In this document: one piece after another, positions 1 to 64,000 of the stretch
How positions within the stretch are numbered: the stretch's first letter is position 1
Layout of the letters: each line of letters starts with the position of its first letter
Source: Bacillus sp. F19
Lineage (GTDB): Bacteria; Bacillota; Bacilli; Bacillales; Bacillaceae
Length of the DNA: 64,000 nt
Direction: 5' to 3'
NCBI GenBank assembly: GCA_023823795.1
Contig: CP085710.1
Span: 398,001 to 462,000, forward strand
Notes under the pieces: model-generated
Databases searched by the model: none
The model's input: only the letters and a program-made list of their open reading frames with translations
Told to the model about the DNA's origin: nothing
Program-made: the position numbers and the translations under genes

Positions 1-486
1 CGAAAAAAAGATGCATTATTGAATAACATTAATCTCGTCATTGAAAAAGCTTTAGCACTAGGAATAGAGATTATTTTTATTAGAGATTTGGATGTTGCAG
101 AGGGGAAAGGGATTGGATTTGAGGTTCATTCAGAGATTCAAGTTCCACCATCTGCCAAGATCTTTGATAAAAAAGCTACCAATGCGTTTTTTGGAACACC
201 GCTCTTAAACGAATTAAAAGAAAATGCGATTAAGCATATCGTAATAATGGGGTGCAAATCAGAACATTGTATTGATACAGCTGTAAGAATGGGAACCGTT
301 AATGGTTTTGATGTAACATTAGTTGGTGACGGACATTCTACAACAGATTCTGATGTTCTGACCGCTGAACAAATCGTAAATCATCATAATAAAATTTTGC
401 ATGGCCACTACAATGTTGACCATTTTTCTGTTGTTCGAACTACTCAAGAAGATTTGTTTCAACCAATACATGACGATCACCGGTAA
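1..486 (+). CDS. Isochorismatase-family cysteine hydrolase, 5' end cut by window
   Basis: The reading frame is open from the first base, so the true start lies outside the window; the TTG at 19 is probably not the start. The visible 155 or so residues carry the family's C-terminal half. The stretch IVIMGCKSEHCIDTAVRMG matches the nucleophile region, where a G-x-x-x-x-x-C-V/I-x-x-TA pattern holds the catalytic Cys. The N-terminal Asp and Lys of the triad would be upstream. These enzymes hydrolyse amides or enol ethers in the cytoplasm; the substrate cannot be told from sequence. The family call is good, the specific function unknown. Confidence 0.75.
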   Translation, partial: RKKDALLNNINLVIEKALALGIEIIFIRDLDVAEGKGIGFEVHSEIQVPPSAKIFDKKATNAFFGTPLLNELKENAIKHIVIMGCKSEHCIDTAVRMGTVNGFDVTLVGDGHSTTDSDVLTAEQIVNHHNKILHGHYNVDHFSVVRTTQEDLFQPIHDDHR

Positions 487-532
487 ATTTCGATTTGCCC
501 GGGTTAATTCAGAAGCTATTAAAAACATTATT

Positions 533-566
533 GATCTTCAACAATCGGGCCATTTTCTGGAATAAC
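533..566. repeat. Copy of a dispersed ATCGGGC repeat
   Basis: The core CTTCAACAATCGGGCCATTT resembles segments at 5525-5562, 7703-7725, 9208-9240 and 32804-32835. All lie outside intact genes and share ATCGGG followed by a G/C-rich CGAT-like end. The rest of 487-812 holds no gene that I can support. Confidence 0.45.
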
Positions 567-812
567 GAATTGTGGAAAAGATGGAATTTTGAAATAATTG
601 GTATTAAGTATAAGGGCAGTTAAACGGAATAAACAGAGGTTCAAAGAAGTGTGATTCCTTAGGGTTTTACGCTTTTATTTATTGTGGTCAACTAATTAAT
701 AAGAAAACAATGGAATATAATGAGAAAAATTAACGATGGCTTATGCAATATAACGAAGTATTCAGGGGAAATATAAAATAATTTTAAGTCTCAAGACCTA
801 TTCTGAAATTAA

Positions 813-1334
813 CCTGGCAATACGTTGTCAGTCCGTTTGGTAAGAATCCGGCTTAAGACAGGTGAGATTGAGTACCTGATGACCAACTTGACATCGGAAG
901 AATTCGACACGAAGGAGATTTCCTGGTTATACAACCTTTGTTGGGGAACTGAAACCAACTACCACTACTTAAAGGAAAGCATGAAGATTACAAATATCTC
1001 AAGTAGTAAGGAAGAACTTATTAAGCAGGACATCTATAGTCAGATGTATGTTTTTAACCTTCTGCAAACTGTCCAAAATGAAGCTGAAGAAGAGATTGTT
1101 CAAGAGAATTATAAGCACAAAATGAAAATCAACATAAATATGGCGGTGGGGTATATAAAACGATACTTTATTGTCATTATGTTGAGGGAAGAGCCATCGG
1201 AACGGGAGCAGCTCTATAATCGATTGCACAACAAGATTCTCAAGGAAATAGTTCCTATTCGAAAGGGAAGGAAATATGAACGGACAACGAGTTCGAAAAA
1301 CAGGCATCACATAAACAAAAGGAAAGCCTTTTAA
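813..1334 (+). pseudogene. IS4-family transposase, C-terminal remnant
   Basis: A stop at 810-812 cuts the frame, leaving about 173 residues where IS4 transposases usually have 350-450. VRLVRIRLKTGEIEYLMTNL and WLYNLCWGTETNYHYLKES match the DDE-fold C-terminal part, including the Y/W-x-x-E-x-x-Y-x-x-LK motif with the third catalytic acid. The end is rich in Arg/Lys and has PIRKGRKYER, typical of this family. The N-terminal half with the first two Asp residues is missing, so it cannot be active. It marks an old insertion near the ABC exporter island. Confidence 0.75.
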
Positions 1335-1425
1335 TGGATAAGATAGAATAAAACAACTTAAAATCCGATTTAATGGAGAAAAATTCTCTCTTTTCGTGCT
1401 GCCTTAAAATTTTTTCCTTTAATCG

Positions 1426-1473
1426 AAAAAAAACTATGAATCACATTCCAACTGAAATGTAATCCATAGTTCC
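1426..1473 (-). terminator. Rho-independent terminator of the PadR/ABC operon
   Basis: Read on the minus strand, a hairpin with arms AACTATGGAT and ATTCATAGTT is followed directly by eight T residues. It lies about 80 bases past the stop of the carboxymuconolactone decarboxylase fragment and would end the whole minus-strand operon. Confidence 0.75.
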
Positions 1474-1550
1474 TTAAGTTAATGACATTGATTACCAAAG
1501 CGGTTTTGCTTCGGATTCTACTCTTTTACTGTCAATTATATCTATGGGCT

Positions 1551-1778
1551 TTATTCTTTTAATTTCTCCTCCTGCGAAAGAGCACTACCCGCTGTAAATT
1601 CTTCTAAAGTATGCATGGCAAACCTCGCGTTGGGATAAGTGTTCGAGCTGCCACCAATCACACCAGTTTTGAGGGTTTCCATGATTTCATCGATGGTTGC
1701 CCCGGCATTTAAGCAGCCTTCCATGTGAGAGCAAATGCATTCATCGCAGCGGCTGACTATTGATATGGCTAATCCCAT
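1551..1778 (-). pseudogene. Carboxymuconolactone decarboxylase/AhpD-like protein, N-terminally truncated
   Basis: The 75 residues start at MGLAISIVSRCDECICSH, which is the middle of the usual domain. The CxxC-x-x-H motif is present (CDECICSH), followed by the typical ATIDEIMETLKTGVIGGSS segment. Intact family members have another 30-40 residues before this. The fragment begins only 10 bases after the ABC permease stop, so the exporter genes seem to have been joined to a cut gene. It may still be translated, but a working peroxidase-like trimer is doubtful. Confidence 0.6.
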
Positions 1779-1788
1779 AATGGTGTAC

Positions 1789-2538
1789 TTACCCTAACTG
1801 GCGTTTAAATACTTTACTGGCGAAGAAGTAAGCGATGACCATGATGCCGACGCACCAGGCAAGCGCGATCCAGATACCGTTGCCAACAGACCCTTCATAC
1901 AAGAGGGCACGAATCGCATTCACGATTGAAGTCACGGGCTGGTTCTCAGCGAACGCACGGACAATTTTAGGCATGGTTTCGGTGGGGACAAAGGCCGAAC
2001 TGATGAACGGCAGGAAAATCAGCGGGTACGAGTAGGCTGTTGCCCCTTCCATAGACCCCGCTGTCAATCCGGGAATGACCGCCAGCCATGTCAGCGCCAG
2101 CGTAAACAGCCCGAGTATCCCAGCTACCGCGAGCCAATCCAGGATATCAGCGCTGGAACGGAAGCCCATCAAGAGCGCGACGAGGATAACCACCACGACA
2201 GTAAGCGCATTGGAAACAAGCGAGGTCAACACGTGAGCCCACAATACCGACGAGCGCTTGATGGGCATGGTAATGAAACGCGCCATCAGCCCGCTCTTTA
2301 CATCCGTAAACAGCCGCACGGAAGTGTAAGCGACGCCGGATGCGATAGCCATCAGCAAGATTCCCGGCAATAAATAATTGACGTAGTTGTCCGTGCCTGT
2401 CTCTATGGCGCCGCCAAATACGTAGACAAACAGCAGCAGCATCATAATCGGCGTAATCGCCACCGTGATAATCGTATCCGGGCTGCGCATGATGTTGCGC
2501 ATTAAACGCCCTAGTAATACCCCTGTTTTGCTTTTCAT
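1789..2538 (-). CDS. ABC-2 type permease, DrrB-like
   Basis: The 249-residue membrane protein has six hydrophobic segments and the ABC-2 pattern of DrrB-type drug exporters, with the N-terminal LLGRLMRNIMRSPDTII segment and the central LPGILLMAIASGVAYTSVRL helix. It would form the membrane pore for the ATPase encoded just upstream; the two genes are contiguous (ATPase stop at 2539-2541, ATG at 2538). Base composition is visibly richer in G and C than in the flanking genes, which suggests acquisition by transfer. The exported substrate is unknown; DrrAB relatives export anthracyclines and other lipophilic drugs. Confidence 0.85.
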   Translation of the reverse strand: MKSKTGVLLGRLMRNIMRSPDTIITVAITPIMMLLLFVYVFGGAIETGTDNYVNYLLPGILLMAIASGVAYTSVRLFTDVKSGLMARFITMPIKRSSVLWAHVLTSLVSNALTVVVVILVALLMGFRSSADILDWLAVAGILGLFTLALTWLAVIPGLTAGSMEGATAYSYPLIFLPFISSAFVPTETMPKIVRAFAENQPVTSIVNAIRALLYEGSVGNGIWIALAWCVGIMVIAYFFASKVFKRQLG

Positions 2539-3300
2539 TTACATCTCCTCCTTTTTGCCGATGATCGCGAGGAAAATTTCCTCCAATGTCGGCTGCTTCT
2601 CGATGTACTCCACTTTCGCTGGCGGGAACATCTTCTTGAGTTCGGTAAGGGTACCGGTCGTGATTATTTTTCCGCCATGCAGGATGGCGATACGGTCCGC
2701 CAGTTGTTCGGCTTCCTCCAGGTACTGGGTCGTCAGCAAGATGGTCGTGCCGCCGCCGGCAAGCTCCTTGACAGTATCCCAGACTTCAATCCGCGCTTCG
2801 GGGTCAAGCCCTGTCGTCGGTTCGTCGAGAAAAATGACTGCTGGCGTCCCGATCAGGCTCATGGCGATGTCAAGCCGGCGCTTCATCCCGCCGGAATATT
2901 TGTCCGCCCGGCGGTTGGCCGCATCGGTCAGGCTGAATCTTGCAAGCAGATTGTCGGCGACTTGAGCGGGATTGGAAACTCCCCGCAACTTGGCGATCAT
3001 CATCAGGTTTTCCCGCCCGGTGAGCATGCCGTCTAAAGCTGCGAACTGCCCTGTCAGGCTGATGCTCTGGCGAACATGATCCGGTTGACGCTGGACGTCA
3101 AAGCCGCAAATACCTACTTCGCCGCCATCGGCCTTCATCAGCGTCGAGAGGATGTTGACCGTTGTCGTCTTGCCCGCTCCATTTGAGCCCAGCAGTGCGA
3201 AAATTTCGCCACGCCGCACCTCAAAATCCACCCCCTTTAAGACTTCCTTGTCTTTAAAGGATTTTTTTAACCCTTTTACAGAAATCGCTGCATTGCTCAT
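2539..3300 (-). CDS. ABC transporter ATP-binding protein, DrrA-like
   Basis: A 253-residue nucleotide-binding subunit. It has Walker A GSNGAGKTT near residue 38, the signature YSGGMKRRLDIA, Walker B VIFLDEPTTGLD and the switch His region LLTTQYLEEAEQLADRI, with the Gln-for-His change (TTQ) common in DrrA-type proteins. It powers the DrrB-like permease that follows. The ribosome site AGGAGGAAAAAAG lies before ATG 3300. A PadR regulator and DUF1048 proteins lie upstream on the same strand, so the exporter is probably induced by a small molecule sensed by PadR. Confidence 0.9.
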   Translation of the reverse strand: MSNAAISVKGLKKSFKDKEVLKGVDFEVRRGEIFALLGSNGAGKTTTVNILSTLMKADGGEVGICGFDVQRQPDHVRQSISLTGQFAALDGMLTGRENLMMIAKLRGVSNPAQVADNLLARFSLTDAANRRADKYSGGMKRRLDIAMSLIGTPAVIFLDEPTTGLDPEARIEVWDTVKELAGGGTTILLTTQYLEEAEQLADRIAILHGGKIITTGTLTELKKMFPPAKVEYIEKQPTLEEIFLAIIGKKEEM

Positions 3301-3458
3301 ACTTTTTTCCTCCTTATAAAAAGCGCCTTGCGGAGCTAGATTGCCTATACTCTTCTATTTAGTCTGACTGATAATCTGTATAACTTATTACCGGGTTGAA
3401 AATATAACTGAATAGCGAAGGTGGCAATTCACATTTGTAACCAGCTATTCAGTCGGTA

Positions 3459-3812
3459 TTATCTATTGAATTTATTTTTTCCGAATCGCTTCATGATACT
3501 CTGATTCAAATCTTCACGATACTTGGCGACATAGGTTTTAGCGTTTGCCACTAGTTCGTCGGCAAAGGACGCCACGTCGTCCCCAGTGATTTCCAGCACT
3601 TGTCTGCCTTCCGCCGCACCGGCTTCGAACAACTCGATTAATTCATACTGAATGTGCAGCATATCCATCCCGCTGCCCGCTGAGAAATTCCACATGTAGT
3701 TTTGAATTTTCTTAAATACAAACTGGTAGTTCTCTGGCAGGGCTTCCACCCGTGCCATCATCATCTTGTACTCTTTTTTATCACCAATCATTTTTTTGAA
3801 CATTTCCATCAT
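3459..3812 (-). CDS. DUF1048 protein, duplicate copy
   Basis: The 117-residue helical protein has DUF1048 features: the Met/Lys-rich start MMEMFKKMIGDKKEYKMMM, the central YMWNFSAGSGMD and a Glu/Asp-rich C-terminal half ending in a basic tail. DUF1048 genes commonly sit beside PadR genes in Firmicutes; no biochemical role is established. It differs from the copy at 4143-4493 at only a few positions (for example Asn/Asp near residue 28, Ile/Met near 55) and in its last residues. The start is fixed by AGGAGGAAAAATAAC before ATG 3812. It is transcribed toward the ABC genes. Confidence 0.8.
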   Translation of the reverse strand: MMEMFKKMIGDKKEYKMMMARVEALPENYQFVFKKIQNYMWNFSAGSGMDMLHIQYELIELFEAGAAEGRQVLEITGDDVASFADELVANAKTYVAKYREDLNQSIMKRFGKNKFNR

Positions 3813-3908
3813 GTTATTTTTCCTCCTTTTTTATAAAGCTGAACAAGACACTCCAAAAACTACGGAATATCTTATGAAGCTAGATTGATTTCAAGACGTT
3901 GATTTTTG

Positions 3909-4017
3909 ATGCAAGGCCGCTTGCGAGATCCGGAAATTACGGAGTTTTGTCTGATAAGCGAGCGGGTTGCTCGCGTTCAGACAAAGCGGAGTAATTATCC
4001 GGTCGAGCGCCTTGCGG
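3909..4017. repeat. Long imperfect hairpin at the duplication junction
   Basis: The left part (GCAAGGCCGCTTGCGAGATC, then AATTACGGAGTTTTGTCTGA) pairs with the right part, whose reverse complement reads GCAAGGCGCTCGACCGGATA and then ATTACTCCGCTTTGTCTGAA. The loop is near 3958-3972. Arms of roughly 50 bases with few mismatches resemble a MITE or an intergenic repeat. The right arm end (GCGCCTTGCGGAGC) is also the first sequence of the first duplicate at 3323, so the element probably took part in the duplication. Confidence 0.65.
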
Positions 4018-4142
4018 AGCTAGATTGCCTATACTCTTCTATTTAGTCTGACTGATAATCTGTATAACTTATTACCAGGTTGAAAATATAACTGAATAGC
4101 GAAGGTGGCAATTCACATTTGTAACCAGCTATTCAGTCGGTA

Positions 4143-4493
4143 TTATCTATTGTTATTTTTTCCCAATCGCTTCGTGATACTCTGATTCAAATCTTCACGA
4201 TACTTGGCGACATAGGTTTTAGCGTTTGCCACTAGTTCGTCGGCAAAGGACGCCACGTCGTCCCCAGTGATTTCCAGCACTTGTCTGCCTTCCGCCGCAC
4301 CGGCTTCGAACAACTCGATTAATTCATACTGCATGTGCAGCATATCCATCCCGCTGCCCGCTGAGAAATTCCACATGTAGTTTTGAATTTTCTTAAATAC
4401 AAACTGGTAGTCCTCTGGCAGGGCTTCAACCCGTGCCATCATCATCTTGTATTCTTTTTTATCACCAATCATTTTTTTGAACATTTCCATCAT
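4143..4493 (-). CDS. DUF1048 protein, padR-proximal copy
   Basis: At 116 residues it is almost identical to the protein at 3459-3812, with the same Met/Lys-rich N terminus and YMWNFSAGSGMD core. It lies directly downstream of padR on the minus strand, about 70 bases away, with a strong AGGAGG-type ribosome site. This copy keeps the original position next to padR, so it is probably the ancestral one. Family function is unknown; the padR-DUF1048-ABC order suggests a role in response to the compound the exporter handles. Confidence 0.82.
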   Translation of the reverse strand: MMEMFKKMIGDKKEYKMMMARVEALPEDYQFVFKKIQNYMWNFSAGSGMDMLHMQYELIELFEAGAAEGRQVLEITGDDVASFADELVANAKTYVAKYREDLNQSITKRLGKNNNR

Positions 4494-4564
4494 GTTATTT
4501 TTCCTCCTTTTTTATAAAGCTGAACAAGACACTCCAAAAATATCGTACGGAATATCTTATGAAG

Positions 4565-4885
4565 CTAGATTGACTTCAAGACGTTGATTTTTGATGATAC
4601 AAAATCCCATTTTTTCCAAAACAATTCAAGTTCCTGGCGGCCAGCCTCATTAAGTGAGTAAAACTTGCGGGGCGGCCCCATATCTGACGGTTTCTTTTCT
4701 ATGTTCACCAGTTTTTTCTTTTCTAATCGCACGAGGATGGTGTAGACCGTCCCTTCCACGACTTCAGTAAACCCAAGCTCGTTCAGGCGGCGGGTAATCT
4801 CGTAGCCATAGGTTTCATGGCGGCTGATGATTTCCAGCACGCAGCCTTCCAGCGAACCCTTCAGCATTTCAGTTAAATTTTCCAT
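4565..4885 (-). CDS. PadR-family transcriptional regulator
   Basis: The 106-residue protein is a PadR winged helix. LKGSLEGCVLEIISRHETYGYEITRRLNELGF is the classic N-terminal helix-turn-helix region (about residues 9-40), followed by EGTVYTILVRLEKKKLV (recognition helix) and the wing with PRKFYSLNEAGRQELELF. Short PadR proteins repress exporters and are released by lipophilic ligands. The ribosome site is GAGGAGGCTCTGAAC before ATG 4885. Tandem sigma-A promoters and palindromes upstream suggest autoregulation of padR, DUF1048 and the ABC genes. Confidence 0.9.
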   Translation of the reverse strand: MENLTEMLKGSLEGCVLEIISRHETYGYEITRRLNELGFTEVVEGTVYTILVRLEKKKLVNIEKKPSDMGPPRKFYSLNEAGRQELELFWKKWDFVSSKINVLKSI

Positions 4886-4919
4886 GTTCAGAGCCTCCTC
4901 TATTTTGTCTGACTTATAT

Positions 4920-4984
4920 TCAGTACAACTTAGTACTGAGGGGAATTTTTACTTAATAGCTTTTGGGAAATCATGCTATTAAGT
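4920..4984 (-). promoter_or_regulatory. Two palindromes upstream of padR, probable PadR operators
   Basis: TCAGTAC-N6-GTACTGA at 4920-4939 is a perfect 7+7 inverted repeat. ACTTAATAGC...GCTATTAAGT at 4951-4984 is a perfect 10+10 inverted repeat. Both lie between the padR start and its promoters. A variant, ACTGAATAGC...GCTATTCAGT, occurs after each DUF1048 gene (3408-3456 and 4094-4139), which is upstream of the ABC genes. Assigning them to PadR is an inference. Confidence 0.5.
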
Positions 4985-5002
4985 ATTGCTTATTACATGT
5001 AC

Positions 5003-5031
5003 ATTGTATCACCGAGTAGCAGAGGTGTCAA
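5003..5031 (-). promoter_or_regulatory. Sigma-A promoter P1 of the padR operon
   Basis: On the minus strand TTGACA (5026-5031), 17 bases, then TACAAT (5003-5008). The hexamers and spacing are near consensus. Transcription would start around 4995 and run into padR. Confidence 0.75.
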
Positions 5032-5106
5032 CTATTTTTCTTAAAAATATTTTTGCAACCTAACTATTCAGTGGTGTCGGTATCCAGTGTGACCTACTAC
5101 AGGTAT

Positions 5107-5135
5107 ATCGTAACACGTAGTAGATAGACTGTCAA
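5107..5135 (-). promoter_or_regulatory. Sigma-A promoter P2 of the padR operon
   Basis: On the minus strand TTGACA (5130-5135), 17 bases, then TACGAT (5107-5112). The surrounding 85 or so bases are a diverged direct repeat of the P1 segment, both containing GTCAACT followed by TTTTC and AAATATTTTT, so the promoter region itself was duplicated. Confidence 0.6.
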
Positions 5136-5214
5136 CTGGATTTTCTAAATATTTTTAAAACCAGCTATCCCCATTGGATACAGCCGATTTTCTTTATGGA
5201 GCTTTTACTTCCTC

Positions 5215-5349
5215 CTATGCTTCTTTCAAAATGATTACACCGCGGATCATTCCCATCCAGCAGCTGTACATGTAGGTTCCCGGTTTCTCTGGTGTGAAAA
5301 CGATGAGGTTTTCTCCTACTTCCAGTGACCAATTCCTTCCGAAGAAATG
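5215..5349 (-). pseudogene. Cupredoxin-like protein, C-terminal fragment
   Basis: On the minus strand a stop at 5215-5217 ends a frame reading VGENLIVFTPEKPGTYMYSC and then WMGMIRGVIILKEA. This is the C-terminal beta strand and Cys-loop of a cupredoxin (plastocyanin-like) domain, with a Cys and Met as copper ligands. The frame is closed by a stop just before 5349, so only about 44 residues remain. It is a relic of a lost copper-binding protein gene. The rest of 5136-5740 shows no further gene. Confidence 0.6.
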
Positions 5350-5524
5350 TTAAAGAGTATTCCCGAAATGAAAGAAGAACTTCGTAGACCTATGTTCTTA
5401 ATAATCTCAGCAGAAAAGTAAATGTTTATTATGCGTTCCTGCAAGATGTGGGGACGTTTTTCTTTTTTGGTTTACGGGAGCTTTAGTAAAATAACTGAGG
5501 ATTATTAATGTAACTCCTTCGTGT

Positions 5525-5562
5525 TCTTCACTTTTCCACTATCGGGCGCGATTATGTAATAA
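5525..5562. repeat. Copy of the dispersed ATCGGGCGCGAT repeat
   Basis: The segment TTTTCCACTATCGGGCGCGA and the following TTATGTAATAAC match the repeat seen at 533, 7703, 9208 and 32804. Confidence 0.5.
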
Positions 5563-5740
5563 CACTTTGATTTAAACGACTTTATTGTCATATTTTAAGT
5601 GCATTGAAGTATTTTTTATCAAAAATCAAACAACTTTATTTTAGCCCCGTCCTAAAATCAGAACGGGGTTATACGTGTTTGTGATTTTAAAACTAAATAA
5701 CTTTTTTGTCGCTATACACATAAGAACGAATAACGGGTGA

Positions 5741-5784
5741 TTTACAAACATTAACCAAATTTACAAATATTAACCTAATTTAAA
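5741..5784 (+). promoter_or_regulatory. PhoP-box-like direct repeats upstream of a secreted phosphoesterase
   Basis: Five TT(T/A)A(C/A)(A/C) hexamers follow each other at about 10-base steps: TTTACA 5741, TTAACC 5751, TTTACA 5760, TTAACC 5770 and TTTAAA 5779. A possible -10 box TACACT lies at 5807-5812. Direct TT(A/T/C)ACA repeats at 10-11 bases are the known PhoP site in Bacillus. The downstream gene fits a phosphate-starvation role. Confidence 0.55.
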
Positions 5785-5846
5785 AACGAAATTAATAAGT
5801 TGCTGATACACTATTGTTGGCTTAATTAAAAAGGAGGAAACGGTTT

Positions 5847-7652
5847 ATGGGAATGAAAAATGCAATAATAGGTTTATCGATCATTTGTATGATGATTCCA
5901 AGTTTTGTTGCACCTACAGAGGCTTCGGGTTCTGCAACCCAGAAAGAAAAGGATAGTATTGCAGCAGATTGGAAACTTTCAATAGAACATGTGAAAGCCG
6001 GTTCAATTGAAAACGGGAATTTAATTATTGAAGATGCAAGTAAAAATGGGAATGATTTAGAGTTAGTGACGATTGGAGATAAATCATCACCAGAATTAGA
6101 CAATATAATAAAGTGGTCTGAAGAAGATTATTATGATCAAGAAAATGTTGACAGCTTACAATTTGCTAATTATAAAAATGCTCCTGTAGGAAGATATTTC
6201 AAAACAATTAAAGATGCACCTATTAATACGGAACAATTTAAAAATGGATTTACAATAGAAGCTATTTTTAAATTACCAAGTAATTTCAATTATCGTTTAC
6301 ATAGCTGGATGGGAATGCTGACTAGACAAGGGCAGGCTGCTGACCTTGGCAAGATAGAAGGCGAGAAAGAAATACTTACTACATTATCTATATCTAACGC
6401 TCAAGAAGTCCAATGGACAAGCCATTCAACTAATCTAAACTATAATGTGACCAACTGGTCTCGTTCTTTAAATAGTGATGAATGGTACCATTTGGCGGTA
6501 GTTAATGACGGGCAAACGACGACTTTAACAGTGAATAGTGTCAGCGATTACGGAAAATCAGAAGTAGTGAAAGGCATTGCATCTGTAGAGGGTAAAGGCT
6601 GGAACATTGGTGCTTCTGAGTGGGCAAATGAATTAGATTCACTTTTTGCAGGTAACATCCAAGAAATAAGAATTGCTAATGAGGCTTTGAATGAAAAAGA
6701 ATGGCTTATTCAAGATGCTCGTGATGATCAACAAGTTGAAGGAACAAACGATAAAATTCCATTCCTAACAGATAAAAATAATTATAATTTTCTTTTTGTT
6801 CCAGATACGCAGAAATATTCAAATCTCAATCCGGAGATTTTTAACAGCCAAATGAAATGGATTGCTAATAACAGCAAAAAGAATCAAATTGTAATGAACG
6901 CATTTGTCGGAGACATTGTTGATTGGGATACAGAATTACAATGGAACAATTCTCTCGAAGCCATTTCCTATTTAGATAAAAAAGACACTCCATATATGAT
7001 TACTGCAGGGAATCATGATTATGCGAGTGGAGACCCTTTCCTAACATATTATGGACCAGAACGATTTAAGAATAAAGAGTACTATAATGGAAGTTCTCCT
7101 TCTGGATATGGGTCTTATGCAATAGTTAAGGCGGGGAGCTACGAATATTTATTCTTAATGGTTGATATGAAAAACTTAGAAAAAGACTTGGAATGGTCAA
7201 AAAGTGTTTTGAATCAACATAAAAATAGACCGACTATTATCGTTTCCCACGATATTATATATCCTGACTATGAAAATAATAAACCTATTGCCGTAGATTC
7301 GGATAACGGTCGCCTGATTTGGGATGAACTTGTAAATGATCACAATCAAGTGTTTATGACAGTTAACGGACATTATACGGGTGCAGTTCACAGAGTTAAA
7401 CAGAACGCTGCAGGAAACGATGTCATTCAAATGCTTATCGATTACCAGGGAAGTTACAGAGGAGGAAATGGCTGGCTCAGACTTGTGGAATTTGATGAAA
7501 AGAAAAACAAAATGTTTTTCCGTACTTACTCTCCATTTATAGATGAAATGTCAAACAAAGAAAGAACGTATGCTGATTTCAAATATTTAACAGATAAACA
7601 AAATCTATTTGAATTGGATTTTAATTTTAAACAGAGATTTAACATGAATTAA
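5847..7652 (+). CDS. Secreted LamG-domain metallophosphoesterase
   Basis: The 601-residue protein opens with a signal peptide (about residues 1-27, cleavage near PTEASG). Residues of about 30-290 look like a LamG/concanavalin-type fold, with YHLAVVNDGQTTTLTVN and GWNIGASEWANELDSLFAGN. The C-terminal half is a calcineurin-like phosphoesterase: FVPDTQ, FVGDIVDW, TAGNHDYASGD, IIVSHDIIYP and VNGHYTGAVHR supply the metal ligands Asp, Asp, Asn-His, His and the final GH-x-x. It would act outside the cell on phosphate esters, possibly on a carbohydrate- or wall-linked substrate. AAGGAGG precedes the ATG at good spacing. PhoP-like repeats upstream suggest induction on phosphate starvation. Confidence 0.85.
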   Translation: MGMKNAIIGLSIICMMIPSFVAPTEASGSATQKEKDSIAADWKLSIEHVKAGSIENGNLIIEDASKNGNDLELVTIGDKSSPELDNIIKWSEEDYYDQENVDSLQFANYKNAPVGRYFKTIKDAPINTEQFKNGFTIEAIFKLPSNFNYRLHSWMGMLTRQGQAADLGKIEGEKEILTTLSISNAQEVQWTSHSTNLNYNVTNWSRSLNSDEWYHLAVVNDGQTTTLTVNSVSDYGKSEVVKGIASVEGKGWNIGASEWANELDSLFAGNIQEIRIANEALNEKEWLIQDARDDQQVEGTNDKIPFLTDKNNYNFLFVPDTQKYSNLNPEIFNSQMKWIANNSKKNQIVMNAFVGDIVDWDTELQWNNSLEAISYLDKKDTPYMITAGNHDYASGDPFLTYYGPERFKNKEYYNGSSPSGYGSYAIVKAGSYEYLFLMVDMKNLEKDLEWSKSVLNQHKNRPTIIVSHDIIYPDYENNKPIAVDSDNGRLIWDELVNDHNQVFMTVNGHYTGAVHRVKQNAAGNDVIQMLIDYQGSYRGGNGWLRLVEFDEKKNKMFFRTYSPFIDEMSNKERTYADFKYLTDKQNLFELDFNFKQRFNMN

Positions 7653-7702
7653 CAATAAGGATTAAGCAGGTCCCACCAGCCTCACTCAGCCTTTAATAAA
7701 AT

Positions 7703-7742
7703 TGTCGATCGGGCGCGTTTATTTAAGAACGCGTCTTTTTCG
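7703..7742 (+). terminator. Terminator of the phosphoesterase gene, in a dispersed repeat copy
   Basis: CGCGTT at 7714-7719 pairs with AACGCG at 7728-7733, followed by TCTTTTT. The left side, TCGATCGGGCGCGTTT, is also a member of the ATCGGGCGCG repeat family. Confidence 0.6.
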
Positions 7743-7814
7743 TGTATAGGGCCATATAATGGAATAACTTCTTGTAAAAAATATGGTAATTTGAAATAGT
7801 TGTTATTAAGCTAA

Positions 7815-7994
7815 AGGGAAGATTACTACAGCAAGAATCAACTTTATGTATATGGTTATTGGACCATTGAAGCATTCGACTGCGTATTACGATACGAAAC
7901 ACCTCAGATTGGAATGTGGTTGGATTCATCTGAATTAACGCCTGAAGAGACTGTGTTTGAAATTTTAACGAAATTACATGAAAGTAGGGGGTGA
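7815..7994 (+). pseudogene. 3' fragment of an AAA/adenylate-kinase-like gene
   Basis: A frame bounded by a stop at 7812 and ending in TGA at 7992-7994 reads YVYGYWTIEAFDCVLRYETP and then QIGMWLDSSELTPEETVFEI. This resembles the C-terminal end of small P-loop kinase-like proteins (Arg-Tyr-x-Thr-Pro-Gln-x-Gly-x-Trp-Leu-Asp). No P-loop remains upstream. The stop sits five bases before the GC-rich gene start, so the foreign gene probably landed at or replaced the 5' part of this gene. The family call is tentative. Confidence 0.4.
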
Positions 7995-7998
7995 CGAC

Positions 7999-8958
7999 AT
8001 GACAGTAACGGCAGAGAGGGCCTCGCGATTGATGAAGATGCGTAGAATCTGCGGTTATGGAGCCGCCATAGCGGTGACGCCGTATCTGCTGATCAAAATC
8101 GCCTGGACTTTCGGTCTCTTCCTTCCGACCGAGCAAATGGGCGACGTCAGTTGGCGAGCGATCAACGCAGCTACCGCGGTTCTCGCCGCGGTCGGCATCC
8201 TGCTGGCGATGGCGTTCTGCAGGCCGTGGGGTGAACGGCTGCCCGCGTGGCTGGTGGCTCTGCCCGTGTGGATGGGCACCGGTCTTCTCGTTCCCATGGT
8301 GTTGCTGGTACCGGTGCTTGGCCCGGCTGCCATGACCCGGGACAAGGAGGCAGGCGCCGCCGACTTCTGGGTCTACGAGCAGATCTTCGTTATGGTCTCT
8401 CTGGTCGGGGTCGGCATTTGCCTGCCGCTCGCTTTGGCAGGGTACGTCAAGGCGCGATGGCCGGAGGCGCTAGGCGGTCCGATTGACTGCGGGGAGCTGC
8501 CGGGACACACCCGGAAGCTGCAGATCACACTGGGCAGGCTCGTCGCAGCCGGCTGCATCCTGCTCGGCGTCATCAAGGTGTTCTGGGCGGTGGGCGGCAC
8601 CCTCGGGATCGACCCGGCCATGCTGGATGACCGTGATGTGTGGTGGCACCTGCTGACGTTGAGTACCGGCACGTGGGCCTTCGCAGGGGCGTGGGGCCTG
8701 CTGGTGCTGACCACCCGCCGCGGGTCGCGGAGGTTCCTGCCTCCCATGGCGGCGGCATGGATCTCGTCGGGAATGCTGTTCTCTTACTGCACCTACGACC
8801 TCTTGACCTCCATTCGCCCCGATGCGCAGCCCACCCCAGAGTACCCGCTGGCACGGGTGTTGACCACGGAGGCCGGCATCGTCCTGGGTGTGATAATGGG
8901 GATGATCATTCTGCTGGTGCTAAATGACCGCCGGTGCTCCTTGCGCGGTGAGCTCTGA
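7999..8958 (+). CDS. GC-rich multi-pass membrane protein of foreign origin
   Basis: The 319-residue protein has about eight hydrophobic segments (near residues 17-37, 50-70, 85-108, 130-152, 182-202, 228-245, 255-275 and 293-315). I recognise no domain. Codons end mostly in G or C, unlike all neighbours, and the protein is rich in Ala, Gly, Leu, Val and Trp, as in actinobacterial proteins. I chose ATG 7999 because AGGGGG lies 8 bases before it; an in-frame ATG at 7978 lacks such a site. It seems to be a recent transfer from a high-GC donor. Function unknown. Confidence 0.7.
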   Translation: MTVTAERASRLMKMRRICGYGAAIAVTPYLLIKIAWTFGLFLPTEQMGDVSWRAINAATAVLAAVGILLAMAFCRPWGERLPAWLVALPVWMGTGLLVPMVLLVPVLGPAAMTRDKEAGAADFWVYEQIFVMVSLVGVGICLPLALAGYVKARWPEALGGPIDCGELPGHTRKLQITLGRLVAAGCILLGVIKVFWAVGGTLGIDPAMLDDRDVWWHLLTLSTGTWAFAGAWGLLVLTTRRGSRRFLPPMAAAWISSGMLFSYCTYDLLTSIRPDAQPTPEYPLARVLTTEAGIVLGVIMGMIILLVLNDRRCSLRGEL

Positions 8959-9207
8959 TAATCCGGAATGATGAACTTACGCGTCTAGTTGAAGATGGGT
9001 AGCGCGAAAGACGTGTCGAATAGAATGCCAGAGAAGGATTTGCAGCCGCGAAAGCCGTCGCCTTCCGAAGTGGAGCTGCTGATGAGTCGCTCAGAACGGA
9101 TGTTATGAATCGAGAGTTAGTTAAGGTATAGTATAAGGACGTAAGGCGCTGCCGGGGATTATAAGGGGGCTTTTCTGCAATATCTATGCAGCAGACGTAT
9201 TTTGAAC

Positions 9208-9240
9208 GATCTTCCACAATCGGGGGCGATTGCGGAGTAA
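9208..9240. repeat. Copy of the dispersed ATCGGGNGCGAT repeat
   Basis: CTTCCACAATCGGGGGCGAT followed by TGCGGAGTAA. The core CAATCG-GGGG-CGATTG is itself a perfect inverted repeat, shared with the copy at 32811. Confidence 0.55.
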
Positions 9241-9259
9241 CCATCTTAATTATTATTGG

Positions 9260-9287
9260 CTCTGAGTACAAACTCAGAGTCTTTTTT
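9260..9287 (+). terminator. Rho-independent terminator
   Basis: CTCTGAGT-ACAA-ACTCAGAG is a perfect 8-base stem, followed by TCTTTTTT. No intact gene ends just before it; it may once have served the decayed sequence upstream. Confidence 0.75.
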
Positions 9288-9397
9288 GTATTCCAGGGGA
9301 TTTTCTCTAGGATAAATTTCCAAGGCGATTTACATTGCAATTTGCAGCTCATTTTGCAGGGTATACATAAAGTTATTCCACCTCTACCAAACACATG

Positions 9398-9863
9398 GTC
9401 GAAGATATCATTCTTAGTCGGAAGAACAATGATCCCAACATCAAGAAGATTGTTGCCCACATCTTCTTCTAATTTTGAACCGTCTTCTACTAATTAAAAG
9501 GTAATCCCGGGATATTTTTCGTGAAAGCTGCTGACAATTTTCAGGAAAAAATGCGCATCAAATATTGGCGGCAATCCAATACGAATATGCCCCTTTTTTA
9601 GCCCTGCCAAGTTGTCCAATTCCGTTTCTAAATTATTAAAGGCATTGTCAATTAATTTTGCCTGCTCCAAAATGATCTGTCCTGCATCGGTCAAGGCTAA
9701 CTTCTTGCGGGAGTGATCAAAAAGTTCAACTCCAAGCTCCGTCTCAAGATTTTTAATCATTTTACTAATAGTTGGCTGGGTGATAAATAAATGGTCTGCT
9801 GCACGGGAAAAACTATTAAAAATTCGACACCTCAATAAAATATTGTAAATGTTTGATATCCAA
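9398..9863 (-). pseudogene. LysR-type regulator, broken (CidR-like)
   Basis: From a TTG at 9863 the frame reads DIKHLQYFIEVSNF and then hits a stop. Continuing in the next frame gives NSFSRAADHLFITQPTISKM and KNLETELGVELFDHS, a clear LysR winged helix, so one T has been gained or lost in the run near 9822. At 9494 the frame has a TAA where relatives have His or Gln (PGITF-stop-LVEDGS). LysR-like sequence continues to DIFD at about 9398 and then stops making sense. The DNA-binding part resembles CidR/YwbI. Three separate lesions make this a dead gene. Confidence 0.8.
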
Positions 9864-10203
9864 TATCGTACACCTGATTGTGGAAAATTTTAGGGGATAT
9901 TATTCTGAAAGAGATAGAAATAATACATCTTAGAATTTTTTATTATGTTTCCAACCTTGATTGGAAATAACAGAGGCTCCGTAAAGCTTAGCGATCCATT
10001 CCTTTTTTATTAATAAAAAAAGAAGCAGTGAGCAGATGATCACAAGATCCATTTAATATTTTTTAACCTATTCATAATGAAGTTAAATCGTTTGACTAAA
10101 GTGGAAAGTGAAGTAGCTATTCACTATAATTGTGGTTTAATATGTAGTAACAGGTTTTGATGAATCTGCCGCGCTAATAGGCAATGCTATAGGAGGTTTA
10201 TTA
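9864..10203. other. Intergenic region, no gene seen
   Basis: AT-rich sequence between the LysR relic and the DUF1456 gene. It should hold the promoter for 10204; TTGACT at 10091 and TATAAT at 10126 are too far apart to be one promoter. AGGAGG lies at 10191. Confidence 0.4.
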
Positions 10204-10692
10204 ATGGATAATAACGATATTTTAATTCGATTAAGATATGCACTGGATCTGAAAAATACAGAAATGGTTGAGATTTTTAAGCTTGGCGGGATTGAAGTGA
10301 ATAGGCAAGATTTGCCGAAGATCCTTACCAAATCCGATGGGGATGAAGAGAACATCAAATGCGACAACGTGATGTTTGAGTCCTTTTTAAATGGCTTCGT
10401 TACGTTTAAACGAGGGAAGCAGGAGCCAAAGCCGGGGCAGCCAGAAACACCGGAACTGACTTTGGGAAGAAGTGCAAATGTGAACAATCTTCTTTTGAAG
10501 AAAGTAAAAATTGCCCTGGCGCTAACAAGTGAGGAAATGCTTGATATCTTTCAAAAGGCCGGCATTCATGTGACAAAAGGGGAATTAGGGGCTTTATTAA
10601 GAAAAGAAGGCCATAAAAATTATAAAGAGTGCGGTGATAAATTCGCCAGGAATTTCTTAAAAGGATTAGGTTTAACATATAGGGGAGCATAA
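10204..10692 (+). CDS. DUF1456 protein (YehS-like)
   Basis: The 162-residue protein contains two copies of the DUF1456 repeat: NNDILIRLRYALDLKNTEMV (about 3-22, with EIFKLGGIEV following) and NLLLKKVKIALALTSEEMLD (about 97-116, with IFQKAGIHV). Each repeat ends in a short Lys-rich segment and FLNGFVTFKRG or FLKGLGLTYRG. The family is widespread and usually single-copy; its role is not established. AGGAGG precedes ATG 10204 at eight bases. It sits 10 bases before the YgjP-like gene, so the two may be co-transcribed. Confidence 0.88.
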   Translation: MDNNDILIRLRYALDLKNTEMVEIFKLGGIEVNRQDLPKILTKSDGDEENIKCDNVMFESFLNGFVTFKRGKQEPKPGQPETPELTLGRSANVNNLLLKKVKIALALTSEEMLDIFQKAGIHVTKGELGALLRKEGHKNYKECGDKFARNFLKGLGLTYRGA

Positions 10693-10702
10693 GTGAGCAC
10701 AC

Positions 10703-11410
10703 ATGATACATACCTACTCAGGTGAGACCATTCGTTTTGAGATTTCTTATAAAAAGCGGACATCCATTGGCATTTCGATTGATCCCTATGGAAATATCGA
10801 AGTCCAGGCTCCGAAAGGCACACCCGATGAACGTATTCTTCAGGTAATAGAGGAAAAGTGGGATCTGATTCAGGAAAGATTGAAAGAAATGAAGGATAGA
10901 ATGCATGGACCAAAGGAGAAAGTCTATGAGTATGGTGAGACCTTTCTTTATTTGGGAAACGCATATCCCATACAGATCTCTCATGATGAAAAGATCCAGC
11001 AGGACCATGTCATGTTTGATGGAGAAAGGCTGCATATCTATGTGAAGCAGCTTGACGATGAGAAAATAAAACAAGCTTTAAAACGATTTTATTATCAGCA
11101 GTGTAAAGCGATCGTAGAGAAGAGCATCCAGACCTATCAAAGCAACTTTAAAGTGAAACCGCGTTCGATTCGTATTATTGATAGTAAAAAGAACTGGGGA
11201 ACCTGTGATGCAAAACTGCAGCTGACCTTTAACTGGAAGCTGGCCATGGCACCGTTGAAGGTGATCGAATATGTCGTCGTTCATGAAATGTGTCATATGG
11301 TCCATCTGAATCACGACCGATCTTTTTGGCGTCTGGTTGGGAAAATCATGCCGGGTTATAAGGAACAGGAAAACTGGTTAGCAGTATCAAGTTGGAAAAT
11401 GACTGTTTAG
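10703..11410 (+). CDS. YgjP-like metallopeptidase (DUF45)
   Basis: The 235-residue protein has the DUF45/YgjP layout: a beta-rich N-terminal half (SYKKRTSIGISIDPYGNIEV), the conserved KNWGTCDAKLQLTFNW, and the zinc site YVVVHEMCHMVHLNHDRSFW, where HExxH plus the downstream His bind zinc and Glu is catalytic. It is cytoplasmic; the physiological substrate is unknown. No strong ribosome site lies directly before ATG 10703 (GGGGAG ends 16 bases upstream), so it may be translated by coupling with the DUF1456 gene. Confidence 0.85.
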   Translation: MIHTYSGETIRFEISYKKRTSIGISIDPYGNIEVQAPKGTPDERILQVIEEKWDLIQERLKEMKDRMHGPKEKVYEYGETFLYLGNAYPIQISHDEKIQQDHVMFDGERLHIYVKQLDDEKIKQALKRFYYQQCKAIVEKSIQTYQSNFKVKPRSIRIIDSKKNWGTCDAKLQLTFNWKLAMAPLKVIEYVVVHEMCHMVHLNHDRSFWRLVGKIMPGYKEQENWLAVSSWKMTV

Positions 11411-11512
11411 CATGAATAGCAAGGGGGGTTCTTCTGTGTTTTGACGCAGCAGAACAGTCCTGATGTCATAAGTATTTTTTTGTATTAATATTAGACTCCG
11501 CTTAAGTACAAA

Positions 11513-11561
11513 AGCCTGATCTTTAATGCTCAGCAGAGCAATTGAGGTCAGGTATTCTTTT
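11513..11561. terminator. Bidirectional terminator between convergent genes
   Basis: GCCTGATC at 11514 and GGTCAGGT near 11545 form a stem, followed on the plus side by ATTCTTTTTATT and flanked on the left by A residues. It separates the YgjP-like gene from the M28 gene. Confidence 0.5.
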
Positions 11562-12538
11562 TATTTATAAGAGCTTGTTTTATTAATAAACTTCAATAAT
11601 TCCGTAAGTACTTGGCTGTAGGTCGACAAGCGTTCCTCAGTTCTCCCAGGATACGCTCCCTCAATAAAGGCAAGTGTATCATTTTCAGTATGCCAAATCC
11701 CGCCATACTCTTCCGTTTGCTCGTATCCATCTAAATCGCCAATTTCCCAGTTAGTAGATTCAAAGTAGGCAAAAGGTATTCCCAGTTCATTGAATGGGGC
11801 ATGGTCGCTCCAGTCTCCTGTTGTGCCTGCTGGGTAATCAGGGTTTAACCCAGTGTTAATACCAATATCTAGCTTTTTCTTCTTTGCAATGTTTATAGCT
11901 TGGTCTCGGATGAAGCCAGCCTCTCCTGCACTGCCATGGACATACATTTTGTCTCCTGCAGCAAGGCTGTCCAGGTTAATCATTCCAACTGTGTTCTTGA
12001 TGTCGTTTGCTGACATTTGTTTTACATAGTAGTTTGAACCGTTCAAACCGCCTTCTTCAGCTCCAAAGGCAATAAAAACAATAGAATATGGAGTTTTTAC
12101 CTTTTTCAAGACTTCGGCGACTTCGAGCATCACTCCAACACCTGAAGCATTATCGTCGGCCCCCTTGCCAATTGAAACCGAATCATAGTGGGCACCTACA
12201 ATGATTTGTTTACTGGACTTACCCGGTTTAAAGGCAAGCACGTTTGCAGATGAGTACTCTTTTCCTCTTCTAGTAAAAGTAAAAGGTTGTACACTTGATT
12301 TATAACCCATTCTCACAAACTGCTGCTGAATATATTCTTTTGCATGGGCTTCGCCGGCTGTACCGTAAACGCGGCTGCCAATTACTTCAGATAGATACTT
12401 TGTATGCTCGTACGCCATCGCTCCCTTTTTATGTACCAGAGACGGTGAGTAGCTTACAGCAGAAGCGGTCGGGCCGCCTACAGTCGTGATTAATAGAAAA
12501 AGAATAACAATCATGGATATAAATACTGGTTTTTTCAT
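11561..12538 (-). CDS. Secreted M28-family zinc peptidase
   Basis: Counted from ATG 12538 (preceded by AAAGGGGAATTC) the protein has 325 residues; an in-frame ATG 24 bases upstream is less likely. Residues 1-27 are a signal peptide. The di-zinc site of M28 peptidases is visible: GAHYDS (His117), GADDNASG (Asp129), GAEEGG (catalytic Glu161 and ligand Glu162), NLDSLA (Asp190) and WHTENDT (last His). It is probably an extracellular aminopeptidase. It lies beside a second M28 gene, an RNPP-type regulator and a giant subtilase, forming a proteolysis island. Confidence 0.9.
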   Translation of the reverse strand: MKKPVFISMIVILFLLITTVGGPTASAVSYSPSLVHKKGAMAYEHTKYLSEVIGSRVYGTAGEAHAKEYIQQQFVRMGYKSSVQPFTFTRRGKEYSSANVLAFKPGKSSKQIIVGAHYDSVSIGKGADDNASGVGVMLEVAEVLKKVKTPYSIVFIAFGAEEGGLNGSNYYVKQMSANDIKNTVGMINLDSLAAGDKMYVHGSAGEAGFIRDQAINIAKKKKLDIGINTGLNPDYPAGTTGDWSDHAPFNELGIPFAYFESTNWEIGDLDGYEQTEEYGGIWHTENDTLAFIEGAYPGRTEERLSTYSQVLTELLKFINKTSSYK

Positions 12539-12650
12539 CGAATTCCCCTTTTTAAAATGCAATTATATGAATGATTATAAAAAGATTCATAGACTGACAA
12601 TCCTTTTTAAGCTAGAAAAGCATACTAATCTGGAGAGGGAACTGAGAAAC

Positions 12651-12687
12651 AAAAAGAGCCGCAAGACCTCGAAGGGCCTTGCAGCCA
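12651..12687 (-). terminator. Terminator of the larger M28 gene
   Basis: On the minus strand GGCTGCAAGGCC pairs with GGTCTTGCGGCT around a short loop, followed by CTTTTTG. It begins 12 bases after the stop of the gene at 12699. Confidence 0.75.
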
Positions 12688-12698
12688 TTTCCTATCTT

Positions 12699-14096
12699 TT
12701 ACTGGACCGGACGATCCTCAAAATCATAATCAACCGGACCGGGAGCAACTCTGGCATGTTCCAAAGCTGGAGTATCAGGTCTTGCAATCTGGTAAACCGA
12801 TGCTCCAACAATTTCTGCCGCTTCCTGCAGTTTGTTTTTATCAATTTTATCAATCGTGTCGGCTGGAGTGTGGTACCATGGTTCAACCGGTGAGTGGATG
12901 AACAAGGCTGCCGGAATCCCAAGCTCATGGAAAGGCTGGTGGTCACTTCGTCCCAGCTGTCCGTAAGGAATGACTTCCGCTGCAGCTGTTCTTGCGCCTG
13001 CTGCTGCACCTAAATCGGTAACGAGGTTTTTCTTGCCGTCAATTGTATACATGATTAAGCCGCCTGCCGGATTGTCGCCGCCCGCATCCTTGCTTCCGAC
13101 CATATCCATTTGGAAATGAGCTACAATTCGATCAGCCTCTTTATCAGTTAGAGTACTTGCATAATGATAGGAGCCCAAAAGCCCTTTTTCTTCCGCACCG
13201 AATGTAACAAAACGGAGCTCCGTATCCGTTGGCATGTTGGCCATTACTCGGGCAAGCTCAAGGACTGCCGATACGCCGGATGCATCATCATTTGCTCCCG
13301 GTCCGCCGTGGACTGAATCGTGATGGGCGCCAACCATGACTACCTGGCCGTTATCTTTGTTTTTGTGTGGTTTCAATTTGGCGATGACGTTGTAAGACGT
13401 TTTTTCAACATAGCCTGAACCAGAAACTTTAATCGTGGAAGTAAGCGGCCCTGTTTTTAATTTTTCAACTAAAGCAAGCCCCTCAGCTCTTGTAATGCCC
13501 ACCGCAGGGATATTTTGTCCATAAGCAGCTTGTCCAAATGCATTTGAACTTCCGCCGCTATTGTACATGATGACCCCAATGGCACCTTTGTCGAGAACAT
13601 TTTGGATTTTTTCCACGAAGCTGATGTCTCCGCGCTCAATAAGAGCTATTTTCCCTTTCACCTCATCCGGAACGGTACCGGCAAGAGCTTTGCCGACGTG
13701 AATCACCTGTCCAGTTACCTCTGCGCTGTAAGAACCGCTGAATACATAAGGGTTGAAAGATTGTCCATTCACTTCCAGAGAGCCGGATACATTATCCCTT
13801 ACTGCTTCATAAAAAGGAAATGGCTGTAATTCAGTCTCATAACCATACTTTTCAAATTGACTCTTTATGTACTGTGCTCCCGCCAATTCTCCGTCGGTGC
13901 CAGCCTCGCGAGGTTGCTGCGACAGCTTGGCAACCGTGTTATACATATTATCAGAGCTGATCTTCTTGATAATCTTGTTGTCAAAAGCAGAACTGGATTG
14001 AGCATTGGGTGCCTGAACCGGGCCCTCAGCCATAACTCCATTAAAACTAAACGCTACTCCGGCAGCTAATAATCCCGCCATGGTTTTTCTATACAT
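12699..14096 (-). CDS. Secreted M28 aminopeptidase with PA domain (YwaD-like)
   Basis: I place the start at ATG 14096, where GAGGGGGAGTTCC gives a ribosome site; this yields 465 residues. A signal peptide covers about residues 1-24. A protease-associated (PA) domain follows (about 100-220; GKIALIERGDISFVEKIQN and GAIGVIMYNSGG). The M28 catalytic domain has GAHHDSV, GANDDASG, GAEEKGLLGS, FQMDMVG and YHTPADT as metal and catalytic motifs. The size and PA insertion fit Bacillus YwaD, which removes N-terminal residues from peptides outside the cell. It has its own terminator. Confidence 0.9.
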   Translation of the reverse strand: MYRKTMAGLLAAGVAFSFNGVMAEGPVQAPNAQSSSAFDNKIIKKISSDNMYNTVAKLSQQPREAGTDGELAGAQYIKSQFEKYGYETELQPFPFYEAVRDNVSGSLEVNGQSFNPYVFSGSYSAEVTGQVIHVGKALAGTVPDEVKGKIALIERGDISFVEKIQNVLDKGAIGVIMYNSGGSSNAFGQAAYGQNIPAVGITRAEGLALVEKLKTGPLTSTIKVSGSGYVEKTSYNVIAKLKPHKNKDNGQVVMVGAHHDSVHGGPGANDDASGVSAVLELARVMANMPTDTELRFVTFGAEEKGLLGSYHYASTLTDKEADRIVAHFQMDMVGSKDAGGDNPAGGLIMYTIDGKKNLVTDLGAAAGARTAAAEVIPYGQLGRSDHQPFHELGIPAALFIHSPVEPWYHTPADTIDKIDKNKLQEAAEIVGASVYQIARPDTPALEHARVAPGPVDYDFEDRPVQ

Positions 14097-14462
14097 GGAA
14101 CTCCCCCTCAATAAATAAATAGGATACGAATAAATTATCAACTATTAGAAAAAATTGTTAAATAAAAAGAAAATGACAAAACATGACAAAGAGTTAAAAT
14201 TTTAATGACTAATTTCTGTACCATCGTAATAGATTTGTAATTTCATGTTGGAATTAGAAGAATTTTAGAAGAATAACAGGAGGATTGACATATAAATCTT
14301 GTTCTTTCTTGCAGGAACATGGCGGTTTTTTAGGGAATAGGTAATAGTTTGACACCAGCTGTTGACTACTTACTTGAGGAGCGAAGTTTGAGTTAAGAAA
14401 TACTACAGATTTTTAAACTGAATTAGAAAAATCAGATGATTGAAAAATAGGGGATGGGAATC
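14097..14462. other. Divergent intergenic region
   Basis: AT-rich region between the two divergent genes; it must carry promoters for both. TTGACA at 14286 has no good -10 box at 17 bases. No gene was seen. Confidence 0.4.
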
Positions 14463-15707
14463 ATGCTGGAAGGAAAGATAATCAAATTCTATCGCGAACA
14501 ACAAGAAATGAAGCAAAAGGACCTAGGGGAAGGAATTTGCTCCAGTACTCATATCAGTAAAATAGAACGGGGGCTTACAGAAGTATCGGATGAAACTATT
14601 CTATTATTATCTCAAAGACTAGGAATTGATATGGAAAGGGAAGTGTTAAATTACAGGAGGGTGGAATCCTTATTAAAGGAGTGGCATGATGCCATTGTGA
14701 AGGAACTGCAGACAAAGGCGGATAGTATAAAAAGGCAGCTTGATGGAATTAACCTTTTATATATTCAGGATTTTTATCGATCCTACACCCTTGTGCTCAC
14801 CAGATACTGCTTGTCTATTGGCGAGTTTACATCAGCGCAGGTTCTAATAGAGGAGATGGATGTTTGGACAGGTTTATCTAATTATGAGGAAAATATGCTG
14901 TTGCACATAAAGGGGATTTTCCATCTGACCGTGAAGTATGACTATGTCAGTGCCATCTCTTTTCTAGGTCAAATCAGTCTGGAGCAATACTCCAATCAGG
15001 AATATTATTACGACTTGGCTGTTGCCTATAGTTCGCTCAATTCTCGCGTCCTGGCTTTTTTCAATGCGAATAAGGCACTGGCCTTCTTCACCAAAATTCG
15101 CAGCTTCTCCCGTATCATTAAAGTTGAAATGCTGATGCTCATCCAGCTCGAGCAATCGGAGGATTACCGTTTTCTAAGCAGTGAATATCATAGATTGATA
15201 GATATGACAGGGGATTATGGGCTCGATCATCAAAAAGCGATGCTGCATCATAACCTTGGCTATCTGAATTTGCGGCACGGCTATTTCAAGCAGGCTGCTG
15301 AATATTACAAAAAGTCGATGGATGCACGGAATTCCTCGGAGCCCAAGTATGTCGGCTCGCTGGAGGGGTACATAAACGCTTTGACGAAAGAAGGGAAGAC
15401 GCCAAAGGAAAAGCTTCTAAAGCTTGTAGAAGAGGGACTTGTGTTATGCAGGAATTTTTCGGACACCACCTTTCATCATCTCTTTACGATGCATTATCAC
15501 TCTATTCTAGGTGAGGATGACCAGTATTATCACTATCTGGAGAACCAGGCATTTCCCCACTTTGACAAAATGGGCTATGTAATGACGAAAGAGTTTTATG
15601 CGGTAAAATTATTTGACTACTATATGTCCAACAATGATATGGCCAATGCTAATCGTTATGCTGGAGCAATTGTGGAGAAGTTCAGAAGAAATAATCAGTT
15701 TGTTTGA
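14463..15707 (+). CDS. XRE-HTH plus TPR regulator, RNPP type
   Basis: The 414-residue protein begins with a Cro/CI-type helix-turn-helix (about 1-60; LGEGICSSTHISKIERGLTE) and continues as TPR-like helical repeats (for example LHHNLGYLNLRHGYFKQAAE). This is the layout of RNPP regulators (NprR, PlcR, PrgX, AimR), which bind secreted and re-imported peptides. ATG 14463 has AGGGGATGG before it; ATG 14454 lies within that ribosome site. No obvious pheromone gene follows. Its place between secreted M28 peptidases and a subtilase suggests that it controls them, much as NprR controls a neighbouring protease. Confidence 0.8.
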   Translation: MLEGKIIKFYREQQEMKQKDLGEGICSSTHISKIERGLTEVSDETILLLSQRLGIDMEREVLNYRRVESLLKEWHDAIVKELQTKADSIKRQLDGINLLYIQDFYRSYTLVLTRYCLSIGEFTSAQVLIEEMDVWTGLSNYEENMLLHIKGIFHLTVKYDYVSAISFLGQISLEQYSNQEYYYDLAVAYSSLNSRVLAFFNANKALAFFTKIRSFSRIIKVEMLMLIQLEQSEDYRFLSSEYHRLIDMTGDYGLDHQKAMLHHNLGYLNLRHGYFKQAAEYYKKSMDARNSSEPKYVGSLEGYINALTKEGKTPKEKLLKLVEEGLVLCRNFSDTTFHHLFTMHYHSILGEDDQYYHYLENQAFPHFDKMGYVMTKEFYAVKLFDYYMSNNDMANANRYAGAIVEKFRRNNQFV

Positions 15708-15870
15708 TGGAGAGGTTACGTTTTTGTGGCTGAAGCTTTAAGTTTTGGTCAGAAAATGGGCTTGTAAAGAGGAAAAAACGCTCTGTTTTTATGTTTTTTG
15801 CATTGTTCGGGGGTGAAAAGAATGTATGTGCTTCCTTCTGAGCTAGGATGGAGTTCTCAAAATACCCTAT

Positions 15871-15940
15871 TCTAACAAACTGCCCGATTATTCTAACATA
15901 TAGGCACATTTCTAACAAACCCAATCATTCATCTAACAAA
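15871..15940. repeat. Four phased TCTAACAAA repeats
   Basis: TCTAACAAA-like 9-mers begin at 15871, 15892 (TCTAACATA), 15911 and 15932, at steps of 21, 19 and 21 bases. This is about two helical turns. The stretch lies between the RNPP regulator and the subtilase terminator; bases 15708-15975 hold no gene. Confidence 0.7.
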
Positions 15941-15975
15941 TCAATTTTTCACATCCGCCACACCTAACTAACCAA

Positions 15976-16017
15976 AAGAAAAGACGCCTGCTTTCTCCAT
16001 ATAAAGCAGGCATCTTC
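15976..16017 (-). terminator. Terminator of the subtilase gene
   Basis: On the minus strand ATGCCTGCTTT and AAAGCAGGCGT form a long stem with a short loop, followed by CTTTTCTTTT. Confidence 0.8.
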
Positions 16018-16025
16018 CACTAAAA

Positions 16026-19000
16026 CTATCTTAATCCGTAAGCCTTGATGATCTCCTGGGTAATTTTGTTTCCTTCATCATCCCAAGCGCTTGCTCTGAG
16101 TGAAACGGATTTTGCGTTTATCGGATTTCCAATGGTTGCGGCATAAGCGTCGCCATCTTTTGTAAGCTTCACTTTTTTCCACGCTTTGCCCTCATTGAAT
16201 GAAACTTCCAAAGTGGCATCCTCCACGTTTCCGTATCCTACTGCACCTTCCACTTTACCGACAGACAGCTCAAGGTTAGTAGGACGGTTTGCCAATGCAT
16301 CCCCATTTACATCGGTGTCCACCTTGTAATCCAGAGTTAGGAATGGAAGATCGTATCTCCAATCCTCTGATGCTTCCGTCCAGAAGGTCCATTCAGTATG
16401 AGTGCGGACCGACGTATTCCAGCGTTCTGCGTCACGTTTTGCGTCCGTAACAAAGCGGAATTGCGTACGTTCTTTTGGTGCGACATCTGTTGCATAGATC
16501 GCTTGGCCTTTACCTTCCTTCACTAATGTATCACCCTTGTACAATTTAGATGTCTGATTTTTTACAGAAACATTATATTCGGTACCTCCTGTGTTTCCTT
16601 TTCCGGCATCGGCCCAAGCAGGTACATTGATCATTAGATGATCGCCTTGGCGCTCAGGAGCCCAGTAGCCTTGCCCCAAGCTTGGACGGACAACTGGAGA
16701 GAACCAGTTCTCTGTTAATTTTTGTCCTTTTGTGTAAGTGGCCAATGGCTGACGGATCTCCCATGTCGCATCTAAGATTTTTGCCTCGTGATACCAGCCT
16801 GTGTCCTCTATTGCCGAAACATACTCCGTTCGGGCTCTTGGTAATGATATCTTTTTCAGGAGGCCTACAGCCCCAAATGTATGCGGACGCACGTCGTATC
16901 GGAATTCTCCACCTGCTGTTTCAATGTGGGAATTGTAGCGACTGTCGATTGTCGCTAGGTCTGTATTCTTCGGTGCATAGGTTAAATCCTTTGGTATAGA
17001 ACCTTTATGGACATCCATAAGATCATATACATATGGAGAATCGATTGTTCCTTCTACTTGCAGTTTTACATCTCCTGAACGTACAGCTTTTACAAGCTTG
17101 TCGCCTTCTTTTTTGCTGATACCAGCAACGGCAATCGGGTTGTCTGTGCCCTCTGAAGTACCAGCATATTTACTAAATTCTTTATCCTCATTGTTGACGA
17201 TGATCAGTAGCTTTGCCCCGGCAGCAGCAGCAGCAGCAGCTTGCTCGGAAATAGTCACCTCATTATTTCGGTCTACCACAACTGCTTTACCTTTTGCTTT
17301 TAGGCGGTCGAAGTCAGCTGAACTGCCTTTTCCGGCAAAAGCGGTGGAAAGATTGTATTTTCCATCCAACAAAGTACTACCGGGAAATGGGATGTCATCG
17401 AGTTCCGTTCCTTTAAAGTTAATGGACAATAGTGGTTTAGTCAGACGCCAGCGAGTAAGTTGCTCAAAATATCCGTTTTTGACTTCTTTTGTTGGAACAG
17501 CGTACATCTTATCAATCCAAGGCGTCAGCAAATAGAGACTAGTCAGGGGCATATCACCAATTGTTCGGTGATATTCCATACGTTGGTAATTTGCCTCTGT
17601 TTTCTTCGGTACCTCTACAGATATTTCTTTTGCTTTTCTTGCATCGAGTTCCACTGTTTTTGGTCCATTCAGTTTCACTTCCGGGTCACCTACAAGGGCT
17701 ACACCAGCGTGGTCTGTGTTCACGTCCACATCCATTAGGGACATGGCCGAATAGGTGCCTGGCGGCAGGCGAAGTTCTGATGAACCATTGACAGCATAAA
17801 CCCACGGCTCCATTTTCTCGCTGGATATTGCCACATATGCCAGTCCAGCAGAGCCGTCACGGTCAGTTGCATTTAGTGTAAGAGTATAACGTTCCTCTTC
17901 CTTGACCATCGCCATAGTTGTGTGTACAACGGCTTTTCCGTTTGCTTTTGCTGTTAAAAATCCTTGATAACGGGAGCCTGTTTCACCAAGGGTGGAATCA
18001 AGTGTTACGTTCACGTCCGCTGTGCCATTGGCTGGAACAGTGATGGTATTTTCAGAAAGGTTTAACATACCAGATGGAGCTTCTTTACCCTTTGCATTTG
18101 TAAATGTCGCTTCCAGCTCTACTGTGATGTCCTCGGCACTATCATTTGTATAGGTAACGATTTTTTCAACAGGGGCTGCTTGATCATTAGGCCATTTAAA
18201 GAAGCCGAATGATACGGAGCTAGTTGCTCTCAGCTGTGTTTCCAAGGCTGCAGCTATATCAACCCGTCCTGTTCCCACCTGGTAAGGCTGGTAACCTTCA
18301 AGCTTCGTTGTTGTGTTCATTAATGCTTCTTTTAAAGCTTTTCCGTCCCATTCTGGATGTTTTTCGGCAAGGATAGCTGCTGCACCTGCGACATGCGGTG
18401 AAGCCATGGATGTACCATCTTTTCTAGAGTAATATCCACTGCCAGATGTAAATTGGGAGCGGGCTGCAACAATCCCTACACCAGGAGCAGATAAGTCAGG
18501 TTTTAGACCCATATCGCCATAGCGAGGCCCCATTGAAGAGAACCATGCAAGCCGATCCGATTTGTCCACAGCCCCGATAGTTAAAGCGGAATCTGCAGCA
18601 CCAGGAGAGCCGATAGAGCCTTCTGCTCCATTATTACCGGCAGCGATAACAAATAGTGTTTCATTCTCTTCACTAAGTCTATTTACAGCTTGAGACATAG
18701 GGTCTGTGCCATCACCTGGCTCGCTGGTTCCAAGACTCATATTGACAATCCTTGCATTCTCAGATGCCCATTCCATTCCCTCAATAATCCAAGAATCTTG
18801 TCCAAATCCTTGATCACTCAATACTTTCCCTACCAGTAAGCGTGCATCAGGAGCAACGCCTTTGGATTTTCCATCAGCTTCGCCTGTTCCAAGCACAGTG
18901 GAGGCAACGTGTGTTCCGTGACCATTTCCGTCATTCACTTCTTCTCCAGGTACAAAGCTCACTGCTTCGTCCAATTGATCGACAACGTCCGGGTGGCCAG

Positions 19001-19751
19001 GGTCAATTCCGGTGTCAAGCACGGCAACCTTGACGCCTTCACCTGTAAAGCCTGCTTCCCATGCTGTGTGTGCTCCAATTTGAGGGACACTTTGATGAAG
19101 GGCTGCTTCTACACGGCCATCCAGCCAAATTTTTTCTACTCCATATTTAAAGAGTGATGATTTTTCAGGTTCTTTATTGTCCCTTTGAACTGTGACATCT
19201 TCCCAGAATGTTTCCGCTTTCATTTTGTCGGTAGTAAGTGCGGCACCATTAATACTTTTTAACTCCCGAACCTTCTTCGATCCTTTTGGAGCAATGTTTT
19301 TGGAGAAAGATCCAGCCTTTGTCTCTTCGTATTCGACGATAACCGGCAATCCTGCCTGATTCTTGTCATCATACCCATATTCAATCAATTTCGTAATATT
19401 AAATAAGTCCTTATCCAGTTTTCCTGCTGCCAGGTAAGGCATGGTAGAGTTCGGGAATACGAAAGTATCCTCACCTAAGGTCAGGACCCTGACTCCATCC
19501 CCATCCTTATTAGCTGGCTCTACATTGATGATATATTTCCCGTTTTTAAGGGTAGAAACTTTTACGACATCACCAGTAATGAGCGTAATTACGTGATCCC
19601 CGGTTCCATTATTACTCATTGCAACAGTTGATTTATCCAATACCGTCCCATTCCTAGATGCTCCAAGTGCGTTCACTTGAAAAATGGAGCCTGATAGCAT
19701 AGAAGCGGCAATCGATCCAACTAGAAGCGTCTTTATGGTTAGCTTTTTCAT
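16026..19751 (-). CDS. Giant secreted subtilisin-like protease (S8) with PA domain
   Basis: The 1241-residue protein starts with a signal peptide (1-29). A propeptide follows to about residue 215, including HVITLITGDVVKV, typical of very large subtilases. The S8 domain spans about 220-505, with Asp246 (VAVLDTGID), His278 (GNGHGTHVAS), oxyanion Asn373 (AAGNNG) and Ser448 (GTSMASPHVAGAA). The C-terminal 700 residues hold beta-sandwich segments and a PA-like insertion (about 820-920, with an Ala run encoded by GCA/GCT codon repeats). It is probably an extracellular bulk protein degrader. No LPXTG or S-layer motif was seen. The layout resembles actinobacterial 1200-residue subtilases more than Bacillus Vpr. 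Confidence 0.9.
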   Translation of the reverse strand: MKKLTIKTLLVGSIAASMLSGSIFQVNALGASRNGTVLDKSTVAMSNNGTGDHVITLITGDVVKVSTLKNGKYIINVEPANKDGDGVRVLTLGEDTFVFPNSTMPYLAAGKLDKDLFNITKLIEYGYDDKNQAGLPVIVEYEETKAGSFSKNIAPKGSKKVRELKSINGAALTTDKMKAETFWEDVTVQRDNKEPEKSSLFKYGVEKIWLDGRVEAALHQSVPQIGAHTAWEAGFTGEGVKVAVLDTGIDPGHPDVVDQLDEAVSFVPGEEVNDGNGHGTHVASTVLGTGEADGKSKGVAPDARLLVGKVLSDQGFGQDSWIIEGMEWASENARIVNMSLGTSEPGDGTDPMSQAVNRLSEENETLFVIAAGNNGAEGSIGSPGAADSALTIGAVDKSDRLAWFSSMGPRYGDMGLKPDLSAPGVGIVAARSQFTSGSGYYSRKDGTSMASPHVAGAAAILAEKHPEWDGKALKEALMNTTTKLEGYQPYQVGTGRVDIAAALETQLRATSSVSFGFFKWPNDQAAPVEKIVTYTNDSAEDITVELEATFTNAKGKEAPSGMLNLSENTITVPANGTADVNVTLDSTLGETGSRYQGFLTAKANGKAVVHTTMAMVKEEERYTLTLNATDRDGSAGLAYVAISSEKMEPWVYAVNGSSELRLPPGTYSAMSLMDVDVNTDHAGVALVGDPEVKLNGPKTVELDARKAKEISVEVPKKTEANYQRMEYHRTIGDMPLTSLYLLTPWIDKMYAVPTKEVKNGYFEQLTRWRLTKPLLSINFKGTELDDIPFPGSTLLDGKYNLSTAFAGKGSSADFDRLKAKGKAVVVDRNNEVTISEQAAAAAAAGAKLLIIVNNEDKEFSKYAGTSEGTDNPIAVAGISKKEGDKLVKAVRSGDVKLQVEGTIDSPYVYDLMDVHKGSIPKDLTYAPKNTDLATIDSRYNSHIETAGGEFRYDVRPHTFGAVGLLKKISLPRARTEYVSAIEDTGWYHEAKILDATWEIRQPLATYTKGQKLTENWFSPVVRPSLGQGYWAPERQGDHLMINVPAWADAGKGNTGGTEYNVSVKNQTSKLYKGDTLVKEGKGQAIYATDVAPKERTQFRFVTDAKRDAERWNTSVRTHTEWTFWTEASEDWRYDLPFLTLDYKVDTDVNGDALANRPTNLELSVGKVEGAVGYGNVEDATLEVSFNEGKAWKKVKLTKDGDAYAATIGNPINAKSVSLRASAWDDEGNKITQEIIKAYGLR

Positions 19752-20228
19752 TTACATTCTCCTATTCCATAAGGTAATTAGCGGATAATGCTAAGCTGAG
19801 AAAAATCATGGTGAGGTAAAAATAAGAAGTTATTCAAAAAGATTACTGAAAGAAGTAGACTGCTAGAATCAGAGCTTGTCTTCACCTCCTTAAAGGTTTG
19901 GTTCTATTTCTGTAGAAGCTTCTAATGGTAGTAAGTTCTCTATATGAGGTAAATAAATAGGAAGGATTAGTTGAATTGTATAGTCATACAATATTATTGA
20001 CAAATGGTGTTTTGAGAGGGACCTAAGAACTATATTAGAAGAAGGAAATCTGCAAATATTAGCTGAAATAACCGAAGGGATAAACCAAAATGTCTAAAAA
20101 AGGGGAAAGGAATTGGGGTTTTAATTAGTATAATCTAAGAAAAATAACAAACCATTATTATTTTAATGCTCATTTTTTTAAACCATACACCAACAACATC
20201 ATCCGCAAAGGGGATTTTTACTAGATTA
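19752..20228. other. Intergenic region upstream of the subtilase
   Basis: AT-rich sequence without an intact gene. Bases 20006-20097 on the plus strand read as the plausible tail ERDLRTILEEGNLQILAEIT, ending in a TAA stop, perhaps a worn gene end. GGAGAATGTAAATG supplies the subtilase ribosome site. Confidence 0.4.
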
Positions 20229-20264
20229 AAAAGCCTGCCTTCAAAAATAGAAAGCAGGCTTTTA
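20229..20264. terminator. Bidirectional terminator
   Basis: AAAAGCCTGC and GCAGGCTTTT form a perfect stem with flanking A and T runs on both sides. It ends the YesL-like gene. Confidence 0.8.
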
Positions 20265-20933
20265 TTAACTTTCAACAGCCTTATAAAAAACAAAAAACGC
20301 CAACAAAGCTCCTAAACTCCCCACTCCAATTAAAAACAAAAGAGGAAACATCCCAGTACTAATATAAAACAGTGCACCTACTCCCGCTGTAATGCCAACT
20401 GTATGCACAGGCTTTCCAATCGACAGCAGCATCGAATTCTTAAGTGTCTGAAACAGCTTCAGATGATAGTGAACGGTGTTGGAAAAGAAGTGCAGTGTAA
20501 TGACGAACATGAACATGCCTACTGCCAGGAAGAGATAGTAGAGCGGCGAGTTGGCTTTGGCAAAGTAAAAGTAGTCGATGACCAGGATGATCCAGAGCGG
20601 GACGATAAGCAGACCGCCTATCATGCTTCGGATGTAGTTTTCTTTGTAGAAACGCCAGTAGGAACGAATCAGTGGAACGTTGCTGTCCGTGGTCACCCAT
20701 TTTCGTACTATGCCAAAGAGAGCGGTTGTGGCCGGGAATAGGATGAACGGAGCGAAGAACGCAATGGTCAGACCGTTCACGATTATGCCTGCTGAATCGT
20801 GAACAGCATATAGATTTAAAGTTAAATAGACAATTGGCAGGTTGAAGAATAGCCATATAATGTTTGCTGAAAAGATTCTGGTGATCCATTCGGTGAAGGT
20901 ATAGAGCTGCTGCGGCAATTCTCCGATTTTCAT
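20265..20933 (-). CDS. YesL-family (DUF624) membrane protein
   Basis: The 222-residue protein has five to six hydrophobic helices and the DUF624 hallmarks: WITRIFSANIIWLFFNLPIV near the N terminus, FPATTALFGIVRKWV, and YWRFYKENYIRSMIGG. YesL-type proteins usually accompany sugar ABC transporters and are of unknown mechanism. Here no sugar genes are adjacent, so it is a stand-alone copy. The ribosome site AGGGGGATATCA lies before ATG 20933. A CcpA-like site lies just upstream. Confidence 0.85.
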   Translation of the reverse strand: MKIGELPQQLYTFTEWITRIFSANIIWLFFNLPIVYLTLNLYAVHDSAGIIVNGLTIAFFAPFILFPATTALFGIVRKWVTTDSNVPLIRSYWRFYKENYIRSMIGGLLIVPLWIILVIDYFYFAKANSPLYYLFLAVGMFMFVITLHFFSNTVHYHLKLFQTLKNSMLLSIGKPVHTVGITAGVGALFYISTGMFPLLFLIGVGSLGALLAFFVFYKAVES

Positions 20934-20950
20934 TGATATCCCCCTGATAA

Positions 20951-20966
20951 CTGAAAACGTTATTAT
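20951..20966. promoter_or_regulatory. Possible CcpA cre site before the YesL-like gene
   Basis: CTGAAAACGTTATTAT shares TGNAANCG with the cre consensus but lacks the final CA. Carbon control would suit a YesL-type gene. The match is weak. Confidence 0.3.
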
Positions 20967-21241
20967 CTTTTTTTTCTTATCATAGCATATTCATTTTGAA
21001 CTTTAGACGCAGTAAAAGTCGTTTGCTGTCTTGTTTTTTTAGAATTCATTAATAAAATCTTACAGGGCTTCCGCATGAACAATAAGAGTTAATCATACCT
21101 TCAAAAAAGATCTGAATACTCTAATCCAATAGACTATACATTTAGAATTGCTTCACATAATTTGAAGTTATAACAGGATTCTTGTGATTTTCGAGATGTC
21201 ATGAAAATCCTTATTCAATCCATTTTGAGAGGTATGATGTA

Positions 21242-22021
21242 ATGGAAGAACAGAAAAATGGAAGTGGCAGTGGCGGTAAGTCGCTTTCCAGAAAGAAATC
21301 ATGAGAAATCGGACCTTTTTCACAAAAGAAACGACGAGATGAAGTATTTAAGTTACGTATGAAACAAGCCGAGTATTTTAATAAACAATACCCCGTTCAT
21401 CCGTGTAACGGTGATGAGGAGCTTTTTCTAAATAAAATAGGGAATTTTTCTAAAACACTGCCGCATAATCTACTTGGGGAAGTAGGTATGAAAGCCTATA
21501 AAACCTTGAAAAAGGCACTAACATCAGGAAGACCCGAAGATTTCGATTCGATCCTTATGGGCAATGCTGTGAAGCTTGCAAACCCTCAGGCAGCTTATTC
21601 ATTCGATATGGTGGGTCATGATAGTCATCAGTTAAGCATAGCTGTTCCTCCCAGATTCAGCAGTACATGGCAAGCGGGTGAAATGGTTGAACTATACTGG
21701 CGTTCACTCACCCGAGATGTATCTTATTCAGAATTTGATCAGAACCCACTAACCTTGGAAGCAGCCGCTGAGCTTTCAAAGCTGTCAGATTTCCGGGGGC
21801 CAAAGGAAAATGGAGTTGGAGGAGAATTAAATAAACTTGCCTCAAATATCGCACATGGACGAGATACAGCTGGAGTTCACTGGCGATCTGACGGAGTCGA
21901 AGGTCTGAAATTAGGTGAATCAGGGGCCATTGGCATTCTTCAAAGCTATCAGAAAACCTACAACGAAAAGTTTAAAGGCTTTACCTTTACAAGATTTGAT
22001 GGGACGAAAATAACGATTTAA
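21242..22021 (+). pseudogene. Vanadium-dependent haloperoxidase, nonsense and internal deletion
   Basis: ATG 21242 starts MEEQKNGSGSGGKSLSRKKS, then TGA (21302), after which the same frame continues as EIGPFSQKKRRDEVFKLRMK. The next 130 residues match the N-terminal part of bacterial vanadium haloperoxidases (MVELYWRSLTRDVSYSEFDQ). At LSDFRGPK the sequence jumps to GVGGELNKLASNIAHGRDTA and GVHWRSDGVEGLKLGE, which is the C-terminal catalytic His region. The middle part, with the first Lys/Arg and the SGH motif, is gone. About 250 residues remain of a usual 500-600, so the enzyme cannot work. Confidence 0.75.
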
Positions 22022-22238
22022 GAACCGGGAAGCTGCAGCTGTCAAAATAATGATGGTTACGAAGGCTGGAGATGACCTTTTCGCAGACAATCACATCCCA
22101 GAATCTTGGAATACAAATAAAGTTCCCAGCCCGCCAAGCGGTGAAGGATCGGTTTTTGTGGACCAGGAATCAAAGAACCGCAGTCACAGGAATCCTCCTT
22201 CCTTAATAGTGAAAAGAGATTTTGTTTTCATTCTATGT

Positions 22239-22351
22239 GAAGTTTGCAAATATCAAACTTCAATAAGTATTTCTTACTTTCATTATACTGCGCTGACACT
22301 GGATGATAAGTCCAAATGTTTACTGTGGAAGTTTGCAAAGATTGAACTTTC
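22239..22351 (+). promoter_or_regulatory. Operator pair around a promoter of the ABC-2 exporter
   Basis: GAAGTTTG-N7-CAAACTTC (22239-22261) is a perfect inverted repeat. A second copy, GAAGTTTG-N7-TGAACTTTC, lies at 22328-22351. Between them TATACT near 22284 could be a -10 box. The two sites share GAAGTTTGCAAA and a following TTAAGTA/ATAAGTA. The cognate regulator gene is not adjacent. Confidence 0.5.
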
Positions 22352-22497
22352 ATTAAGTAACATCTCAGCAGGCTTCCAGATAAAGAGTATGAAGTTGTAG
22401 ATTGAAACAAAGGGATAAAGGCCTCCCGCAAAGAATATATACCAATAGAAACAAATCTGAGGCAGCAGCAAACTGTCTCATTTTGGAGTGTGAAAAA

Positions 22498-23427
22498 ATG
22501 AGTGCTCAGGAACAGATTATCAGTGTAAATGGCTTGGTCAAAACATATGGGGATTTTACAGCAGTCAATGGCATTGCTTTTGACGTATTTAAAGGCGAAG
22601 TGTTTGGAGTGCTTGGCCCGAATGGTGCGGGGAAGACGACCACTTTGGAGATGCTGGTGGGACTGCGGAAGCCGGATGGCGGTTCGGCTGATATTGGCGG
22701 GTTTGATGTGGTGAGGGATTTAAAGAAGGTGAAGGAAGTTATTGGTGTCCAGCTGCAGTCGACGACTCTTTTTGAGCTTTTGACGGTAGAGGAGATCCTC
22801 CATTTGTATGCGAGTTTTTACAAGAAACAGATTCCGATTCATCCGCTGATCGAAGATATGCTGTTGACGGATAAAACGAAGAGCCGGATCAAAAGCCTGT
22901 CAGGCGGACAGAAGCAGAGACTTGCGATTGCGCTCGCTCTTGTGCATGATCCGCTGATTATTTTTCTGGATGAGCCGACAACAGGACTGGATCCCCAGGC
23001 CAGAAGAACACTGTGGGATATTATTTTTAATCTGAAGGAAAAGGGAGTTACGGTTGTTTTGACTACTCATTACATGGATGAAGCCCATGTGCTTTGCGAC
23101 AGAATTGCCATTATGGATCAGGGGAACCTGATTGCACTCGATACCCCGGCCGAGCTTGTGCGCAGTCTTCACTCTGAAAATGCGGTGGAATTCCGGTTTG
23201 AGGAAGAAGCAGCTGAGATGGATCTCACTCAAATTGAGGGCGTCAAGCAGGTTGGAAAGCAGAAGGATGCAACCATTCTGTATACGGATAATCTTCAGGC
23301 AACCTTAACGAGCCTCATTCAAACGGCTGCAGACATGGGCTTGAAATTGGCAGATTTACAGATTCGAACGGCAACACTTGAGGACGTCTTTATCCATATG
23401 ACGGGAAGGAGGCTGCGGGAAGCATGA
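22498..23427 (+). CDS. ABC-2 exporter ATP-binding protein
   Basis: I set the start at ATG 22498 (MSAQEQIISVNGLVKTYGDF), after GGAGTGTGAAAAA; the frame is open further upstream but without family similarity. The 309 residues have Walker A GPNGAGKTTT, Q-loop region IGVQLQSTTLFELLTVEE, signature LSGGQKQRLAIA, Walker B IIFLDEPTTGLDP and the switch TTHYMDEA. A C-terminal DUF4162-like region follows (LEDVFIHMTGRRLRE). It energises the permease whose gene overlaps its stop by four bases. Confidence 0.92.
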   Translation: MSAQEQIISVNGLVKTYGDFTAVNGIAFDVFKGEVFGVLGPNGAGKTTTLEMLVGLRKPDGGSADIGGFDVVRDLKKVKEVIGVQLQSTTLFELLTVEEILHLYASFYKKQIPIHPLIEDMLLTDKTKSRIKSLSGGQKQRLAIALALVHDPLIIFLDEPTTGLDPQARRTLWDIIFNLKEKGVTVVLTTHYMDEAHVLCDRIAIMDQGNLIALDTPAELVRSLHSENAVEFRFEEEAAEMDLTQIEGVKQVGKQKDATILYTDNLQATLTSLIQTAADMGLKLADLQIRTATLEDVFIHMTGRRLREA

Positions 23428-24512
23428 AGGCATATTGGCAATTAACGTTAACCCAGCTGCGTATTTTCCTCCGCAATCGCCAGGTATTATTTTGGACGCT
23501 TGCGTTTCCGATTTTTCTTATGATCATGCTCGGGTCGTTTCTCGGGAATGGCAACAGCATGTCGGTTACGGTTGGAGTCGTCGATCAGGATCAATCCGGT
23601 GAATCGAAGGCATTTGTTGCGGAATTAAAGAAAAATAAAGCGATGGAGCTTGAAATGGAGTCGAAGGAGGACAAAGCCTTCAATGAGGTGAAAAAGGGTA
23701 ATTTGCAGATCTTGATTGTGATTCCAAAAGGTTATAGTGAAGAGCTTGGTCAAGAGTCTCCTTTCAAACTCCCCGTCTATTATGACGAAACAAATACGGC
23801 GGTCTCGCAGGTTGGTCTGCAGCTTGTAAACGGAGCGGTTGATCAGATCAGCAAAGAAAAAGCAGATTACAAGCCTGTGGTCGTCACTGAGGCAAAAGGA
23901 ATTGAAACGCTGAACCTGCAGTATATTGACTTTTTGGTACCCGGAATTGTGGCGATGATGATTATGAGCAACAACATGAACGGGGTAGCCGGGCAAATTG
24001 CAGCGTGGAGAGAGCGGGGCATTTTGAGAAGAATGCAGGGAACGACGCTTAAGGCATCCACCTTCATTGCGGCGCAGATAACGGCGCGTCTAATGCTTAA
24101 TGGTTTGCAGGCACTGCTTGTGCTCATAATAGCCCAGCTTATTTTTGGAGTGGATGTGCGCGGATCCTGGCTGACACTTATTGCCTTCGTGATTCTAGGT
24201 ACTCTTGCCTTTATGGCGATCGGATTTATCATTGCCGGAATTGCAAAAACACCGGAAAGCGCCGCGCCGATCGCAGGATTCCTTTCCTTCCCTATGCTCT
24301 TTTTAGGAGGCGTCTTTTTCCCGATTAAAAATATGCCTGACTTTTTGCAGCCGATTGTCTATGTGCTCCCGATTTCCCACTTAAGCCATGCGTTAAGGGA
24401 AGTCATGAACGTTGGAGCATCCTTTTTGGCACTTGGAACCGAAACGCTGATTTTGGGCTGCTGGGTTGTGGGCGCTTTTATCGTGGCGAGCTTTACGTTT
24501 AAGTGGGAATAA
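23424..24512 (+). CDS. ABC-2 exporter permease
   Basis: The 362-residue protein has the YhaP/ABC-2 layout: one N-terminal helix (about 18-38), a large outside domain (VGVVDQDQSGESKAFVAELK), then five helices from about residue 165, including the ABC-2 motif RERGILRRMQGTTLKASTFI and PMLFLGGVFFPIKNMPDFLQ. ATG 23424 overlaps the ATPase stop (ATGA), showing translational coupling. The substrate is unknown; antibiotics, peptides or lipids are usual for the family. Confidence 0.9.
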   Translation: MKAYWQLTLTQLRIFLRNRQVLFWTLAFPIFLMIMLGSFLGNGNSMSVTVGVVDQDQSGESKAFVAELKKNKAMELEMESKEDKAFNEVKKGNLQILIVIPKGYSEELGQESPFKLPVYYDETNTAVSQVGLQLVNGAVDQISKEKADYKPVVVTEAKGIETLNLQYIDFLVPGIVAMMIMSNNMNGVAGQIAAWRERGILRRMQGTTLKASTFIAAQITARLMLNGLQALLVLIIAQLIFGVDVRGSWLTLIAFVILGTLAFMAIGFIIAGIAKTPESAAPIAGFLSFPMLFLGGVFFPIKNMPDFLQPIVYVLPISHLSHALREVMNVGASFLALGTETLILGCWVVGAFIVASFTFKWE

Positions 24513-24579
24513 GAACGTTTATATTAGACGCGAATATCCTAAGATGCTGTTAAGATTACTAGATAAAGGAGATCAAAAT

Positions 24580-25242
24580 ATGACCACACCAGCTACTTGG
24601 AAGAAAGCAGATGATTACTTCATTTCTAAACTTCATTCCGCTGACCCGGATATGTCATACATCCTTAAAGCAAACGAAGAAGCGGGGCTGCCTGGGATTG
24701 ATGTGGCACCTAATCAAGGCAAGCACCTTTACCTGCTGGCGAAGCTGAATGGTGCAAAAAAGATTCTTGAAATAGGAACGCTTGGCGGCTACAGCAGTAT
24801 TTGGCTGGCACGGGCATTGCCTGAAGACGGAAAGCTTGTCACTCTTGAATATGAGGAGAGGCATGCCAGGGTTGCAAAGGAAAATATGAAAAAGGCAGGA
24901 CTTGATCATAAAATTGAAATAATTGTGGGGGCGGCGCTTGATACGCTGCCTGCTTTACAGGATCAGGCACCGTTTGATTTTATCTTTATTGATGCAGATA
25001 AAGTGAATTATCCGGGCTATTTTGAATGGGCGATGAAGCTTTCTAAACCTGGTACCGTTATTTTGGGAGACAATGTGGTCCGCGGCGGAAAGGTTATCGA
25101 TGAAAAAAGCGGAGATATGAATGTAGACGGAGTCCGCGCCTTTATGGATTTGCTTTCAGAGGAGCCTTGCATTGAGGCGACGGCTATTCAAACGGTCGGC
25201 AGCAAAGGGTATGACGGATTTGTTCTTGGTGTTGTAAAATGA
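24580..25242 (+). CDS. SAM-dependent O-methyltransferase (class I, YrrM/COMT-like)
   Basis: The start is ATG 24580, after AAAGGAGATCAAAAT; 220 residues. The Rossmann motif LEIGTLGGYSSIWLARALP binds SAM, KLVTLEYEERHARVAKENM is motif II, and FDFIFIDADKVNYPGYFEWA supplies the metal-binding Asp residues with GDNVVRGG as the last Asp/Asn. Such enzymes methylate catechols or other small phenols, or tRNA in the TrmR subgroup. It follows the exporter by about 70 bases and may be co-transcribed. It has its own terminator. Confidence 0.88.
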   Translation: MTTPATWKKADDYFISKLHSADPDMSYILKANEEAGLPGIDVAPNQGKHLYLLAKLNGAKKILEIGTLGGYSSIWLARALPEDGKLVTLEYEERHARVAKENMKKAGLDHKIEIIVGAALDTLPALQDQAPFDFIFIDADKVNYPGYFEWAMKLSKPGTVILGDNVVRGGKVIDEKSGDMNVDGVRAFMDLLSEEPCIEATAIQTVGSKGYDGFVLGVVK

Positions 25243-25251
25243 ATGAGGTGG

Positions 25252-25278
25252 AGCTGCTGAACAACGGCAGCTTTTTTG
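25252..25278 (+). terminator. Terminator of the methyltransferase gene
   Basis: AGCTGCTG-AACAA-CGGCAGCT stem followed by TTTTTT, ten bases after the stop. Confidence 0.8.
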
Positions 25279-25371
25279 ATTGTTTCGCTGATAAAAAGCG
25301 AAAAGAAAAAGGAACTGGCAGCTTTAAAAAGAATTATTAAGTAACATATTAATTAGACAGGGAGAAAGCAT

Positions 25372-25794
25372 ATGAATTACCGCATTTTAAAAGAAGATAA
25401 TCCGTACAGCAAAAATATCGTCAATCAGAAGCTCTATGAGTACAATTCCTTGCACTTTCCGGAGGATTTAAACGGCAGATATGAAGAAATCAATTTGTAC
25501 CTCAAAGATGAAAACGGCATGGTCCGCGGAGGCATTTTAGGAGAAATCTGCTGGAACTGGCTTGAGATCCATACCCTTATGATCGATGAGGACCTGCGCC
25601 ATTCAGGGTATGGATCAAAGCTTCTGGCAGAAGCGGAGAACCTTGCTTCACTCAAAAAATGTGACTTTGTTAAAGTAGACACCCTCAGCTTTCAGGCAGT
25701 TGATTTTTACAAAAAGCATGGGTACGAGGTATATGGTACTCTTGATGGAGTTGGGAGAGACTTTAAGCATCACTACTTGAAAAAAGACCTGTAA
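25372..25794 (+). CDS. GNAT-family N-acetyltransferase
   Basis: The 140-residue protein has the GNAT fold: WLEIHTLMIDEDLRHSGYGS is the beta4 strand and the acetyl-CoA loop (R-x-x-G-x-G), followed by KLLAEAENLASLKKCDFVKV and the C-terminal VDFYKKHGYEVYGTL. The substrate is not evident. The ribosome site AGGGAGAAAGCAT precedes ATG 25372. It is followed by DUF1801 and SRPBCC genes at 12- and 16-base gaps, forming a three-gene operon. Confidence 0.88.
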   Translation: MNYRILKEDNPYSKNIVNQKLYEYNSLHFPEDLNGRYEEINLYLKDENGMVRGGILGEICWNWLEIHTLMIDEDLRHSGYGSKLLAEAENLASLKKCDFVKVDTLSFQAVDFYKKHGYEVYGTLDGVGRDFKHHYLKKDL

Positions 25795-25806
25795 AGGAGC
25801 AAATCT

Positions 25807-26232
25807 ATGGCGTACGAATTGAAAACGAAGCAGACTGACAACAGTGTGATTGAATTTATCGAGGCAGTCGATCACCCGAAAAAGCGTGAGGACGCCTATC
25901 AGCTGCTGGACATTTTTACAGAAACGGCCGGCTATGAGGCCAAAATGTGGGGGCCGAGCATCATCGGCTTTGGCTCGTATCATTATAAGTATGCAACCGG
26001 CCATGAAGGAGACGCGCCGCTTGTCGGATTTTCACCGCGTAAAGCAAAGATCAGTTTATATTTTGCGCCAGGCGAAACGGAACGCGAAGAATTGTTAAAG
26101 GAACTAGGGAAGCATACGTCAGGGAAAGCGTGTGTCTATATTAATAAGATTGCTGACGTAGACGTTGAGGTTCTAAAAAAGCTAATAAACTCATCTGTAA
26201 AGTTTTTGAAAGAAACCTATCCCGATCAATAA
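25807..26232 (+). CDS. DUF1801 protein
   Basis: The 141-residue protein carries the DUF1801 (YdhG-like) pattern: EAVDHPKKREDAYQLLDIFT near residue 17, MWGPSIIGFGSYHYKY, and SPRKAKISLYFAPGETERE with a Gly-Lys-x-x-Cys segment near the end. The family folds like the N-terminal part of frataxin-like proteins, but its role is unknown. AAGGAGCAAATCT gives a clear ribosome site. Confidence 0.88.
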   Translation: MAYELKTKQTDNSVIEFIEAVDHPKKREDAYQLLDIFTETAGYEAKMWGPSIIGFGSYHYKYATGHEGDAPLVGFSPRKAKISLYFAPGETEREELLKELGKHTSGKACVYINKIADVDVEVLKKLINSSVKFLKETYPDQ

Positions 26233-26248
26233 AAGGAGCTCAGGTCAA

Positions 26249-26683
26249 TTGGCAAAGCAATTAATGGTAAGTGATGAAATTCTTATAGATGCAGCACCTG
26301 AAAAAGTATGGGAGATTCTGATTGACGCGAAATATGTGGCACAGTGGGATGAACTGCCTGAAGATTATCCATTAGGAAAGATGGATGAGGGAAGCAGGGT
26401 AATCTGGGAGCTGCCGAACGGAGGTCAATCCATTACGACAATAATTGCTGCGATTCCAAAAAAGGAATTAAAAATCGCCCTCTATGTTTCGAACTGGGAA
26501 GAAAAACCAAAAGAAGGCGACGTTGCCTATTTGTATCAGTTAGAAGAGCAGGGCAGCAGGACGCTGCTGAAAATTAGGATCGGTGACTTCTCATTAATTA
26601 AAAATGGCCAGAACTATTATGAGGCTTCTGCTGAATTTGCGGAGAATGCTAAGATGGCCATTAAAAAACTGGCGGAGGGCTGA
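26249..26683 (+). CDS. SRPBCC-family protein
   Basis: The 144-residue protein has the START/AHSA1-like fold: SDEILIDAAPEKVWEILIDA, WDELPEDYPLGKMDEGSRVI, and a C-terminal helix EASAEFAENAKMAIKKLAEG. Such proteins bind small hydrophobic ligands. The start is probably TTG 26249, which lies nine bases after AAAGGAG; ATG 26264 lacks a ribosome site. It is the last gene of the GNAT-DUF1801-SRPBCC operon. Confidence 0.8.
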   Translation: MAKQLMVSDEILIDAAPEKVWEILIDAKYVAQWDELPEDYPLGKMDEGSRVIWELPNGGQSITTIIAAIPKKELKIALYVSNWEEKPKEGDVAYLYQLEEQGSRTLLKIRIGDFSLIKNGQNYYEASAEFAENAKMAIKKLAEG

Positions 26684-26707
26684 TCGGCGTAGATTATGAT
26701 GAAGACC

Positions 26708-26742
26708 GGGCGGCACTTCCAATGGGGAATGGCGCCCTTTTG
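26708..26742 (+). terminator. Terminator of the GNAT-DUF1801-SRPBCC operon
   Basis: GGGCG and CGCCC, with inner pairing CACTTCC/GGGGAATG, form a stem followed by TTTTG. The remaining bases 26743-26990 are AT-rich and hold no gene. Confidence 0.5.
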
Positions 26743-26990
26743 ATCTCTCTATAAAAATCATTTGGGTAAGAGATTGGTTCACCTGATTAGCTCTTGAAAT
26801 CTGAGTCTTAATTTATAATCATTGCTGATTTTTTTATTGCCGTTTTGTTATTTTTACAAAAAATTAATAAGAATTGGTAATTCAGTTAACAAAATATTTT
26901 TAAAATACAATTAAACACACGTAAATAAATATAAAACCATAAAATTTACCAGCAACGTCTTCTTATATCATTAAGACGAAAGAAAAACCA

Positions 26991-27203
26991 ATGCTTCAGT
27001 TTGCTGCGATGTCAGACGTTCATGTCGGCTCACACGAAAAAGGGGATGCAAGGTATGAAAGTTTCTTTGATACAATGGCATCCTTTTTTTCGTCTGAGCC
27101 AGCCGCCGCATGTTTCATAAGGGACATCGCTCCTTATTTATGGCATGATAAAAATAGCTTCCGCAATATTTTGAAACTTTCGGCTGTGGTCTTTCGTAAT
27201 TAG
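26991..27203 (+). pseudogene. Metallophosphoesterase N-terminal stub
   Basis: The frame opens with MLQFAAMSDVHVGSHEKGDA, a typical calcineurin-like first motif (D-x-H), and then loses similarity. The remaining 45 residues resemble nothing, and the other metal motifs are absent. No ribosome site lies before it. It looks like the 5' stub of a deleted phosphoesterase gene. Confidence 0.45.
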
Positions 27204-27225
27204 TGATATAAAGGAGCGGATGAAA

Positions 27226-27369
27226 ATGAGTCCTGAAAAAAAGAACCGAACAGGGTTGGCCATTGGGATAGCACTGGGAGCGGGAATTGGCATTGCCCTT
27301 GATAATCTTGCTATGGGAATTGCAATCGGGATTGTTTTTGGAATAGCATTCGGTTCTTTCAAAAAATAA
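27226..27369 (+). CDS. Small glycine-rich membrane protein, 47 residues
   Basis: Starting at ATG 27226 (nine bases after AAGGAG; an in-frame ATG at 27220 is also possible), the protein is MSPEKKNRTGLAIGIALGAG followed by a second Gly/Ile/Ala helix (AMGIAIGIVFGIAFG) and FKK. It has two short glycine-zipper-like membrane segments. It precedes another small membrane protein and signal peptidase I closely, so it is probably part of that operon. Function unknown. Confidence 0.6.
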   Translation: MSPEKKNRTGLAIGIALGAGIGIALDNLAMGIAIGIVFGIAFGSFKK

Positions 27370-27387
27370 ATCGTAAGGCGGGATCGC

Positions 27388-27570
27388 ATGAAAAATTGGA
27401 CGGTTGTGTTTCTTTGTCTCTTTTCAGCCTCTATTGCAGGAGGTACGGCGCTGAATTCCATCATTGATTACGCTATGCTTGCAGGTACGGGGCTTGGGAT
27501 TTTCTTTTTGCTGACGGCTGCTTTTTTTCAGGGCGGAAAAATGCAAGCTGAAATGGAGGGCAAACAATGA
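27388..27570 (+). CDS. Small two-helix membrane protein
   Basis: The 60-residue protein has two hydrophobic segments, TVVFLCLFSASIAGGTAL and AMLAGTGLGIFFLLTAAFF, and a polar tail. AAGGCGGG lies before ATG 27388. Its stop overlaps the signal peptidase start (ATGA at 27567), so the two are translationally coupled. No family is recognised. Confidence 0.6.
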   Translation: MKNWTVVFLCLFSASIAGGTALNSIIDYAMLAGTGLGIFFLLTAAFFQGGKMQAEMEGKQ

Positions 27571-28094
27571 AGGAAAACATGAAAAACGAAATTTGGAGCT
27601 GGACGAAATCGCTCCTGTTTGCTGTCGTCATTGCTTTTATTTGCAGAGAATTCCTTTTTGCGCCGGTCTTGGTGGAAGGAAAGTCTATGCAGCCGACGTT
27701 TGAAGATCAAAACCGGCTGATTATCTCCAAAACGAGCGAAATCGGGCGTTTTGACAAGGTGGTCTTTCACTCGCCGGAGCCAGGAAAAGATTACATCAAG
27801 CGTGTCATCGGACTTCCAGGTGATACGGTTGAAATGAAACAGGATACTTTATACATTAACGGAAAGAAATACGATGAGCCTTATCTGGCTGCATCCAAGC
27901 AGAAACTCCCTGAGGGTGAACTGCTGACTGAAGACTTTCAGGCAACCGTTCCTGAAGATGCCTACTTTGTCATGGGAGATAACCGGAGACAAAGCAGGGA
28001 CAGCCGTGAGATAGGCCCGGTTTCTGAGAAGGAAATGATTGGTGAAGTAAAGCTGCGGTTTTTCCCATTAAATGAAGCAGGTATTCCTGAATAA
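27567..28094 (+). CDS. lepB: Type I signal peptidase
   Basis: At 175 residues it matches the short Gram-positive Sip type with one N-terminal membrane anchor (about 10-30). The catalytic Ser lies in VEGKSMQPTFED and the Lys in GKDYIKRVIGLPGD; YFVMGDNRRQSRDSREIG is the conserved box E. It cleaves signal peptides at the outer membrane face. Several secreted proteins are encoded in this window, but no partner gene is specific to it. Confidence 0.93.
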   Translation: MKENMKNEIWSWTKSLLFAVVIAFICREFLFAPVLVEGKSMQPTFEDQNRLIISKTSEIGRFDKVVFHSPEPGKDYIKRVIGLPGDTVEMKQDTLYINGKKYDEPYLAASKQKLPEGELLTEDFQATVPEDAYFVMGDNRRQSRDSREIGPVSEKEMIGEVKLRFFPLNEAGIPE

Positions 28095-28171
28095 GTGTTA
28101 ACTTGCACCGCTAATGTGATAACTTGTCTGCAGGGTGAGCAGGCAGGCGAGGGTCAGCTGATTGGTGAAGT

Positions 28172-28202
28172 TGCTGTCTTCAATTGATGACAGCACCTTT
28201 TT
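28172..28202 (+). terminator. Terminator of the signal peptidase operon
   Basis: TGCTGTC-TTCAATTGAT-GACAGCA stem followed by CCTTTTTT. It overlaps the tail of the minus-strand fragment at 28180. Confidence 0.7.
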
Positions 28203-28371
28203 TATGAAGCTTTTTCTTTTTCCACGGCTTCCAGACTGAAATGATCATGATAAAAATAGTAATGGCAATCTGAAGAATGACGGCGTACTGTCTGATGGAA
28301 TGATTCTGAATGAAAACGGCATTACTTAAAGCTGCGCTGCCTTCATCCTCAAGAAGAATGATAGCTTTTAT
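28180..28371 (-). pseudogene. C-terminal fragment of a membrane protein gene
   Basis: The minus strand reads ALSNAVFIQNHSIRQYAVIL, then QIAITIFIMIISVWKPWKKK and a Lys-rich tail ending in TGA. It has one transmembrane helix followed by a basic tail. The frame is closed upstream by the stop of the ATPase relic. It looks like the 3' end of a gene interrupted by that element. No family is recognised. Confidence 0.45.
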
Positions 28372-28374
28372 AAT

Positions 28375-29110
28375 TTATTTAATCCCGATAACTAAACTAT
28401 CTCGTGCAGCTTCAACAACTTCTGTAGTAATGGTATTCAGATGATTAATTTCAAGTATTCTCTCAATCTGAGTAAAAAGTCTCTGTATAAGTCTAAAATT
28501 TCCTCCAGTAATCTTAATGATACTAGTAATTGCCTCATAATCGGAAAAATCCTCAAGCTTTATAGAGAGTCCTAATTCTTGCCATTTATACTCTAAAATA
28601 TGGTGGGTTTCATCTTTACTCAGTTTATCAAATTCATGAGCAAATCCAATTCTTGAATAGAGTTGAGGATATCGAGCTAATCGTTTCTCAATGCCGGGCA
28701 TTCCAATTAATATCATTGCTAAGTCATTTCGATCATAGATATCTCCAAGTTGTTCTAAATTTTGCACTTTTAGTCGATCTATTTCATCAACGATAATTAA
28801 GTTGATATCTTCATAAGTATTAGTAGAATACTCTTCTTCTTCCCCTCTGGTACGCAATTTATAAATAGCTCTTACCAAATTTATTCTCGTTCCAATAGTA
28901 TGGATCTCATCGGTCATTTTTGTAGCCCGTACTGCTGGAGCTGTATAAAAAATTGTTTTTGCTTCTCAATGGAATCCCAATTTGAATAATACCTAGAAGA
29001 TAACGTTTTTCCAACGCCAGGTAGTCCATAACAAATACAAAACAGTGTAGGTTTGTAAAATATATCAATAGCCAGAGAAAATGATGGAGCTTCAATATTT
29101 TTCTGTAGTG
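28375..29110 (-). pseudogene. Transposition-type AAA ATPase (TniB/TnsC/MuB-like), frameshifted
   Basis: The downstream part (28375-28917) has Walker B NLIIVDEIDRL, a sensor region DLAMILIGMPGIEKRLARYP and a C-terminal helical lid. The upstream part, in another frame, reads FCICYGLPGVGKTLSSRYYS, a Walker A. The join lies in an A/T run near 28945, where one base has been gained or lost; correct joining gives TIFYTAPAVRATKMTDEIHT. Such ATPases help transposases of IS21, Tn7 or Tn5053 type choose targets. No transposase is present nearby, so this is a stranded remnant. Confidence 0.7.
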
Positions 29111-29178
29111 AAGCATTGCAAAATGTGAAAAGAAGGAATAGAAATTTATGGGTAAGGGATAAAAAAGAGGTTTTGAAA

Positions 29179-29437
29179 ATGGAAAAAACATTACCTGTTA
29201 AAAATCAAATGAATGGCGTGTTTGTTCATGTATCAAATTTGAAGGTTGCAGCAAAATGGTATTCCAATTTGTTACGGTTAGATTTTGATTTAGATAAAGT
29301 AATTTTCACCTTTCTATAACGTACCGTTAGTAGGGACAGCTTCTCCAACTTTAGATGACCACACATTTGATCCTGATTTCAACCATAATATAAGTCCAAG
29401 CCCTATTTCTTATTATTTTAAGAAAAAATTATTTTAA
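29179..29437 (+). pseudogene. VOC/glyoxalase-family protein, frameshifted and truncated
   Basis: MEKTLPVKNQMNGVFVHVSN and LKVAAKWYSNLLRLDFDLDK is the first beta-alpha unit of a VOC domain. The frame stops at 29319, but the next frame continues as FYNVPLVGTASPTLDDHTFD, as expected for the family. It then ends early at 29437. A frameshift near 29305 and loss of the second half make it inactive. Confidence 0.65.
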
Positions 29438-29461
29438 CATACCCTTAACATGCGCTTTACA
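29434..29461 (+). promoter_or_regulatory. PhoP-box-like repeats before the UshA-like gene
   Basis: TTAACA (29434), TTAACA (29445) and TTTACA (29456) are spaced by exactly 11 bases, the known arrangement of PhoP sites in Bacillus. A possible -10 box TACACT follows at 29471-29476. The gene behind it belongs to a phosphatase family. Confidence 0.6.
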
Positions 29462-29536
29462 ACTCCCTTGTACACTTCAATAGGAGTACCGCCATATCTG
29501 GTCCCCCAATAGAATAAAAAATAAAGGAGAATGTTT

Positions 29537-31054
29537 ATGAATCGCTTTTTTCTTGTCCTATTAAGTTTTGTCATAGCTATTAGCTCTTTGCTAATAAGTG
29601 ATTTAAGAGTGGAAGCTAAAGAGTATCCTCGAAAAGCAACGGTATTGTATTTTAATGATGCTCATGAAATTAGTCCAGTAGTCAATCAATTTGGAGATCG
29701 AGGCGGTGTCGCAAGGCTAAAAACAGCAATTGATCGTGTTCGAAAAGAAAATAAACATACGATAGCAGCATTTGGAGGAGACTTAGGTGGAGGTACTTTA
29801 TTTGGAGCTGTGTACCAAGGCTTTCCAATGGTAGAAGCATTTAATGAAATAAACATTGATATTGCAAATTTTGGTCAGCATGATTTTGATTTCGGATCTG
29901 ATGCGACAAAAAAATTGGTTAAGCAATCAGAATTTCAATGGATTTCTTCAAACCTTACAGATTCAGAAGGAAAACCATTTGTTGATGTTCCAACCTACAA
30001 GATTATTAATAAACAGGGAATTAAAATCGGTGTTATTAGTCTTACTGATAATATGAATACTACATCTTTAGATGGTCAAGTTGTACAACAAGATCTTATC
30101 CAGTCGGCCAAAAATGCAGTTGAAAAGATTAAAGAAACGAAAAAAGCAGACGTTATTATTGCTTTAACACAAGAAACATTAGAGAAGGATGAACAATTAT
30201 TATCAGCAGTTCCTGAAATTGATGCCGTGTTTACGGAAGAACAAGCTGAGGATCAATCATTTATACATGAATATGAGAATAATCGTTACATATTTGCTCC
30301 AGAAGGAAACCTTGGCTCAATGATTCGATTAGATATTACAAAAGACGGAAAAGAAATTCAACTGAAACCAGAAGTAATAGAGGTCGATCATACGGTACCT
30401 GAAGATCCAAAATTAAAAGAGATTGCAAATTATTATCAAGATAAGTTAGATGAGGAGCTAGGAAAAACCATCGCCAAATTAGAGACTCCTCTTATTTATG
30501 GAGATAACCATGAAGCGAGATTTCAGGAAACGAATATTGGCAATTTTGTAGCTGATGGCTATCGCTCTTATTATAACGCCGATATCGGTATCATGAATGG
30601 TGGAGGAATCCGATCTAGTATTCCTGCTGGAGAATTTACTTTGCGTGATGCTTACTCAATTCTTCCTTTTCAAAATAAAGTCATCCTTGCAGACGTAAAA
30701 GGAGAAACCATTCGAACTGCTCTTGAGAACGGAGTATCAAGAGTCGAAAATCTAGGTGGCGGATTTTTACAAGTCTCAGGCATGCAATATTCTTATAACC
30801 CTACTAAACCAGTGGGATCAAGAGTAGAAAATATTTTAGTTAACAATGAACCGATTGACATGCAAAAAACTTACAAAGTAGCCATGTTAAATTATATATT
30901 TAACGGTGGAGACGGATACACGATGTTCAAAGATAGTAATTTACTCGTTGATGAGGCAAATGCTCGAACAGATGCGGAAGTCTTAATAGAATACGCCAAA
31001 AAATTAGGTGTAATTAATGTAAAAACAGAAGACAGAATTAAAGTAATACAATAG
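29537..31054 (+). CDS. Secreted 5'-nucleotidase/UshA-like protein with altered metal site
   Basis: I use ATG 29537, eight bases after AAAGGAG; 505 residues. A signal peptide covers about 1-27. The N-terminal metallophosphatase domain keeps YFNDAHE and FGGDLGGG, but the GNHE motif reads FGQHDFDFG, the ALTH motif reads IIALTQETLE, and the GGHTH loop reads AVFTEEQAED. The C-terminal 5'-nucleotidase domain is well kept (ETNIGNFVADGYR, GIMNGGGIRSSI, FNGGDGYTMF). Loss of Asn and two His ligands suggests reduced or changed catalysis. It lies behind PhoP-like repeats. Confidence 0.85.
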   Translation: MNRFFLVLLSFVIAISSLLISDLRVEAKEYPRKATVLYFNDAHEISPVVNQFGDRGGVARLKTAIDRVRKENKHTIAAFGGDLGGGTLFGAVYQGFPMVEAFNEINIDIANFGQHDFDFGSDATKKLVKQSEFQWISSNLTDSEGKPFVDVPTYKIINKQGIKIGVISLTDNMNTTSLDGQVVQQDLIQSAKNAVEKIKETKKADVIIALTQETLEKDEQLLSAVPEIDAVFTEEQAEDQSFIHEYENNRYIFAPEGNLGSMIRLDITKDGKEIQLKPEVIEVDHTVPEDPKLKEIANYYQDKLDEELGKTIAKLETPLIYGDNHEARFQETNIGNFVADGYRSYYNADIGIMNGGGIRSSIPAGEFTLRDAYSILPFQNKVILADVKGETIRTALENGVSRVENLGGGFLQVSGMQYSYNPTKPVGSRVENILVNNEPIDMQKTYKVAMLNYIFNGGDGYTMFKDSNLLVDEANARTDAEVLIEYAKKLGVINVKTEDRIKVIQ

Positions 31055-31080
31055 GAGTAAGTTTGATACTAAGATAATAA

Positions 31081-31118
31081 AAAAAGCCGAAATTTTCTTA
31101 GAGAACTCGGCTTTCTTT
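31081..31118 (+). terminator. Terminator of the UshA-like gene
   Basis: AAAGCCGA and TCGGCTTT form the stem around a 16-base loop, followed by CTTTATG. Confidence 0.7.
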
Positions 31119-31248
31119 ATGTCGAATTTTGCTTAGCGTAAAAAATGCTGACCTTATAATACGAAAGGGCCATTTTGTGGAATGAAAAGCTAAGTGAAAA
31201 AAATCCCTCTTATCCATTCTGAATACAAGGGATTTTATGTTGGAAAAC

Positions 31249-31710
31249 TTACTTTTCTGCTGCAGGCTTGTAGTGTCCGGGTATGCTTTTGGATGAAATG
31301 GCCAAACGGTTCCAGCCGTTGATCGTGATGATTATGGTAACGAGATCGATATATTGTTTTTCATCAAAATGAAGGAGTACCCGCTCATATAGATCATCTG
31401 GTACACCGTTTGCCGAAATGGCTGTGACTGCTTCCGTTAATTCTAGCGCTGCCCTTTCCGGTTCAAGATAGAATGGTGCCTCACGCCAAGCATTCAAACA
31501 GTAAATTCTTTGTTCGGTTTCACCATTTGCCCGGGCATCCTTTGTGTGCATATCCAAGCAGTAAGCACACCCATTGATTTGAGACGCACGAATTTTAATC
31601 AATTCGATTAACTTGTTATCAATTCCCGTTGCTTTCTTGTACTCCTCCAATTGACTCATTAATTTGATAACTTCCCGATTTGTCCGCATGTAGTTAATAC
31701 GTTGCTCCAT
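31249..31710 (-). CDS. Carboxymuconolactone decarboxylase-family protein (AhpD/YdfG-like)
   Basis: The start is ATG 31710, after GGAGGAGATTAC; 153 residues. The CxxC-x-x-H motif is INGCAYCLDMHTKDAR, and the helical family core follows (ERAALELTEAVTAIS). These proteins reduce peroxides or act on small organics via the two Cys. The gene lies just downstream of an ECF41 sigma factor and has a matching ECF41-type promoter in front, as known for YdfG of Bacillus licheniformis. Confidence 0.88.
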   Translation of the reverse strand: MEQRINYMRTNREVIKLMSQLEEYKKATGIDNKLIELIKIRASQINGCAYCLDMHTKDARANGETEQRIYCLNAWREAPFYLEPERAALELTEAVTAISANGVPDDLYERVLLHFDEKQYIDLVTIIITINGWNRLAISSKSIPGHYKPAAEK

Positions 31711-31751
31711 GTAATCTCCTCCATTAAATTGTTTTAGAGTTTCACTAATAA

Positions 31752-31778
31752 GACAAAACAGAGGATTGATTTGTGACA
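31752..31778 (-). promoter_or_regulatory. ECF41-type promoter of the CMD gene
   Basis: On the minus strand TGTCACA (31772-31778), 16 bases, then TGTC (31752-31755). The published ECF41 promoter is TGTCACA followed by CGTC at about this distance. Only one base differs. It lies about 40 bases upstream of the CMD start, between the sigma gene and its target. Confidence 0.7.
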
Positions 31779-31820
31779 TAAAAATAGAGAGCCCGCATTT
31801 GAGCTCCCAGTCTATCCATA

Positions 31821-32687
31821 TTAAGGAACAGGAATATGATTTAATTTATCCGGATTTGAAACAATAAAGATTCTCCGGACATTTTTTTGTTTTGAATCTA
31901 ATTCAAAGCAGATGACTTTGATAGGATGCCCCTCTTTTACTTGTAAGATTCCTTTCTGACCATTGACCATCACCGGAAGAAGTTCTCCTATGAAACTTCC
32001 TTTAGCGGAAATTCCTTTAAGAAAGGCAGATACGCGCTGTTTGTTTACAATTGGATTTAATGCAGAAATCACTTTTCCTCCGCCGTCGGTAACAAGTACA
32101 ACATCCTCTGTAAGAATATCAATAAATTTCTCAAAATTTCCGGTCATCGATGCTTTTATGAATGTTTTTGCCAGGAGATCAACACGTTCAGTATTCTCCG
32201 GATGGACAGGCATATCATTCTTTAATTTCCGCTTAGCACGGCTGTAGATTTTTCTGCAATTTACTTCAGTCTTTTCCAGCATCCCAGCAATATCCCGATA
32301 GTCATAAGCAAATGCTTCTCTAAGAACGAACACTGCTCTTTCGACAGGTGATAGTTGATCCAGCAAAACGAGAAAGGCATAAGAAACTGTTTCGTCTGTT
32401 ACAATCTTATCTAAAGGCTGCTCTGTTTGGTGTACCCGAGGCTCAGGCAACCAGGGCCCTGTGTATATTTCTCTTCTCTTACGGGCTGATTTTAAAAAAT
32501 TCAGACAACGATTCGTCGTCACTTTCGCAAGATATGCCTTCAAGTCCTTAATTTGAACGGTGTCAATCTTAAGCTGCAGGAATAAATCATGAACGATATC
32601 TTCTGCGTCGGTAACTGATCCAAGCATCCGGTACGCAATGGAAAAAAGAAACGGTTGATATGTCTTATATAATGTATCCAACTCCAT
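31821..32687 (-). CDS. ECF41-family RNA polymerase sigma factor (SigJ-like)
   Basis: The 288-residue protein has sigma region 2 (FLFSIAYRMLGSVTDAEDIV), region 4 (LSPVERAVFVLREAFAYDYR) and a C-terminal SnoaL-like extension of about 110 residues. The linker motif WLPEP (about 98-102) and the extension motifs DGGGK and NPDKL are marks of ECF41. In this group the extension replaces an anti-sigma factor and tunes activity. The neighbouring CMD gene with an ECF41-type promoter is the expected target. Confidence 0.92.
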   Translation of the reverse strand: MELDTLYKTYQPFLFSIAYRMLGSVTDAEDIVHDLFLQLKIDTVQIKDLKAYLAKVTTNRCLNFLKSARKRREIYTGPWLPEPRVHQTEQPLDKIVTDETVSYAFLVLLDQLSPVERAVFVLREAFAYDYRDIAGMLEKTEVNCRKIYSRAKRKLKNDMPVHPENTERVDLLAKTFIKASMTGNFEKFIDILTEDVVLVTDGGGKVISALNPIVNKQRVSAFLKGISAKGSFIGELLPVMVNGQKGILQVKEGHPIKVICFELDSKQKNVRRIFIVSNPDKLNHIPVP

Positions 32688-32803
32688 TACTTACTTCACC
32701 TATTTTCTATTACATTTATCCTCTAGTTTATACGATTCGCAGATTGAAGACCATGTCGGATAAAAATTCATTTCCCTTGTCAATTTTAAAAATTTCAATT
32801 GCT

Positions 32804-32835
32804 TATTCAGCAATCGGGGGCGATTGTGAAGGAAA
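32804..32835. repeat. Copy of the dispersed ATCGGGNGCGAT repeat
   Basis: CAGCAATCGGGGGCGATTGT, with the same CAATCG-GGGG-CGATTG inverted repeat as at 9216-9231. Confidence 0.55.
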
Positions 32836-32873
32836 GCATTTAGCGTTGTAATTGCGTCCTCCTGATCGCACTC

Positions 32874-34325
32874 CTATTCGATTAGTCTTCTTACTATAAT
32901 TGATAAACGGCGCAGACCATCTTCTAAACTTGAAAGAGATGCAAAGGAATAGGAAATGCGCAAATACTGGTCAGCCTGATTATCATAGACGTTTCCCGGG
33001 TTTAGTAATATGCCTTCTGCAAGTGCATGTTCAAAAAGTTTTCTTATAGAGATGGACGGTAATAAACGTACCCAAACATAAAATCCTCCACTTGGCTTTT
33101 CCCATGTTGCAATACTGGAAAAATACTGATTTAAAGTACTTAATGTAAAATCTCTTCGTATTTTAAGCTGTTTTCTTATTTCTTTAAGATGCTGATCATA
33201 AAGTCCGCTGGAAAACCATTCTGCTGCAGCCCACTGTGATAAAGAACTGGAACCATAATCGGTTTGCATTTTAATATCTGCTAAGTGCTCAATAACTGGT
33301 TCTGGACCAACGATCCAGCCAATTCGAAGACCTGGACTTAAAGATTTAGATAAACTTCCCAAATATAGATCAAGTCCATTTTTGTCAAAAGCCTTAAGCG
33401 GTTTTGGCGGTTTTTCATCAAACCATAATTCCTGGTAAACATCATCCTCAATTATAGGCAATTGTTGTTGTTGGCAGATGTTTAACAATTGATCACGTCT
33501 TTCAGCAGTCATTAAAGTTCCAGTAGGATTGTGAAAAGAAGGAATTGTATAAAGTAAAGCAGCTTTATGCTGTTTTTTATATTGTGGAATATGATTGGCT
33601 TTAATTCCTTCTTTATCTAACGGGATGCCGACTAATTGCATACCTGCTGACTGGAAGACATGCAGTGAATTTAGATACGATGGCTTTTCTGTTAATACAG
33701 TAGATCCTTTATGTAATAAACCAACACTAATAAGCTGAAGGGCTTGTAAAGCACCTGAAACGATTAAAATGGAAGATGGTGAAGCTTGAATTCCAATTGT
33801 TTTTAAATAGCTGCTTATTTGCTCTCTGAGTGGCAACAGCCCCTTCGGTTCTTCATAGCCATAAGATATTTCTCCAGTAGACAATTTTTCGAAAACTTGT
33901 TTCATTGAAGAGCTTGGCATGAGTTCTGGTGATAATTCTCCCGTTCCTAAACGGATTATGTCAGGAATAAATTCAGCTTGATTTATTTCTTGAACCGTTG
34001 GCAAGTTGGGTTCGTGAATGCCAGAATTTACGTAGGAACTCCAATCCGGGGGAGGGGCAGTTGCTAAAAGGTTCCATGTATTATTAACCACTCTAGTTCC
34101 ACTGCCGGTTTTTCCTTCAATAAGTCCTTCCGCTGTTAATTCATCAAAAGCCGTTACAACTGTACTTCGGTTTACTTCAAAAGCTTTTGCTAACGTGCGT
34201 TGAGGAGGGAGCTTATATCCTATCGTCCATTCTCCATTCGATATTTTTTCTTTCATAAATTCAGTTATTTGTTTATGTAATGGTACAGGTGAAGACTTAT
34301 TTGGCTTCCAATCGATTGAAAACAT
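32874..34325 (-). CDS. MocR-type GntR/aminotransferase regulator
   Basis: The 483-residue protein has an N-terminal GntR winged helix (about 10-80; PLHKQITEFMKEKISNGEWT and NRSTVVTAFDELTAEGLIEG) joined to a class I aminotransferase domain. The PLP Lys is in YLGSLSKSLSPGLRIGWIVG; IIEDDVYQELWFDE is the Asp-Tyr motif. MocR regulators sense amino acids or vitamin B6 compounds through the aminotransferase domain. It is divergent from a LysE-type exporter, which it probably controls through the TTGGTTGG repeats between them. Confidence 0.92.
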   Translation of the reverse strand: MFSIDWKPNKSSPVPLHKQITEFMKEKISNGEWTIGYKLPPQRTLAKAFEVNRSTVVTAFDELTAEGLIEGKTGSGTRVVNNTWNLLATAPPPDWSSYVNSGIHEPNLPTVQEINQAEFIPDIIRLGTGELSPELMPSSSMKQVFEKLSTGEISYGYEEPKGLLPLREQISSYLKTIGIQASPSSILIVSGALQALQLISVGLLHKGSTVLTEKPSYLNSLHVFQSAGMQLVGIPLDKEGIKANHIPQYKKQHKAALLYTIPSFHNPTGTLMTAERRDQLLNICQQQQLPIIEDDVYQELWFDEKPPKPLKAFDKNGLDLYLGSLSKSLSPGLRIGWIVGPEPVIEHLADIKMQTDYGSSSLSQWAAAEWFSSGLYDQHLKEIRKQLKIRRDFTLSTLNQYFSSIATWEKPSGGFYVWVRLLPSISIRKLFEHALAEGILLNPGNVYDNQADQYLRISYSFASLSSLEDGLRRLSIIVRRLIE

Positions 34326-34369
34326 CCAATGGTTCTCCTTTTTATTTGCCTTATTATATATTATATTAT

Positions 34370-34401
34370 TTGGTTGGTTTGAAATCCATCCAATTGGTTG
34401 G
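34370..34401. promoter_or_regulatory. Probable MocR operator repeats
   Basis: TTGGTTGG occurs at 34370-34377 and 34394-34401, with CCATCC between them. Direct repeats in the divergent promoter region are typical of MocR sites. It lies about 45-100 bases from both starts. Confidence 0.55.
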
Positions 34402-34470
34402 AGACATGGTGAATGTCTTCAGGCTAAACTAAGACTAGTTTCATAAAATGGAAGAAAGGGAGAACATTGG

Positions 34471-35088
34471 ATGTTAGAACCATTTATTCATGGATTTATT
34501 CTTGCACTGGGATTGATTCTGCCTCTTGGTGTCCAAAATATTTTTGTTTTTAATCAAGGGGCACTGCAGCCGCGATTTATTAAAGCATTACCAGTTGTGA
34601 TTACAGCCTCTTTGTGTGATACGCTTTTGATTTTAGTGTCTGTCTTAGGGGTTTCATTACTAATTCTAGGTTCATTTTGGATTAAAACGATCCTTATTGG
34701 GGGAGGTTTTATCTTTTTAATGTATATGGGATGGACCACTTGGAATAGTAAACCGAGTAATGAAAGAGAAGAAATGGCAAAGAAATTTTCTTTGAAGAAA
34801 CAAGTGTTGTTTGCGGCATCTGTTTCCTTGCTTAACCCACATGCAATAATGGACACGATGGGTGTAATTGGACCAGGATCGTTAAGATACGAGGGGGAAG
34901 AAAAGGTACTATTTGTTATTTCATGTGTGTTGGTTTCGTGGAGTTGGTTTTTAGGACTTGCGCTAATTGGGAGAATGAGTGGAAAACTCGATAAATCAGG
35001 AAACTTTATGTTTGTATTGAATAAAATATCAGCCTTAGTAATGTGGGGGGCAGCCGTTTACCTTGGATTATCTTTAATTAATCATTAA
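34471..35088 (+). CDS. LysE/ArgO-family amino acid exporter
   Basis: The 205-residue protein has about six membrane helices and the LysE signature near the N terminus (ILPLGVQNIFVFNQGALQPR; G-x-x-x-P-G/Q-N). SLLNPHAIMDTMGVIGPGSL is the conserved fifth-helix Asn-Pro motif. It exports basic or other amino acids from the cytoplasm. AAAGGGAGAACATTGG precedes ATG 34471. A MocR regulator is divergent from it. Confidence 0.9.
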   Translation: MLEPFIHGFILALGLILPLGVQNIFVFNQGALQPRFIKALPVVITASLCDTLLILVSVLGVSLLILGSFWIKTILIGGGFIFLMYMGWTTWNSKPSNEREEMAKKFSLKKQVLFAASVSLLNPHAIMDTMGVIGPGSLRYEGEEKVLFVISCVLVSWSWFLGLALIGRMSGKLDKSGNFMFVLNKISALVMWGAAVYLGLSLINH

Positions 35089-35150
35089 GCTAAGTAAATA
35101 AAATTGTAGGCTTTTCAACATATAAGGACTTAAATCGGCTTCAACACTCG

Positions 35151-35174
35151 GGGGCTTTCTTTTGAATAAGCCCC
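35151..35174. terminator. Possible terminator between convergent genes
   Basis: GGGGCTT at 35151 pairs with AAGCCCC at 35168; there is no strong T run after it. It lies between the LysE gene and the end of the kinase gene. Confidence 0.35.
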
Positions 35175-35233
35175 AATGCCCAGACTACTACTAAAACTCT
35201 GAGCATTACGTTCCTATTTACTGAGCTGGGTTT

Positions 35234-36187
35234 TTATCTGATTGCAGGAATCTTGATCTTCACCGTAAATTCCTCTTCTTTATAAACAAAATCTAAATAT
35301 CCCTGATGCTCGTTCACGATATCATGAATGATTTTCGTGCCGAGACCAACATGTCCGTCTGATTTTGTCGTGATCCCGTATATTTCATACAATTGATCTA
35401 GAATATCGTTTGGAATTGGCATGGCGGTATTTTTGCATATGAGTATGTAAAGACCGCTTTTTTTGTAAAATTGCAGGGAGATCTGTGCCTGTTCTTTATG
35501 TGCCTTTTGCCATTCTTTGCTTGCATTAATGCTATTGGATAGAAGATTGCCAATCAAAGTCACGATGTTATGGTCTGAAAACGGCAGGGAAGATAAAGGG
35601 AGGTCGAGATCATAGACAATGGAAATGCCGGCCGCATGAGCACGCTTATACATCTGGTGCAGGGCTCCAGCCACAATTCCCCGTTCTCCTTTAATCGAGA
35701 GGTTCGTTTCTTCATATCCGCCAACTAATTCATCCAAATAGCCTTTCGCTTCCTTATTTTTGCCGTTTTCAAGCAGGAAATGAACAGCAGAAACATGTTT
35801 AAGAAAATCATGCCGTTCGCTTCGGACAATTCTGAACGTTTCATTCATGTGATTCCGCTGTTCTTCAAACTGCTGAAGCTCGTGAGATAAAGTGTGCAGT
35901 TTCTTTGAACCGGTTTGCCGAACCGCTTCTAGACCGATAAAAATCAGAAAAGGGACGAGCTCTATTAAAAAAGGCAGATCCGCTATATAGAGGGTAATGA
36001 GTATCATTTGCATTAAGAATAAATATATATGCCATTTTACTTCCAGTGCACTAAGGTTCAAAGTGGATTTTCTATAAAGAAAATAAACGATTCCTAAGGC
36101 TAGTAAACTAGTATAATAAACGGGCGTTTTCCAAGGCAGATTCATGACCAAAGCCTGAAGATGAACCGTTCCAAGGATAGCAGTCAT
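35234..36187 (-). CDS. GHKL sensor histidine kinase (AgrC/CitA-like), possibly N-terminally shortened
   Basis: From ATG 36187 the protein has 317 residues: about three hydrophobic helices (to about 85), a coiled segment, the H-box RSERHDFLKHVS, and a GHKL ATPase domain (VTLIGNLLSNSINAS as N-box; GHVGLGTKIIHDIVNEHQG as G-box). No ribosome site lies before ATG 36187. The same frame continues upstream as KKFPILYW, then a TAA, then an in-frame ATG at about 36231. Relatives often have six helices, so the 5' end may be damaged. No response regulator is adjacent. Confidence 0.75.
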   Translation of the reverse strand: MTAILGTVHLQALVMNLPWKTPVYYTSLLALGIVYFLYRKSTLNLSALEVKWHIYLFLMQMILITLYIADLPFLIELVPFLIFIGLEAVRQTGSKKLHTLSHELQQFEEQRNHMNETFRIVRSERHDFLKHVSAVHFLLENGKNKEAKGYLDELVGGYEETNLSIKGERGIVAGALHQMYKRAHAAGISIVYDLDLPLSSLPFSDHNIVTLIGNLLSNSINASKEWQKAHKEQAQISLQFYKKSGLYILICKNTAMPIPNDILDQLYEIYGITTKSDGHVGLGTKIIHDIVNEHQGYLDFVYKEEEFTVKIKIPAIR

Positions 36188-36222
36188 TGCCCAGTATAAT
36201 ATGGGGAACTTTTTTTAATGAA

Positions 36223-36330
36223 TACTTTCCATTTTCACCAAAATTCTTTCTTTTTTACTAGATTTACTTTCCAAAATCGGAATTTTACTTGCCGGAACAG
36301 CTCAAATACTTTCTTTTTTCCAAATGTCTC
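36223..36330. repeat. 21-base periodic TACTTTCC repeats
   Basis: TACTTTCC or near matches begin at 36223, 36244 (TTCTTTCT), 36265, 36286 (TACTTGCC) and 36307 (TACTTTCT), at exact 21-base steps. Weaker pyrimidine-rich echoes continue to about 36480. The region 36232-36557 holds no gene. Confidence 0.6.
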
Positions 36331-36557
36331 CCAGACCATTCTCCAAATATCCTCAAATAACTCGATTACAGCCGATTATTCCCGTTTAAACGAATTCACT
36401 CATAGGTAATCCCTCAATGATAACGCTTCCCTTCACTATCTCGGTCTATTCCTTATAATTGTCCTGTATTCCCTTGAATCTATCTCTCAGCATGTTACGA
36501 TAATAAACGTTGAAAAAATACGAACGGACACGAACAGAGTTTTTGAGGGGGCTCATT

Positions 36558-37397
36558 ATGTTAAAAAAAACAATTGCATTTTTAGGTGCAGGGTCGATGG
36601 CAGAATCAATGATTTCAGGGATTGTACAGGTCGGCATCATTCCGGCAAAAAACATTTATGTCACAAATAGAAGCAATCAATTGCGGCTTGAAGAATTGAA
36701 TCATGTGTACGGAGTGAATGCGGTTCATCAGAATGCCTTGCCTTATGAAGAAATCGATTTGTATATTTTAGCCATGAAACCTCAGGGCGCAGCGGATGCA
36801 CTTCAGGCACTAAAGGATAAAATTAGAGCGGACCAGGTTGTGATTTCTGTTTTAGCGGGCATTTCGACAACTTTTATGGAAGATCATTTAAATAGTGATC
36901 AGCAGGTAGTGCGCGTGATGCCGAATACGTCTAGCATGATCCAGGAATCAGCCACAGCGCTTAGCCCCGGAAGATATACGGTGATGGACAATGTGCTTGC
37001 TGTGAAAGAGCTGCTCAGCTGTATGGGAAAAGTCTTTTTAATTGAAGAAGAGCAGATGGATATTTTTACAGGGATTGCAGGAAGCGGACCGGCTTACTTT
37101 TATTATTTAATGGAGCATATGGAGCAGGCGGGCGTTGAAAAAGGTATGGACGAAGAGATGGTCCGCGAGATTATTGCTCAAACCATTCTTGGCGCAGCGA
37201 AAATGATTATGGCAAACGACGAAGCACCGGCAAGTCTAAGAAAAAAAGTCACTTCACCAAATGGAACGACAGCATCTGGCCTTGAGGCATTGCGGAAAAA
37301 TAATGGCGGAAAAGCCATTTCACAGGCGATTCATCATGCGGCGAAACGTTCGAAAGAGCTGAATGAAGAGATGTCAGGAGCATTGGTCACGTCTTAA
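36558..37397 (+). CDS. proC: Pyrroline-5-carboxylate reductase
   Basis: The start is ATG 36558, after GAGGGGGCTCATT; 279 residues. The Rossmann site is IAFLGAGSMAESMISGIV, and the P5CR signature is AGSGPAYFYYLMEHMEQAGV with LRKKVTSPNGTTASGLEALR. It reduces pyrroline-5-carboxylate to proline with NAD(P)H. A stub of proB follows, so this was once part of a proline synthesis operon. Confidence 0.93.
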   Translation: MLKKTIAFLGAGSMAESMISGIVQVGIIPAKNIYVTNRSNQLRLEELNHVYGVNAVHQNALPYEEIDLYILAMKPQGAADALQALKDKIRADQVVISVLAGISTTFMEDHLNSDQQVVRVMPNTSSMIQESATALSPGRYTVMDNVLAVKELLSCMGKVFLIEEEQMDIFTGIAGSGPAYFYYLMEHMEQAGVEKGMDEEMVREIIAQTILGAAKMIMANDEAPASLRKKVTSPNGTTASGLEALRKNNGGKAISQAIHHAAKRSKELNEEMSGALVTS

Positions 37398-37444
37398 CCC
37401 GAATGTACCAAAAAGGATGACAGATATTCTCAGGGTGGAATAGG

Positions 37445-37561
37445 ATGCTGAAAGAAGAGAAGCAGATAAAAAGAGTTGTTATTAAGATCGGAAGCAGCTC
37501 GCTGACAATCATGCACGGCGAGATAAGCCGCAGAAAGCTTGAGAAGCTTCAAGTTAGATAA
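37445..37561 (+). pseudogene. proB: Glutamate 5-kinase, N-terminal stub
   Basis: The 38 codons read KRVVIKIGSSSLTIMHGEIS and RRKLEKLQVR, then stop. This is the first strand and phosphate loop of ProB (VVIKIGSSSL). The remaining 330 or so residues are gone. A perfect terminator begins at the stop codon. Confidence 0.8.
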
Positions 37562-37588
37562 CCCTAGACATCTCGTCTAGGGTTTTTC
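37560..37588 (+). terminator. Terminator directly after the proB stub
   Basis: ACCCTAGAC-ATCT-CGTCTAGGGT is a near-perfect stem followed by TTTTTCTG. Confidence 0.85.
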
Positions 37589-37667
37589 TGCCTTTACCCG
37601 TATCATCATAATAAGTTCCTGCGCAGCTCACTTTTTTAATATCATGAAGTTTTTTTGGAAGAAAAAG

Positions 37668-37695
37668 TGAAACCGATTGAACCTTCCATTTCGTT
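37668..37695 (+). promoter_or_regulatory. Possible ECF-type autoregulated promoter
   Basis: TGAAAC at 37668-37673, 18 bases, then CGTT at 37692-37695. ECF promoters in Bacillus have TGAAAC and CGTA/CGTC about 16-17 bases apart, so the spacing is slightly long. A sigma-A reading (TTGAAC-N16-TATTAT) is also possible. Confidence 0.35.
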
Positions 37696-37731
37696 ATATA
37701 TTATGTACAAACCAAAAGGGAGGCCTCCCAA

Positions 37732-38310
37732 TTGAAGAAAGAGGATGAGCTTATAAAGAGAATCAGAAAAGGGGACAAGGATGCATTTGGTCATTTAGTC
37801 AAAGATCTGCTGCCTTCAGCCTATCAAACCGCCTTCTTGATTCTCCGGTCAAAAGAGCATGCGGAGGATGCCCTTCAGAATGCTTTGGAAGGCGCGTATA
37901 TCAGCATCATGAAAAACAGTGATATGACTCATTTTAAACCTTGGTTTTACCGGGTTGTCTATTCAAAATCAATTGATTTATACAGAAAAAACAATCGGCA
38001 TGTGTTATCGGAACTGGATGATTACCATCAGCAGGAAGGGAACGGCGGCTCTAATTCAGCCCAGCAGCTCATCATCCAAAAGGAGAACAGACAGGAAATG
38101 CTGGCCCGTATCCTGGAACTGAAAAAAGAACAAAGCCTCCCAATCTATCTTCATTATTATGAAGAGATGAGCATGAAAGAGATTTCGCTTGTTCTGGGAG
38201 AAAATATGAACACTGTAAAAACAAGAATGAAACGGGGAAAACAAATGCTCGCCCGCGTTCTGAAAGACTCAAACAGGTACACTGAGGGGGTTAAAGCAAA
38301 TGGGCTCTAA
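37732..38310 (+). CDS. ECF-type sigma-70 family factor
   Basis: The 192-residue protein starts at TTG 37732, after GGGAGGCCTCCCAA. Region 2 spans about 20-85 (AFLILRSKEHAEDALQNALE and FKPWFYRVVYSKSIDLYRKN). Region 4 spans about 125-180 (LPIYLHYYEEMSMKEISLVL and NMNTVKTRMKRGKQMLARVL). It directs RNA polymerase to stress promoters. Its stop overlaps the start of a membrane protein that probably acts as its anti-sigma factor. Confidence 0.9.
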   Translation: MKKEDELIKRIRKGDKDAFGHLVKDLLPSAYQTAFLILRSKEHAEDALQNALEGAYISIMKNSDMTHFKPWFYRVVYSKSIDLYRKNNRHVLSELDDYHQQEGNGGSNSAQQLIIQKENRQEMLARILELKKEQSLPIYLHYYEEMSMKEISLVLGENMNTVKTRMKRGKQMLARVLKDSNRYTEGVKANGL

Positions 38311-39382
38311 AAGGGAAAAAAACATCAGCGATTTCAGTGATTGGCAGGTGCCGGGCTCAATCGAAACGTTCATCGGAAAACTGCCGGAACGTTATTCGGA
38401 AGGACAAATCAAGAAAGAGGCGGAAGATCAGATGGACCTGGAATGGCGCGCTTTTCAGGCAGACCTTAAAAAGAACAGCTTCTTTAAGAAAAAACCGGTT
38501 CTTATTGTGCTTGCTTTAGCTGCAGCCTTCATGCTTTTCATTGGAACTGCCTTTGCGTCGCCTAGTGTAGCGCAGGTTGCAGCAAAAATTCCGATCTTAA
38601 ATCTCTTATTTGAAACAGAAAAACAGCCGCTTATGGAAGAACTGCAAAAAGCGCTGGACGATAAAGGGTACAAATGGGACGGCTTGGGGGTGGGGGTGCA
38701 GCCGAGGGAAATCAGTGTAAGAATCGTCGGCACCGATGAATATTATGATGATGTGAAGCAGGATGTGGAAGAACTGATTCAAGGAATTTTAATGAAAAGA
38801 AACGATAATGCTTATTCCATCGACATCTCTAAATCAGAACCAGTGGAAGAACCTTCAGAAGCTGAATTAGAACAAGCGGGAGAGCAGCACAAAATAAGTG
38901 AGGATGTACAGGAAATCCTGGCGGGATACGGATATACACAAACAGGCTTTGGCATTCAAGAAGGCGTGATTGAATTTGACCTGCCAAAGGATGAACCGCG
39001 AATCGAGGAAATCAAAACAGCTGTCTCAGGTCGTCTTAAAGAGAAACAGTTTGGTAACTATTCAGTTAAAGTGCATACATTCGACAGAGCCAAAAAAGAG
39101 CGTGAAGACAGATGGATTCCGATCTTTAACACCATTGCAGACGGCCTGACTGCCAAAGCTGAATATAAAGTAAAAGGTGTCGGCTACACGAATAAATACG
39201 ATTATTACGCCATTTATATCACGACAAGCGTTTCTTATAAAGACGATGATGCCAAGGAACTTGCGGGTGCTATAGAAAAAACAATTGAGGTTTATTTAAC
39301 CTCTGAAAAAGTAAAGAATACCATTAAAGGTGATGACTATAATATCATCATAAACAGCAAGGAAGATAAACAACTGAATTGA
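38300..39382 (+). CDS. DUF4030-type membrane protein, likely anti-sigma partner
   Basis: The 360-residue protein has a cytoplasmic N-terminal part of about 65 residues, one transmembrane helix (about 67-88; PVLIVLALAAAFMLFIGTAF) and a large outside domain with two repeated alpha/beta units (QPREISVRIVGTDEYYDDVK and EGVIEFDLPKDEPRIEEIKT). It starts 11 bases before the sigma gene ends, so translation is coupled. The single-helix topology and gene order suggest that it restrains the sigma factor; this is an inference. A terminator follows. Confidence 0.75.
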   Translation: MGSKREKNISDFSDWQVPGSIETFIGKLPERYSEGQIKKEAEDQMDLEWRAFQADLKKNSFFKKKPVLIVLALAAAFMLFIGTAFASPSVAQVAAKIPILNLLFETEKQPLMEELQKALDDKGYKWDGLGVGVQPREISVRIVGTDEYYDDVKQDVEELIQGILMKRNDNAYSIDISKSEPVEEPSEAELEQAGEQHKISEDVQEILAGYGYTQTGFGIQEGVIEFDLPKDEPRIEEIKTAVSGRLKEKQFGNYSVKVHTFDRAKKEREDRWIPIFNTIADGLTAKAEYKVKGVGYTNKYDYYAIYITTSVSYKDDDAKELAGAIEKTIEVYLTSEKVKNTIKGDDYNIIINSKEDKQLN

Positions 39383-39390
39383 TGATGAAG

Positions 39391-39420
39391 AAGCTTGGAG
39401 AATTCCAGGCTTTTTGTTTT
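39391..39420 (+). terminator. Terminator of the sigma/DUF4030 operon
   Basis: AGCTTGGA-GAAT-TCCAGGCT stem followed by TTTTGTTTTTC. The rest of 39421-39727 is AT-rich and shows no gene. Confidence 0.7.
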
Positions 39421-39727
39421 TCTGGAAATTATTATAAAAATAGGTTTACCTTTTTATGGGCAGGTGGTATTAGAAAATTGGGATATTTTTCTTCTTTTCT
39501 ATCGTTACTAAGTCCTAATGATTTCCCAATTTGATCAAATGTCTAATCAAAAGCATTACTTTCCTCGCATGAAAGTCTGAACACTCGGTCTTAGAAAATG
39601 TTACTGGAGACTTATGGAAATTGGGAATTGAATCTAGTAATATTTTCTTATATGTGCAATACGGGATGATTCTGTAGAAATTTGAAGGATATACATAGAA
39701 AAATGTAAGAATTGGTGAGGTGAAAGA

Positions 39728-40048
39728 ATGAATTCTGAACATGTCAGAGCCCTTGCAAGGGTTTTTCAGGAAGCATCAGATTCCGTTAAAGACCAGGAAG
39801 CAAAATTGCTTCAAGATATAAACAATAATGCAGCTACATGGAGCGGTAAAAGCCGCAGCAAATTTGATTCCGCCATGGACGAAGCCCAGATCCTGTTCCA
39901 AAGACACTCAGACAACCTCTACGACATCAGCCGCGAGCTCGAAGCCGCCGCCGATTCCGTTGACCGAGTGCGGGAAGAGATTGAAAGACAGGAAGAATTA
40001 GAGAGGCTTGAGAGAATCCTCCGCCTGAAGAAATTAGATGTGCAGTAA
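39728..40048 (+). CDS. WXG100-like small protein (YfjA-like)
   Basis: The 106-residue helical hairpin has the turn AATWSGKSRSKFDSAMDEAQ, with W-S-G in the WXG position (about 38-40). Helices on both sides are rich in Glu/Gln/Ala, and a long charged tail follows. WXG100 proteins are secreted by, or chaperone substrates of, the type VII (ESX/Yuk) system. TGGTGAGGTGAAAG precedes ATG 39728. The gene order with the YfjB-, C- and D-like genes resembles the yfjA-F locus of Bacillus subtilis. The secretion machine itself is not in this window. Confidence 0.75.
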   Translation: MNSEHVRALARVFQEASDSVKDQEAKLLQDINNNAATWSGKSRSKFDSAMDEAQILFQRHSDNLYDISRELEAAADSVDRVREEIERQEELERLERILRLKKLDVQ

Positions 40049-40066
40049 ACCAGTTAGGGGTGCAGC

Positions 40067-40156
40067 ATGAACCATCGTTCAAGCAAAAAGAAAAAGAAAG
40101 TGGACGAAAGACAGGGAATGAATGACGGCTGCGTGCCGGGATGTATTGATTTTTAG
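40067..40156 (+). CDS. 29-residue Lys-rich peptide ending in DGCVPGCIDF
   Basis: ATG 40067 follows GGGGTGCAGC, so a weak ribosome site exists. The peptide begins MNHRSSKKKKKVDER, then GMNDGCVPGCIDF and stop. The same GM(N/D)DGCVPGCIDF end segment is present in the next small gene, and the codons differ (TGC GTG CCG against TGT GTT CCA), so selection acts on the protein. The two Cys are spaced CxxxC. It lies in the type VII locus between the WXG100-like and YfjB-like genes. Function unknown. Confidence 0.6.
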   Translation: MNHRSSKKKKKVDERQGMNDGCVPGCIDF

Positions 40157-40212
40157 ATTATCAGTTTTCCCATTTAATATAATGACTAAATTCAAATTTT
40201 ATGAGGTGCACA

Positions 40213-40371
40213 ATGAGCCATCAACATGATCATGATCCGAATTATAATCGGAAGAAGAAAAAAGAAGAGAAAAAAGGAATGGATGACGGCTGTGTTCCAG
40301 GGTGCATCGACTTCTTTTTTCTTCCATTTCAAATCGCTGTTTTAGGCTATCAATTCTACCATTTAGTATAA
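40213..40371 (+). CDS. 52-residue protein with DGCVPGCIDF and a hydrophobic tail
   Basis: ATG 40213 follows ATGAGGTGCACA (AGGTG as ribosome site). The protein starts MSHQHDHDPNYNRKKKKEEK, carries GMDDGCVPGCIDF, and continues as FFLPFQIAVLGYQFYHLV, a hydrophobic segment long enough to sit in a membrane. It is a longer paralogue of the 29-residue peptide. The His/Asp-rich start and CxxxC could bind metal or lipid; this is a guess. Its place in the type VII locus suggests a role in that system. Confidence 0.65.
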   Translation: MSHQHDHDPNYNRKKKKEEKKGMDDGCVPGCIDFFFLPFQIAVLGYQFYHLV

Positions 40372-40402
40372 GTATTAATGTAATAAGGAAGGAGTTTCTA
40401 TA

Positions 40403-41650
40403 GTGTCTAATAAAATTTCAGTAGATCCGGATAAGCTGGATCAGCTTGCCAATTCATTTGTTCACAAGCTGTCAGATATTGAAGAAGAATATAGCAGGCT
40501 GCATATTGAACTTGCCAACTTGATTATGAGTGCTCCTCCGGAATACAGCCATTGTTTTTATGGAGTGGGTGATCCATGGAACACAGGCAAAACTCTTGTA
40601 AGTCATCTAAGCGATATGGAGCAGGATGCCAGAAATACAGGGAATAAATTTGCAGAAGCTGATAACTTAATCGGCCAGCTTTACAAACTTCATGAGAAGT
40701 ATGGGGCTTTAACTGCCATGGGAGCGTTAGTAGGGAGACAGGCTACATTTTATGGTCTTGGATTAACGCAATTTATTAAAAATACAGATAATTTATATTC
40801 ATTTAGACATATGAAAGCCTTGCAGACTTTATCAGATGTAATTGATGATTCAAAATACCGTAAAGTAGCCAGAGGTTTTTTGAAAGTAAGTTTTCTTTCT
40901 TCGAGATACAATTCTTCGTCCTTTGCAGACCTGGTTCATAAAAAATATGCAAAATATCTTCCAGATGAAGTAGTGAATTATACAAATGACGCAAAAACGT
41001 TTGTAAAGGGTTTAAAAAACAACACTTTGAATGCTTCAAAAGTGTCATCTTTTGCAAAATCAGGGCTTAAATTTGCAAAAACCAATGCATTGACAACTGT
41101 GGCTATTACAGGTGCTATGGAAATAGGCGGAATGGGACTCAAGATATCAGAGAACTATGCCAAATATGGGAATGATCCGGACGTCTTAAAACGTGAAAAT
41201 GCAAAGGCCGTTGGGAATGCCGTGAACAATACTGCCGCTATAAGCGGAGGAGCCATTGCAGGTGCAGTAGTTGGAGGGGCAGCACTAAGCGTCTTTGGCC
41301 CTGTAGGAACAGTTGTTGGAGCATCTGCAGGTTCTTTTGTCGGCGGACTAATCGGTGAAAAAGTTGCAAAATATACAGCTGGATTTAGTGAAAAAGTAGC
41401 CATGGTATTTGATGACCAAATTCAAGGCGGTATAAATGTGTTTAAAAGCGGGTTTGAAAAAGCCGGAAAGGCAGTGGATACTTTTAACAGCGGCGTAGAT
41501 TTTGTAAACAAACAAATAAAAGAAACAATTGCAGATCCTGTAGGTAAGGTAAAAGATTTCGGCAAAGGGCTTTCAAAGGCTAAAGACACCGCCGAATCGC
41601 TTGTAAGCGGGGCTGGAAACTTTTTAAAAGGAAAATTCTCATTTGGTTAA
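40403..41650 (+). CDS. Type VII-associated protein with WXG100-like N terminus (YfjB-like)
   Basis: The 415-residue protein starts at GTG 40403, after AAGGAAGGAG. Residues 1-100 form a helical region like WXG100/LXG heads (VDPDKLDQLANSFVHKLSDI). Residues 281-318 are a glycine-zipper membrane segment (GGAIAGAVVGGAALSVFGPV). The tail (about 320-415) is amphipathic with repeated FxxGxxKA/KD units. It may be a secreted effector or pore-like protein carried by the type VII system. It resembles YfjB in length and place. No catalytic motif is seen. Confidence 0.65.
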   Translation: MSNKISVDPDKLDQLANSFVHKLSDIEEEYSRLHIELANLIMSAPPEYSHCFYGVGDPWNTGKTLVSHLSDMEQDARNTGNKFAEADNLIGQLYKLHEKYGALTAMGALVGRQATFYGLGLTQFIKNTDNLYSFRHMKALQTLSDVIDDSKYRKVARGFLKVSFLSSRYNSSSFADLVHKKYAKYLPDEVVNYTNDAKTFVKGLKNNTLNASKVSSFAKSGLKFAKTNALTTVAITGAMEIGGMGLKISENYAKYGNDPDVLKRENAKAVGNAVNNTAAISGGAIAGAVVGGAALSVFGPVGTVVGASAGSFVGGLIGEKVAKYTAGFSEKVAMVFDDQIQGGINVFKSGFEKAGKAVDTFNSGVDFVNKQIKETIADPVGKVKDFGKGLSKAKDTAESLVSGAGNFLKGKFSFG

Positions 41651-41668
41651 GGAGGTTTGGAATGAATT

Positions 41669-42466
41669 ATGAATTCCATACAGTTAAGTATCGAAGAACT
41701 TATATTTTCTTTTTACAGTGAAGGGTTATATGAGCAAGGGATGGGGTTAAAAGATACGTATTTTCCTAAGTTAACAGAAGAAGATTTAAAGTTTATGCTT
41801 GAGATAGCATCGCGTTCCCTTTTGGCTAAAGACTTGGTTAAAGAAGTAGACAATCAGTATTATTTGAAAGAAGAATACGCAGAATACATTCATGTTCTGA
41901 ACTCTGCTGACAGCACACTAAAAGCATCTAAATTTTCCCCTGATCTTGCTCATGAAGAATCCGTTACGTACCACCTAAAACAAGGAAGAATGTACTCGCA
42001 TCAAATGCTTCATGATCATCAGGTGCATGCAATAATGGAAGTAGAAGAAGAGGGTGCGGTTAAAGACCTTAATATCTTTTTTCAATTGACTTCATTAGAA
42101 TCAGACAAAAGCGATGTTTCGTTTTCTTTGACTGATGGTGAGTTTGAGGGTCTGCTTGAAGAAGCAAGCCGACAGAATAACGAAATCAGAGACATCTTAA
42201 AGAAATTTTCTGCTCTGGAAACAACGCCTGCATTTGAACAGCTTGTTTCAGATTTAATCAGAAGAAAAGGGAAGATGGACAGTTTCCTGCATCTAAAATA
42301 TGATGTAAATAATAACCCTGATCTTGTTGATATTACTTTTTTTGTCCCTGGACAACTCAATGTCTGGGTACTGACCAGATCTCAGCTTCAGGGACTTGAT
42401 GTCAAAAAAGCTGATAAGTGCTTTATTCCTGACCTTCTAGAAAAATTAAAGACTGTATCTGTATAA
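41669..42466 (+). CDS. YfjC-like protein, possible type VII chaperone
   Basis: The 265-residue soluble protein starts with SIEELIFSFYSEGLYEQGMG and is mixed alpha/beta without catalytic motifs. Its layout recalls proteins that bind type VII substrates (EspG-like), but I cannot prove this. It follows the YfjB-like gene by 18 bases. AAGGAGG lies 13 bases before ATG 41669; a closer ATG at 41662 is out of frame and gives only a short product. Function unknown. Confidence 0.6.
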   Translation: MNSIQLSIEELIFSFYSEGLYEQGMGLKDTYFPKLTEEDLKFMLEIASRSLLAKDLVKEVDNQYYLKEEYAEYIHVLNSADSTLKASKFSPDLAHEESVTYHLKQGRMYSHQMLHDHQVHAIMEVEEEGAVKDLNIFFQLTSLESDKSDVSFSLTDGEFEGLLEEASRQNNEIRDILKKFSALETTPAFEQLVSDLIRRKGKMDSFLHLKYDVNNNPDLVDITFFVPGQLNVWVLTRSQLQGLDVKKADKCFIPDLLEKLKTVSV

Positions 42467-42480
42467 AGAGGAGGGTTTCT

Positions 42481-43032
42481 TTGCTAAACCTGCAAAAAGA
42501 AAACAACAGTATCAAAATGAAAGGCTCCAAGTTTATGTATGTCTGGATGCTGCTTGCTACCTTTGGAGGACTTGCAGCGTGCATCTTTCTTATCGTAAAT
42601 GGTTTTAAATTCGATTCAAAGTACTCGTTTTTTTACCTTGGAGGAGGCTTTTTGCTTTTTCCAATCTTTCTTTATCTAACATTATGGTCACTTCCGGGGT
42701 TCGTACCGGGGAAAACGCTGCTTGTTGTGATAGAAGGGGCAAATGGCTCCATTATTGCCAAGAAAGACACTATTCCCTTTACAAGTATAAAGAGCATCCG
42801 TTTTGTAAGAAACCCGCTCAACCTGATAAATGACATCGTCATCGAAACGTTTCAGGGAGAGGTAAGAAAAATACGGACTTATAACCTAATAGACGATACA
42901 GACTTTGCCATTTTAATAGATCAATATGTTTATCCTAATATGAGTGAAGATGCAAAGGCAGTCTGGGACCGTCATGTGAATTTAAGTGAATTGTTTGAAC
43001 ATGCAAAGTATGAGAGAAAGACAGACATTTAG
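42481..43032 (+). CDS. DUF5381-like two-helix membrane protein (YfjD-like), paralogue 1
   Basis: The 183-residue protein begins at TTG 42481 after GAGGAGGG. It has two membrane helices (about 18-40 and 50-75) joined by a short loop, then a cytoplasmic domain (IPFTSIKSIRFVRNPLNLIN; YNLIDDTDFAILIDQYVYPN). It ends in YERKTD. Two related genes follow (43180 and 43799), all with the LPGF/LIPGK and RNPLNL/RNPVNL motifs. It resembles YfjD of the yfjA-F locus. Function unknown, probably linked to type VII secretion. Confidence 0.7.
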   Translation: MLNLQKENNSIKMKGSKFMYVWMLLATFGGLAACIFLIVNGFKFDSKYSFFYLGGGFLLFPIFLYLTLWSLPGFVPGKTLLVVIEGANGSIIAKKDTIPFTSIKSIRFVRNPLNLINDIVIETFQGEVRKIRTYNLIDDTDFAILIDQYVYPNMSEDAKAVWDRHVNLSELFEHAKYERKTDI

Positions 43033-43044
43033 TTTTTATTGTGA

Positions 43045-43072
43045 GGCCAGCTTTATTAAGCTGGCCTTGATT
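43045..43072 (+). terminator. Hairpin after paralogue 1
   Basis: GGCCAGC-TTTATTAA-GCTGGCC is a perfect stem followed by TTGATTT. It may stop or weaken transcription into the next paralogue. Confidence 0.5.
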
Positions 43073-43179
43073 TAGATTATGTTCTTCATCCTTTTAGGGT
43101 TAGAGATGAAAGATAGAAAGAACCTGTTATAAATGGGCAAGTATCTTTTAGAAAATGTAATGCAAAGGAGCTGAGTAAC

Positions 43180-43737
43180 TTGCCTTATACACATGAAGAA
43201 CCCAGCTTTATAAAAATAAGAGCTCCATTGTTAATGTATCTATGGATGGGACTTTTTATATTTGGAGGTTTAACAGCTTGTTATTTATTGATTACTTATG
43301 GATTGAAATTTGAGTCGGATTATTCATTAATCTATTTGGGTGGCGGCTTGATTTTATCTCCCTTTTTTATATATGAAGCTCTTTGGGCACTTCCAGGATT
43401 TATTCCAGGAAAAGTTTTATTTATTCTATATAAGGGAGAGAACGGCAGTATTGTTTCTAAGAAAAAAACTGTACAGTTTAAAAATATCCGAAATATTAAT
43501 TTTAAGAGAAACCCGTTAAACTTATTTAATGAGGTTATAGTAGAGACCTATGATAACAAGAGCGTTAAATTCAAAACATACAATTTACTTCATGAAGTAA
43601 ACTTCTATGACATAGTTGATGAACACATTTTTCCGAATATGACAGATGAAGTTAAAATAGCCTGGAACCGAAAAATATCTGATGATCAATTTCTTAAAAG
43701 CATGAATTATGAGAGGAAAAATCATAAAGCAGATTAG
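43180..43737 (+). CDS. DUF5381-like two-helix membrane protein (YfjD-like), paralogue 2
   Basis: The 185-residue protein starts at TTG 43180 after AAAGGAGCTG. It has the same layout as paralogue 1: two helices (about 19-42 and 50-75), LPGFIPGKVLFILYKGENGS, then FKRNPLNLFNEVIVETYDNK and the C-terminal MNYERK. Overall similarity to paralogue 1 is strong by eye, while codon use has become more AT-rich. It is a tandem duplicate of unknown function. Confidence 0.7.
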   Translation: MPYTHEEPSFIKIRAPLLMYLWMGLFIFGGLTACYLLITYGLKFESDYSLIYLGGGLILSPFFIYEALWALPGFIPGKVLFILYKGENGSIVSKKKTVQFKNIRNINFKRNPLNLFNEVIVETYDNKSVKFKTYNLLHEVNFYDIVDEHIFPNMTDEVKIAWNRKISDDQFLKSMNYERKNHKAD

Positions 43738-43798
43738 TATCCAAGTAGATCTGTGATTACCTTTTTGAAATTATCTATCGTTTTTTTGGAGGGAACAA

Positions 43799-44329
43799 AT
43801 GCTTAATGCAATATCATAGAACTCAAAACTATATATCAAAGGAAACAAATTTTATTACGGAGTTTTGGCAGCTTTTATTTTAGGAGGCTTATTTGGGTCA
43901 AGTTATGCAATCTCAGAAGGGTTTGGGTTTGTTGGCGGCTTTCTATTCTTTCCAATCTTCCTCTATTTGTTTTTCTGGTTTCTGCCGGGGCTTATTCCTG
44001 GAAAGGTCTTAATTTCATTGTTACAAGGCGAAGGCGGATATCTGCGTACTAAGAAAGGCGATATCGCATTCCAACATATTAAGCAAATTAATTTAGCGCG
44101 TAATCCTGTAAATTTGGTCAACCGTATTGTTATTAAAACCTTTGATGAAATAGTTTATGAAATTCCTGCATACGACCTTATTGATGAAACGGACTTCGCT
44201 GTTATTGTAGATAAGTACATCTTTTCCCATATGTGTAGTGAGACTCAGCTTGCATGGAACCGTAATGTAAATCTTGATAAGTTATTTAGAGAAGTGAATT
44301 ATGAGAGGAAAGCAGATGTAAAAGATTAA
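43799..44329 (+). pseudogene. DUF5381-like paralogue 3 with nonsense codon 7 (YfjE-like)
   Basis: ATG 43799 follows TTGGAGGGAACAA, a good ribosome site. The frame reads MLNAIS, then TAG (43817), then NSKLYIKGNKFYYGVLAAFI in the same frame and on through the two helices, LPGLIPGKVLISLLQGEGGY and RNPVNLVNRIV, to the stop at 44329. Only the TAG interrupts it. A restart at TTG 43865 would give 154 residues that lack part of the first helix. It is probably inactive or expressed only by readthrough. Confidence 0.75.
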
Positions 44330-44408
44330 TAGGTAAACATCGATATCTTAAGTTTGAGAAGAAGAATGCCGATTCAAATTATTGAATAATTAGACTTCCT
44401 CAATTATG

Positions 44409-44446
44409 AAAAAACCCCGTATTCCAACCGAATACGGGGTTTTTTC
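44409..44446. terminator. Strong bidirectional terminator before the gas-vesicle operon
   Basis: AAAACCCCGTATT-CCAACCG-AATACGGGGTTTT is a perfect stem with A and T runs on both sides. It isolates the gvp operon from the type VII locus. Confidence 0.9.
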
Positions 44447-44640
44447 ATCCCCATAACGAAGAAAAATCCCCTTTGGATCACTTTGTAACAGTTTTGTAAT
44501 AAATTTACCTTTTTTGTCTTACTTTCTGTAAAACTCCACAAAAATGCTTTGATTACAGCGTTTATTCATTACAAAATTTAAAACCTAAAGGAAAATATTA
44601 GAAAATTATGAAATGTTAGTTCTTGTTTTTTCTAACCCAT

Positions 44641-44666
44641 GTTTTAAGCCAAGTTTTAAAAGGTAT
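44641..44666 (+). promoter_or_regulatory. Sigma-B-like promoter of the gvp operon
   Basis: GTTTTA (44641-44646), 14 bases, then AGGTAT (44661-44666). The sigma-B consensus in Bacillus is GTTTAA with 12-15 bases to GGGTAT. Transcription would start about 60 bases before gvpA. Confidence 0.55.
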
Positions 44667-44734
44667 ATCCCATGTAACAAAGCGATTAGGGCTTGCCCAA
44701 ATTTACATCGTCAATGAAGGGAGCTAATAAAGAG

Positions 44735-45004
44735 ATGAGTATTCAAAAAAGCACGGATAGTTCGAGTTTAGCGGAAGTTATTGACCGGATTCTTGACAAA
44801 GGAATTGTAATTGATGCATTTGCCAGGGTGTCGCTTGTTGGAATTGAGATTTTAACGATTGAAGCAAGGGTTGTGATTGCAAGCGTCGACACTTGGCTGC
44901 GATATGCAGAGGCTGTCGGTTTGCTGCGTGATGAAGTGCAGGAGGAAGGTCTTGCAAATCTTCAAAAGAATGAACGAAGCACACAATCAGCTTTTAACTT
45001 TTAA
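44735..45004 (+). CDS. gvpA: Gas vesicle structural protein GvpA
   Basis: The start is ATG 44735; 89 residues. The GvpA core is clear: [20 protein letters not shown], then [20 protein letters not shown] and [14 protein letters not shown]. It forms the ribbed hollow shell of gas vesicles, excluding water while letting gas pass. It is the first gene of a 14-gene operon in Priestia megaterium order. Its partner gvpB at 46073 is almost identical over the core. Confidence 0.95.
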
Positions 45005-45043
45005 TAGATGAATCATTATTATATGAAGAAATGGGGATAAATC

Positions 45044-45529
45044 ATGGCAGGCAAAGATAAGAAAGAAAAAATGGAAAATCAGGAAGAATCGAATCAGCAA
45101 GAAGAACAGAATCAAGATGAGAAACAGCACAATTCCTTAAATTATGTGATTTTAGGCGGAGTTGTTGGAGCAGGAATCGGATTGCTTTCAAGTCCTGAGA
45201 CAAGCAAAAAGGTGTTTAACAGTCTTGGGCAATCAGAAGCAGTAAGAGTGGCCGGCAAGGAATTAAGAAGAACGGCACAGGAAATCATTACTGAGCAGGC
45301 AATGGTTGCGCTCAGACAGACAGCAACAGGCTACCTTGATAAAGGAAACTTAAGCAGCCTGCTTGCACCGAAGAAAAAGAAAGAATCTTCTCCGGAAAAT
45401 GAGAAAAGTGAAGAAAAGGAATTAGACTCTTCTCAATATGATGAGTTGAAAGAGGAAAACAAAAACATGAATGACCAGCTTCAGCGCATTGAAGAAATGC
45501 TGAATCAGCTCATTGAAGCGAAGAAATAA
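45044..45529 (+). CDS. gvpP: Gas vesicle protein GvpP (YtxH-like)
   Basis: The 161-residue protein has a Glu/Gln-rich start, a hydrophobic glycine segment (YVILGGVVGAGIGLLSSPET, about 33-52) as in YtxH proteins, and an acidic coiled tail. It sits between gvpA and gvpQ as in Priestia megaterium. Its role is not well defined; it may help shell assembly or clustering. Confidence 0.85.
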   Translation: MAGKDKKEKMENQEESNQQEEQNQDEKQHNSLNYVILGGVVGAGIGLLSSPETSKKVFNSLGQSEAVRVAGKELRRTAQEIITEQAMVALRQTATGYLDKGNLSSLLAPKKKKESSPENEKSEEKELDSSQYDELKEENKNMNDQLQRIEEMLNQLIEAKK

Positions 45530-45556
45530 TGGATTTGCCCTGAAAGGGGTGATTAG

Positions 45557-46051
45557 ATGGATAAAATGAAAAAAGCTGCTTTAAAAGCTGGAAAAAAAAT
45601 CATTGAAAATACGCCTGAACCTATTAAAGAAAAGGTTGAGGATAAGGTTAAAGAAAAGGTTAAAGAAAAGGTTAAAGAAAAAGCGAAGGAAAAATTCGTC
45701 GAGAAGACAGAGGAAAAGCTGCAGGAAAAAGTAAATGCAGCTGCCGAAAAGCTTGGCCATGCAAAAGACGAGAATGCAGATAAAGTTCATGGCAAAGCTG
45801 AAGAAGCAAAAGAGAAAGTGCAGGATATTCTGCTGTCTGTCAGAGACAAGCTGGGCAACGTGAAAGAAGCGGGAAAAGATTTTCAAGAGAAAATCTCTTC
45901 TAAAGATGATAAGAAAAAAGTGAAAGGCTATAAAGGCATAAAAGGTGTCAATCAAATCAAAAGCTCCACAGATTTAAAAAGCTCTACGAAGATCAAAAGT
46001 TCCAATGATATTAAATCTTCTACAGATATAAAATTATCAATTGGATCTTAA
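45557..46051 (+). CDS. gvpQ: Gas vesicle protein GvpQ, Lys/Glu repeat protein
   Basis: The 164-residue protein is highly charged. Residues 21-50 repeat KEKV or KEKA units, encoded by near-identical 12-base repeats (45630-45690). The end is a series of IKSSTD/IKSSND-like units (about 134-160). It lies in the GvpQ position after gvpP. The helical charged repeats suggest a scaffold; GvpQ's exact role is unknown. Confidence 0.85.
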   Translation: MDKMKKAALKAGKKIIENTPEPIKEKVEDKVKEKVKEKVKEKAKEKFVEKTEEKLQEKVNAAAEKLGHAKDENADKVHGKAEEAKEKVQDILLSVRDKLGNVKEAGKDFQEKISSKDDKKKVKGYKGIKGVNQIKSSTDLKSSTKIKSSNDIKSSTDIKLSIGS

Positions 46052-46072
46052 CCCTGAGAGGAGAATACAGAA

Positions 46073-46333
46073 ATGTCGATCCAAAAAAGCAACAACAGTT
46101 CGAGTTTAGCAGAGGTTATTGACCGGATTTTGGATAAAGGGATCGTAATAGACGCTTTTGCAAGAGTATCAGTAGTCGGAATTGAGATTTTAACGATTGA
46201 AGCACGAGTCGTTATAGCAAGTGTGGATACTTGGTTGCGTTATGCAGAGGCTGTAGGTCTCCTTCGTGATGAAGTTGAGGAAAATGGTCTCCCTGAGCAA
46301 TCAAATGAAAGAAGTTCACAGTTTAGTATTTAA
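46073..46333 (+). CDS. gvpB: Gas vesicle structural protein GvpB (GvpA paralogue)
   Basis: The 86-residue protein is nearly the same as GvpA through the core ([40 protein letters not shown]), differing mainly at the C-terminal tail. In Priestia megaterium GvpB is the main shell protein. GAGAGGAGAATACAGAA precedes ATG 46073. Confidence 0.94.
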
Positions 46334-46396
46334 GTAATACAAATGGCTCCTGCTTCTTACCTTTAAACGGCTGAAGGAACAATCGGAGGCGACACT

Positions 46397-46660
46397 ATGG
46401 CTATTAAAGAAATCATGAAAAACGTAAACGACTTTTTCAGCGAACATGTAGCACCGCCGCACAAAATCACTTCTGTTGAAGCGATGGATGAGGGCTGGAG
46501 AGTGACGGTTGAAGTGATTGAAGAAAAAGAATATATGAAGAAATATGCAAAAGATGAAATGCTCGGAACCTATGATTGTCAGTTAAACAAAGATAAGGAA
46601 GTCACGTCTTTTAAAAGACTGGACATTCGCTACCGAAGCGCAATCGGTATGGAACAGTAA
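46397..46660 (+). CDS. gvpR: Gas vesicle protein GvpR (GvpO family)
   Basis: The 87-residue protein matches the GvpO/GvpR family: GWRVTVEVIEEKEYMKKYAK and YDCQLNKDKEVTSFKRLDIRY. GvpO-type proteins affect expression or assembly of gas vesicles. It lies directly before gvpN, as in Priestia megaterium. Confidence 0.88.
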   Translation: MAIKEIMKNVNDFFSEHVAPPHKITSVEAMDEGWRVTVEVIEEKEYMKKYAKDEMLGTYDCQLNKDKEVTSFKRLDIRYRSAIGMEQ

Positions 46661-46688
46661 GGGATGAGCGGGCAGGAGGCAAGTAAAG

Positions 46689-47612
46689 ATGACGGTCTTA
46701 AAAGAAAAGGTAAAGAAAGATGCAAGAGCATTGATACAGGACGATGAGACGAAGGATATTCTCAAGCGTTCGCTGCAATACTTGAAAGCCGGATATTCAG
46801 TACATTTTACAGGCCCCTCAGGTGCAGGAAAAACCTCCCTTGCGCTTGCTCTTGCCAAAAAAAGAAAACGGCCGGTCATGCTTATGCACGGAAATCACGA
46901 ATTAAATAATAAAGATTTAATCGGGGATTTTACAGGCTATACGAGTAAAAAGGTCGTCGATCAGTATGTCAGATCTGTTTATAAAAAAGATGAAACTGTC
47001 AGCGAAATGTGGAAAGACGGACGGCTGCTTGAAGCAGTTAAAAACGGATATACGTTAATTTACGATGAGTTCACTAGGTCCCGCCCTACTACCAATAATA
47101 TTTTTCTATCGATTTTAGAAGAGGGTGTTCTGCCGTTATATGGCTCTAAATTAACAGAACCATTTGTCCGGGTTCATCCCGATTTCGCAGTCATATTCAC
47201 CAGTAATCCTGCTGAATATGCAGGAGTTTACGATACGCAGGATGCCTTGCTTGATCGCTTGATTACGATGTTCATAGATTATAAAGATGTTGAACGCGAG
47301 ACGAGAATCGTAGCCGAAAAAACAGATGTAGAAGAAAACGAAGCAAGAGCTATTACCACTCTCGTTACGAATTTACGGGATGCTTGCTCAAACGATAAGA
47401 ATAATGGTCCTAGTTTGAGAGCTTCGATTATGATAGCGAAGCTTGCAGCAGAACAGGATATTCCAATAGATGGTGAAGATCCGGATTTTCAAAGCCTTTG
47501 CATTGATATTTTATGTCATCCAATCAGCAGATGTCTTGATTCGGATCATGCTAAAGCAGATGCAGAGCAATTAATAATAGATGAATGCAGCAAAATGGAC
47601 GTCTTGGATTAG
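46689..47612 (+). CDS. gvpN: Gas vesicle AAA ATPase GvpN
   Basis: The 307-residue MoxR-type ATPase has Walker A FTGPSGAGKTS (about 40-50), Walker B TLIYDEFTRS (about 122-131), sensor AVIFTSNPAEYAG and an Arg finger region ALLDRLITMF. GvpN drives shell elongation, so vesicles stay small without it. AGGAGGCAAGTAAAG precedes ATG 46689. Confidence 0.95.
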   Translation: MTVLKEKVKKDARALIQDDETKDILKRSLQYLKAGYSVHFTGPSGAGKTSLALALAKKRKRPVMLMHGNHELNNKDLIGDFTGYTSKKVVDQYVRSVYKKDETVSEMWKDGRLLEAVKNGYTLIYDEFTRSRPTTNNIFLSILEEGVLPLYGSKLTEPFVRVHPDFAVIFTSNPAEYAGVYDTQDALLDRLITMFIDYKDVERETRIVAEKTDVEENEARAITTLVTNLRDACSNDKNNGPSLRASIMIAKLAAEQDIPIDGEDPDFQSLCIDILCHPISRCLDSDHAKADAEQLIIDECSKMDVLD

Positions 47613-47623
47613 AGGAGTGTTTG

Positions 47624-48391
47624 ATGATGAGTGAACAAGAAATGGGTATATATATTTTCAGCGGAATTCAAACGACGGAAGATGAGGATTTTGGAACAGT
47701 GGAAATTGAAGGCGAAGAGAGGGAAACCTTTACGATTCGCTACAAAGATGCTGCGATGGTTGCAGCCGAGGTTCCAATGAAAATCTATCATCCGAATCGT
47801 CAAAATTTGATGATGCATCAGCACGCTGTTGCCGCGATTATGAGCAAAAATGATACAGTCATCCCGATCAGCTTCGGGAATGTTTTTACATCCAAAGAAG
47901 ATGTAAAAGTCCTTCTGGAAAACCTGTATCCTCAGTTTGAAAAGCTCTTCCCGGCAATTAAAGGGAAGATTGAAGTCGGGTTAAAAGTCATCGGCAAAAA
48001 AGAATGGCTTGAAGCAAAAGTAAATGAGTATCCAGTGGTTGGGAAAATGTCAGCTTCTGTGAAGGGCAAGTCTGAAGCGGCCGGATATTATGAACGCATT
48101 CAGCTTGGAGGCATTGCTCAGAAACTGTTTGCTGATCTTCAAAGGGAAGTGAAAGCCGAGGTGTTTACGCCGCTTGAAGAAGCAGCTGATGCCGCAAAAG
48201 CAAATGAACCGACTAGCGAAACAATGCTATTAAATGCCGCATTCTTAATTGATCGTGATTCTGAGGAGCTTTTTGATCAGAAGGTAAATGATGCACATGA
48301 AAAATGGAAAGATAAAGTCGAATTTAACTACAGCGGTCCATGGCCTGCTTACAACTTTGTGAACATCAGGTTAAAAGTAGAGGAAAGCTGA
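47624..48391 (+). CDS. gvpF: Gas vesicle protein GvpF
   Basis: I choose ATG 47624 (ATGATG pair, after AGAGGAGTGTTTG), giving 255 residues; an in-frame TTG or ATG inside gvpN is less likely. GvpF/L features are visible: GIYIFSGIQ at the start, VIPISFGNVFTSKEDVKVLL, a central Lys/Glu helix and the end WPAYNFVNIRLK (Gly-Pro-W-P-x-Y). GvpF binds GvpA early in assembly. Paralogous to gvpL. Confidence 0.93.
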   Translation: MMSEQEMGIYIFSGIQTTEDEDFGTVEIEGEERETFTIRYKDAAMVAAEVPMKIYHPNRQNLMMHQHAVAAIMSKNDTVIPISFGNVFTSKEDVKVLLENLYPQFEKLFPAIKGKIEVGLKVIGKKEWLEAKVNEYPVVGKMSASVKGKSEAAGYYERIQLGGIAQKLFADLQREVKAEVFTPLEEAADAAKANEPTSETMLLNAAFLIDRDSEELFDQKVNDAHEKWKDKVEFNYSGPWPAYNFVNIRLKVEES

Positions 48392-48392
48392 T

Positions 48393-48656
48393 ATGCTTCA
48401 TAAATTGGTTACCGCACCAATGAATCTTGTAGTTAAAATCGGACAAAAGGTACAGGAAGAAGCAGAGAAAGAGTTATATGACCTTCCTGCTATTCAGCAA
48501 AAGCTCATTCACCTCCAAATGATGTTTGAGCTCGGCGAGATTCCTGAGAAAGCTTTTCAAGAAAAAGAAGAAGAGCTTTTGACAAGGTATGAAATTGCCA
48601 AGCGCAGGGAAATGGAAGAGTGGGATAAGCTGACGAAACCAAGAAACGAGGGATAA
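48393..48656 (+). CDS. gvpG: Gas vesicle protein GvpG
   Basis: The 87-residue helical protein has the GvpG pattern: LVTAPMNLVVKIGQKVQEEA, LIHLQMMFELGEIPEKAF and a Glu/Arg-rich end. It starts two bases after gvpF stops, showing coupling. GvpG is thought to act with GvpF and GvpL in nucleation. Confidence 0.92.
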   Translation: MLHKLVTAPMNLVVKIGQKVQEEAEKELYDLPAIQQKLIHLQMMFELGEIPEKAFQEKEEELLTRYEIAKRREMEEWDKLTKPRNEG

Positions 48657-48660
48657 GCAG

Positions 48661-49470
48661 ATGGGCGACTTGATTTATTTATATGGATTGATACCAACTA
48701 AAGAAGCGGCAGCACATCAATCGTTTCCATCTTTCAAAGGCTTTGATGGTGAACGCAAGCTATACACCATTCCGATCAACAATGTCACCGTAGTTGTTTG
48801 CAAACTGGATTCTGATCATTATTCAGAAGAAGCCATTAAAGACAAGATCGAAAGTGATATGGACTGGCTGCAGGAAAAAGCGTTCCATCATCATGAAACG
48901 GTTGCCGCCCTTTATAAGAGCTTCACAATCATTCCGCTTAAATTTTGCACGATTTATAAGAATGAAGATAGCCTGAAGCAAACCATTCAATCCAATGATA
49001 CAAGGATTGTAGAGACACTTTCCATGCTGCAGGGGAAAGAAGAATGGAATGTGAAAATCTATTCTGACGATAATGAACTGAAAAAGCAGGTAAGTGAAAA
49101 CAATTCCGCAATCGAAGCGAAGAAACAGGAAATAAGCGAACTGCCTCGCGGAAGACAATTTTTCGAAAAGAAAAAGATTGATAAGCTGATCGAGGATGAG
49201 CTTGAAAATGAGAAGAATCGAGTTTGTGAACAAGTGCATGAGAAGCTGAAGGAGCATTCGCTTCACGCAGCTATTAAGAAAAATTGGAGCAAAGATGTCA
49301 CAGGACTAAAAGAAAACATGGCCTGGAACAGCGTGTTTCTTCTTCCGATTCCGAAAGTGGAAAGCTTCTTGGAAGAAATGAAGCAGTTTGAACAGGAACT
49401 TGGCGGCACTGGCTGGAGATTCGAAGCTACAGGCCCATGGCCGGCTTACCATTTTTCCAGTTTTTCATAA
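48661..49470 (+). CDS. gvpL: Gas vesicle protein GvpL
   Basis: The 269-residue GvpF/GvpL family member opens with LIYLYGLIPTKEA, has TIIPLKFCTIYKNEDSLKQT in the first domain, a long charged helix (about 145-200), and ends in GPWPAYHFSSFS. It shares the terminal Gly-Pro-Trp-Pro-Ala-Tyr with GvpF. It acts in the assembly complex with other minor Gvp proteins. Confidence 0.93.
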   Translation: MGDLIYLYGLIPTKEAAAHQSFPSFKGFDGERKLYTIPINNVTVVVCKLDSDHYSEEAIKDKIESDMDWLQEKAFHHHETVAALYKSFTIIPLKFCTIYKNEDSLKQTIQSNDTRIVETLSMLQGKEEWNVKIYSDDNELKKQVSENNSAIEAKKQEISELPRGRQFFEKKKIDKLIEDELENEKNRVCEQVHEKLKEHSLHAAIKKNWSKDVTGLKENMAWNSVFLLPIPKVESFLEEMKQFEQELGGTGWRFEATGPWPAYHFSSFS

Positions 49471-49489
49471 AAAGTGAGGGATCTGACAG

Positions 49490-49711
49490 ATGTCTCTTAG
49501 AGAATCCGTTGAAAATAAGGATATAGCCCTTATTGATATTTTAGATGTCATCCTCGATAAGGGTGTGGCAATCAAAGGTGATTTAATCATTTCGATCGCA
49601 GGTGTAGATCTTGTGTATTTGGATCTAAGGGTTCTGATTGCTTCAGTTGAAACGCTTGTTCAATCAAAAGCAGGCAACCGAAAGCCCGTCACATCTGATC
49701 AATTCGGGTAA
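49490..49711 (+). CDS. gvpS: Gas vesicle protein GvpS (GvpA/J-like)
   Basis: The 73-residue GvpA-like protein has the core ALIDILDVILDKGVAIKGDL and VYLDLRVLIASVETLV. It lacks the longer tail of GvpA. GvpS, GvpJ and GvpM types are minor shell proteins thought to form the tips or start vesicle growth. Confidence 0.92.
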   Translation: MSLRESVENKDIALIDILDVILDKGVAIKGDLIISIAGVDLVYLDLRVLIASVETLVQSKAGNRKPVTSDQFG

Positions 49712-49731
49712 GCAGAGGGAGGAGTTAGTCG

Positions 49732-50016
49732 ATGCAACAGGCGAGCCAAACAAATGGTAGAATCCAGCTTGATCCTGAAAATGCTGAACACGGACTTGCG
49801 CAGCTAGTCCTGACCGTCGTTGAGCTTCTCAGACAAATTGTCGAACGTCATGCGATGAGGCGGGTGGAGGGTGGAACGCTGACGGACGAGCAAATTGAAG
49901 ATCTTGGAGCAGCCTTGATGAACCTGGAAGATAAAATGGAAGAATTGAAAGAGGTCTTTGGCCTTGACGCTGAAGATTTGAATATAGATCTTGGCCCTTT
50001 AGGCAGCTTGTTATAA
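49732..50016 (+). CDS. gvpK: Gas vesicle protein GvpK
   Basis: The 94-residue protein has the GvpK signature GLAQLVLTVVELLRQIVERH followed by AMRRVEGGTLTDEQIEDLG and a short acidic tail. GvpK is essential for vesicle formation in several hosts. GGGAGGAGTTAGTCG precedes ATG 49732. Confidence 0.94.
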   Translation: MQQASQTNGRIQLDPENAEHGLAQLVLTVVELLRQIVERHAMRRVEGGTLTDEQIEDLGAALMNLEDKMEELKEVFGLDAEDLNIDLGPLGSLL

Positions 50017-50045
50017 CCTAACGCGGCCACTTGGAGGGACATGTA

Positions 50046-50378
50046 ATGGCAGTCCAAAGCAATATGCAATCAAGTACGATTGTTGATGTACTGGAAAAGA
50101 TTCTGGATAAAGGTGTTGTCATCGCAGGTGATATTACGGTAGGAATTGCCGATGTCGAACTGCTGACAATTAAAATCCGCCTCATTGTCGCTTCTGTTGA
50201 CAAAGCAAAAGAAATCGGCATGGACTGGTGGGAGAATGATCCTTATCTAAGCTCCAAAGCGGAGAATAACAATACAAAGGCACTAGAAGAAGAAAATAAG
50301 AAATTGAATGAACGACTGGAGCTGCTTGAAAAACAGCTTGGCTCAAATCGTTTAAATACAGCTAACCAACTAAAATAA
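50046..50378 (+). CDS. gvpJ: Gas vesicle protein GvpJ
   Basis: The start is ATG 50046, after TGGAGGGACATGTA; 110 residues. The GvpA-like core is STIVDVLEKILDKGVVIAGD and ELLTIKIRLIVASVDKAKEI, followed by a Glu/Lys/Asn coiled tail (about 75-110). GvpJ is a minor shell protein placed at cone tips. Confidence 0.93.
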   Translation: MAVQSNMQSSTIVDVLEKILDKGVVIAGDITVGIADVELLTIKIRLIVASVDKAKEIGMDWWENDPYLSSKAENNNTKALEEENKKLNERLELLEKQLGSNRLNTANQLK

Positions 50379-50392
50379 TGGAGGGATTTACA

Positions 50393-51214
50393 ATGGCGGA
50401 ACAAACAAAATTAGACAACTCACAGGTGGAAAATACGAAAGCAGAGAACTCTAACAAAGAGAACTCAAATAAAGAGCAATCAACTCAGGAAAAATCATCA
50501 AGAAGAAGCGCGCCAATTAAACGCACGGTCGCAGGCAGTATCCTGGGCGCTACAGTCGGCTATCTGGCAACACCTGAAAACGGGAAGAAGCTTCTTGCCC
50601 GTATTGATACAGATGAATTAAAAAGCAAAGCTGCAGACTTTGGAAAAGCAGCGAAAGAAAAATCGTTCCAAGGTGCTTCAAGCTTAAAATCATCAGCTGC
50701 TAATCTATTTAAAAAAGATAAAAATCAGTCAGATGATTCTGATCAAGACGATTCAGTGAACAATTCATCAGAAGAAGAAACTTCATCTTCAAATTCAAAT
50801 GAAGATTTCGAGGCATTAAAGCAGGATAACCAGACTCTTCAAGAACGTCTTCAGCAGCTTGAGGAAAAAATGAACCAATTAAGCGGCCAAAGCAATTCAG
50901 AAGAAGAAGATGATGAAGAAGACGATAAGGAAGAAGAAGAAACACCAAGCAAGAAAAAAACAAGCAAATCAAAAGCTGAATCTGATGACTCCGAAGAAGG
51001 CGAAGATGATGATGAGATAGAAGAGGACGAAGAAGAAGAAGAAATGATGTACGATGGCAAAGAAGAAGACAAAAAGACGAAAAAATCAGCACGCGGAAGA
51101 AAACCAAAGACTTCAAAATCCTCAAAAGCAAAAGATGAAAAAGCCAAGGATGAAAAAGATGAAGAAGAATCAGAAGATACTTCTCTAAGCAGCGACGATG
51201 ACACATCATCTTAA
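50393..51214 (+). CDS. gvpT: Gas vesicle protein GvpT, acidic YtxH-like
   Basis: The start is ATG 50393, after GGAGGGATTTACA; 273 residues. A YtxH-like segment (VAGSILGATVGYLATPENGK, about 45-64) is followed by a long, very acidic tail with runs of Asp/Glu and Lys (about 165-270), encoded by GAA/GAT repeats. The tail is likely disordered. It fits GvpT of Priestia megaterium; role unclear. Confidence 0.88.
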   Translation: MAEQTKLDNSQVENTKAENSNKENSNKEQSTQEKSSRRSAPIKRTVAGSILGATVGYLATPENGKKLLARIDTDELKSKAADFGKAAKEKSFQGASSLKSSAANLFKKDKNQSDDSDQDDSVNNSSEEETSSSNSNEDFEALKQDNQTLQERLQQLEEKMNQLSGQSNSEEEDDEEDDKEEEETPSKKKTSKSKAESDDSEEGEDDDEIEEDEEEEEMMYDGKEEDKKTKKSARGRKPKTSKSSKAKDEKAKDEKDEEESEDTSLSSDDDTSS

Positions 51215-51242
51215 CTGAGACTAAAAAGGAGGAGACATGGAG

Positions 51243-51656
51243 ATGAGTACAGCAGCAGCCTCATCAAAAGACAGTGTACTAGAATTCTTTGTACAGGCTT
51301 CAAATAAACATGACTTTGCATTAGACATCACGTTAAACGTTAATGGTGCAGTCATTTCCGGCACAATGGTTTCTGCTAAGGAATACTTTGATGCCCTAAG
51401 TGAAACGTTTGAAGACGGCAGTGAAGTCGCCCAGAAATTAAGTGAACAACTATCATGTGCAAGCGAATCCGTTGAATCAAACGGAGATGCTGAAGCTCAT
51501 TTCATTCACTTGAAAAATACGAAAGTGTATATTGGCGACAGCAAATCCACCCCTTCTAAAGGACAAATCCTTTGGAGAGGCAAGTTGAGTGAAATTAATG
51601 GATTTTTCCTCGGGAAAATCTCAGATGCCAGACCAGCAAGCAAAAAATCAGAATAG
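51243..51656 (+). CDS. gvpU: Gas vesicle protein GvpU
   Basis: ATG 51243 has AGGAGGAG nine bases upstream; ATG 51237 is in frame but too close to it. The 137-residue protein carries the GvpU pattern: SVLEFFVQASNKHDFALDIT, LNVNGAVISGTMVSAKEYFD and FIHLKNTKVYIGDSKSTPSK. GvpU has been linked to clustering of gas vesicles. It is the last gvp gene and is followed by a terminator. Confidence 0.92.
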   Translation: MSTAAASSKDSVLEFFVQASNKHDFALDITLNVNGAVISGTMVSAKEYFDALSETFEDGSEVAQKLSEQLSCASESVESNGDAEAHFIHLKNTKVYIGDSKSTPSKGQILWRGKLSEINGFFLGKISDARPASKKSE

Positions 51657-51668
51657 AGTTAGAGATAA

Positions 51669-51699
51669 AGCCGGGACCAGAGTTTCCCGGCTGTTTTTT
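51669..51699 (+). terminator. Terminator of the gvp operon
   Basis: AGCCGGGA-CCAGAGT-TTCCCGGCT stem followed by GTTTTTTG. Bases 51700-51963 hold no clear gene; they include the ribosome site AAGGAG for xpaC. Confidence 0.85.
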
Positions 51700-51963
51700 G
51701 TCTGAAGAAAACTCTGCCCCCATGAATTAGGAGATAATTGACTTACGCACATAATTTAAGCTCTGGATCAGAAAATAATCTGCGAACCTCTCTACGTCTC
51801 AAGTCCTACAGCACCTACTATTGCCGACCAATAGAAAAATCGGCGGCGATGCTGTATATTAATGATAAAGGACTATCTTCCATTTTTATTCCACCAGGAC
51901 TGAAACCCTTCACTATATACAAACGTATTAAAATAGAGATTTTATGTAAGGAGTCGATTCATA

Positions 51964-52620
51964 ATGAATCCGTTTATGGCATTCAGTGTCCGGATGATGG
52001 CTGCAATACCGGCTGCAGGGACAGTTGGGGCTGTTAGTTTAATCGGTTTTGATCAGCCTTTTTTAGCGGCAGCCGCGTATTCCATTGCTGGGGGAGCATC
52101 TGCCTATTCGATCGCATCTGTGAGTATGAACTCCAGATTTTTAAAGAGAAATTCTCTTACCCGCAAAGATTATAAATACATTAAAAAACAGCTGGACGAA
52201 GCGAAGCCTAAGATGGCACGCCTGCAGAAGACGCTTTTAACCATCCGTCATCTTCCTTCTTTAAAGGAGAGAATTGAGCTTGCGCGTGTGGCCCGCAGAA
52301 TTTACAGCCTGACGATAAGAGAGCCGAGGCGTTTTTACAAAGCCGAGAAGTTTTTCTTTTCTCATTTGGATTCTGCTGTGCTTCTCACTGAGAAATACGT
52401 CTTTTTATCCTCTCAGCCAAAGAGGAATTGGGAGCTTGAGAAATCATTAAATGAAACGAGAAAAACATTAAACGAACTGACGCGTCTGATTGAACAGGAT
52501 TTGTACTCAATGTTACAGGATGATGTTGATGAGCTTAATCTTGAAATTGATGTAGCAAAGCATTCCATTAAAACAAATAAAGATACGAAACATCTCGATG
52601 AAAGCCGGAAATTTAAATGA
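51964..52620 (+). CDS. xpaC: XpaC-family protein
   Basis: The 218-residue protein has two N-terminal hydrophobic helices (about 8-27 and 30-52), then a long helical cytoplasmic part (LTRKDYKYIKKQLDEAKPKM; RVARRIYSLTIREPRRFYKA). This is the 5-bromo-4-chloroindolyl phosphate hydrolysis protein family, which in Bacillus always precedes telA. The reported activity is indirect; the real role is unknown. AAGGAGTCGATTCATA precedes ATG 51964. Its stop overlaps telA. Confidence 0.88.
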   Translation: MNPFMAFSVRMMAAIPAAGTVGAVSLIGFDQPFLAAAAYSIAGGASAYSIASVSMNSRFLKRNSLTRKDYKYIKKQLDEAKPKMARLQKTLLTIRHLPSLKERIELARVARRIYSLTIREPRRFYKAEKFFFSHLDSAVLLTEKYVFLSSQPKRNWELEKSLNETRKTLNELTRLIEQDLYSMLQDDVDELNLEIDVAKHSIKTNKDTKHLDESRKFK

Positions 52621-53666
52621 ACGAGATCGATTTATTTCAGCAGGTTAACACGTCACGGCTTATCGATGTGCTATCTGAAGAAGAAAAAATCAGGGCACAC
52701 AAGCTGGCCGAACAAATTAATCCGAAAAACCATGCTCTATTGGTATCATACGGACTGCCGGCGCAATCCAAGCTGCTCGCTTTCTCAAATGTGATGCTTG
52801 AACAGGTACAGCGAAAGGATATCGGGCAGGTTGGTGAAATTCTGGACGAATTCATGAAAAACCTGAATGAGGTTCATCCTGAGGATTTACAGCAGAAAGA
52901 AACCTCTTTTTTAGCGCGTCTGTTTGGAAAACGAAAGAAATCCATTCAAGAGGTTCTCTCCCGATTTCATAAAACAGGGGCACAGATCGACAGAATCAGT
53001 GTAAAGCTTGAGCGCAGCAAAAATATGCTTTTATCAGATAATGTGATGCTTGACAGGCTCTATGAAAATAACAAAGACTATTTTCACTCATTGAATGTGT
53101 ACATTGCAGCAGGAGAAATGAAACTCGAAGAACTCCGCGATAAAACAATTCCTGCCTTGAAAAAAGCGAGTCTTGGTTCGAATGATCCAATGAAGCAGCA
53201 GGAAGTCGAGGATCTTCTTCAATTTGCTGATCAACTGGATCAGAGACTGTATGACTTAAAAATCAGCAGGGAAATTACGATACAAAGTGCACCTCAAATC
53301 CGCATGATTCAAAAGTCAAACCACAAAATGGCCGAAAAAATTCATTCCTCTTTAATGACCGTTATTCCACTTTGGAAAAACCAAGTGACTATTGCTTTGG
53401 CATTAATTCGTCAGAGTCATACAGCAGCTGCAGGAAGGAATCTTTCAGCATCTGCAAATGACCTTTATCAAAAACAGTCCGATGTTATAACAGGATCTGA
53501 AAGAGGACGATTTGAGATAGAGACACTAAAAGAGATACAAGGAAATTTACAGGCCTCCATTCAAGAAACGCTGGAAATCCATTTTGATGGGAAGCGAAAG
53601 CGTGAGGATGCTGGAGCAGAACTATCTGTAAGAGAAGTAGAGCTTAAGCGGAAACTGAATGCTTGA
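52617..53666 (+). CDS. telA: TelA-family toxic anion resistance protein (YceH-like)
   Basis: The 349-residue helical protein has TelA features: VLSRFHKTGAQIDRISVKLE, SKNMLLSDNVMLDRLYENNK and QSAPQIRMIQKSNHKMAEKI. TelA proteins are linked to tellurite, antibiotic and cell-wall stress. The start overlaps xpaC by four bases (ATGA). A terminator follows. Confidence 0.92.
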   Translation: MNEIDLFQQVNTSRLIDVLSEEEKIRAHKLAEQINPKNHALLVSYGLPAQSKLLAFSNVMLEQVQRKDIGQVGEILDEFMKNLNEVHPEDLQQKETSFLARLFGKRKKSIQEVLSRFHKTGAQIDRISVKLERSKNMLLSDNVMLDRLYENNKDYFHSLNVYIAAGEMKLEELRDKTIPALKKASLGSNDPMKQQEVEDLLQFADQLDQRLYDLKISREITIQSAPQIRMIQKSNHKMAEKIHSSLMTVIPLWKNQVTIALALIRQSHTAAAGRNLSASANDLYQKQSDVITGSERGRFEIETLKEIQGNLQASIQETLEIHFDGKRKREDAGAELSVREVELKRKLNA

Positions 53667-53670
53667 GAAA

Positions 53671-53702
53671 ACAGAACGATTTCTATAAGTCGTTCTGTTT
53701 TT
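53671..53702 (+). terminator. Terminator of xpaC-telA
   Basis: ACAGAACGA-CTTATAGA-like stem: ACAGAACGAT pairs with GTCGTTCTGT, followed by TTTTGC. Confidence 0.8.
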
Positions 53703-53778
53703 GCATCTAAGATTACATTCTAGACCACAATGAAGAATCTAAGGATAAACAAAAAAAGCAGCAAAAGGCTGCTTTCCA

Positions 53779-54153
53779 TTAAAAACCGTCTTCAGCTGTA
53801 AACGGAATATTGAGTCTGTTTTCGACTACACGAAGGCGCTGGTTTAAGCGGTTCAAGCGTCTTGTATGGCGTTCAACAACTTGGTTAAGTCGATTCACTT
53901 CCTGATTTGTTTGGTTAAGATCTCTTCTAAGATTTCTGATTTCCTGGTTTTGACGGTTCAGTTCTCTTGATTGCTGCTCGTTTTGTCTTTCTAAAGCATT
54001 GATTCTTCTTTCCAGTGACTGAAATTGAGGCGGCTGGCGATCTGGATCAAATTGATTCTGTACTTGCTGCGGCTGATAAGGGTTGTATTGATAATTCATA
54101 TAATAATCGGTTTGCTGAGGGACATAGCCTTGATAAAACTGATATGGGTTCAT
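53779..54153 (-). CDS. Tyr/Gln-rich coiled-coil protein, spore-coat-like
   Basis: The 124-residue protein has a Tyr/Pro/Gln/Asn-rich head (about 1-45; [20 protein letters not shown]) followed by a heptad coiled coil (about 48-115; [20 protein letters not shown]; Leu/Asn spacing). This composition is common in spore coat and spore crust proteins of Bacillaceae. No specific family is recognised. AGGAGTGCAGTCCAT precedes the ATG. Confidence 0.6.
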
Positions 54154-54275
54154 ATGGACTGCACTCCTTTGTGTAATGATACTTAAATAGCCTATGTAGT
54201 GAAGCTCGGAGTGACAGGGCAGATGCCCATAGACAGCCTAAAATAATTCGGGAGGCAGCAAAAGGCCATGAGCTT

Positions 54276-55790
54276 TTATGCCTCAAGTTCATGGCAGTCA
54301 TGATAATAAGATTGATAATGGGATTCGATGATTTCCTCGTCTGAATGAGGAACTTCTTTTCCTTTTACAATTTGCGCTCCATTTATGCAGCCGCTTGTAA
54401 GGAGGATGATGTCATCAGGTTCACCTGCTGTAAGCGAGGCGATGACTCCTTCTTTACGGGTAAGCGCTGCTCTGATATTTGGCGCTTTCGGTTCCGAAAA
54501 TCCTTTCATCACTTGATCAATGATGATTTGCGGCTCATGATATCCGGGGTGGTCAACTGTTACAATCACTTCGTCTGCCTGGCCTTCAATGGCGGCTGCC
54601 ATCTTAGGCATTTTATTAAAGTCACGAATGCCAATACCTGCAATCATGACAATCAGACGGTTGTAATCCATTTTCTTTACTTCTTCCACCAGACGGGTAA
54701 GTGCAACAGGCGTGTGTGCATAATCCAGGATGATTTTCTTGTTGTCTGGTCCGGTTATAACCTGGAAGCGGCCTTCTGGACTCTCAAGCATCGGCAGAAC
54801 GCGAAGGATATCTTTCATTTGGCAGTTAAACAGCAGGGCAGCACCTATGGCAGCAAGGGCATTTGCAATATTATAAGTTCCGAAAATAGGAGCAGTTGCA
54901 TGATGGATCTTCCCGTTATAAAAAAGATCAAACGTAGTTCCGATATCTGAGAATTGAATATTGTCAGCGCATAGATCAGCTCCGCTCATCGGAGACAAGC
55001 TATAGGTGATTTTTTTGCCGCTGTATGTCCGGGAAAGCTCAAGGCCCATTTCGATGTCATCGAGATTAATGACGGCCGTTTTAGCCTGATCAAATAGAGC
55101 CAGTTTGCATTTTTTATAGTGATCAATCGTTTTATGATATTCAAGGTGTTCTTCAGAAAAATTCGTCAGAATGGCTGCATCAAATTGAATGCCGTGCACC
55201 CTTTTTTGGTCTGTTGCGATTGAGGAAACTTCCATAACGGCTGATTTGTCCCCAAGCTCCGCCAAATCATGAAAGATTTGATGCAGATCAGTGGATTCAG
55301 GTGTTGTCGGCGTGCTCTTTTTATACGAAAGCTTATGAGTTGAAGCCCATATTCCCGTTGTGCCGATTGAACCTGCTGGAAGATCTAATAAAGTCAGAAG
55401 AGAGCGCACATAGGCTGCAACAGTCGTCTTTCCATTAGTGCCGGTCACTCCGATGGTTTTCAATTTTTCATCGGCATGATCATGAAACATCTTTGCTAAA
55501 AGAGCCATTGTTTCTCTGACGTCTTCAGCAAGAATGAAAGTATGATCAGGGTACTCGCGGCTAAGCTGCTCAAGCTTTTCAAAGCTCGTTCCGATAACGG
55601 CAGCAGCTCCGTGCGCAATGGCCTCATCAATATACTGATGTCCGTCTTGCTCCTCGCCTTTAATGCTGAAAAAAAGGGCACCGGGTTTGACTTGTTTTGA
55701 ATGAAAAGCAAGGCTTGTTATGTTTTGAGAGGCTTGTCCGAAAATATACTGCAGAGTAACGTTTTCTAGTTGATCAAATTGTATAATCAT
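54276..55790 (-). CDS. MurE-like Mur ligase without the DNPR motif
   Basis: The 504-residue protein has the MurE layout: an N-terminal UDP-binding domain (ITSLAFHSKQVKPGALFFSI), ATP loop GVTGTNGKTTVAAYV, TTPESTDLHQIFHDL, MEVSSIATDQKRVHG and the C-terminal DYAHTPVALTRLVEEVKK. In MurE the mDAP-binding motif is DNPR; here that place reads VTVDHPGYHEP. The usual residue that reads the third amino acid is therefore changed. It is not in a cell-wall gene cluster. It may join another amino acid or act on a different Mur-like substrate. Confidence 0.85.
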   Translation of the reverse strand: MIIQFDQLENVTLQYIFGQASQNITSLAFHSKQVKPGALFFSIKGEEQDGHQYIDEAIAHGAAAVIGTSFEKLEQLSREYPDHTFILAEDVRETMALLAKMFHDHADEKLKTIGVTGTNGKTTVAAYVRSLLTLLDLPAGSIGTTGIWASTHKLSYKKSTPTTPESTDLHQIFHDLAELGDKSAVMEVSSIATDQKRVHGIQFDAAILTNFSEEHLEYHKTIDHYKKCKLALFDQAKTAVINLDDIEMGLELSRTYSGKKITYSLSPMSGADLCADNIQFSDIGTTFDLFYNGKIHHATAPIFGTYNIANALAAIGAALLFNCQMKDILRVLPMLESPEGRFQVITGPDNKKIILDYAHTPVALTRLVEEVKKMDYNRLIVMIAGIGIRDFNKMPKMAAAIEGQADEVIVTVDHPGYHEPQIIIDQVMKGFSEPKAPNIRAALTRKEGVIASLTAGEPDDIILLTSGCINGAQIVKGKEVPHSDEEIIESHYQSYYHDCHELEA

Positions 55791-55878
55791 TCGTGTTCCT
55801 CATTTATGATTCTGGATTTGTATTAGTCTTTTTATTTTCCAATACAAGCGCTCTTCCTATACTAAAAATTTATAACAA

Positions 55879-56841
55879 TCAGTATCCTTTTTGATAATCG
55901 ACTAAATTGATGGAAGGAGTTTCTCCCTTTAGATACTTCTGCAGATTAGGAATCAGAATGGTTTCTGCCAGGCGCTTGTTATAGAATTCTGTTGAACCGG
56001 ATGTATGCGGGGTGATGATCACATTTTCAAACTCCCACAAGAGACTCTTTTCTCCAAGCGGCTCATTTTCAAACACATCAAGACCTGCTCCTGCAATTTC
56101 TTTTTCCTGAAGGGCTTTTATGAGATCTTCCTCCGCCACAGTCTCGCCCCTGCCGATATTAATAAAGAAGGCCGAGGACTTCATTTTTTTAAACTGCTCA
56201 TATTTGAAAAGCTGATGAGTATCTTTTGTAAGCGGAAGCGTCACGACGACATAATCACACTCAGAAAGGACTTCATCAAGCTGCTCACTTGTATACATTT
56301 CATCCACAAACTCTGCAGGCTTACCCGAATGGCGTACACCGATTACGTTCATGCCAAACGCTTTAGCGATCTTTGCTGTTTCCTGACCAATCGCTCCGAC
56401 CCCAATAATCCCAATCGTTTTTTCGTGAATCTCAAGCTTCATATTGGCATGATGCCATTTCCGTTCGGCCTGGTTTCTAACATACGTATGTATTTTTCGC
56501 GTCAGCCCGAGCATGAGGGCAAAAATCGTCTCTGAAATAGGAAAAGCGTGCACGCCGTTTGCACTGGTTAAGAGAATCTCTTTCTTTTCAAGAGCTTGAA
56601 GCGGCATACTATTGACCCCGGCACTCCAGGACTGCACCCATTTAAGCTTTGAGTCTGCTGCAAGGCAATCTTCTTCCATCCCTTTTTTCCAGCCTGCAAT
56701 CACTTCAGCGTCCTTAAGATGAGCCTGCCAAATGGATTTGTCTCTTCCTGCAATGATCTCCCAATCAGGGATACTAGTTGTAATTTCATTTAAGTGTTTT
56801 TGTTCCAGGTCTTGTGTGATGATGAGTTTTCTTTTAGTCAT
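55879..56841 (-). CDS. D-2-hydroxyacid dehydrogenase, NAD-dependent
   Basis: The 320-residue protein has the Rossmann site IGIIGVGAIGQETAKIAKAF, NIGRGETVAEEDLIKALQEK with the catalytic Arg, LDVFENEPLG with the Glu and ITPHTSGSTEFYNKRL with the catalytic His. The family reduces 2-keto acids or oxidises D-2-hydroxy acids. The N-terminal part (TSANGVHAFPISETIFALML) fits the phosphoglycerate dehydrogenase-like group. Substrate unknown. AGGAGGTTTATTC precedes the ATG. Confidence 0.9.
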   Translation of the reverse strand: MTKRKLIITQDLEQKHLNEITTSIPDWEIIAGRDKSIWQAHLKDAEVIAGWKKGMEEDCLAADSKLKWVQSWSAGVNSMPLQALEKKEILLTSANGVHAFPISETIFALMLGLTRKIHTYVRNQAERKWHHANMKLEIHEKTIGIIGVGAIGQETAKIAKAFGMNVIGVRHSGKPAEFVDEMYTSEQLDEVLSECDYVVVTLPLTKDTHQLFKYEQFKKMKSSAFFINIGRGETVAEEDLIKALQEKEIAGAGLDVFENEPLGEKSLLWEFENVIITPHTSGSTEFYNKRLAETILIPNLQKYLKGETPSINLVDYQKGY

Positions 56842-57205
56842 GAATAAACCTCCTAGTTATCTGTATAAAGGTAATATTATCAGAAAATTCGATTTAGCTA
56901 TGCATGGGAAGTTTTAAGTTGACTAATTCATATTTCTTTCTATGAAGGCAATCAGCTCTTTCATGTAACATGCCCAAATGGCTATTCCTTTCTCTACTTG
57001 TCATCGCATCTCAATGCTGATGTAGCTGTTGTGTGCGGTACGGAGAATAATCAATCAGAGTCTTGGCCTGATTTTCATTTTTCTGTGGATCACGAGAGCG
57101 GAGCGCTGAACCGAATTTGCCGTGCCAAATGAATACGCCTTTCCTTTGTTTCGCAATCCAACTATAATTATGGGTATTAATTATGCAGGAAAGCGAGAAT
57201 AAAAC
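56842..57205. other. Intergenic region with an open frame of unclear status
   Basis: Bases 56925-57130 on the plus strand can be read as a 68-codon frame ending in TGA (ADVAVVCGTENNQSESWPDF near the end), without a ribosome site or ATG at a good place. The minus strand is open over part of it too. I cannot decide whether either is real. Confidence 0.3.
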
Positions 57206-57436
57206 ATGTATCTTACGATTAAAGAAACAGCCGAGCATTTATCCATGCCGGAAGCGTATATTGAAAATCTGATCTTGCAGAAACAAATCAGAGCGGTTCA
57301 TGACGGAGAGCAGTATTTGATCAACAAAGAACAGTTTACAACACACTTGGAACAGATGGAAAAATACAAAGAACAGCTTGAAGAGTGGCTGAGCAAGCCA
57401 ATTCCTGAAGACATAGACATCAAGGATGAAGATTAA
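57206..57436 (+). CDS. Small excisionase-type helix-turn-helix protein
   Basis: The 76-residue protein has a MerR/excisionase-like winged helix: YLTIKETAEHLSMPEAYIEN followed by LILQKQIRAVHDGEQYLINK, then an acidic coiled tail. Such small proteins bind DNA or act as adaptors; outside phages their role is mostly unknown. CAGGAAAGCGAG lies upstream of the ATG. A terminator follows at once. Confidence 0.75.
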   Translation: MYLTIKETAEHLSMPEAYIENLILQKQIRAVHDGEQYLINKEQFTTHLEQMEKYKEQLEEWLSKPIPEDIDIKDED

Positions 57437-57464
57437 AGAAGTGCACACGCTGCACTTCTTTTTT
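57435..57464 (+). terminator. Terminator of the excisionase-like gene
   Basis: AAGAAGTGCA-CACGC-TGCACTTCTT perfect stem followed by TTTTG. Confidence 0.85.
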
Positions 57465-57508
57465 GTAAGAAAAACATGATTGCTGCCAAATTAAAGCCAA
57501 TGGTCCTA

Positions 57509-57537
57509 TTCAACGGTACTACTATCTACCTTATACT
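57509..57537 (+). promoter_or_regulatory. Sigma-A promoter of the LXG toxin operon
   Basis: TTCAAC (57509-57514), 17 bases, then TATACT (57532-57537). It lies about 40 bases before the first gene of the operon. Confidence 0.55.
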
Positions 57538-57575
57538 ATAAAATATGGAAATTAATTCGATCAGAGGTGATCAAA

Positions 57576-58004
57576 ATGAGTTTTTCGGAAATGCTGAATC
57601 AAATTCATGGTGCGATATCCTATCAATCATCTGAACTGAACGACCAGATTAATAGACTTCAGCGAGCAAAGCAGCAGATTGAACGCGAACAGACCGAATG
57701 CATGAACGAGATGCGCAAAATCCTTGATCCCGAGCTTGATCATTTATGGAAAGGGTCAAGAGCGGATGACTTTCGCGAAGATCGCAATGAGGCTTATAAA
57801 GTGATGCGGAATATTGCAGATGAAGATTACGCTGCTTATAAGCAGCGCATTCAGTGGAAAATTAACGCCCTTGAAGTCGATAGAACGGTCTTAAATGCCG
57901 TCAGCGGACTTGCACATGAAGCAGATAAACTGCTGGCGGTTGGCGAGGATGCATTTGAAGAACTTGGAAACAGACTAGATGATTTAAAAAGGCGGTTGTT
58001 TTAA
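57576..58004 (+). CDS. YwqH-like small helical protein of LXG operons (DUF5082)
   Basis: The start is ATG 57576, after AGAGGTGATCAAA; 142 residues. The protein is helical throughout, with LNDQINRLQRAKQQIEREQT and a turn LDHLWKGSRADDFREDRNEA, like a WXG-type hairpin (W-x-G). YwqH-type partners bind the N-terminal helix of LXG toxins and help present them to the type VII machine. The next gene begins right at its stop. Confidence 0.82.
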   Translation: MSFSEMLNQIHGAISYQSSELNDQINRLQRAKQQIEREQTECMNEMRKILDPELDHLWKGSRADDFREDRNEAYKVMRNIADEDYAAYKQRIQWKINALEVDRTVLNAVSGLAHEADKLLAVGEDAFEELGNRLDDLKRRLF

Positions 58005-58265
58005 ATGACCCAAATTAAACTGAATCATGCCGAAATGATGAAGCAGCTGGATGAAATCAAACGGGCATTGGATGCCTTGGTTTTGGAAGGACCAGACGAT
58101 GTCGGCCAAAACAAGCTTGATTTTACGCAAAAATGGCAGGAGCGGGAGGAAATGATTCATCAATTTGTCTCGCAGTACGCAACGATTGTTCAAAAAAATG
58201 TGGAAGATACGCGTGCAAATGTGGATTCATTGAAAGAACAAGATGAAGCGATTGTCCACAGATAA
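58005..58265 (+). CDS. YwqI-like partner of LXG toxin (DUF5344)
   Basis: The 86-residue helical protein matches the YwqI/DUF5344 type: MTQIKLNHAEMMKQLDEIKR, a Lys/Glu mid part, then NVEDTRANVDSLKEQDEAIV. Such small proteins pair with the YwqH-like protein and the LXG domain. It starts directly after the preceding stop and ends 17 bases before the toxin gene. Confidence 0.82.
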   Translation: MTQIKLNHAEMMKQLDEIKRALDALVLEGPDDVGQNKLDFTQKWQEREEMIHQFVSQYATIVQKNVEDTRANVDSLKEQDEAIVHR

Positions 58266-58282
58266 AAAAGGACAAAAGGGAG

Positions 58283-60253
58283 GTGGCAGAGATTAAAGTT
58301 TATGAAGCAAAAACGTTAGTGTCGGCAATGGAAAAGAGAGCCAAGCAATACGAAGAGCTGAAGGAACAGCTGAATCAGCTGAAAAAACAGTTTTTAGATA
58401 TCGTAAATTCTGGTGATGAATTCCAGGGAAAAGGCGCAGAAGCGATAAAAGGCTTTTATTCTGCCCAAGTCGATGTAGCGGAAGCCTGGATGAGGCTGAT
58501 CGATAAAAACATTGCTTTTTTCAGGGGAATCCCCGGCAGCACGGATGATGCGAAGCTCTCAGGCGATACCTTTGTCCAAATGTCCTTTTTAGAAGAAAAT
58601 GTGCCGCGTGCTCAAAATCGTGCGAAAGAAATGGTCCAAGGCCAGCAGGATGCCATGCAGTCCATCTTCCGCAGTATTGATGATCTTGTCCCGCTGCATG
58701 TTTTTTCAACGGACACATTCGAAGACCACATGGCAAAAGCTGAAAAAGAACGTACCCAAACGATAGACGCAGTTAATCAGCTCGATCAGGCGCTGACAGA
58801 AGAATACGCCATCTCAGAAAACGATCAAAGCTACCTGGTCGGCCTGTTCGGACAGCTGCTCGAATCCTCAAGAAAGGGCAGCACCATCACACCGATCAAC
58901 TTCGATGCAAAAGCCTATCAAAACAGCGAAATCTACAAAATGAAAAAGGACATCGAAAACAGCTCCAAAGAATATCTCGCCTTCAAGAACGATCAAGCAG
59001 AAGCAAGAAAACAAGCTGAAATTGCAGAAGAACTCGAAAACCGCCCATGGTACAAAAAAGCCTGGGACACCACAAAAACCTTCACTGGCGAAGTATCGGG
59101 CTACTATGATTACAAACGGGCAACAGAAGGCGTAGACCCCGTAACCGGCGAAAAACTTTCAGATGCCCAGCGTATCGCAGCAGGAGCTATGGCAGCTGCC
59201 GGCTTCATCCCGGTTGTTGGCTGGGCAGGACGTGCTGTAAAAGGCGGGAGCGCGATTTACAAAACGGTTAAAGCGTATAATGCAGCGGATCATGCGCTTG
59301 ATGCTTATAAAACTTCTAAATCGTTTAGTGCTTTGCAGAAGACGGAGATGGGGATTTATGGGCTGGTTTCAGCTAATGGGCTGGGTGAGGCCTTGACCGG
59401 CAAAGATATGTTCGGCAATCAGCTGACAGACCAGCAAAGACAGCAGAGTCTGATGCAGGCCCTTGGTATTTTGGGAGTTGGCGGAGCGGCTTATGGATTG
59501 GATAAATTGGCTGCGAAGAATGGCGGATTGTTGCCATATAGTAATCGGTTTGTTAATCAGAAGATTGAACATGCGAATGCTATTTTAAATGATATTGGAA
59601 GAAGGATAGGTAATTTTCCTATTCCGATTGACATAAAGAGTAGAGCTGTATCGACTGGTACTGGGTTTAATATGAATAGTTTTGGTGTGGAGTATAAGTC
59701 TTTAAGTGATATAATTTCAATGGCTAAGAGTCATGTAGATTTTAAGGGTACGGTTAATGTAAATCATCCAGTTAGAGTATATCGTGAAGTCGAAGACGAT
59801 GTATTAAACAGAGAGTATGAAATAATTACTAGAAAAGGGACGTATATTACTAAAATAGCAGCTGATGAGAAACTTATTATAGAGATGCCTTATATAGGTA
59901 AAGGGGGAAAAAGTACAAATTCAGAAGGATGGTTAAGAGATAATAAATTTTACTTTAAAGAACTATACAAATTACACCCTGAATATTTTAGTGATGCAAA
60001 CATAAAAAATCTGAATAATGGTTGGGCAATTGTGAATGATGCGGTGTTTAGAAGGAATTTCCCTCAGTATGATATTGTAGGGTTAAAAGGAAAACCTTTA
60101 GTACATCATCATATTGGTGGTGGTGGGCAAGCAATCGCCATTCCACAACCTTTGCATCCAGGTAGTGGAGGGATCCATAATATCGAGAAACAGTTAGGTA
60201 TATGGGGTAAAGATCAGGAAAATGCTGATCGTCTTCAAGTTTTTATTAAGTAA
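58283..60253 (+). CDS. LXG toxin with C-terminal LHH-type HNH nuclease (YwqJ-like)
   Basis: The 656-residue protein starts at GTG 58283, eight bases after AAAAAGGAC. The LXG domain covers about 1-205 (NSGDEFQGKGAEAIKGFYSA; helical). A pre-toxin TG-type region follows (about 260-420; VTGEKLSDAQRIAAGAMAAA, GFIPVVGWAGRAVKGG). The C-terminal 190 residues become AT-rich in DNA and hold the nuclease: LKGKPLVHHHIGGGGQAIAI and HPGSGGIHN (about 601-634), the LHH pattern of the HNH/Endo VII superfamily. It is secreted by type VII and would cut DNA or RNA in rival cells. The Syd-like gene after it is the likely antidote. Confidence 0.88.
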   Translation: MAEIKVYEAKTLVSAMEKRAKQYEELKEQLNQLKKQFLDIVNSGDEFQGKGAEAIKGFYSAQVDVAEAWMRLIDKNIAFFRGIPGSTDDAKLSGDTFVQMSFLEENVPRAQNRAKEMVQGQQDAMQSIFRSIDDLVPLHVFSTDTFEDHMAKAEKERTQTIDAVNQLDQALTEEYAISENDQSYLVGLFGQLLESSRKGSTITPINFDAKAYQNSEIYKMKKDIENSSKEYLAFKNDQAEARKQAEIAEELENRPWYKKAWDTTKTFTGEVSGYYDYKRATEGVDPVTGEKLSDAQRIAAGAMAAAGFIPVVGWAGRAVKGGSAIYKTVKAYNAADHALDAYKTSKSFSALQKTEMGIYGLVSANGLGEALTGKDMFGNQLTDQQRQQSLMQALGILGVGGAAYGLDKLAAKNGGLLPYSNRFVNQKIEHANAILNDIGRRIGNFPIPIDIKSRAVSTGTGFNMNSFGVEYKSLSDIISMAKSHVDFKGTVNVNHPVRVYREVEDDVLNREYEIITRKGTYITKIAADEKLIIEMPYIGKGGKSTNSEGWLRDNKFYFKELYKLHPEYFSDANIKNLNNGWAIVNDAVFRRNFPQYDIVGLKGKPLVHHHIGGGGQAIAIPQPLHPGSGGIHNIEKQLGIWGKDQENADRLQVFIK

Positions 60254-60273
60254 TAATTAAGGAGGGATAGGAA

Positions 60274-60819
60274 GTGGAAGTTAAGAAAGCGTTAGAACAA
60301 TATTTTAAGGAACTTATTAACGTATGGGATGAAAAATACGGTACTTATCCCAAAGCGCCGTGGGATGAAGAAATTGATTCTTTACTGTATTTGAGTAATC
60401 CAGATGACGAAGAATATGTATACTGGAAGCCTATTGAAAAATCTGATTTAGATAATTTTACAGAAATTGAAAAAAAACTTGATATTACGATTCACCCTGA
60501 AATTAAAGAGTACTTTAATTCATACTGGTTTTTAAACTTACAAGGTTTTTACGGCTCTAGATTAGTAAATCTGGAACCAGTTGAACCAGGAAAACATATA
60601 TTAGGATTTTTTGAAGCATTAAAAAGATACGAAGAAAACAATGGTGGAGAATTTAGATTTATACAGATAGGTTTTGTTTCTCCAGAAGATATGGCAATTA
60701 CTATTGACAACGAAACAGGACAAATTTTTATAGAGGATTTTGAAACAGAAGAAAATGAACTACTTGCTAATTCACTTGCTGAATTAATCAGTAATTTAAA
60801 AGTTGAAGAGGAAGTATAA
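60274..60819 (+). CDS. Syd-family (SUKH superfamily) immunity protein
   Basis: At 181 residues it has the length and pattern of E. coli Syd: ALEQYFKELINVWDEKYGTY near the N terminus, EYVYWKPIEKSDLDNFTEIE, LDITIHPEIKEYFNSYWFLN, and the end ETEENELLANSLAELISNLK. Syd proteins bind SecY in gamma-proteobacteria, but in toxin loci the SUKH superfamily, including Syd, serves as immunity. AAGGAGGGATAGGAA precedes GTG 60274. Directly behind the LHH toxin, it should block that nuclease. Confidence 0.8.
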   Translation: MEVKKALEQYFKELINVWDEKYGTYPKAPWDEEIDSLLYLSNPDDEEYVYWKPIEKSDLDNFTEIEKKLDITIHPEIKEYFNSYWFLNLQGFYGSRLVNLEPVEPGKHILGFFEALKRYEENNGGEFRFIQIGFVSPEDMAITIDNETGQIFIEDFETEENELLANSLAELISNLKVEEEV

Positions 60820-60881
60820 GGGATATTACTTTCAAAAATAATTTATTTGGAAATAGTACATTGTAAGGAAATCTTTAATTG

Positions 60882-60919
60882 CCTTGAACGGTTAAATGCC
60901 TTTCAAGGTTTTTTACTTT
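60882..60919 (+). terminator. Terminator after the Syd-like gene
   Basis: CCTTGAA and TTCAAGG form the stem, followed by TTTTTTACTTTTTTC. A partial copy, TTTCAAGGTTTTTTACTTTT, recurs near 62072. Confidence 0.7.
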
Positions 60920-61031
60920 TTTCTTTAAATAATAATGTTAATTAGAATACCTTTAAACAATATCACCCTTACATGAAGAGACACTCTCAATAAAGATCAG
61001 CACTGCCTAGTATAAAAATGCCACCAAAAAA

Positions 61032-61446
61032 CGATCATCACTGCCTGTTCGGCCTGTCGGACAGCTGCTAGAATCCACTGACAGGGCAGCACCATCACAT
61101 CGATCAACTTCGATGCAAAAGCCTATTAAAACAGCGAAATCTACAAAATATCTCGCCTTCAAGAACGATCAAGCAGAAGCAAGAAAACAAGCAAAAATTG
61201 CCGAGGAGCTCGAAAACCGCCCATGGTAAGAAAAAGCCTGGGACACCACCATTGGATTATAAAGAAGCAAACCTAAAGGCGGGACTAAGTTTAGACACTG
61301 ATCCGCCTGTACCAAGTATGAATAAACCTCCAATAGGTTATATATGGCACCACCATGAAGATGGAAAGACTATGATGCTTGTCTAAAAAGATATACATGC
61401 TCAATTCACCCATACTGGTGGAGTTTCAAAAGTAAACGGAAAATAA
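61032..61446 (+). pseudogene. Silent toxin cassette: copied LXG piece joined to a WHH nuclease tip
   Basis: Bases 61032-61249 closely copy 58832-59086 of the intact toxin gene (for example GGGCAGCACCATCACA, ATCAACTTCGATGCAAAAGC, AACGATCAAGCAGAAGCAAG) with small deletions and stops. At 61250 the text switches to a new sequence that reads PLDYKEANLKAGLSLDTDPP, then PIGYIWHHHEDGKTMMLV, stop (61384), KDIHAQFTHTGG. This is the WHH nuclease of the HNH/Endo VII superfamily, interrupted by one TAA. It has no start of its own and is a stored or dead alternative tip. Confidence 0.8.
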
Positions 61447-61464
61447 AAAAAGGAGGAATACTAA

Positions 61465-61912
61465 TTGGTGAAAATTGAAAATAACAATAAATCACTCTCG
61501 ATTAAAGAAATAACTGATTTTGAAAGCAGAATGAGTGTCCAACTACCTGAAAAATATAAAGGATTTCTGCTTAAGTGGAATGGTGGCTCACCAGAACCCA
61601 GCTGGTTTAATATATCTCCTGAACAAGGTACAAGCGTTTTAAATGTTTAATGGTATTGGGGACATGTATGATAATTTAGAAAAAGTCATTGATATTTATG
61701 AGTTCAGACTACCTGATGGATTTATTCCTATAGGAGATGATCCAGCAGGTAACATAATTTGCTTAGGAACAAATTCACCTAACAATGAAAAAATTTATTT
61801 TTGGGATCATGAACAAGAATCTGAGAATCCAAACGATATGAGTAACATGTATTATTTAGCAAGTGATATTGAAGAATTTTTAGATAGTTTATATGATGAT
61901 GCTGAACAATGA
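61465..61912 (+). pseudogene. SUKH-1 (SMI1/KNR4) immunity gene with frameshift
   Basis: TTG 61465 after AGGAGGAATACTAA begins SIKEITDFESRMSVQLPEKY, KGFLLKWNGGSPEPSWF, the SMI1/KNR4 start. At 61648 the frame stops (VLNV); the next frame continues from 61643 as FNGIGDMYDNLEKVIDIYEF and PDGFIPIGDDPAGNIICLGT to the stop at 61912. Joined, they make a normal 149-residue SUKH protein. A one-base change near 61640 splits it. It is placed as the antidote for the WHH nuclease. Confidence 0.8.
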
Positions 61913-62071
61913 AATCTTTTTAGAATGATTTTTATGGAGAAGATTATTAGAAAATTTTCAAGTAACAGAGTTATATAATAGAATAAATATCTTGAATTCA
62001 TTGCTGAAAATGATTATGCAAATTTTTTTAAGTGAATTCTAAGATGTAGTTAAAATCTTGATTGCTATTGC

Positions 62072-62262
62072 TTTCAAGGTTTTTTACTTTTATTCTCAAA
62101 GTTAAGTTTGTTAAGAAGCAAGGGTTTTAATAATGGCAGGATAATATGCCATCAGAATACGATTACTGCTACCGAGTTGGCATGTTAGGGACAGCTCCTA
62201 GAATTCTAAAGACAGGGGTAGCACCATTAAACCCATCAACTTCGATGAAAAAGTATTTATGG
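62072..62262 (+). repeat. Second copied piece of the LXG gene, with terminator copy
   Basis: Bases 62168-62262 are a diverged copy of 58830-58920 (GGGACAGCTCCTAGAATTCT, ATCAACTTCGATG). Bases 62072-62091 repeat the end of the terminator after the Syd-like gene. There is no toxin sequence after the copy; it runs directly to the ribosome site of the Imm22-like gene. Bases 61913-62071 hold no gene. Confidence 0.7.
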
Positions 62263-62284
62263 CTTTGAATAGGGAGGGTTTTAA

Positions 62285-62689
62285 GTGGAGAATCCGGGTG
62301 TATTGTCATTGTGGTTAGGTAATTTCTCTACAGAAGATGAACTTAAACAATATGTCGAAATAAAGTTTAATAAACTAGGTGACAGAATCTCATCTAAATT
62401 CATGCAAGATTTCAAAATAGATTTTGTAGATTACAATCAAGATTTGTTAGAGAGTACATTTATAAACCATACTACAAAATCATTAAAGGTACTCCTAAAA
62501 GGCTCATCTTTTGAAGACAAAATATCACCTCAATTTATAGATCATTATGGTGAAACCATAGAGGGAAACTTTAATAGTGTAATAAGGCTTTATGATTTTG
62601 AGTACAATGAGGTTGTGGATGAGGTCAAATCAGCGAATAAAAATATTGTCTTTATGGGTGCAGTAACTTATGAAGAATGGGATGAATAG
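62285..62689 (+). CDS. Imm22-like immunity protein
   Basis: The 134-residue protein starts at GTG 62285, after AGGGAGGGTTTTAA. The opening VLSLWLGNFSTEDELKQYVE, then MQDFKIDFVDYNQDLLE, recalls the Imm22 family, which accompanies polymorphic toxins. It is small, acidic and soluble. It lies alone, without an intact toxin, after a copied LXG piece, so it is an orphan immunity gene that could protect against toxins of neighbours. Confidence 0.6.
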   Translation: MENPGVLSLWLGNFSTEDELKQYVEIKFNKLGDRISSKFMQDFKIDFVDYNQDLLESTFINHTTKSLKVLLKGSSFEDKISPQFIDHYGETIEGNFNSVIRLYDFEYNEVVDEVKSANKNIVFMGAVTYEEWDE

Positions 62690-62807
62690 TAATTAATTTT
62701 TATATACGTGGAATTTATTTTATATCCACGTTTTTTGCTTACAAAGGTTTTTTAGCAGGAGGGAGAGGCTATCTAGCTGTTGATTTAAAAATTGCAGTAA
62801 TGATAGT

Positions 62808-62900
62808 GCTACACTTTGGTTTACAAATGAACAGCCAAATTATGGTGTTGATTTTTGGGATGTTGCAGATGAATGTTTGGTAACAGGATTTGAGGAATAG
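62808..62900 (+). pseudogene. 3' relic of an unidentified gene
   Basis: ATLWFTNEQPNYGVDFWDVA and DECLVTGFEE followed by TAG reads like the end of a small acidic protein. It has no start. It is probably another worn immunity or toxin piece. Confidence 0.35.
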
Positions 62901-62964
62901 TTTTTAATTTTTATAGGATAAAGGGTGTCGAACTGTTATTTGAAACTTACAAAATGCATGAATT

Positions 62965-63008
62965 TAAAGCACTTGATTGTCTATTCCAGGCAACAAGTGC
63001 TTTATTGC
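62965..63008 (+). terminator. Terminator-like hairpin
   Basis: AAAGCACTTG and CAAGTGCTTT are perfect inverted repeats with an 18-base loop. Only a weak T run follows. Confidence 0.5.
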
Positions 63009-63121
63009 GCTTTAACATGAAATTTTTAAAGAACATTCATATTTGAATTCATAACTCATGAAGGTTGTACCATTTCTAATAACAACAAAGATCAAAAAGT
63101 GATAATGGAGGAGGTTTATAA

Positions 63122-63676
63122 ATGATTTCACCCCAAGAATTTTTAGAGCGTTGGAACAAAGATATATATGGACTAGTTAGTTTTGAAGAAGAGGGGCTAA
63201 ATGAAATTGGAATTACTACTTGTGCTAAAGAATTTTTGTTAATTGCTGGATTACCAGAGTCTGCTGCACCTTTCTTAACTTTTGAAGGTTCAGACCAGGG
63301 TGGTGGAAGTCCATTGAGTAATAAATATGAAATAAGCAGAGACAAGGTTAGTGAATATATTTATATTGGATTTACTGGAGAAAATGATCCCATATGTATT
63401 TCTAAAAATAATGGAAATGTTATTTGTTTTGATTATCAGAATGATGTTATGGGAATTTTTATAAATTCAACTATCAATCAATTTGCAGAATCTCTTTTAA
63501 CATATGTTGAATTTATAAGTAAAATAAAATCAGTCAACGGAAGAAAAGCTTTTTTAGAAAAAAACGCACCTAGTAAATCAATTTTGTGGTTAGAAAAAGA
63601 ACTAAAAAGAATAGATAAAAACTCTTTAAATGAAAGCAGTTTTTGGAAGACAGAGATTGAAAGTTATGCAAATTAG
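63122..63676 (+). CDS. SUKH-4 family immunity protein, copy 1
   Basis: The 184-residue protein has the SUKH-4 layout: MISPQEFLERWNKD, ITTCAKEFLLIAGLPESAAP, YIYIGFTGENDPICISKNNG and a C-terminal helix. SUKH-4 proteins are antidotes in polymorphic toxin loci. GGAGGAGGTTTATAA precedes ATG 63122. A related gene begins 51 bases later. No intact matching toxin is in the window. Confidence 0.78.
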   Translation: MISPQEFLERWNKDIYGLVSFEEEGLNEIGITTCAKEFLLIAGLPESAAPFLTFEGSDQGGGSPLSNKYEISRDKVSEYIYIGFTGENDPICISKNNGNVICFDYQNDVMGIFINSTINQFAESLLTYVEFISKIKSVNGRKAFLEKNAPSKSILWLEKELKRIDKNSLNESSFWKTEIESYAN

Positions 63677-63727
63677 ACTCTGAAAAATAAGAAACATTTA
63701 TAAAAGATAATTAAGGAGTTGGATAAA

Positions 63728-64000
63728 TTGATATCACCTGAAAATTTCTTGAAGAATTGGAACACTGCAAAAGATGGAGAATTAATAGTTTTTAATGAAA
63801 ATGATTTAAATATTAATTCGATTTCTGGACAAACAAGAGATTTCTTGGTGAATGCTGGTTTACCTGAAACACCCCCACCCTCTCTTGAATTTACTTCATC
63901 AAATGGATTTTTGCACAGTCTTATAGAGAAATTTAATATGCCATCCGATTTTAATGATTATTGGTATTTAGGTACTACAGGCTCTGGGGATCCAGTTTGT
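63728..64000 (+). CDS. SUKH-4 family immunity protein, copy 2, cut by window end
   Basis: TTG 63728 follows AAGGAGTTGGATAAA. The 91 visible residues align with copy 1: MISPENFLKNWNTAKDGELI, RDFLVNAGLPETPPPSLEFT and YWYLGTTGSGDPVC. It is a tandem paralogue that has clearly diverged. The 3' end is outside the window. Confidence 0.75.
   Translation, partial: MISPENFLKNWNTAKDGELIVFNENDLNINSISGQTRDFLVNAGLPETPPPSLEFTSSNGFLHSLIEKFNMPSDFNDYWYLGTTGSGDPVC

Follow-up and report, generated by a model that had tools for sequence, protein, structure and literature searches.

Two consecutive short open reading frames (ORF1 and ORF2) are flanked by a WXG100 gene and a YfjB-like gene in the window, i.e. the whole stretch of 64,000 nucleotides that was analysed, and the locus raises the question of whether they are genes and, if so, what such small proteins could do in a type VII secretion operon. 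A sequence-only reading had described them as a conserved pair sharing GM(N/D)DGCVPGCIDF, written with different synonymous codons and placed between those two genes. The placement is indeed as described (Table 1), and BLASTP of the common peptide gives 12 identities over 13 residues, with 9 of the 13 codons differing, 8 of them synonymously. ORF2 begins with a Lys/Arg-containing head, continues with DGCVPGCIDFF and ends, as had been noticed, in a C-terminal hydrophobic segment of membrane length, which is confirmed by hydropathy; an in-frame ATG upstream at 40201 would extend it to 56 codons.

Table 1. Genes of the cassette in the window and the evidence for each
Feature	Position	Strand	Evidence
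WXG100 protein, YfjA-like, 106 aa, first gene of the cassette	39728..40048	+	PF06013 6.8e-13; TIGR03930 1.8e-13; both above cut-off
ORF1, 29 codons, probable tail-less relic of a full-length mini-protein	40067..40156	+	DNA alignment with G006, G002 and G007
ORF2, 52-aa mini-protein	40213..40371	+	RBS, family membership, dN/dS 0.10, hydropathy
YfjB-like protein, 415 aa, GTG start	40403..41650	+	~50% identity to homologues in B. subtilis-group species records; alignments A3 and A5
YfjC-like protein, 265 aa	41669..42466	+	HMM matches adjoining YfjB across loci
DUF5381 protein, copy 1	42481..43032	+	PF17353 1.5e-32
DUF5381 protein, copy 2	43180..43737	+	PF17353 5.8e-34
DUF5381 protein, copy 3, N-terminus shortened	43865..44329	+	PF17353 3.6e-19, from profile position 43

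The intergenic gaps from the WXG100 gene through ORF1 and ORF2 to the yfjB-like gene are 18, 56 and 31 bp, and no terminator-like site came up between the cassette genes on the + strand. RBS-type signals are found before ORF2 (GAGGTGC, a few bases from the ATG) and ORF1 (GGGGTGC), and GAGGTG-type signals precede many of the relatives of ORF2, not all. Given that a promoter scan returned 7 promoter-like sites against 6.5 expected, no internal promoter is claimed at the position of the tail that ORF1 lacks. The WXG100 gene scores 49.1 bits in Pfam (cut-off 27.3) and 50.5 with TIGR03930 (cut-off 44.85). The YfjB-like protein has a WXG-like N-terminus and a glycine-zipper-like stretch near 282-323; its PF06013 and PF13488 matches are weak and below the gathering score (19.4 bits against 25 for the glycine zipper). 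The third DUF5381 copy has 154 aa, against 176 in G002 and G006. Directly upstream of the cassette (37732-39382) lie a sigma-factor-like gene and a DUF4030/DUF4179-type gene, the RsiV match being weak and below cut-off; both are also present in G006 and the latter in G002, while other genes occupy this side in G001, G004, G005 and G007. Beyond the cassette, the region 44693-50016 carries what we take to be a gas-vesicle-like cluster (presumed gvpA/gvpJ-, GvpP/Q-, GvpN- and GvpF/L-like genes).

ORF2 is, with near certainty, a real gene encoding a conserved membrane-type mini-protein, whose family members are called minis hereafter. When ORF2 was searched against the window's genome and 100 relatives, matches at E<1e-7 were obtained in 7 of 8 genomes of the window's genus and in 7 from a further genus, g4, the best at 9.1e-33; most of the remaining matches, up to E 10 in the 100 relatives, look like chance. 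With alignments, minis were matched in 20 of 81 genomes of the family sample (E<=1e-3). Matches were further obtained in 9 of 397 genomes of the order sample (E<1e-7), three other families (f30, f44 and f47) being among these, and in 4 of 398 of the class sample (E<=1e-4), all from the window's own genus. The collections hold one genome per species, and six genomes of the order sample with matches from 8e-4 to 9e-3 were counted as chance (in G277 and G387, which were inspected, these fall among unrelated genes). Family members have about 40-79 aa, and named loci with minis are from Metabacillus, Cytobacillus and Mesobacillus and from records titled Bacillus, Peribacillus, Paenibacillus and Sporosarcina. 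Since the genome (G) and locus (L) collections overlap (e.g. G001 is L124), counts from the two are never summed.

The suggestion that the peptide is under selection is borne out as well. Pooled by codon counts, the three ORF2 orthologues give a dN/dS of 0.10, with 8, 2 and 28 differences at codon positions 1, 2 and 3, and six other groups of minis give 0.04-0.31, pairs inside one group not being independent. An eighth group, of first copies, is saturated at synonymous sites and shows a pN/pS of 0.07-0.24. Several copies in the alignments have unsure starts (TTG or none). With close homologues in other genomes and purifying selection, ORF2 is more than a chance frame. The contrary view, that the common peptide reflects chance or a repeat artefact, could appeal to the very short frames and to the lack of a family: no Pfam match was found for 23 of 23 members of alignment A1 nor for ORF1 and ORF2, no NCBIfam match for ORF1 and ORF2, and no match of the minis among PDB sequences. 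However, homologues at the same place in several families, the RBS and the purifying selection refute it for ORF2, and it deserves next to no credence for the locus, though it may apply to ORF1. Nor is a phage or plasmid origin of ORF2 supported, as tblastn against 72,556 plasmid and 50,697 phage records gave no match at E<=1.

What does not stand is the pair. ORF2 is real and selected, but ORF1 looks like a tail-less relic and the gap of the window's clade holds one to three minis, which rules out an obligate pair. The paralogue of ORF1 is full-length in G002 and G007, tail-less with a different end in the sister genome G006, and was not found in G001; at locus level, copies of the ORF1 type are full-length in L032 and L037 and tail-less in L036. 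The ORF1 copies of the window and G006 have the head and the DNA just before ORF2 in common and differ in where the frame ends. Because this downstream sequence is common to both, the simplest reading would be a paralogue whose tail was lost before the split of the two sister species, G000 and G006. Since that split, the head has undergone four changes, three of them synonymous (P ~0.02 if neutral), which allows that it may keep a residual role. Other minis also look altered. The G038 copy (L043:6982-7083) has an in-frame stop inside the hydrophobic tail, related genomes having intact copies; the G054 mini has a shortened head; and G007 copies 2 and 3 have no ATG where one is normally found. 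Start codons are furthermore unsure in L166 and L167, where CTG is possible, and in L163, with GTG.

The surrounding operon is of a known kind. A WXG100 gene comes first, a YfjB homologue follows, YfjC and DUF5381 genes lie downstream and EssC is encoded in the genome, as in a YFJ-type T7SSb cassette; the names YfjA, YfjB and YfjC are assigned from gene order and from homologues in records of B. subtilis-group species other than B. subtilis 168. The YFJ toxin operon of B. subtilis is already known, and a review gives it as a proposed biofilm-specific signal, presents YfjB as a predicted pore-forming toxin and YfjC as having predicted structural homology to EspG. The statement that no description exists therefore holds for the minis, within the literature searched, and not for the operon around them; the primary YFJ toxin preprint lay outside that search and may mention them. 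New, then, is a mini-bearing subtype of a known cassette. The claim of a position inside a type VII locus is likewise right as to a WXG100/effector operon, but the operon lies apart from the secretion machine: the only EssC above cut-off (TIGR03928, 1740.9 bits against 778.4) is at C1:5.008-5.012 Mb, and the operon at 0.438 Mb on that contig, which is 5.085 Mb long. All 27 of the other genomes examined also have an EssC above cut-off, G003 and G013, without a mini or a full-length YfjB, included. As it is present in every genome tested, EssC does not discriminate mini-bearing genomes, and linkage of the mini to the T7SS core was dropped as a discriminator.

The minis are associated with YfjB. 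Homologues of ORF2 recur beside WXG100 and YfjB genes in other genera, as a neighbourhood check proposed with the sequence-only reading was meant to reveal, and for ORF2 neither a lack of such homologues nor frame-breaking changes in close relatives was observed. A scan for YfjB in a collection of 84,980 species returned 49 named loci. A mini lies in the yfjA-yfjB gap of 21 (19 by HMM, L138 and L163 by eye) and behind DUF5381 in two (L166 and L167), and was not found in 26, namely the B. subtilis and B. pumilus groups, L137, L150, L153, L168, L170-L172 and others, the gaps of L137 and L150 being read by eye and the rest by HMM. A fragment at L129:5663-5764 (E 0.4) was left out of these counts. 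In the YfjB tree, one clade (support 99/100) has a mini in the gap in 22 of 23 rows, i.e. the 21 loci and the window, L137 being the exception; the deep branching inside it is unsettled, and several of its rows are long. The titles of L124, L126, L131 and L136 (Peribacillus, Paenibacillus, Sporosarcina) clash with the placement of their YfjB among Metabacillus- and Cytobacillus-type sequences, which may reflect transfer or outdated names.

The genome counts tell the same for close relatives and less strictly beyond them. Across the 29 genomes of the window's genus and g4, both genes occur in 15, YfjB alone in 1, the mini alone in none and neither in 13, an agreement of 28/29 (Fisher 2e-7, in a subset picked after seeing the data and with kinship ignored). 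In the family sample of 81 genomes (mini at E<=1e-3, YfjB at E<=1e-60) the corresponding figures are 18 with both, 31 with YfjB alone, 30 of these in genus g6, 2 with the mini alone and 30 with neither (Fisher 0.0016). YfjB was found at E<1e-80 in 17 of the 397 genomes of the order sample, 9 with a mini by A1 and 8 without; one of the latter, G093, does carry a mini in the gap, divergent and rich in cysteines, and all 9 genomes with a mini (E<1e-7) carry a long YfjB. In G020, where the gap measures 50 bp, YfjB was found without a mini. In G005 (L035), two yfjB genes, whose products are 48.5% identical, each have minis directly upstream, a first-type copy before one and second- and third-type copies before the other. 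In G007, whose copies 2 and 3 appear decayed, YfjB is closest (79.5%) to the G005 YfjB having only copy 1. This likeness is suggestive, and no more, of cognate pairing between YfjB and mini.

Minis can also occur without a full-length YfjB, as in the g2 genomes G008 and G016. G008 has its mini side by side with DUF5381 and the remnant of YfjC. Of the G016 minis, one is separated by ~3 kb from DUF5381 genes, and for two others (L214 and L221) no yfj gene lies within 13 kb. The minis of G008 and G016 by DUF5381 both lie in what is presumably a fliD/hpf-like region. In G019, G022 and G025, minis are found behind yfjABC-DUF5381 operons (L220, L219 and L215) and elsewhere too, G019 and G022 having solitary ones (L217 and L218), and in L216 a mini stands beside DUF5381 without yfjABC. 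The relatives at L214, L217, L218 and L221 are cysteine-rich, with frames of 59 and 79 aa and no yfj gene in the fetched 13 kb, and at L039, L041, L048, L049 and L050 DUF5381 genes and minis are scattered near a region that we take to be fliD-like, without YfjA or YfjB. With these g2 orphans and a B. subtilis group that seems to have the cassette without a mini, the tie to YfjB is thus tight in one clade and loose in another.

As for the protein itself, the head is charged and often lysine-rich (net charge -2 to +5) and is typically followed by the core P-G-C-x-D-F-F-x-x-P-x-Q-x-x-x-x-G-Y. All 36 members tabled have a hydrophobic stretch at the C-terminus or close to it, with a Kyte-Doolittle mean of 1.55-2.39 over the best 19 residues; the stretch is hence only moderately hydrophobic, with a Pro and a Gln in the tail. 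Minis are likely to be tail-anchored membrane proteins with the N-terminus inside, the orientation being a weak inference because of the low net charge of the head. The lipidated protein that had been imagined finds no counterpart here. In a bacterial lipoprotein the hydrophobic stretch of the signal peptide precedes the lipobox Cys; in the minis it comes after the Cys, so this is no lipoprotein arrangement and that candidate was rejected. The CxxxC that had been read as a functional motif fares no better: every one of the 25 rows of alignment A4 has the second Cys and the Gln, but only 14 keep both Cys, the other 11 having Ser, Trp, Ala, Tyr or Phe in place of the first, and a CxxxC metal-binding or disulfide protein was likewise rejected. 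A sensor role, in which cysteines at the membrane border would bind metal or form disulfides and so gate the cassette, draws on the distant branch (g2 and some gap members), where 11 members tabled have 3-6 cysteines, often as DGC repeats, and on the one Cys that is invariant in both alignments, this being, in the mixed alignment A6, the Cys nearest to the hydrophobic stretch on its N-terminal side (20 of 20 rows; one more Cys reaches 90%). Against it stand the 11 A4 members with a single Cys, and we regard it as improbable, ranking it behind the three readings weighed below.

The reading that we prefer, with a probability of roughly 40%, is that ORF2 serves the YFJ cassette as a single-pass membrane accessory, one that would guard or handle the membrane-active YfjB inside the cell producing it. 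The cassette would then comprise the WXG100 protein YfjA, the membrane-active effector YfjB, a chaperone-like YfjC and one to several DUF5381 proteins. Judging from its sequence, ORF2 would keep its head in the cytoplasm while the last ~20 residues span or enter the inner membrane, and it would act at the inner face of that membrane in the cell that makes it. Its tail (P-x-Q...LGY) may pair with DUF5381 or with the glycine zipper of YfjB and thereby keep YfjB from opening pores in its maker ahead of export. Such a guard accounts for the membrane tail, for the tandem copies that diverge and decay and for the orphan copies near DUF5381. Immunity-like traits are indeed seen in the minis, i.e. tandem divergent copies, decayed copies and copies near DUF5381 in G008 and G016, where orphan copies without the toxin, as known for immunity proteins, also occur. 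Several points count against it: the mini is upstream of the toxin, whereas LXG immunity genes, in published accounts, usually lie downstream; g2 has solitary minis; and the N-in orientation is weakly inferred for a tail of moderate hydrophobicity that contains Pro and Gln. Moreover, the cassettes of the B. subtilis and B. pumilus groups, L137 and G020 yielded no mini, so neither export of YfjB nor immunity to it needs a mini in general.

The place between the WXG100 partner and the effector is better accounted for by an export or targeting factor, which would tether YfjA-YfjB(-YfjC) to the membrane beside EssC, in the manner of the small partners of LXG toxins, and be needed for this YfjB subtype only. 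Linkage to one YfjB clade fits such a factor, as does the EssC gene adjoining the cassette in G356 and G375, but it also adjoins the mini-less cassette of G133. Known WXG and Lap partners are helical hairpins of ~100 aa, and a mini of 52 aa, with a charged head, a hydrophobic tail and no Pfam match in any A1 member, was rejected as one of them; minis without a full-length YfjB (G008, G016) or away from any yfj gene in g2 are hard to reconcile with export. Weighing for it is the position just upstream of the effector, where, according to the T7SSb literature, partner genes of effectors can sit. On balance this reading appears rather unlikely, if the closest competitor. A third one casts the mini as the toxic or signalling agent, a membrane peptide delivered together with YfjB against which DUF5381 proteins protect. 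This reading would suit a short protein with charged head and hydrophobic tail, the tandem diverging copies and the minis beside DUF5381 without yfjABC at some g2 loci (L216). It is improbable, since no export signal was seen by eye, which speaks equally against the secreted factor suggested earlier, since copy numbers show no clear relation (e.g. one mini and seven DUF5381 stretches in L162, two and one in L127 and L132) and since the conserved tail would not be diversifying as toxin ends usually do. Neither guard nor export accounts for the solitary minis of g2.

To return to the guard, a more ambitious form of it, which we consider unlikely as it stands, would make of the minis a new class of micro-proteins guarding the pore-forming effectors of T7SS. 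The peptide, a single helix inserted from inside into the membrane of the producer, would cap the glycine-zipper helices of YfjB until export, as a second layer beside DUF5381, and copies would be collected, diversified and discarded as YfjB types change. Membrane-active T7SSb effectors are made and stored in a cell that they could kill, and the mini is a candidate for how this is managed. Furthermore, as YFJ cassettes split into two natural types, with and without a mini, its role is testable by comparison.

Compared with known systems, the nearest is the YFJ operon of the B. subtilis group (B. spizizenii, B. tequilensis, B. inaquosorum and others), which has the same gene order and homologous proteins, with YfjB ~50% identical; there, however, no mini was found and yfjA leads directly into yfjB, whereas the gap of the window's clade holds its minis. 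Eukaryotic CYSTM modules are also tiny, with a polar head and cysteines at the edge of a C-terminal membrane helix; minis lack any Pfam match, and the likeness is probably convergence. The small partners of T7SSb effectors (EsxB, EsxC and EsxD for EsaD; LXG targeting factors) are, in published accounts, small and encoded upstream of the effector like the mini, but bind the toxin's transport domain and serve as export factors, unlike a protein of ~50 aa that has a hydrophobic tail and also occurs without full-length YfjB. The partners of membrane-active toxins come close in another respect: in published reports, several tsaI homologues occur at one locus, TspA immunity being an inner-membrane protein encoded adjacently, and TelE is a T7SSb toxin with a C-terminal glycine zipper countered by TipE, a protein without membrane segment whose gene lies downstream. 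In the cassette described here, DUF5381 takes that downstream place and the mini the upstream one.
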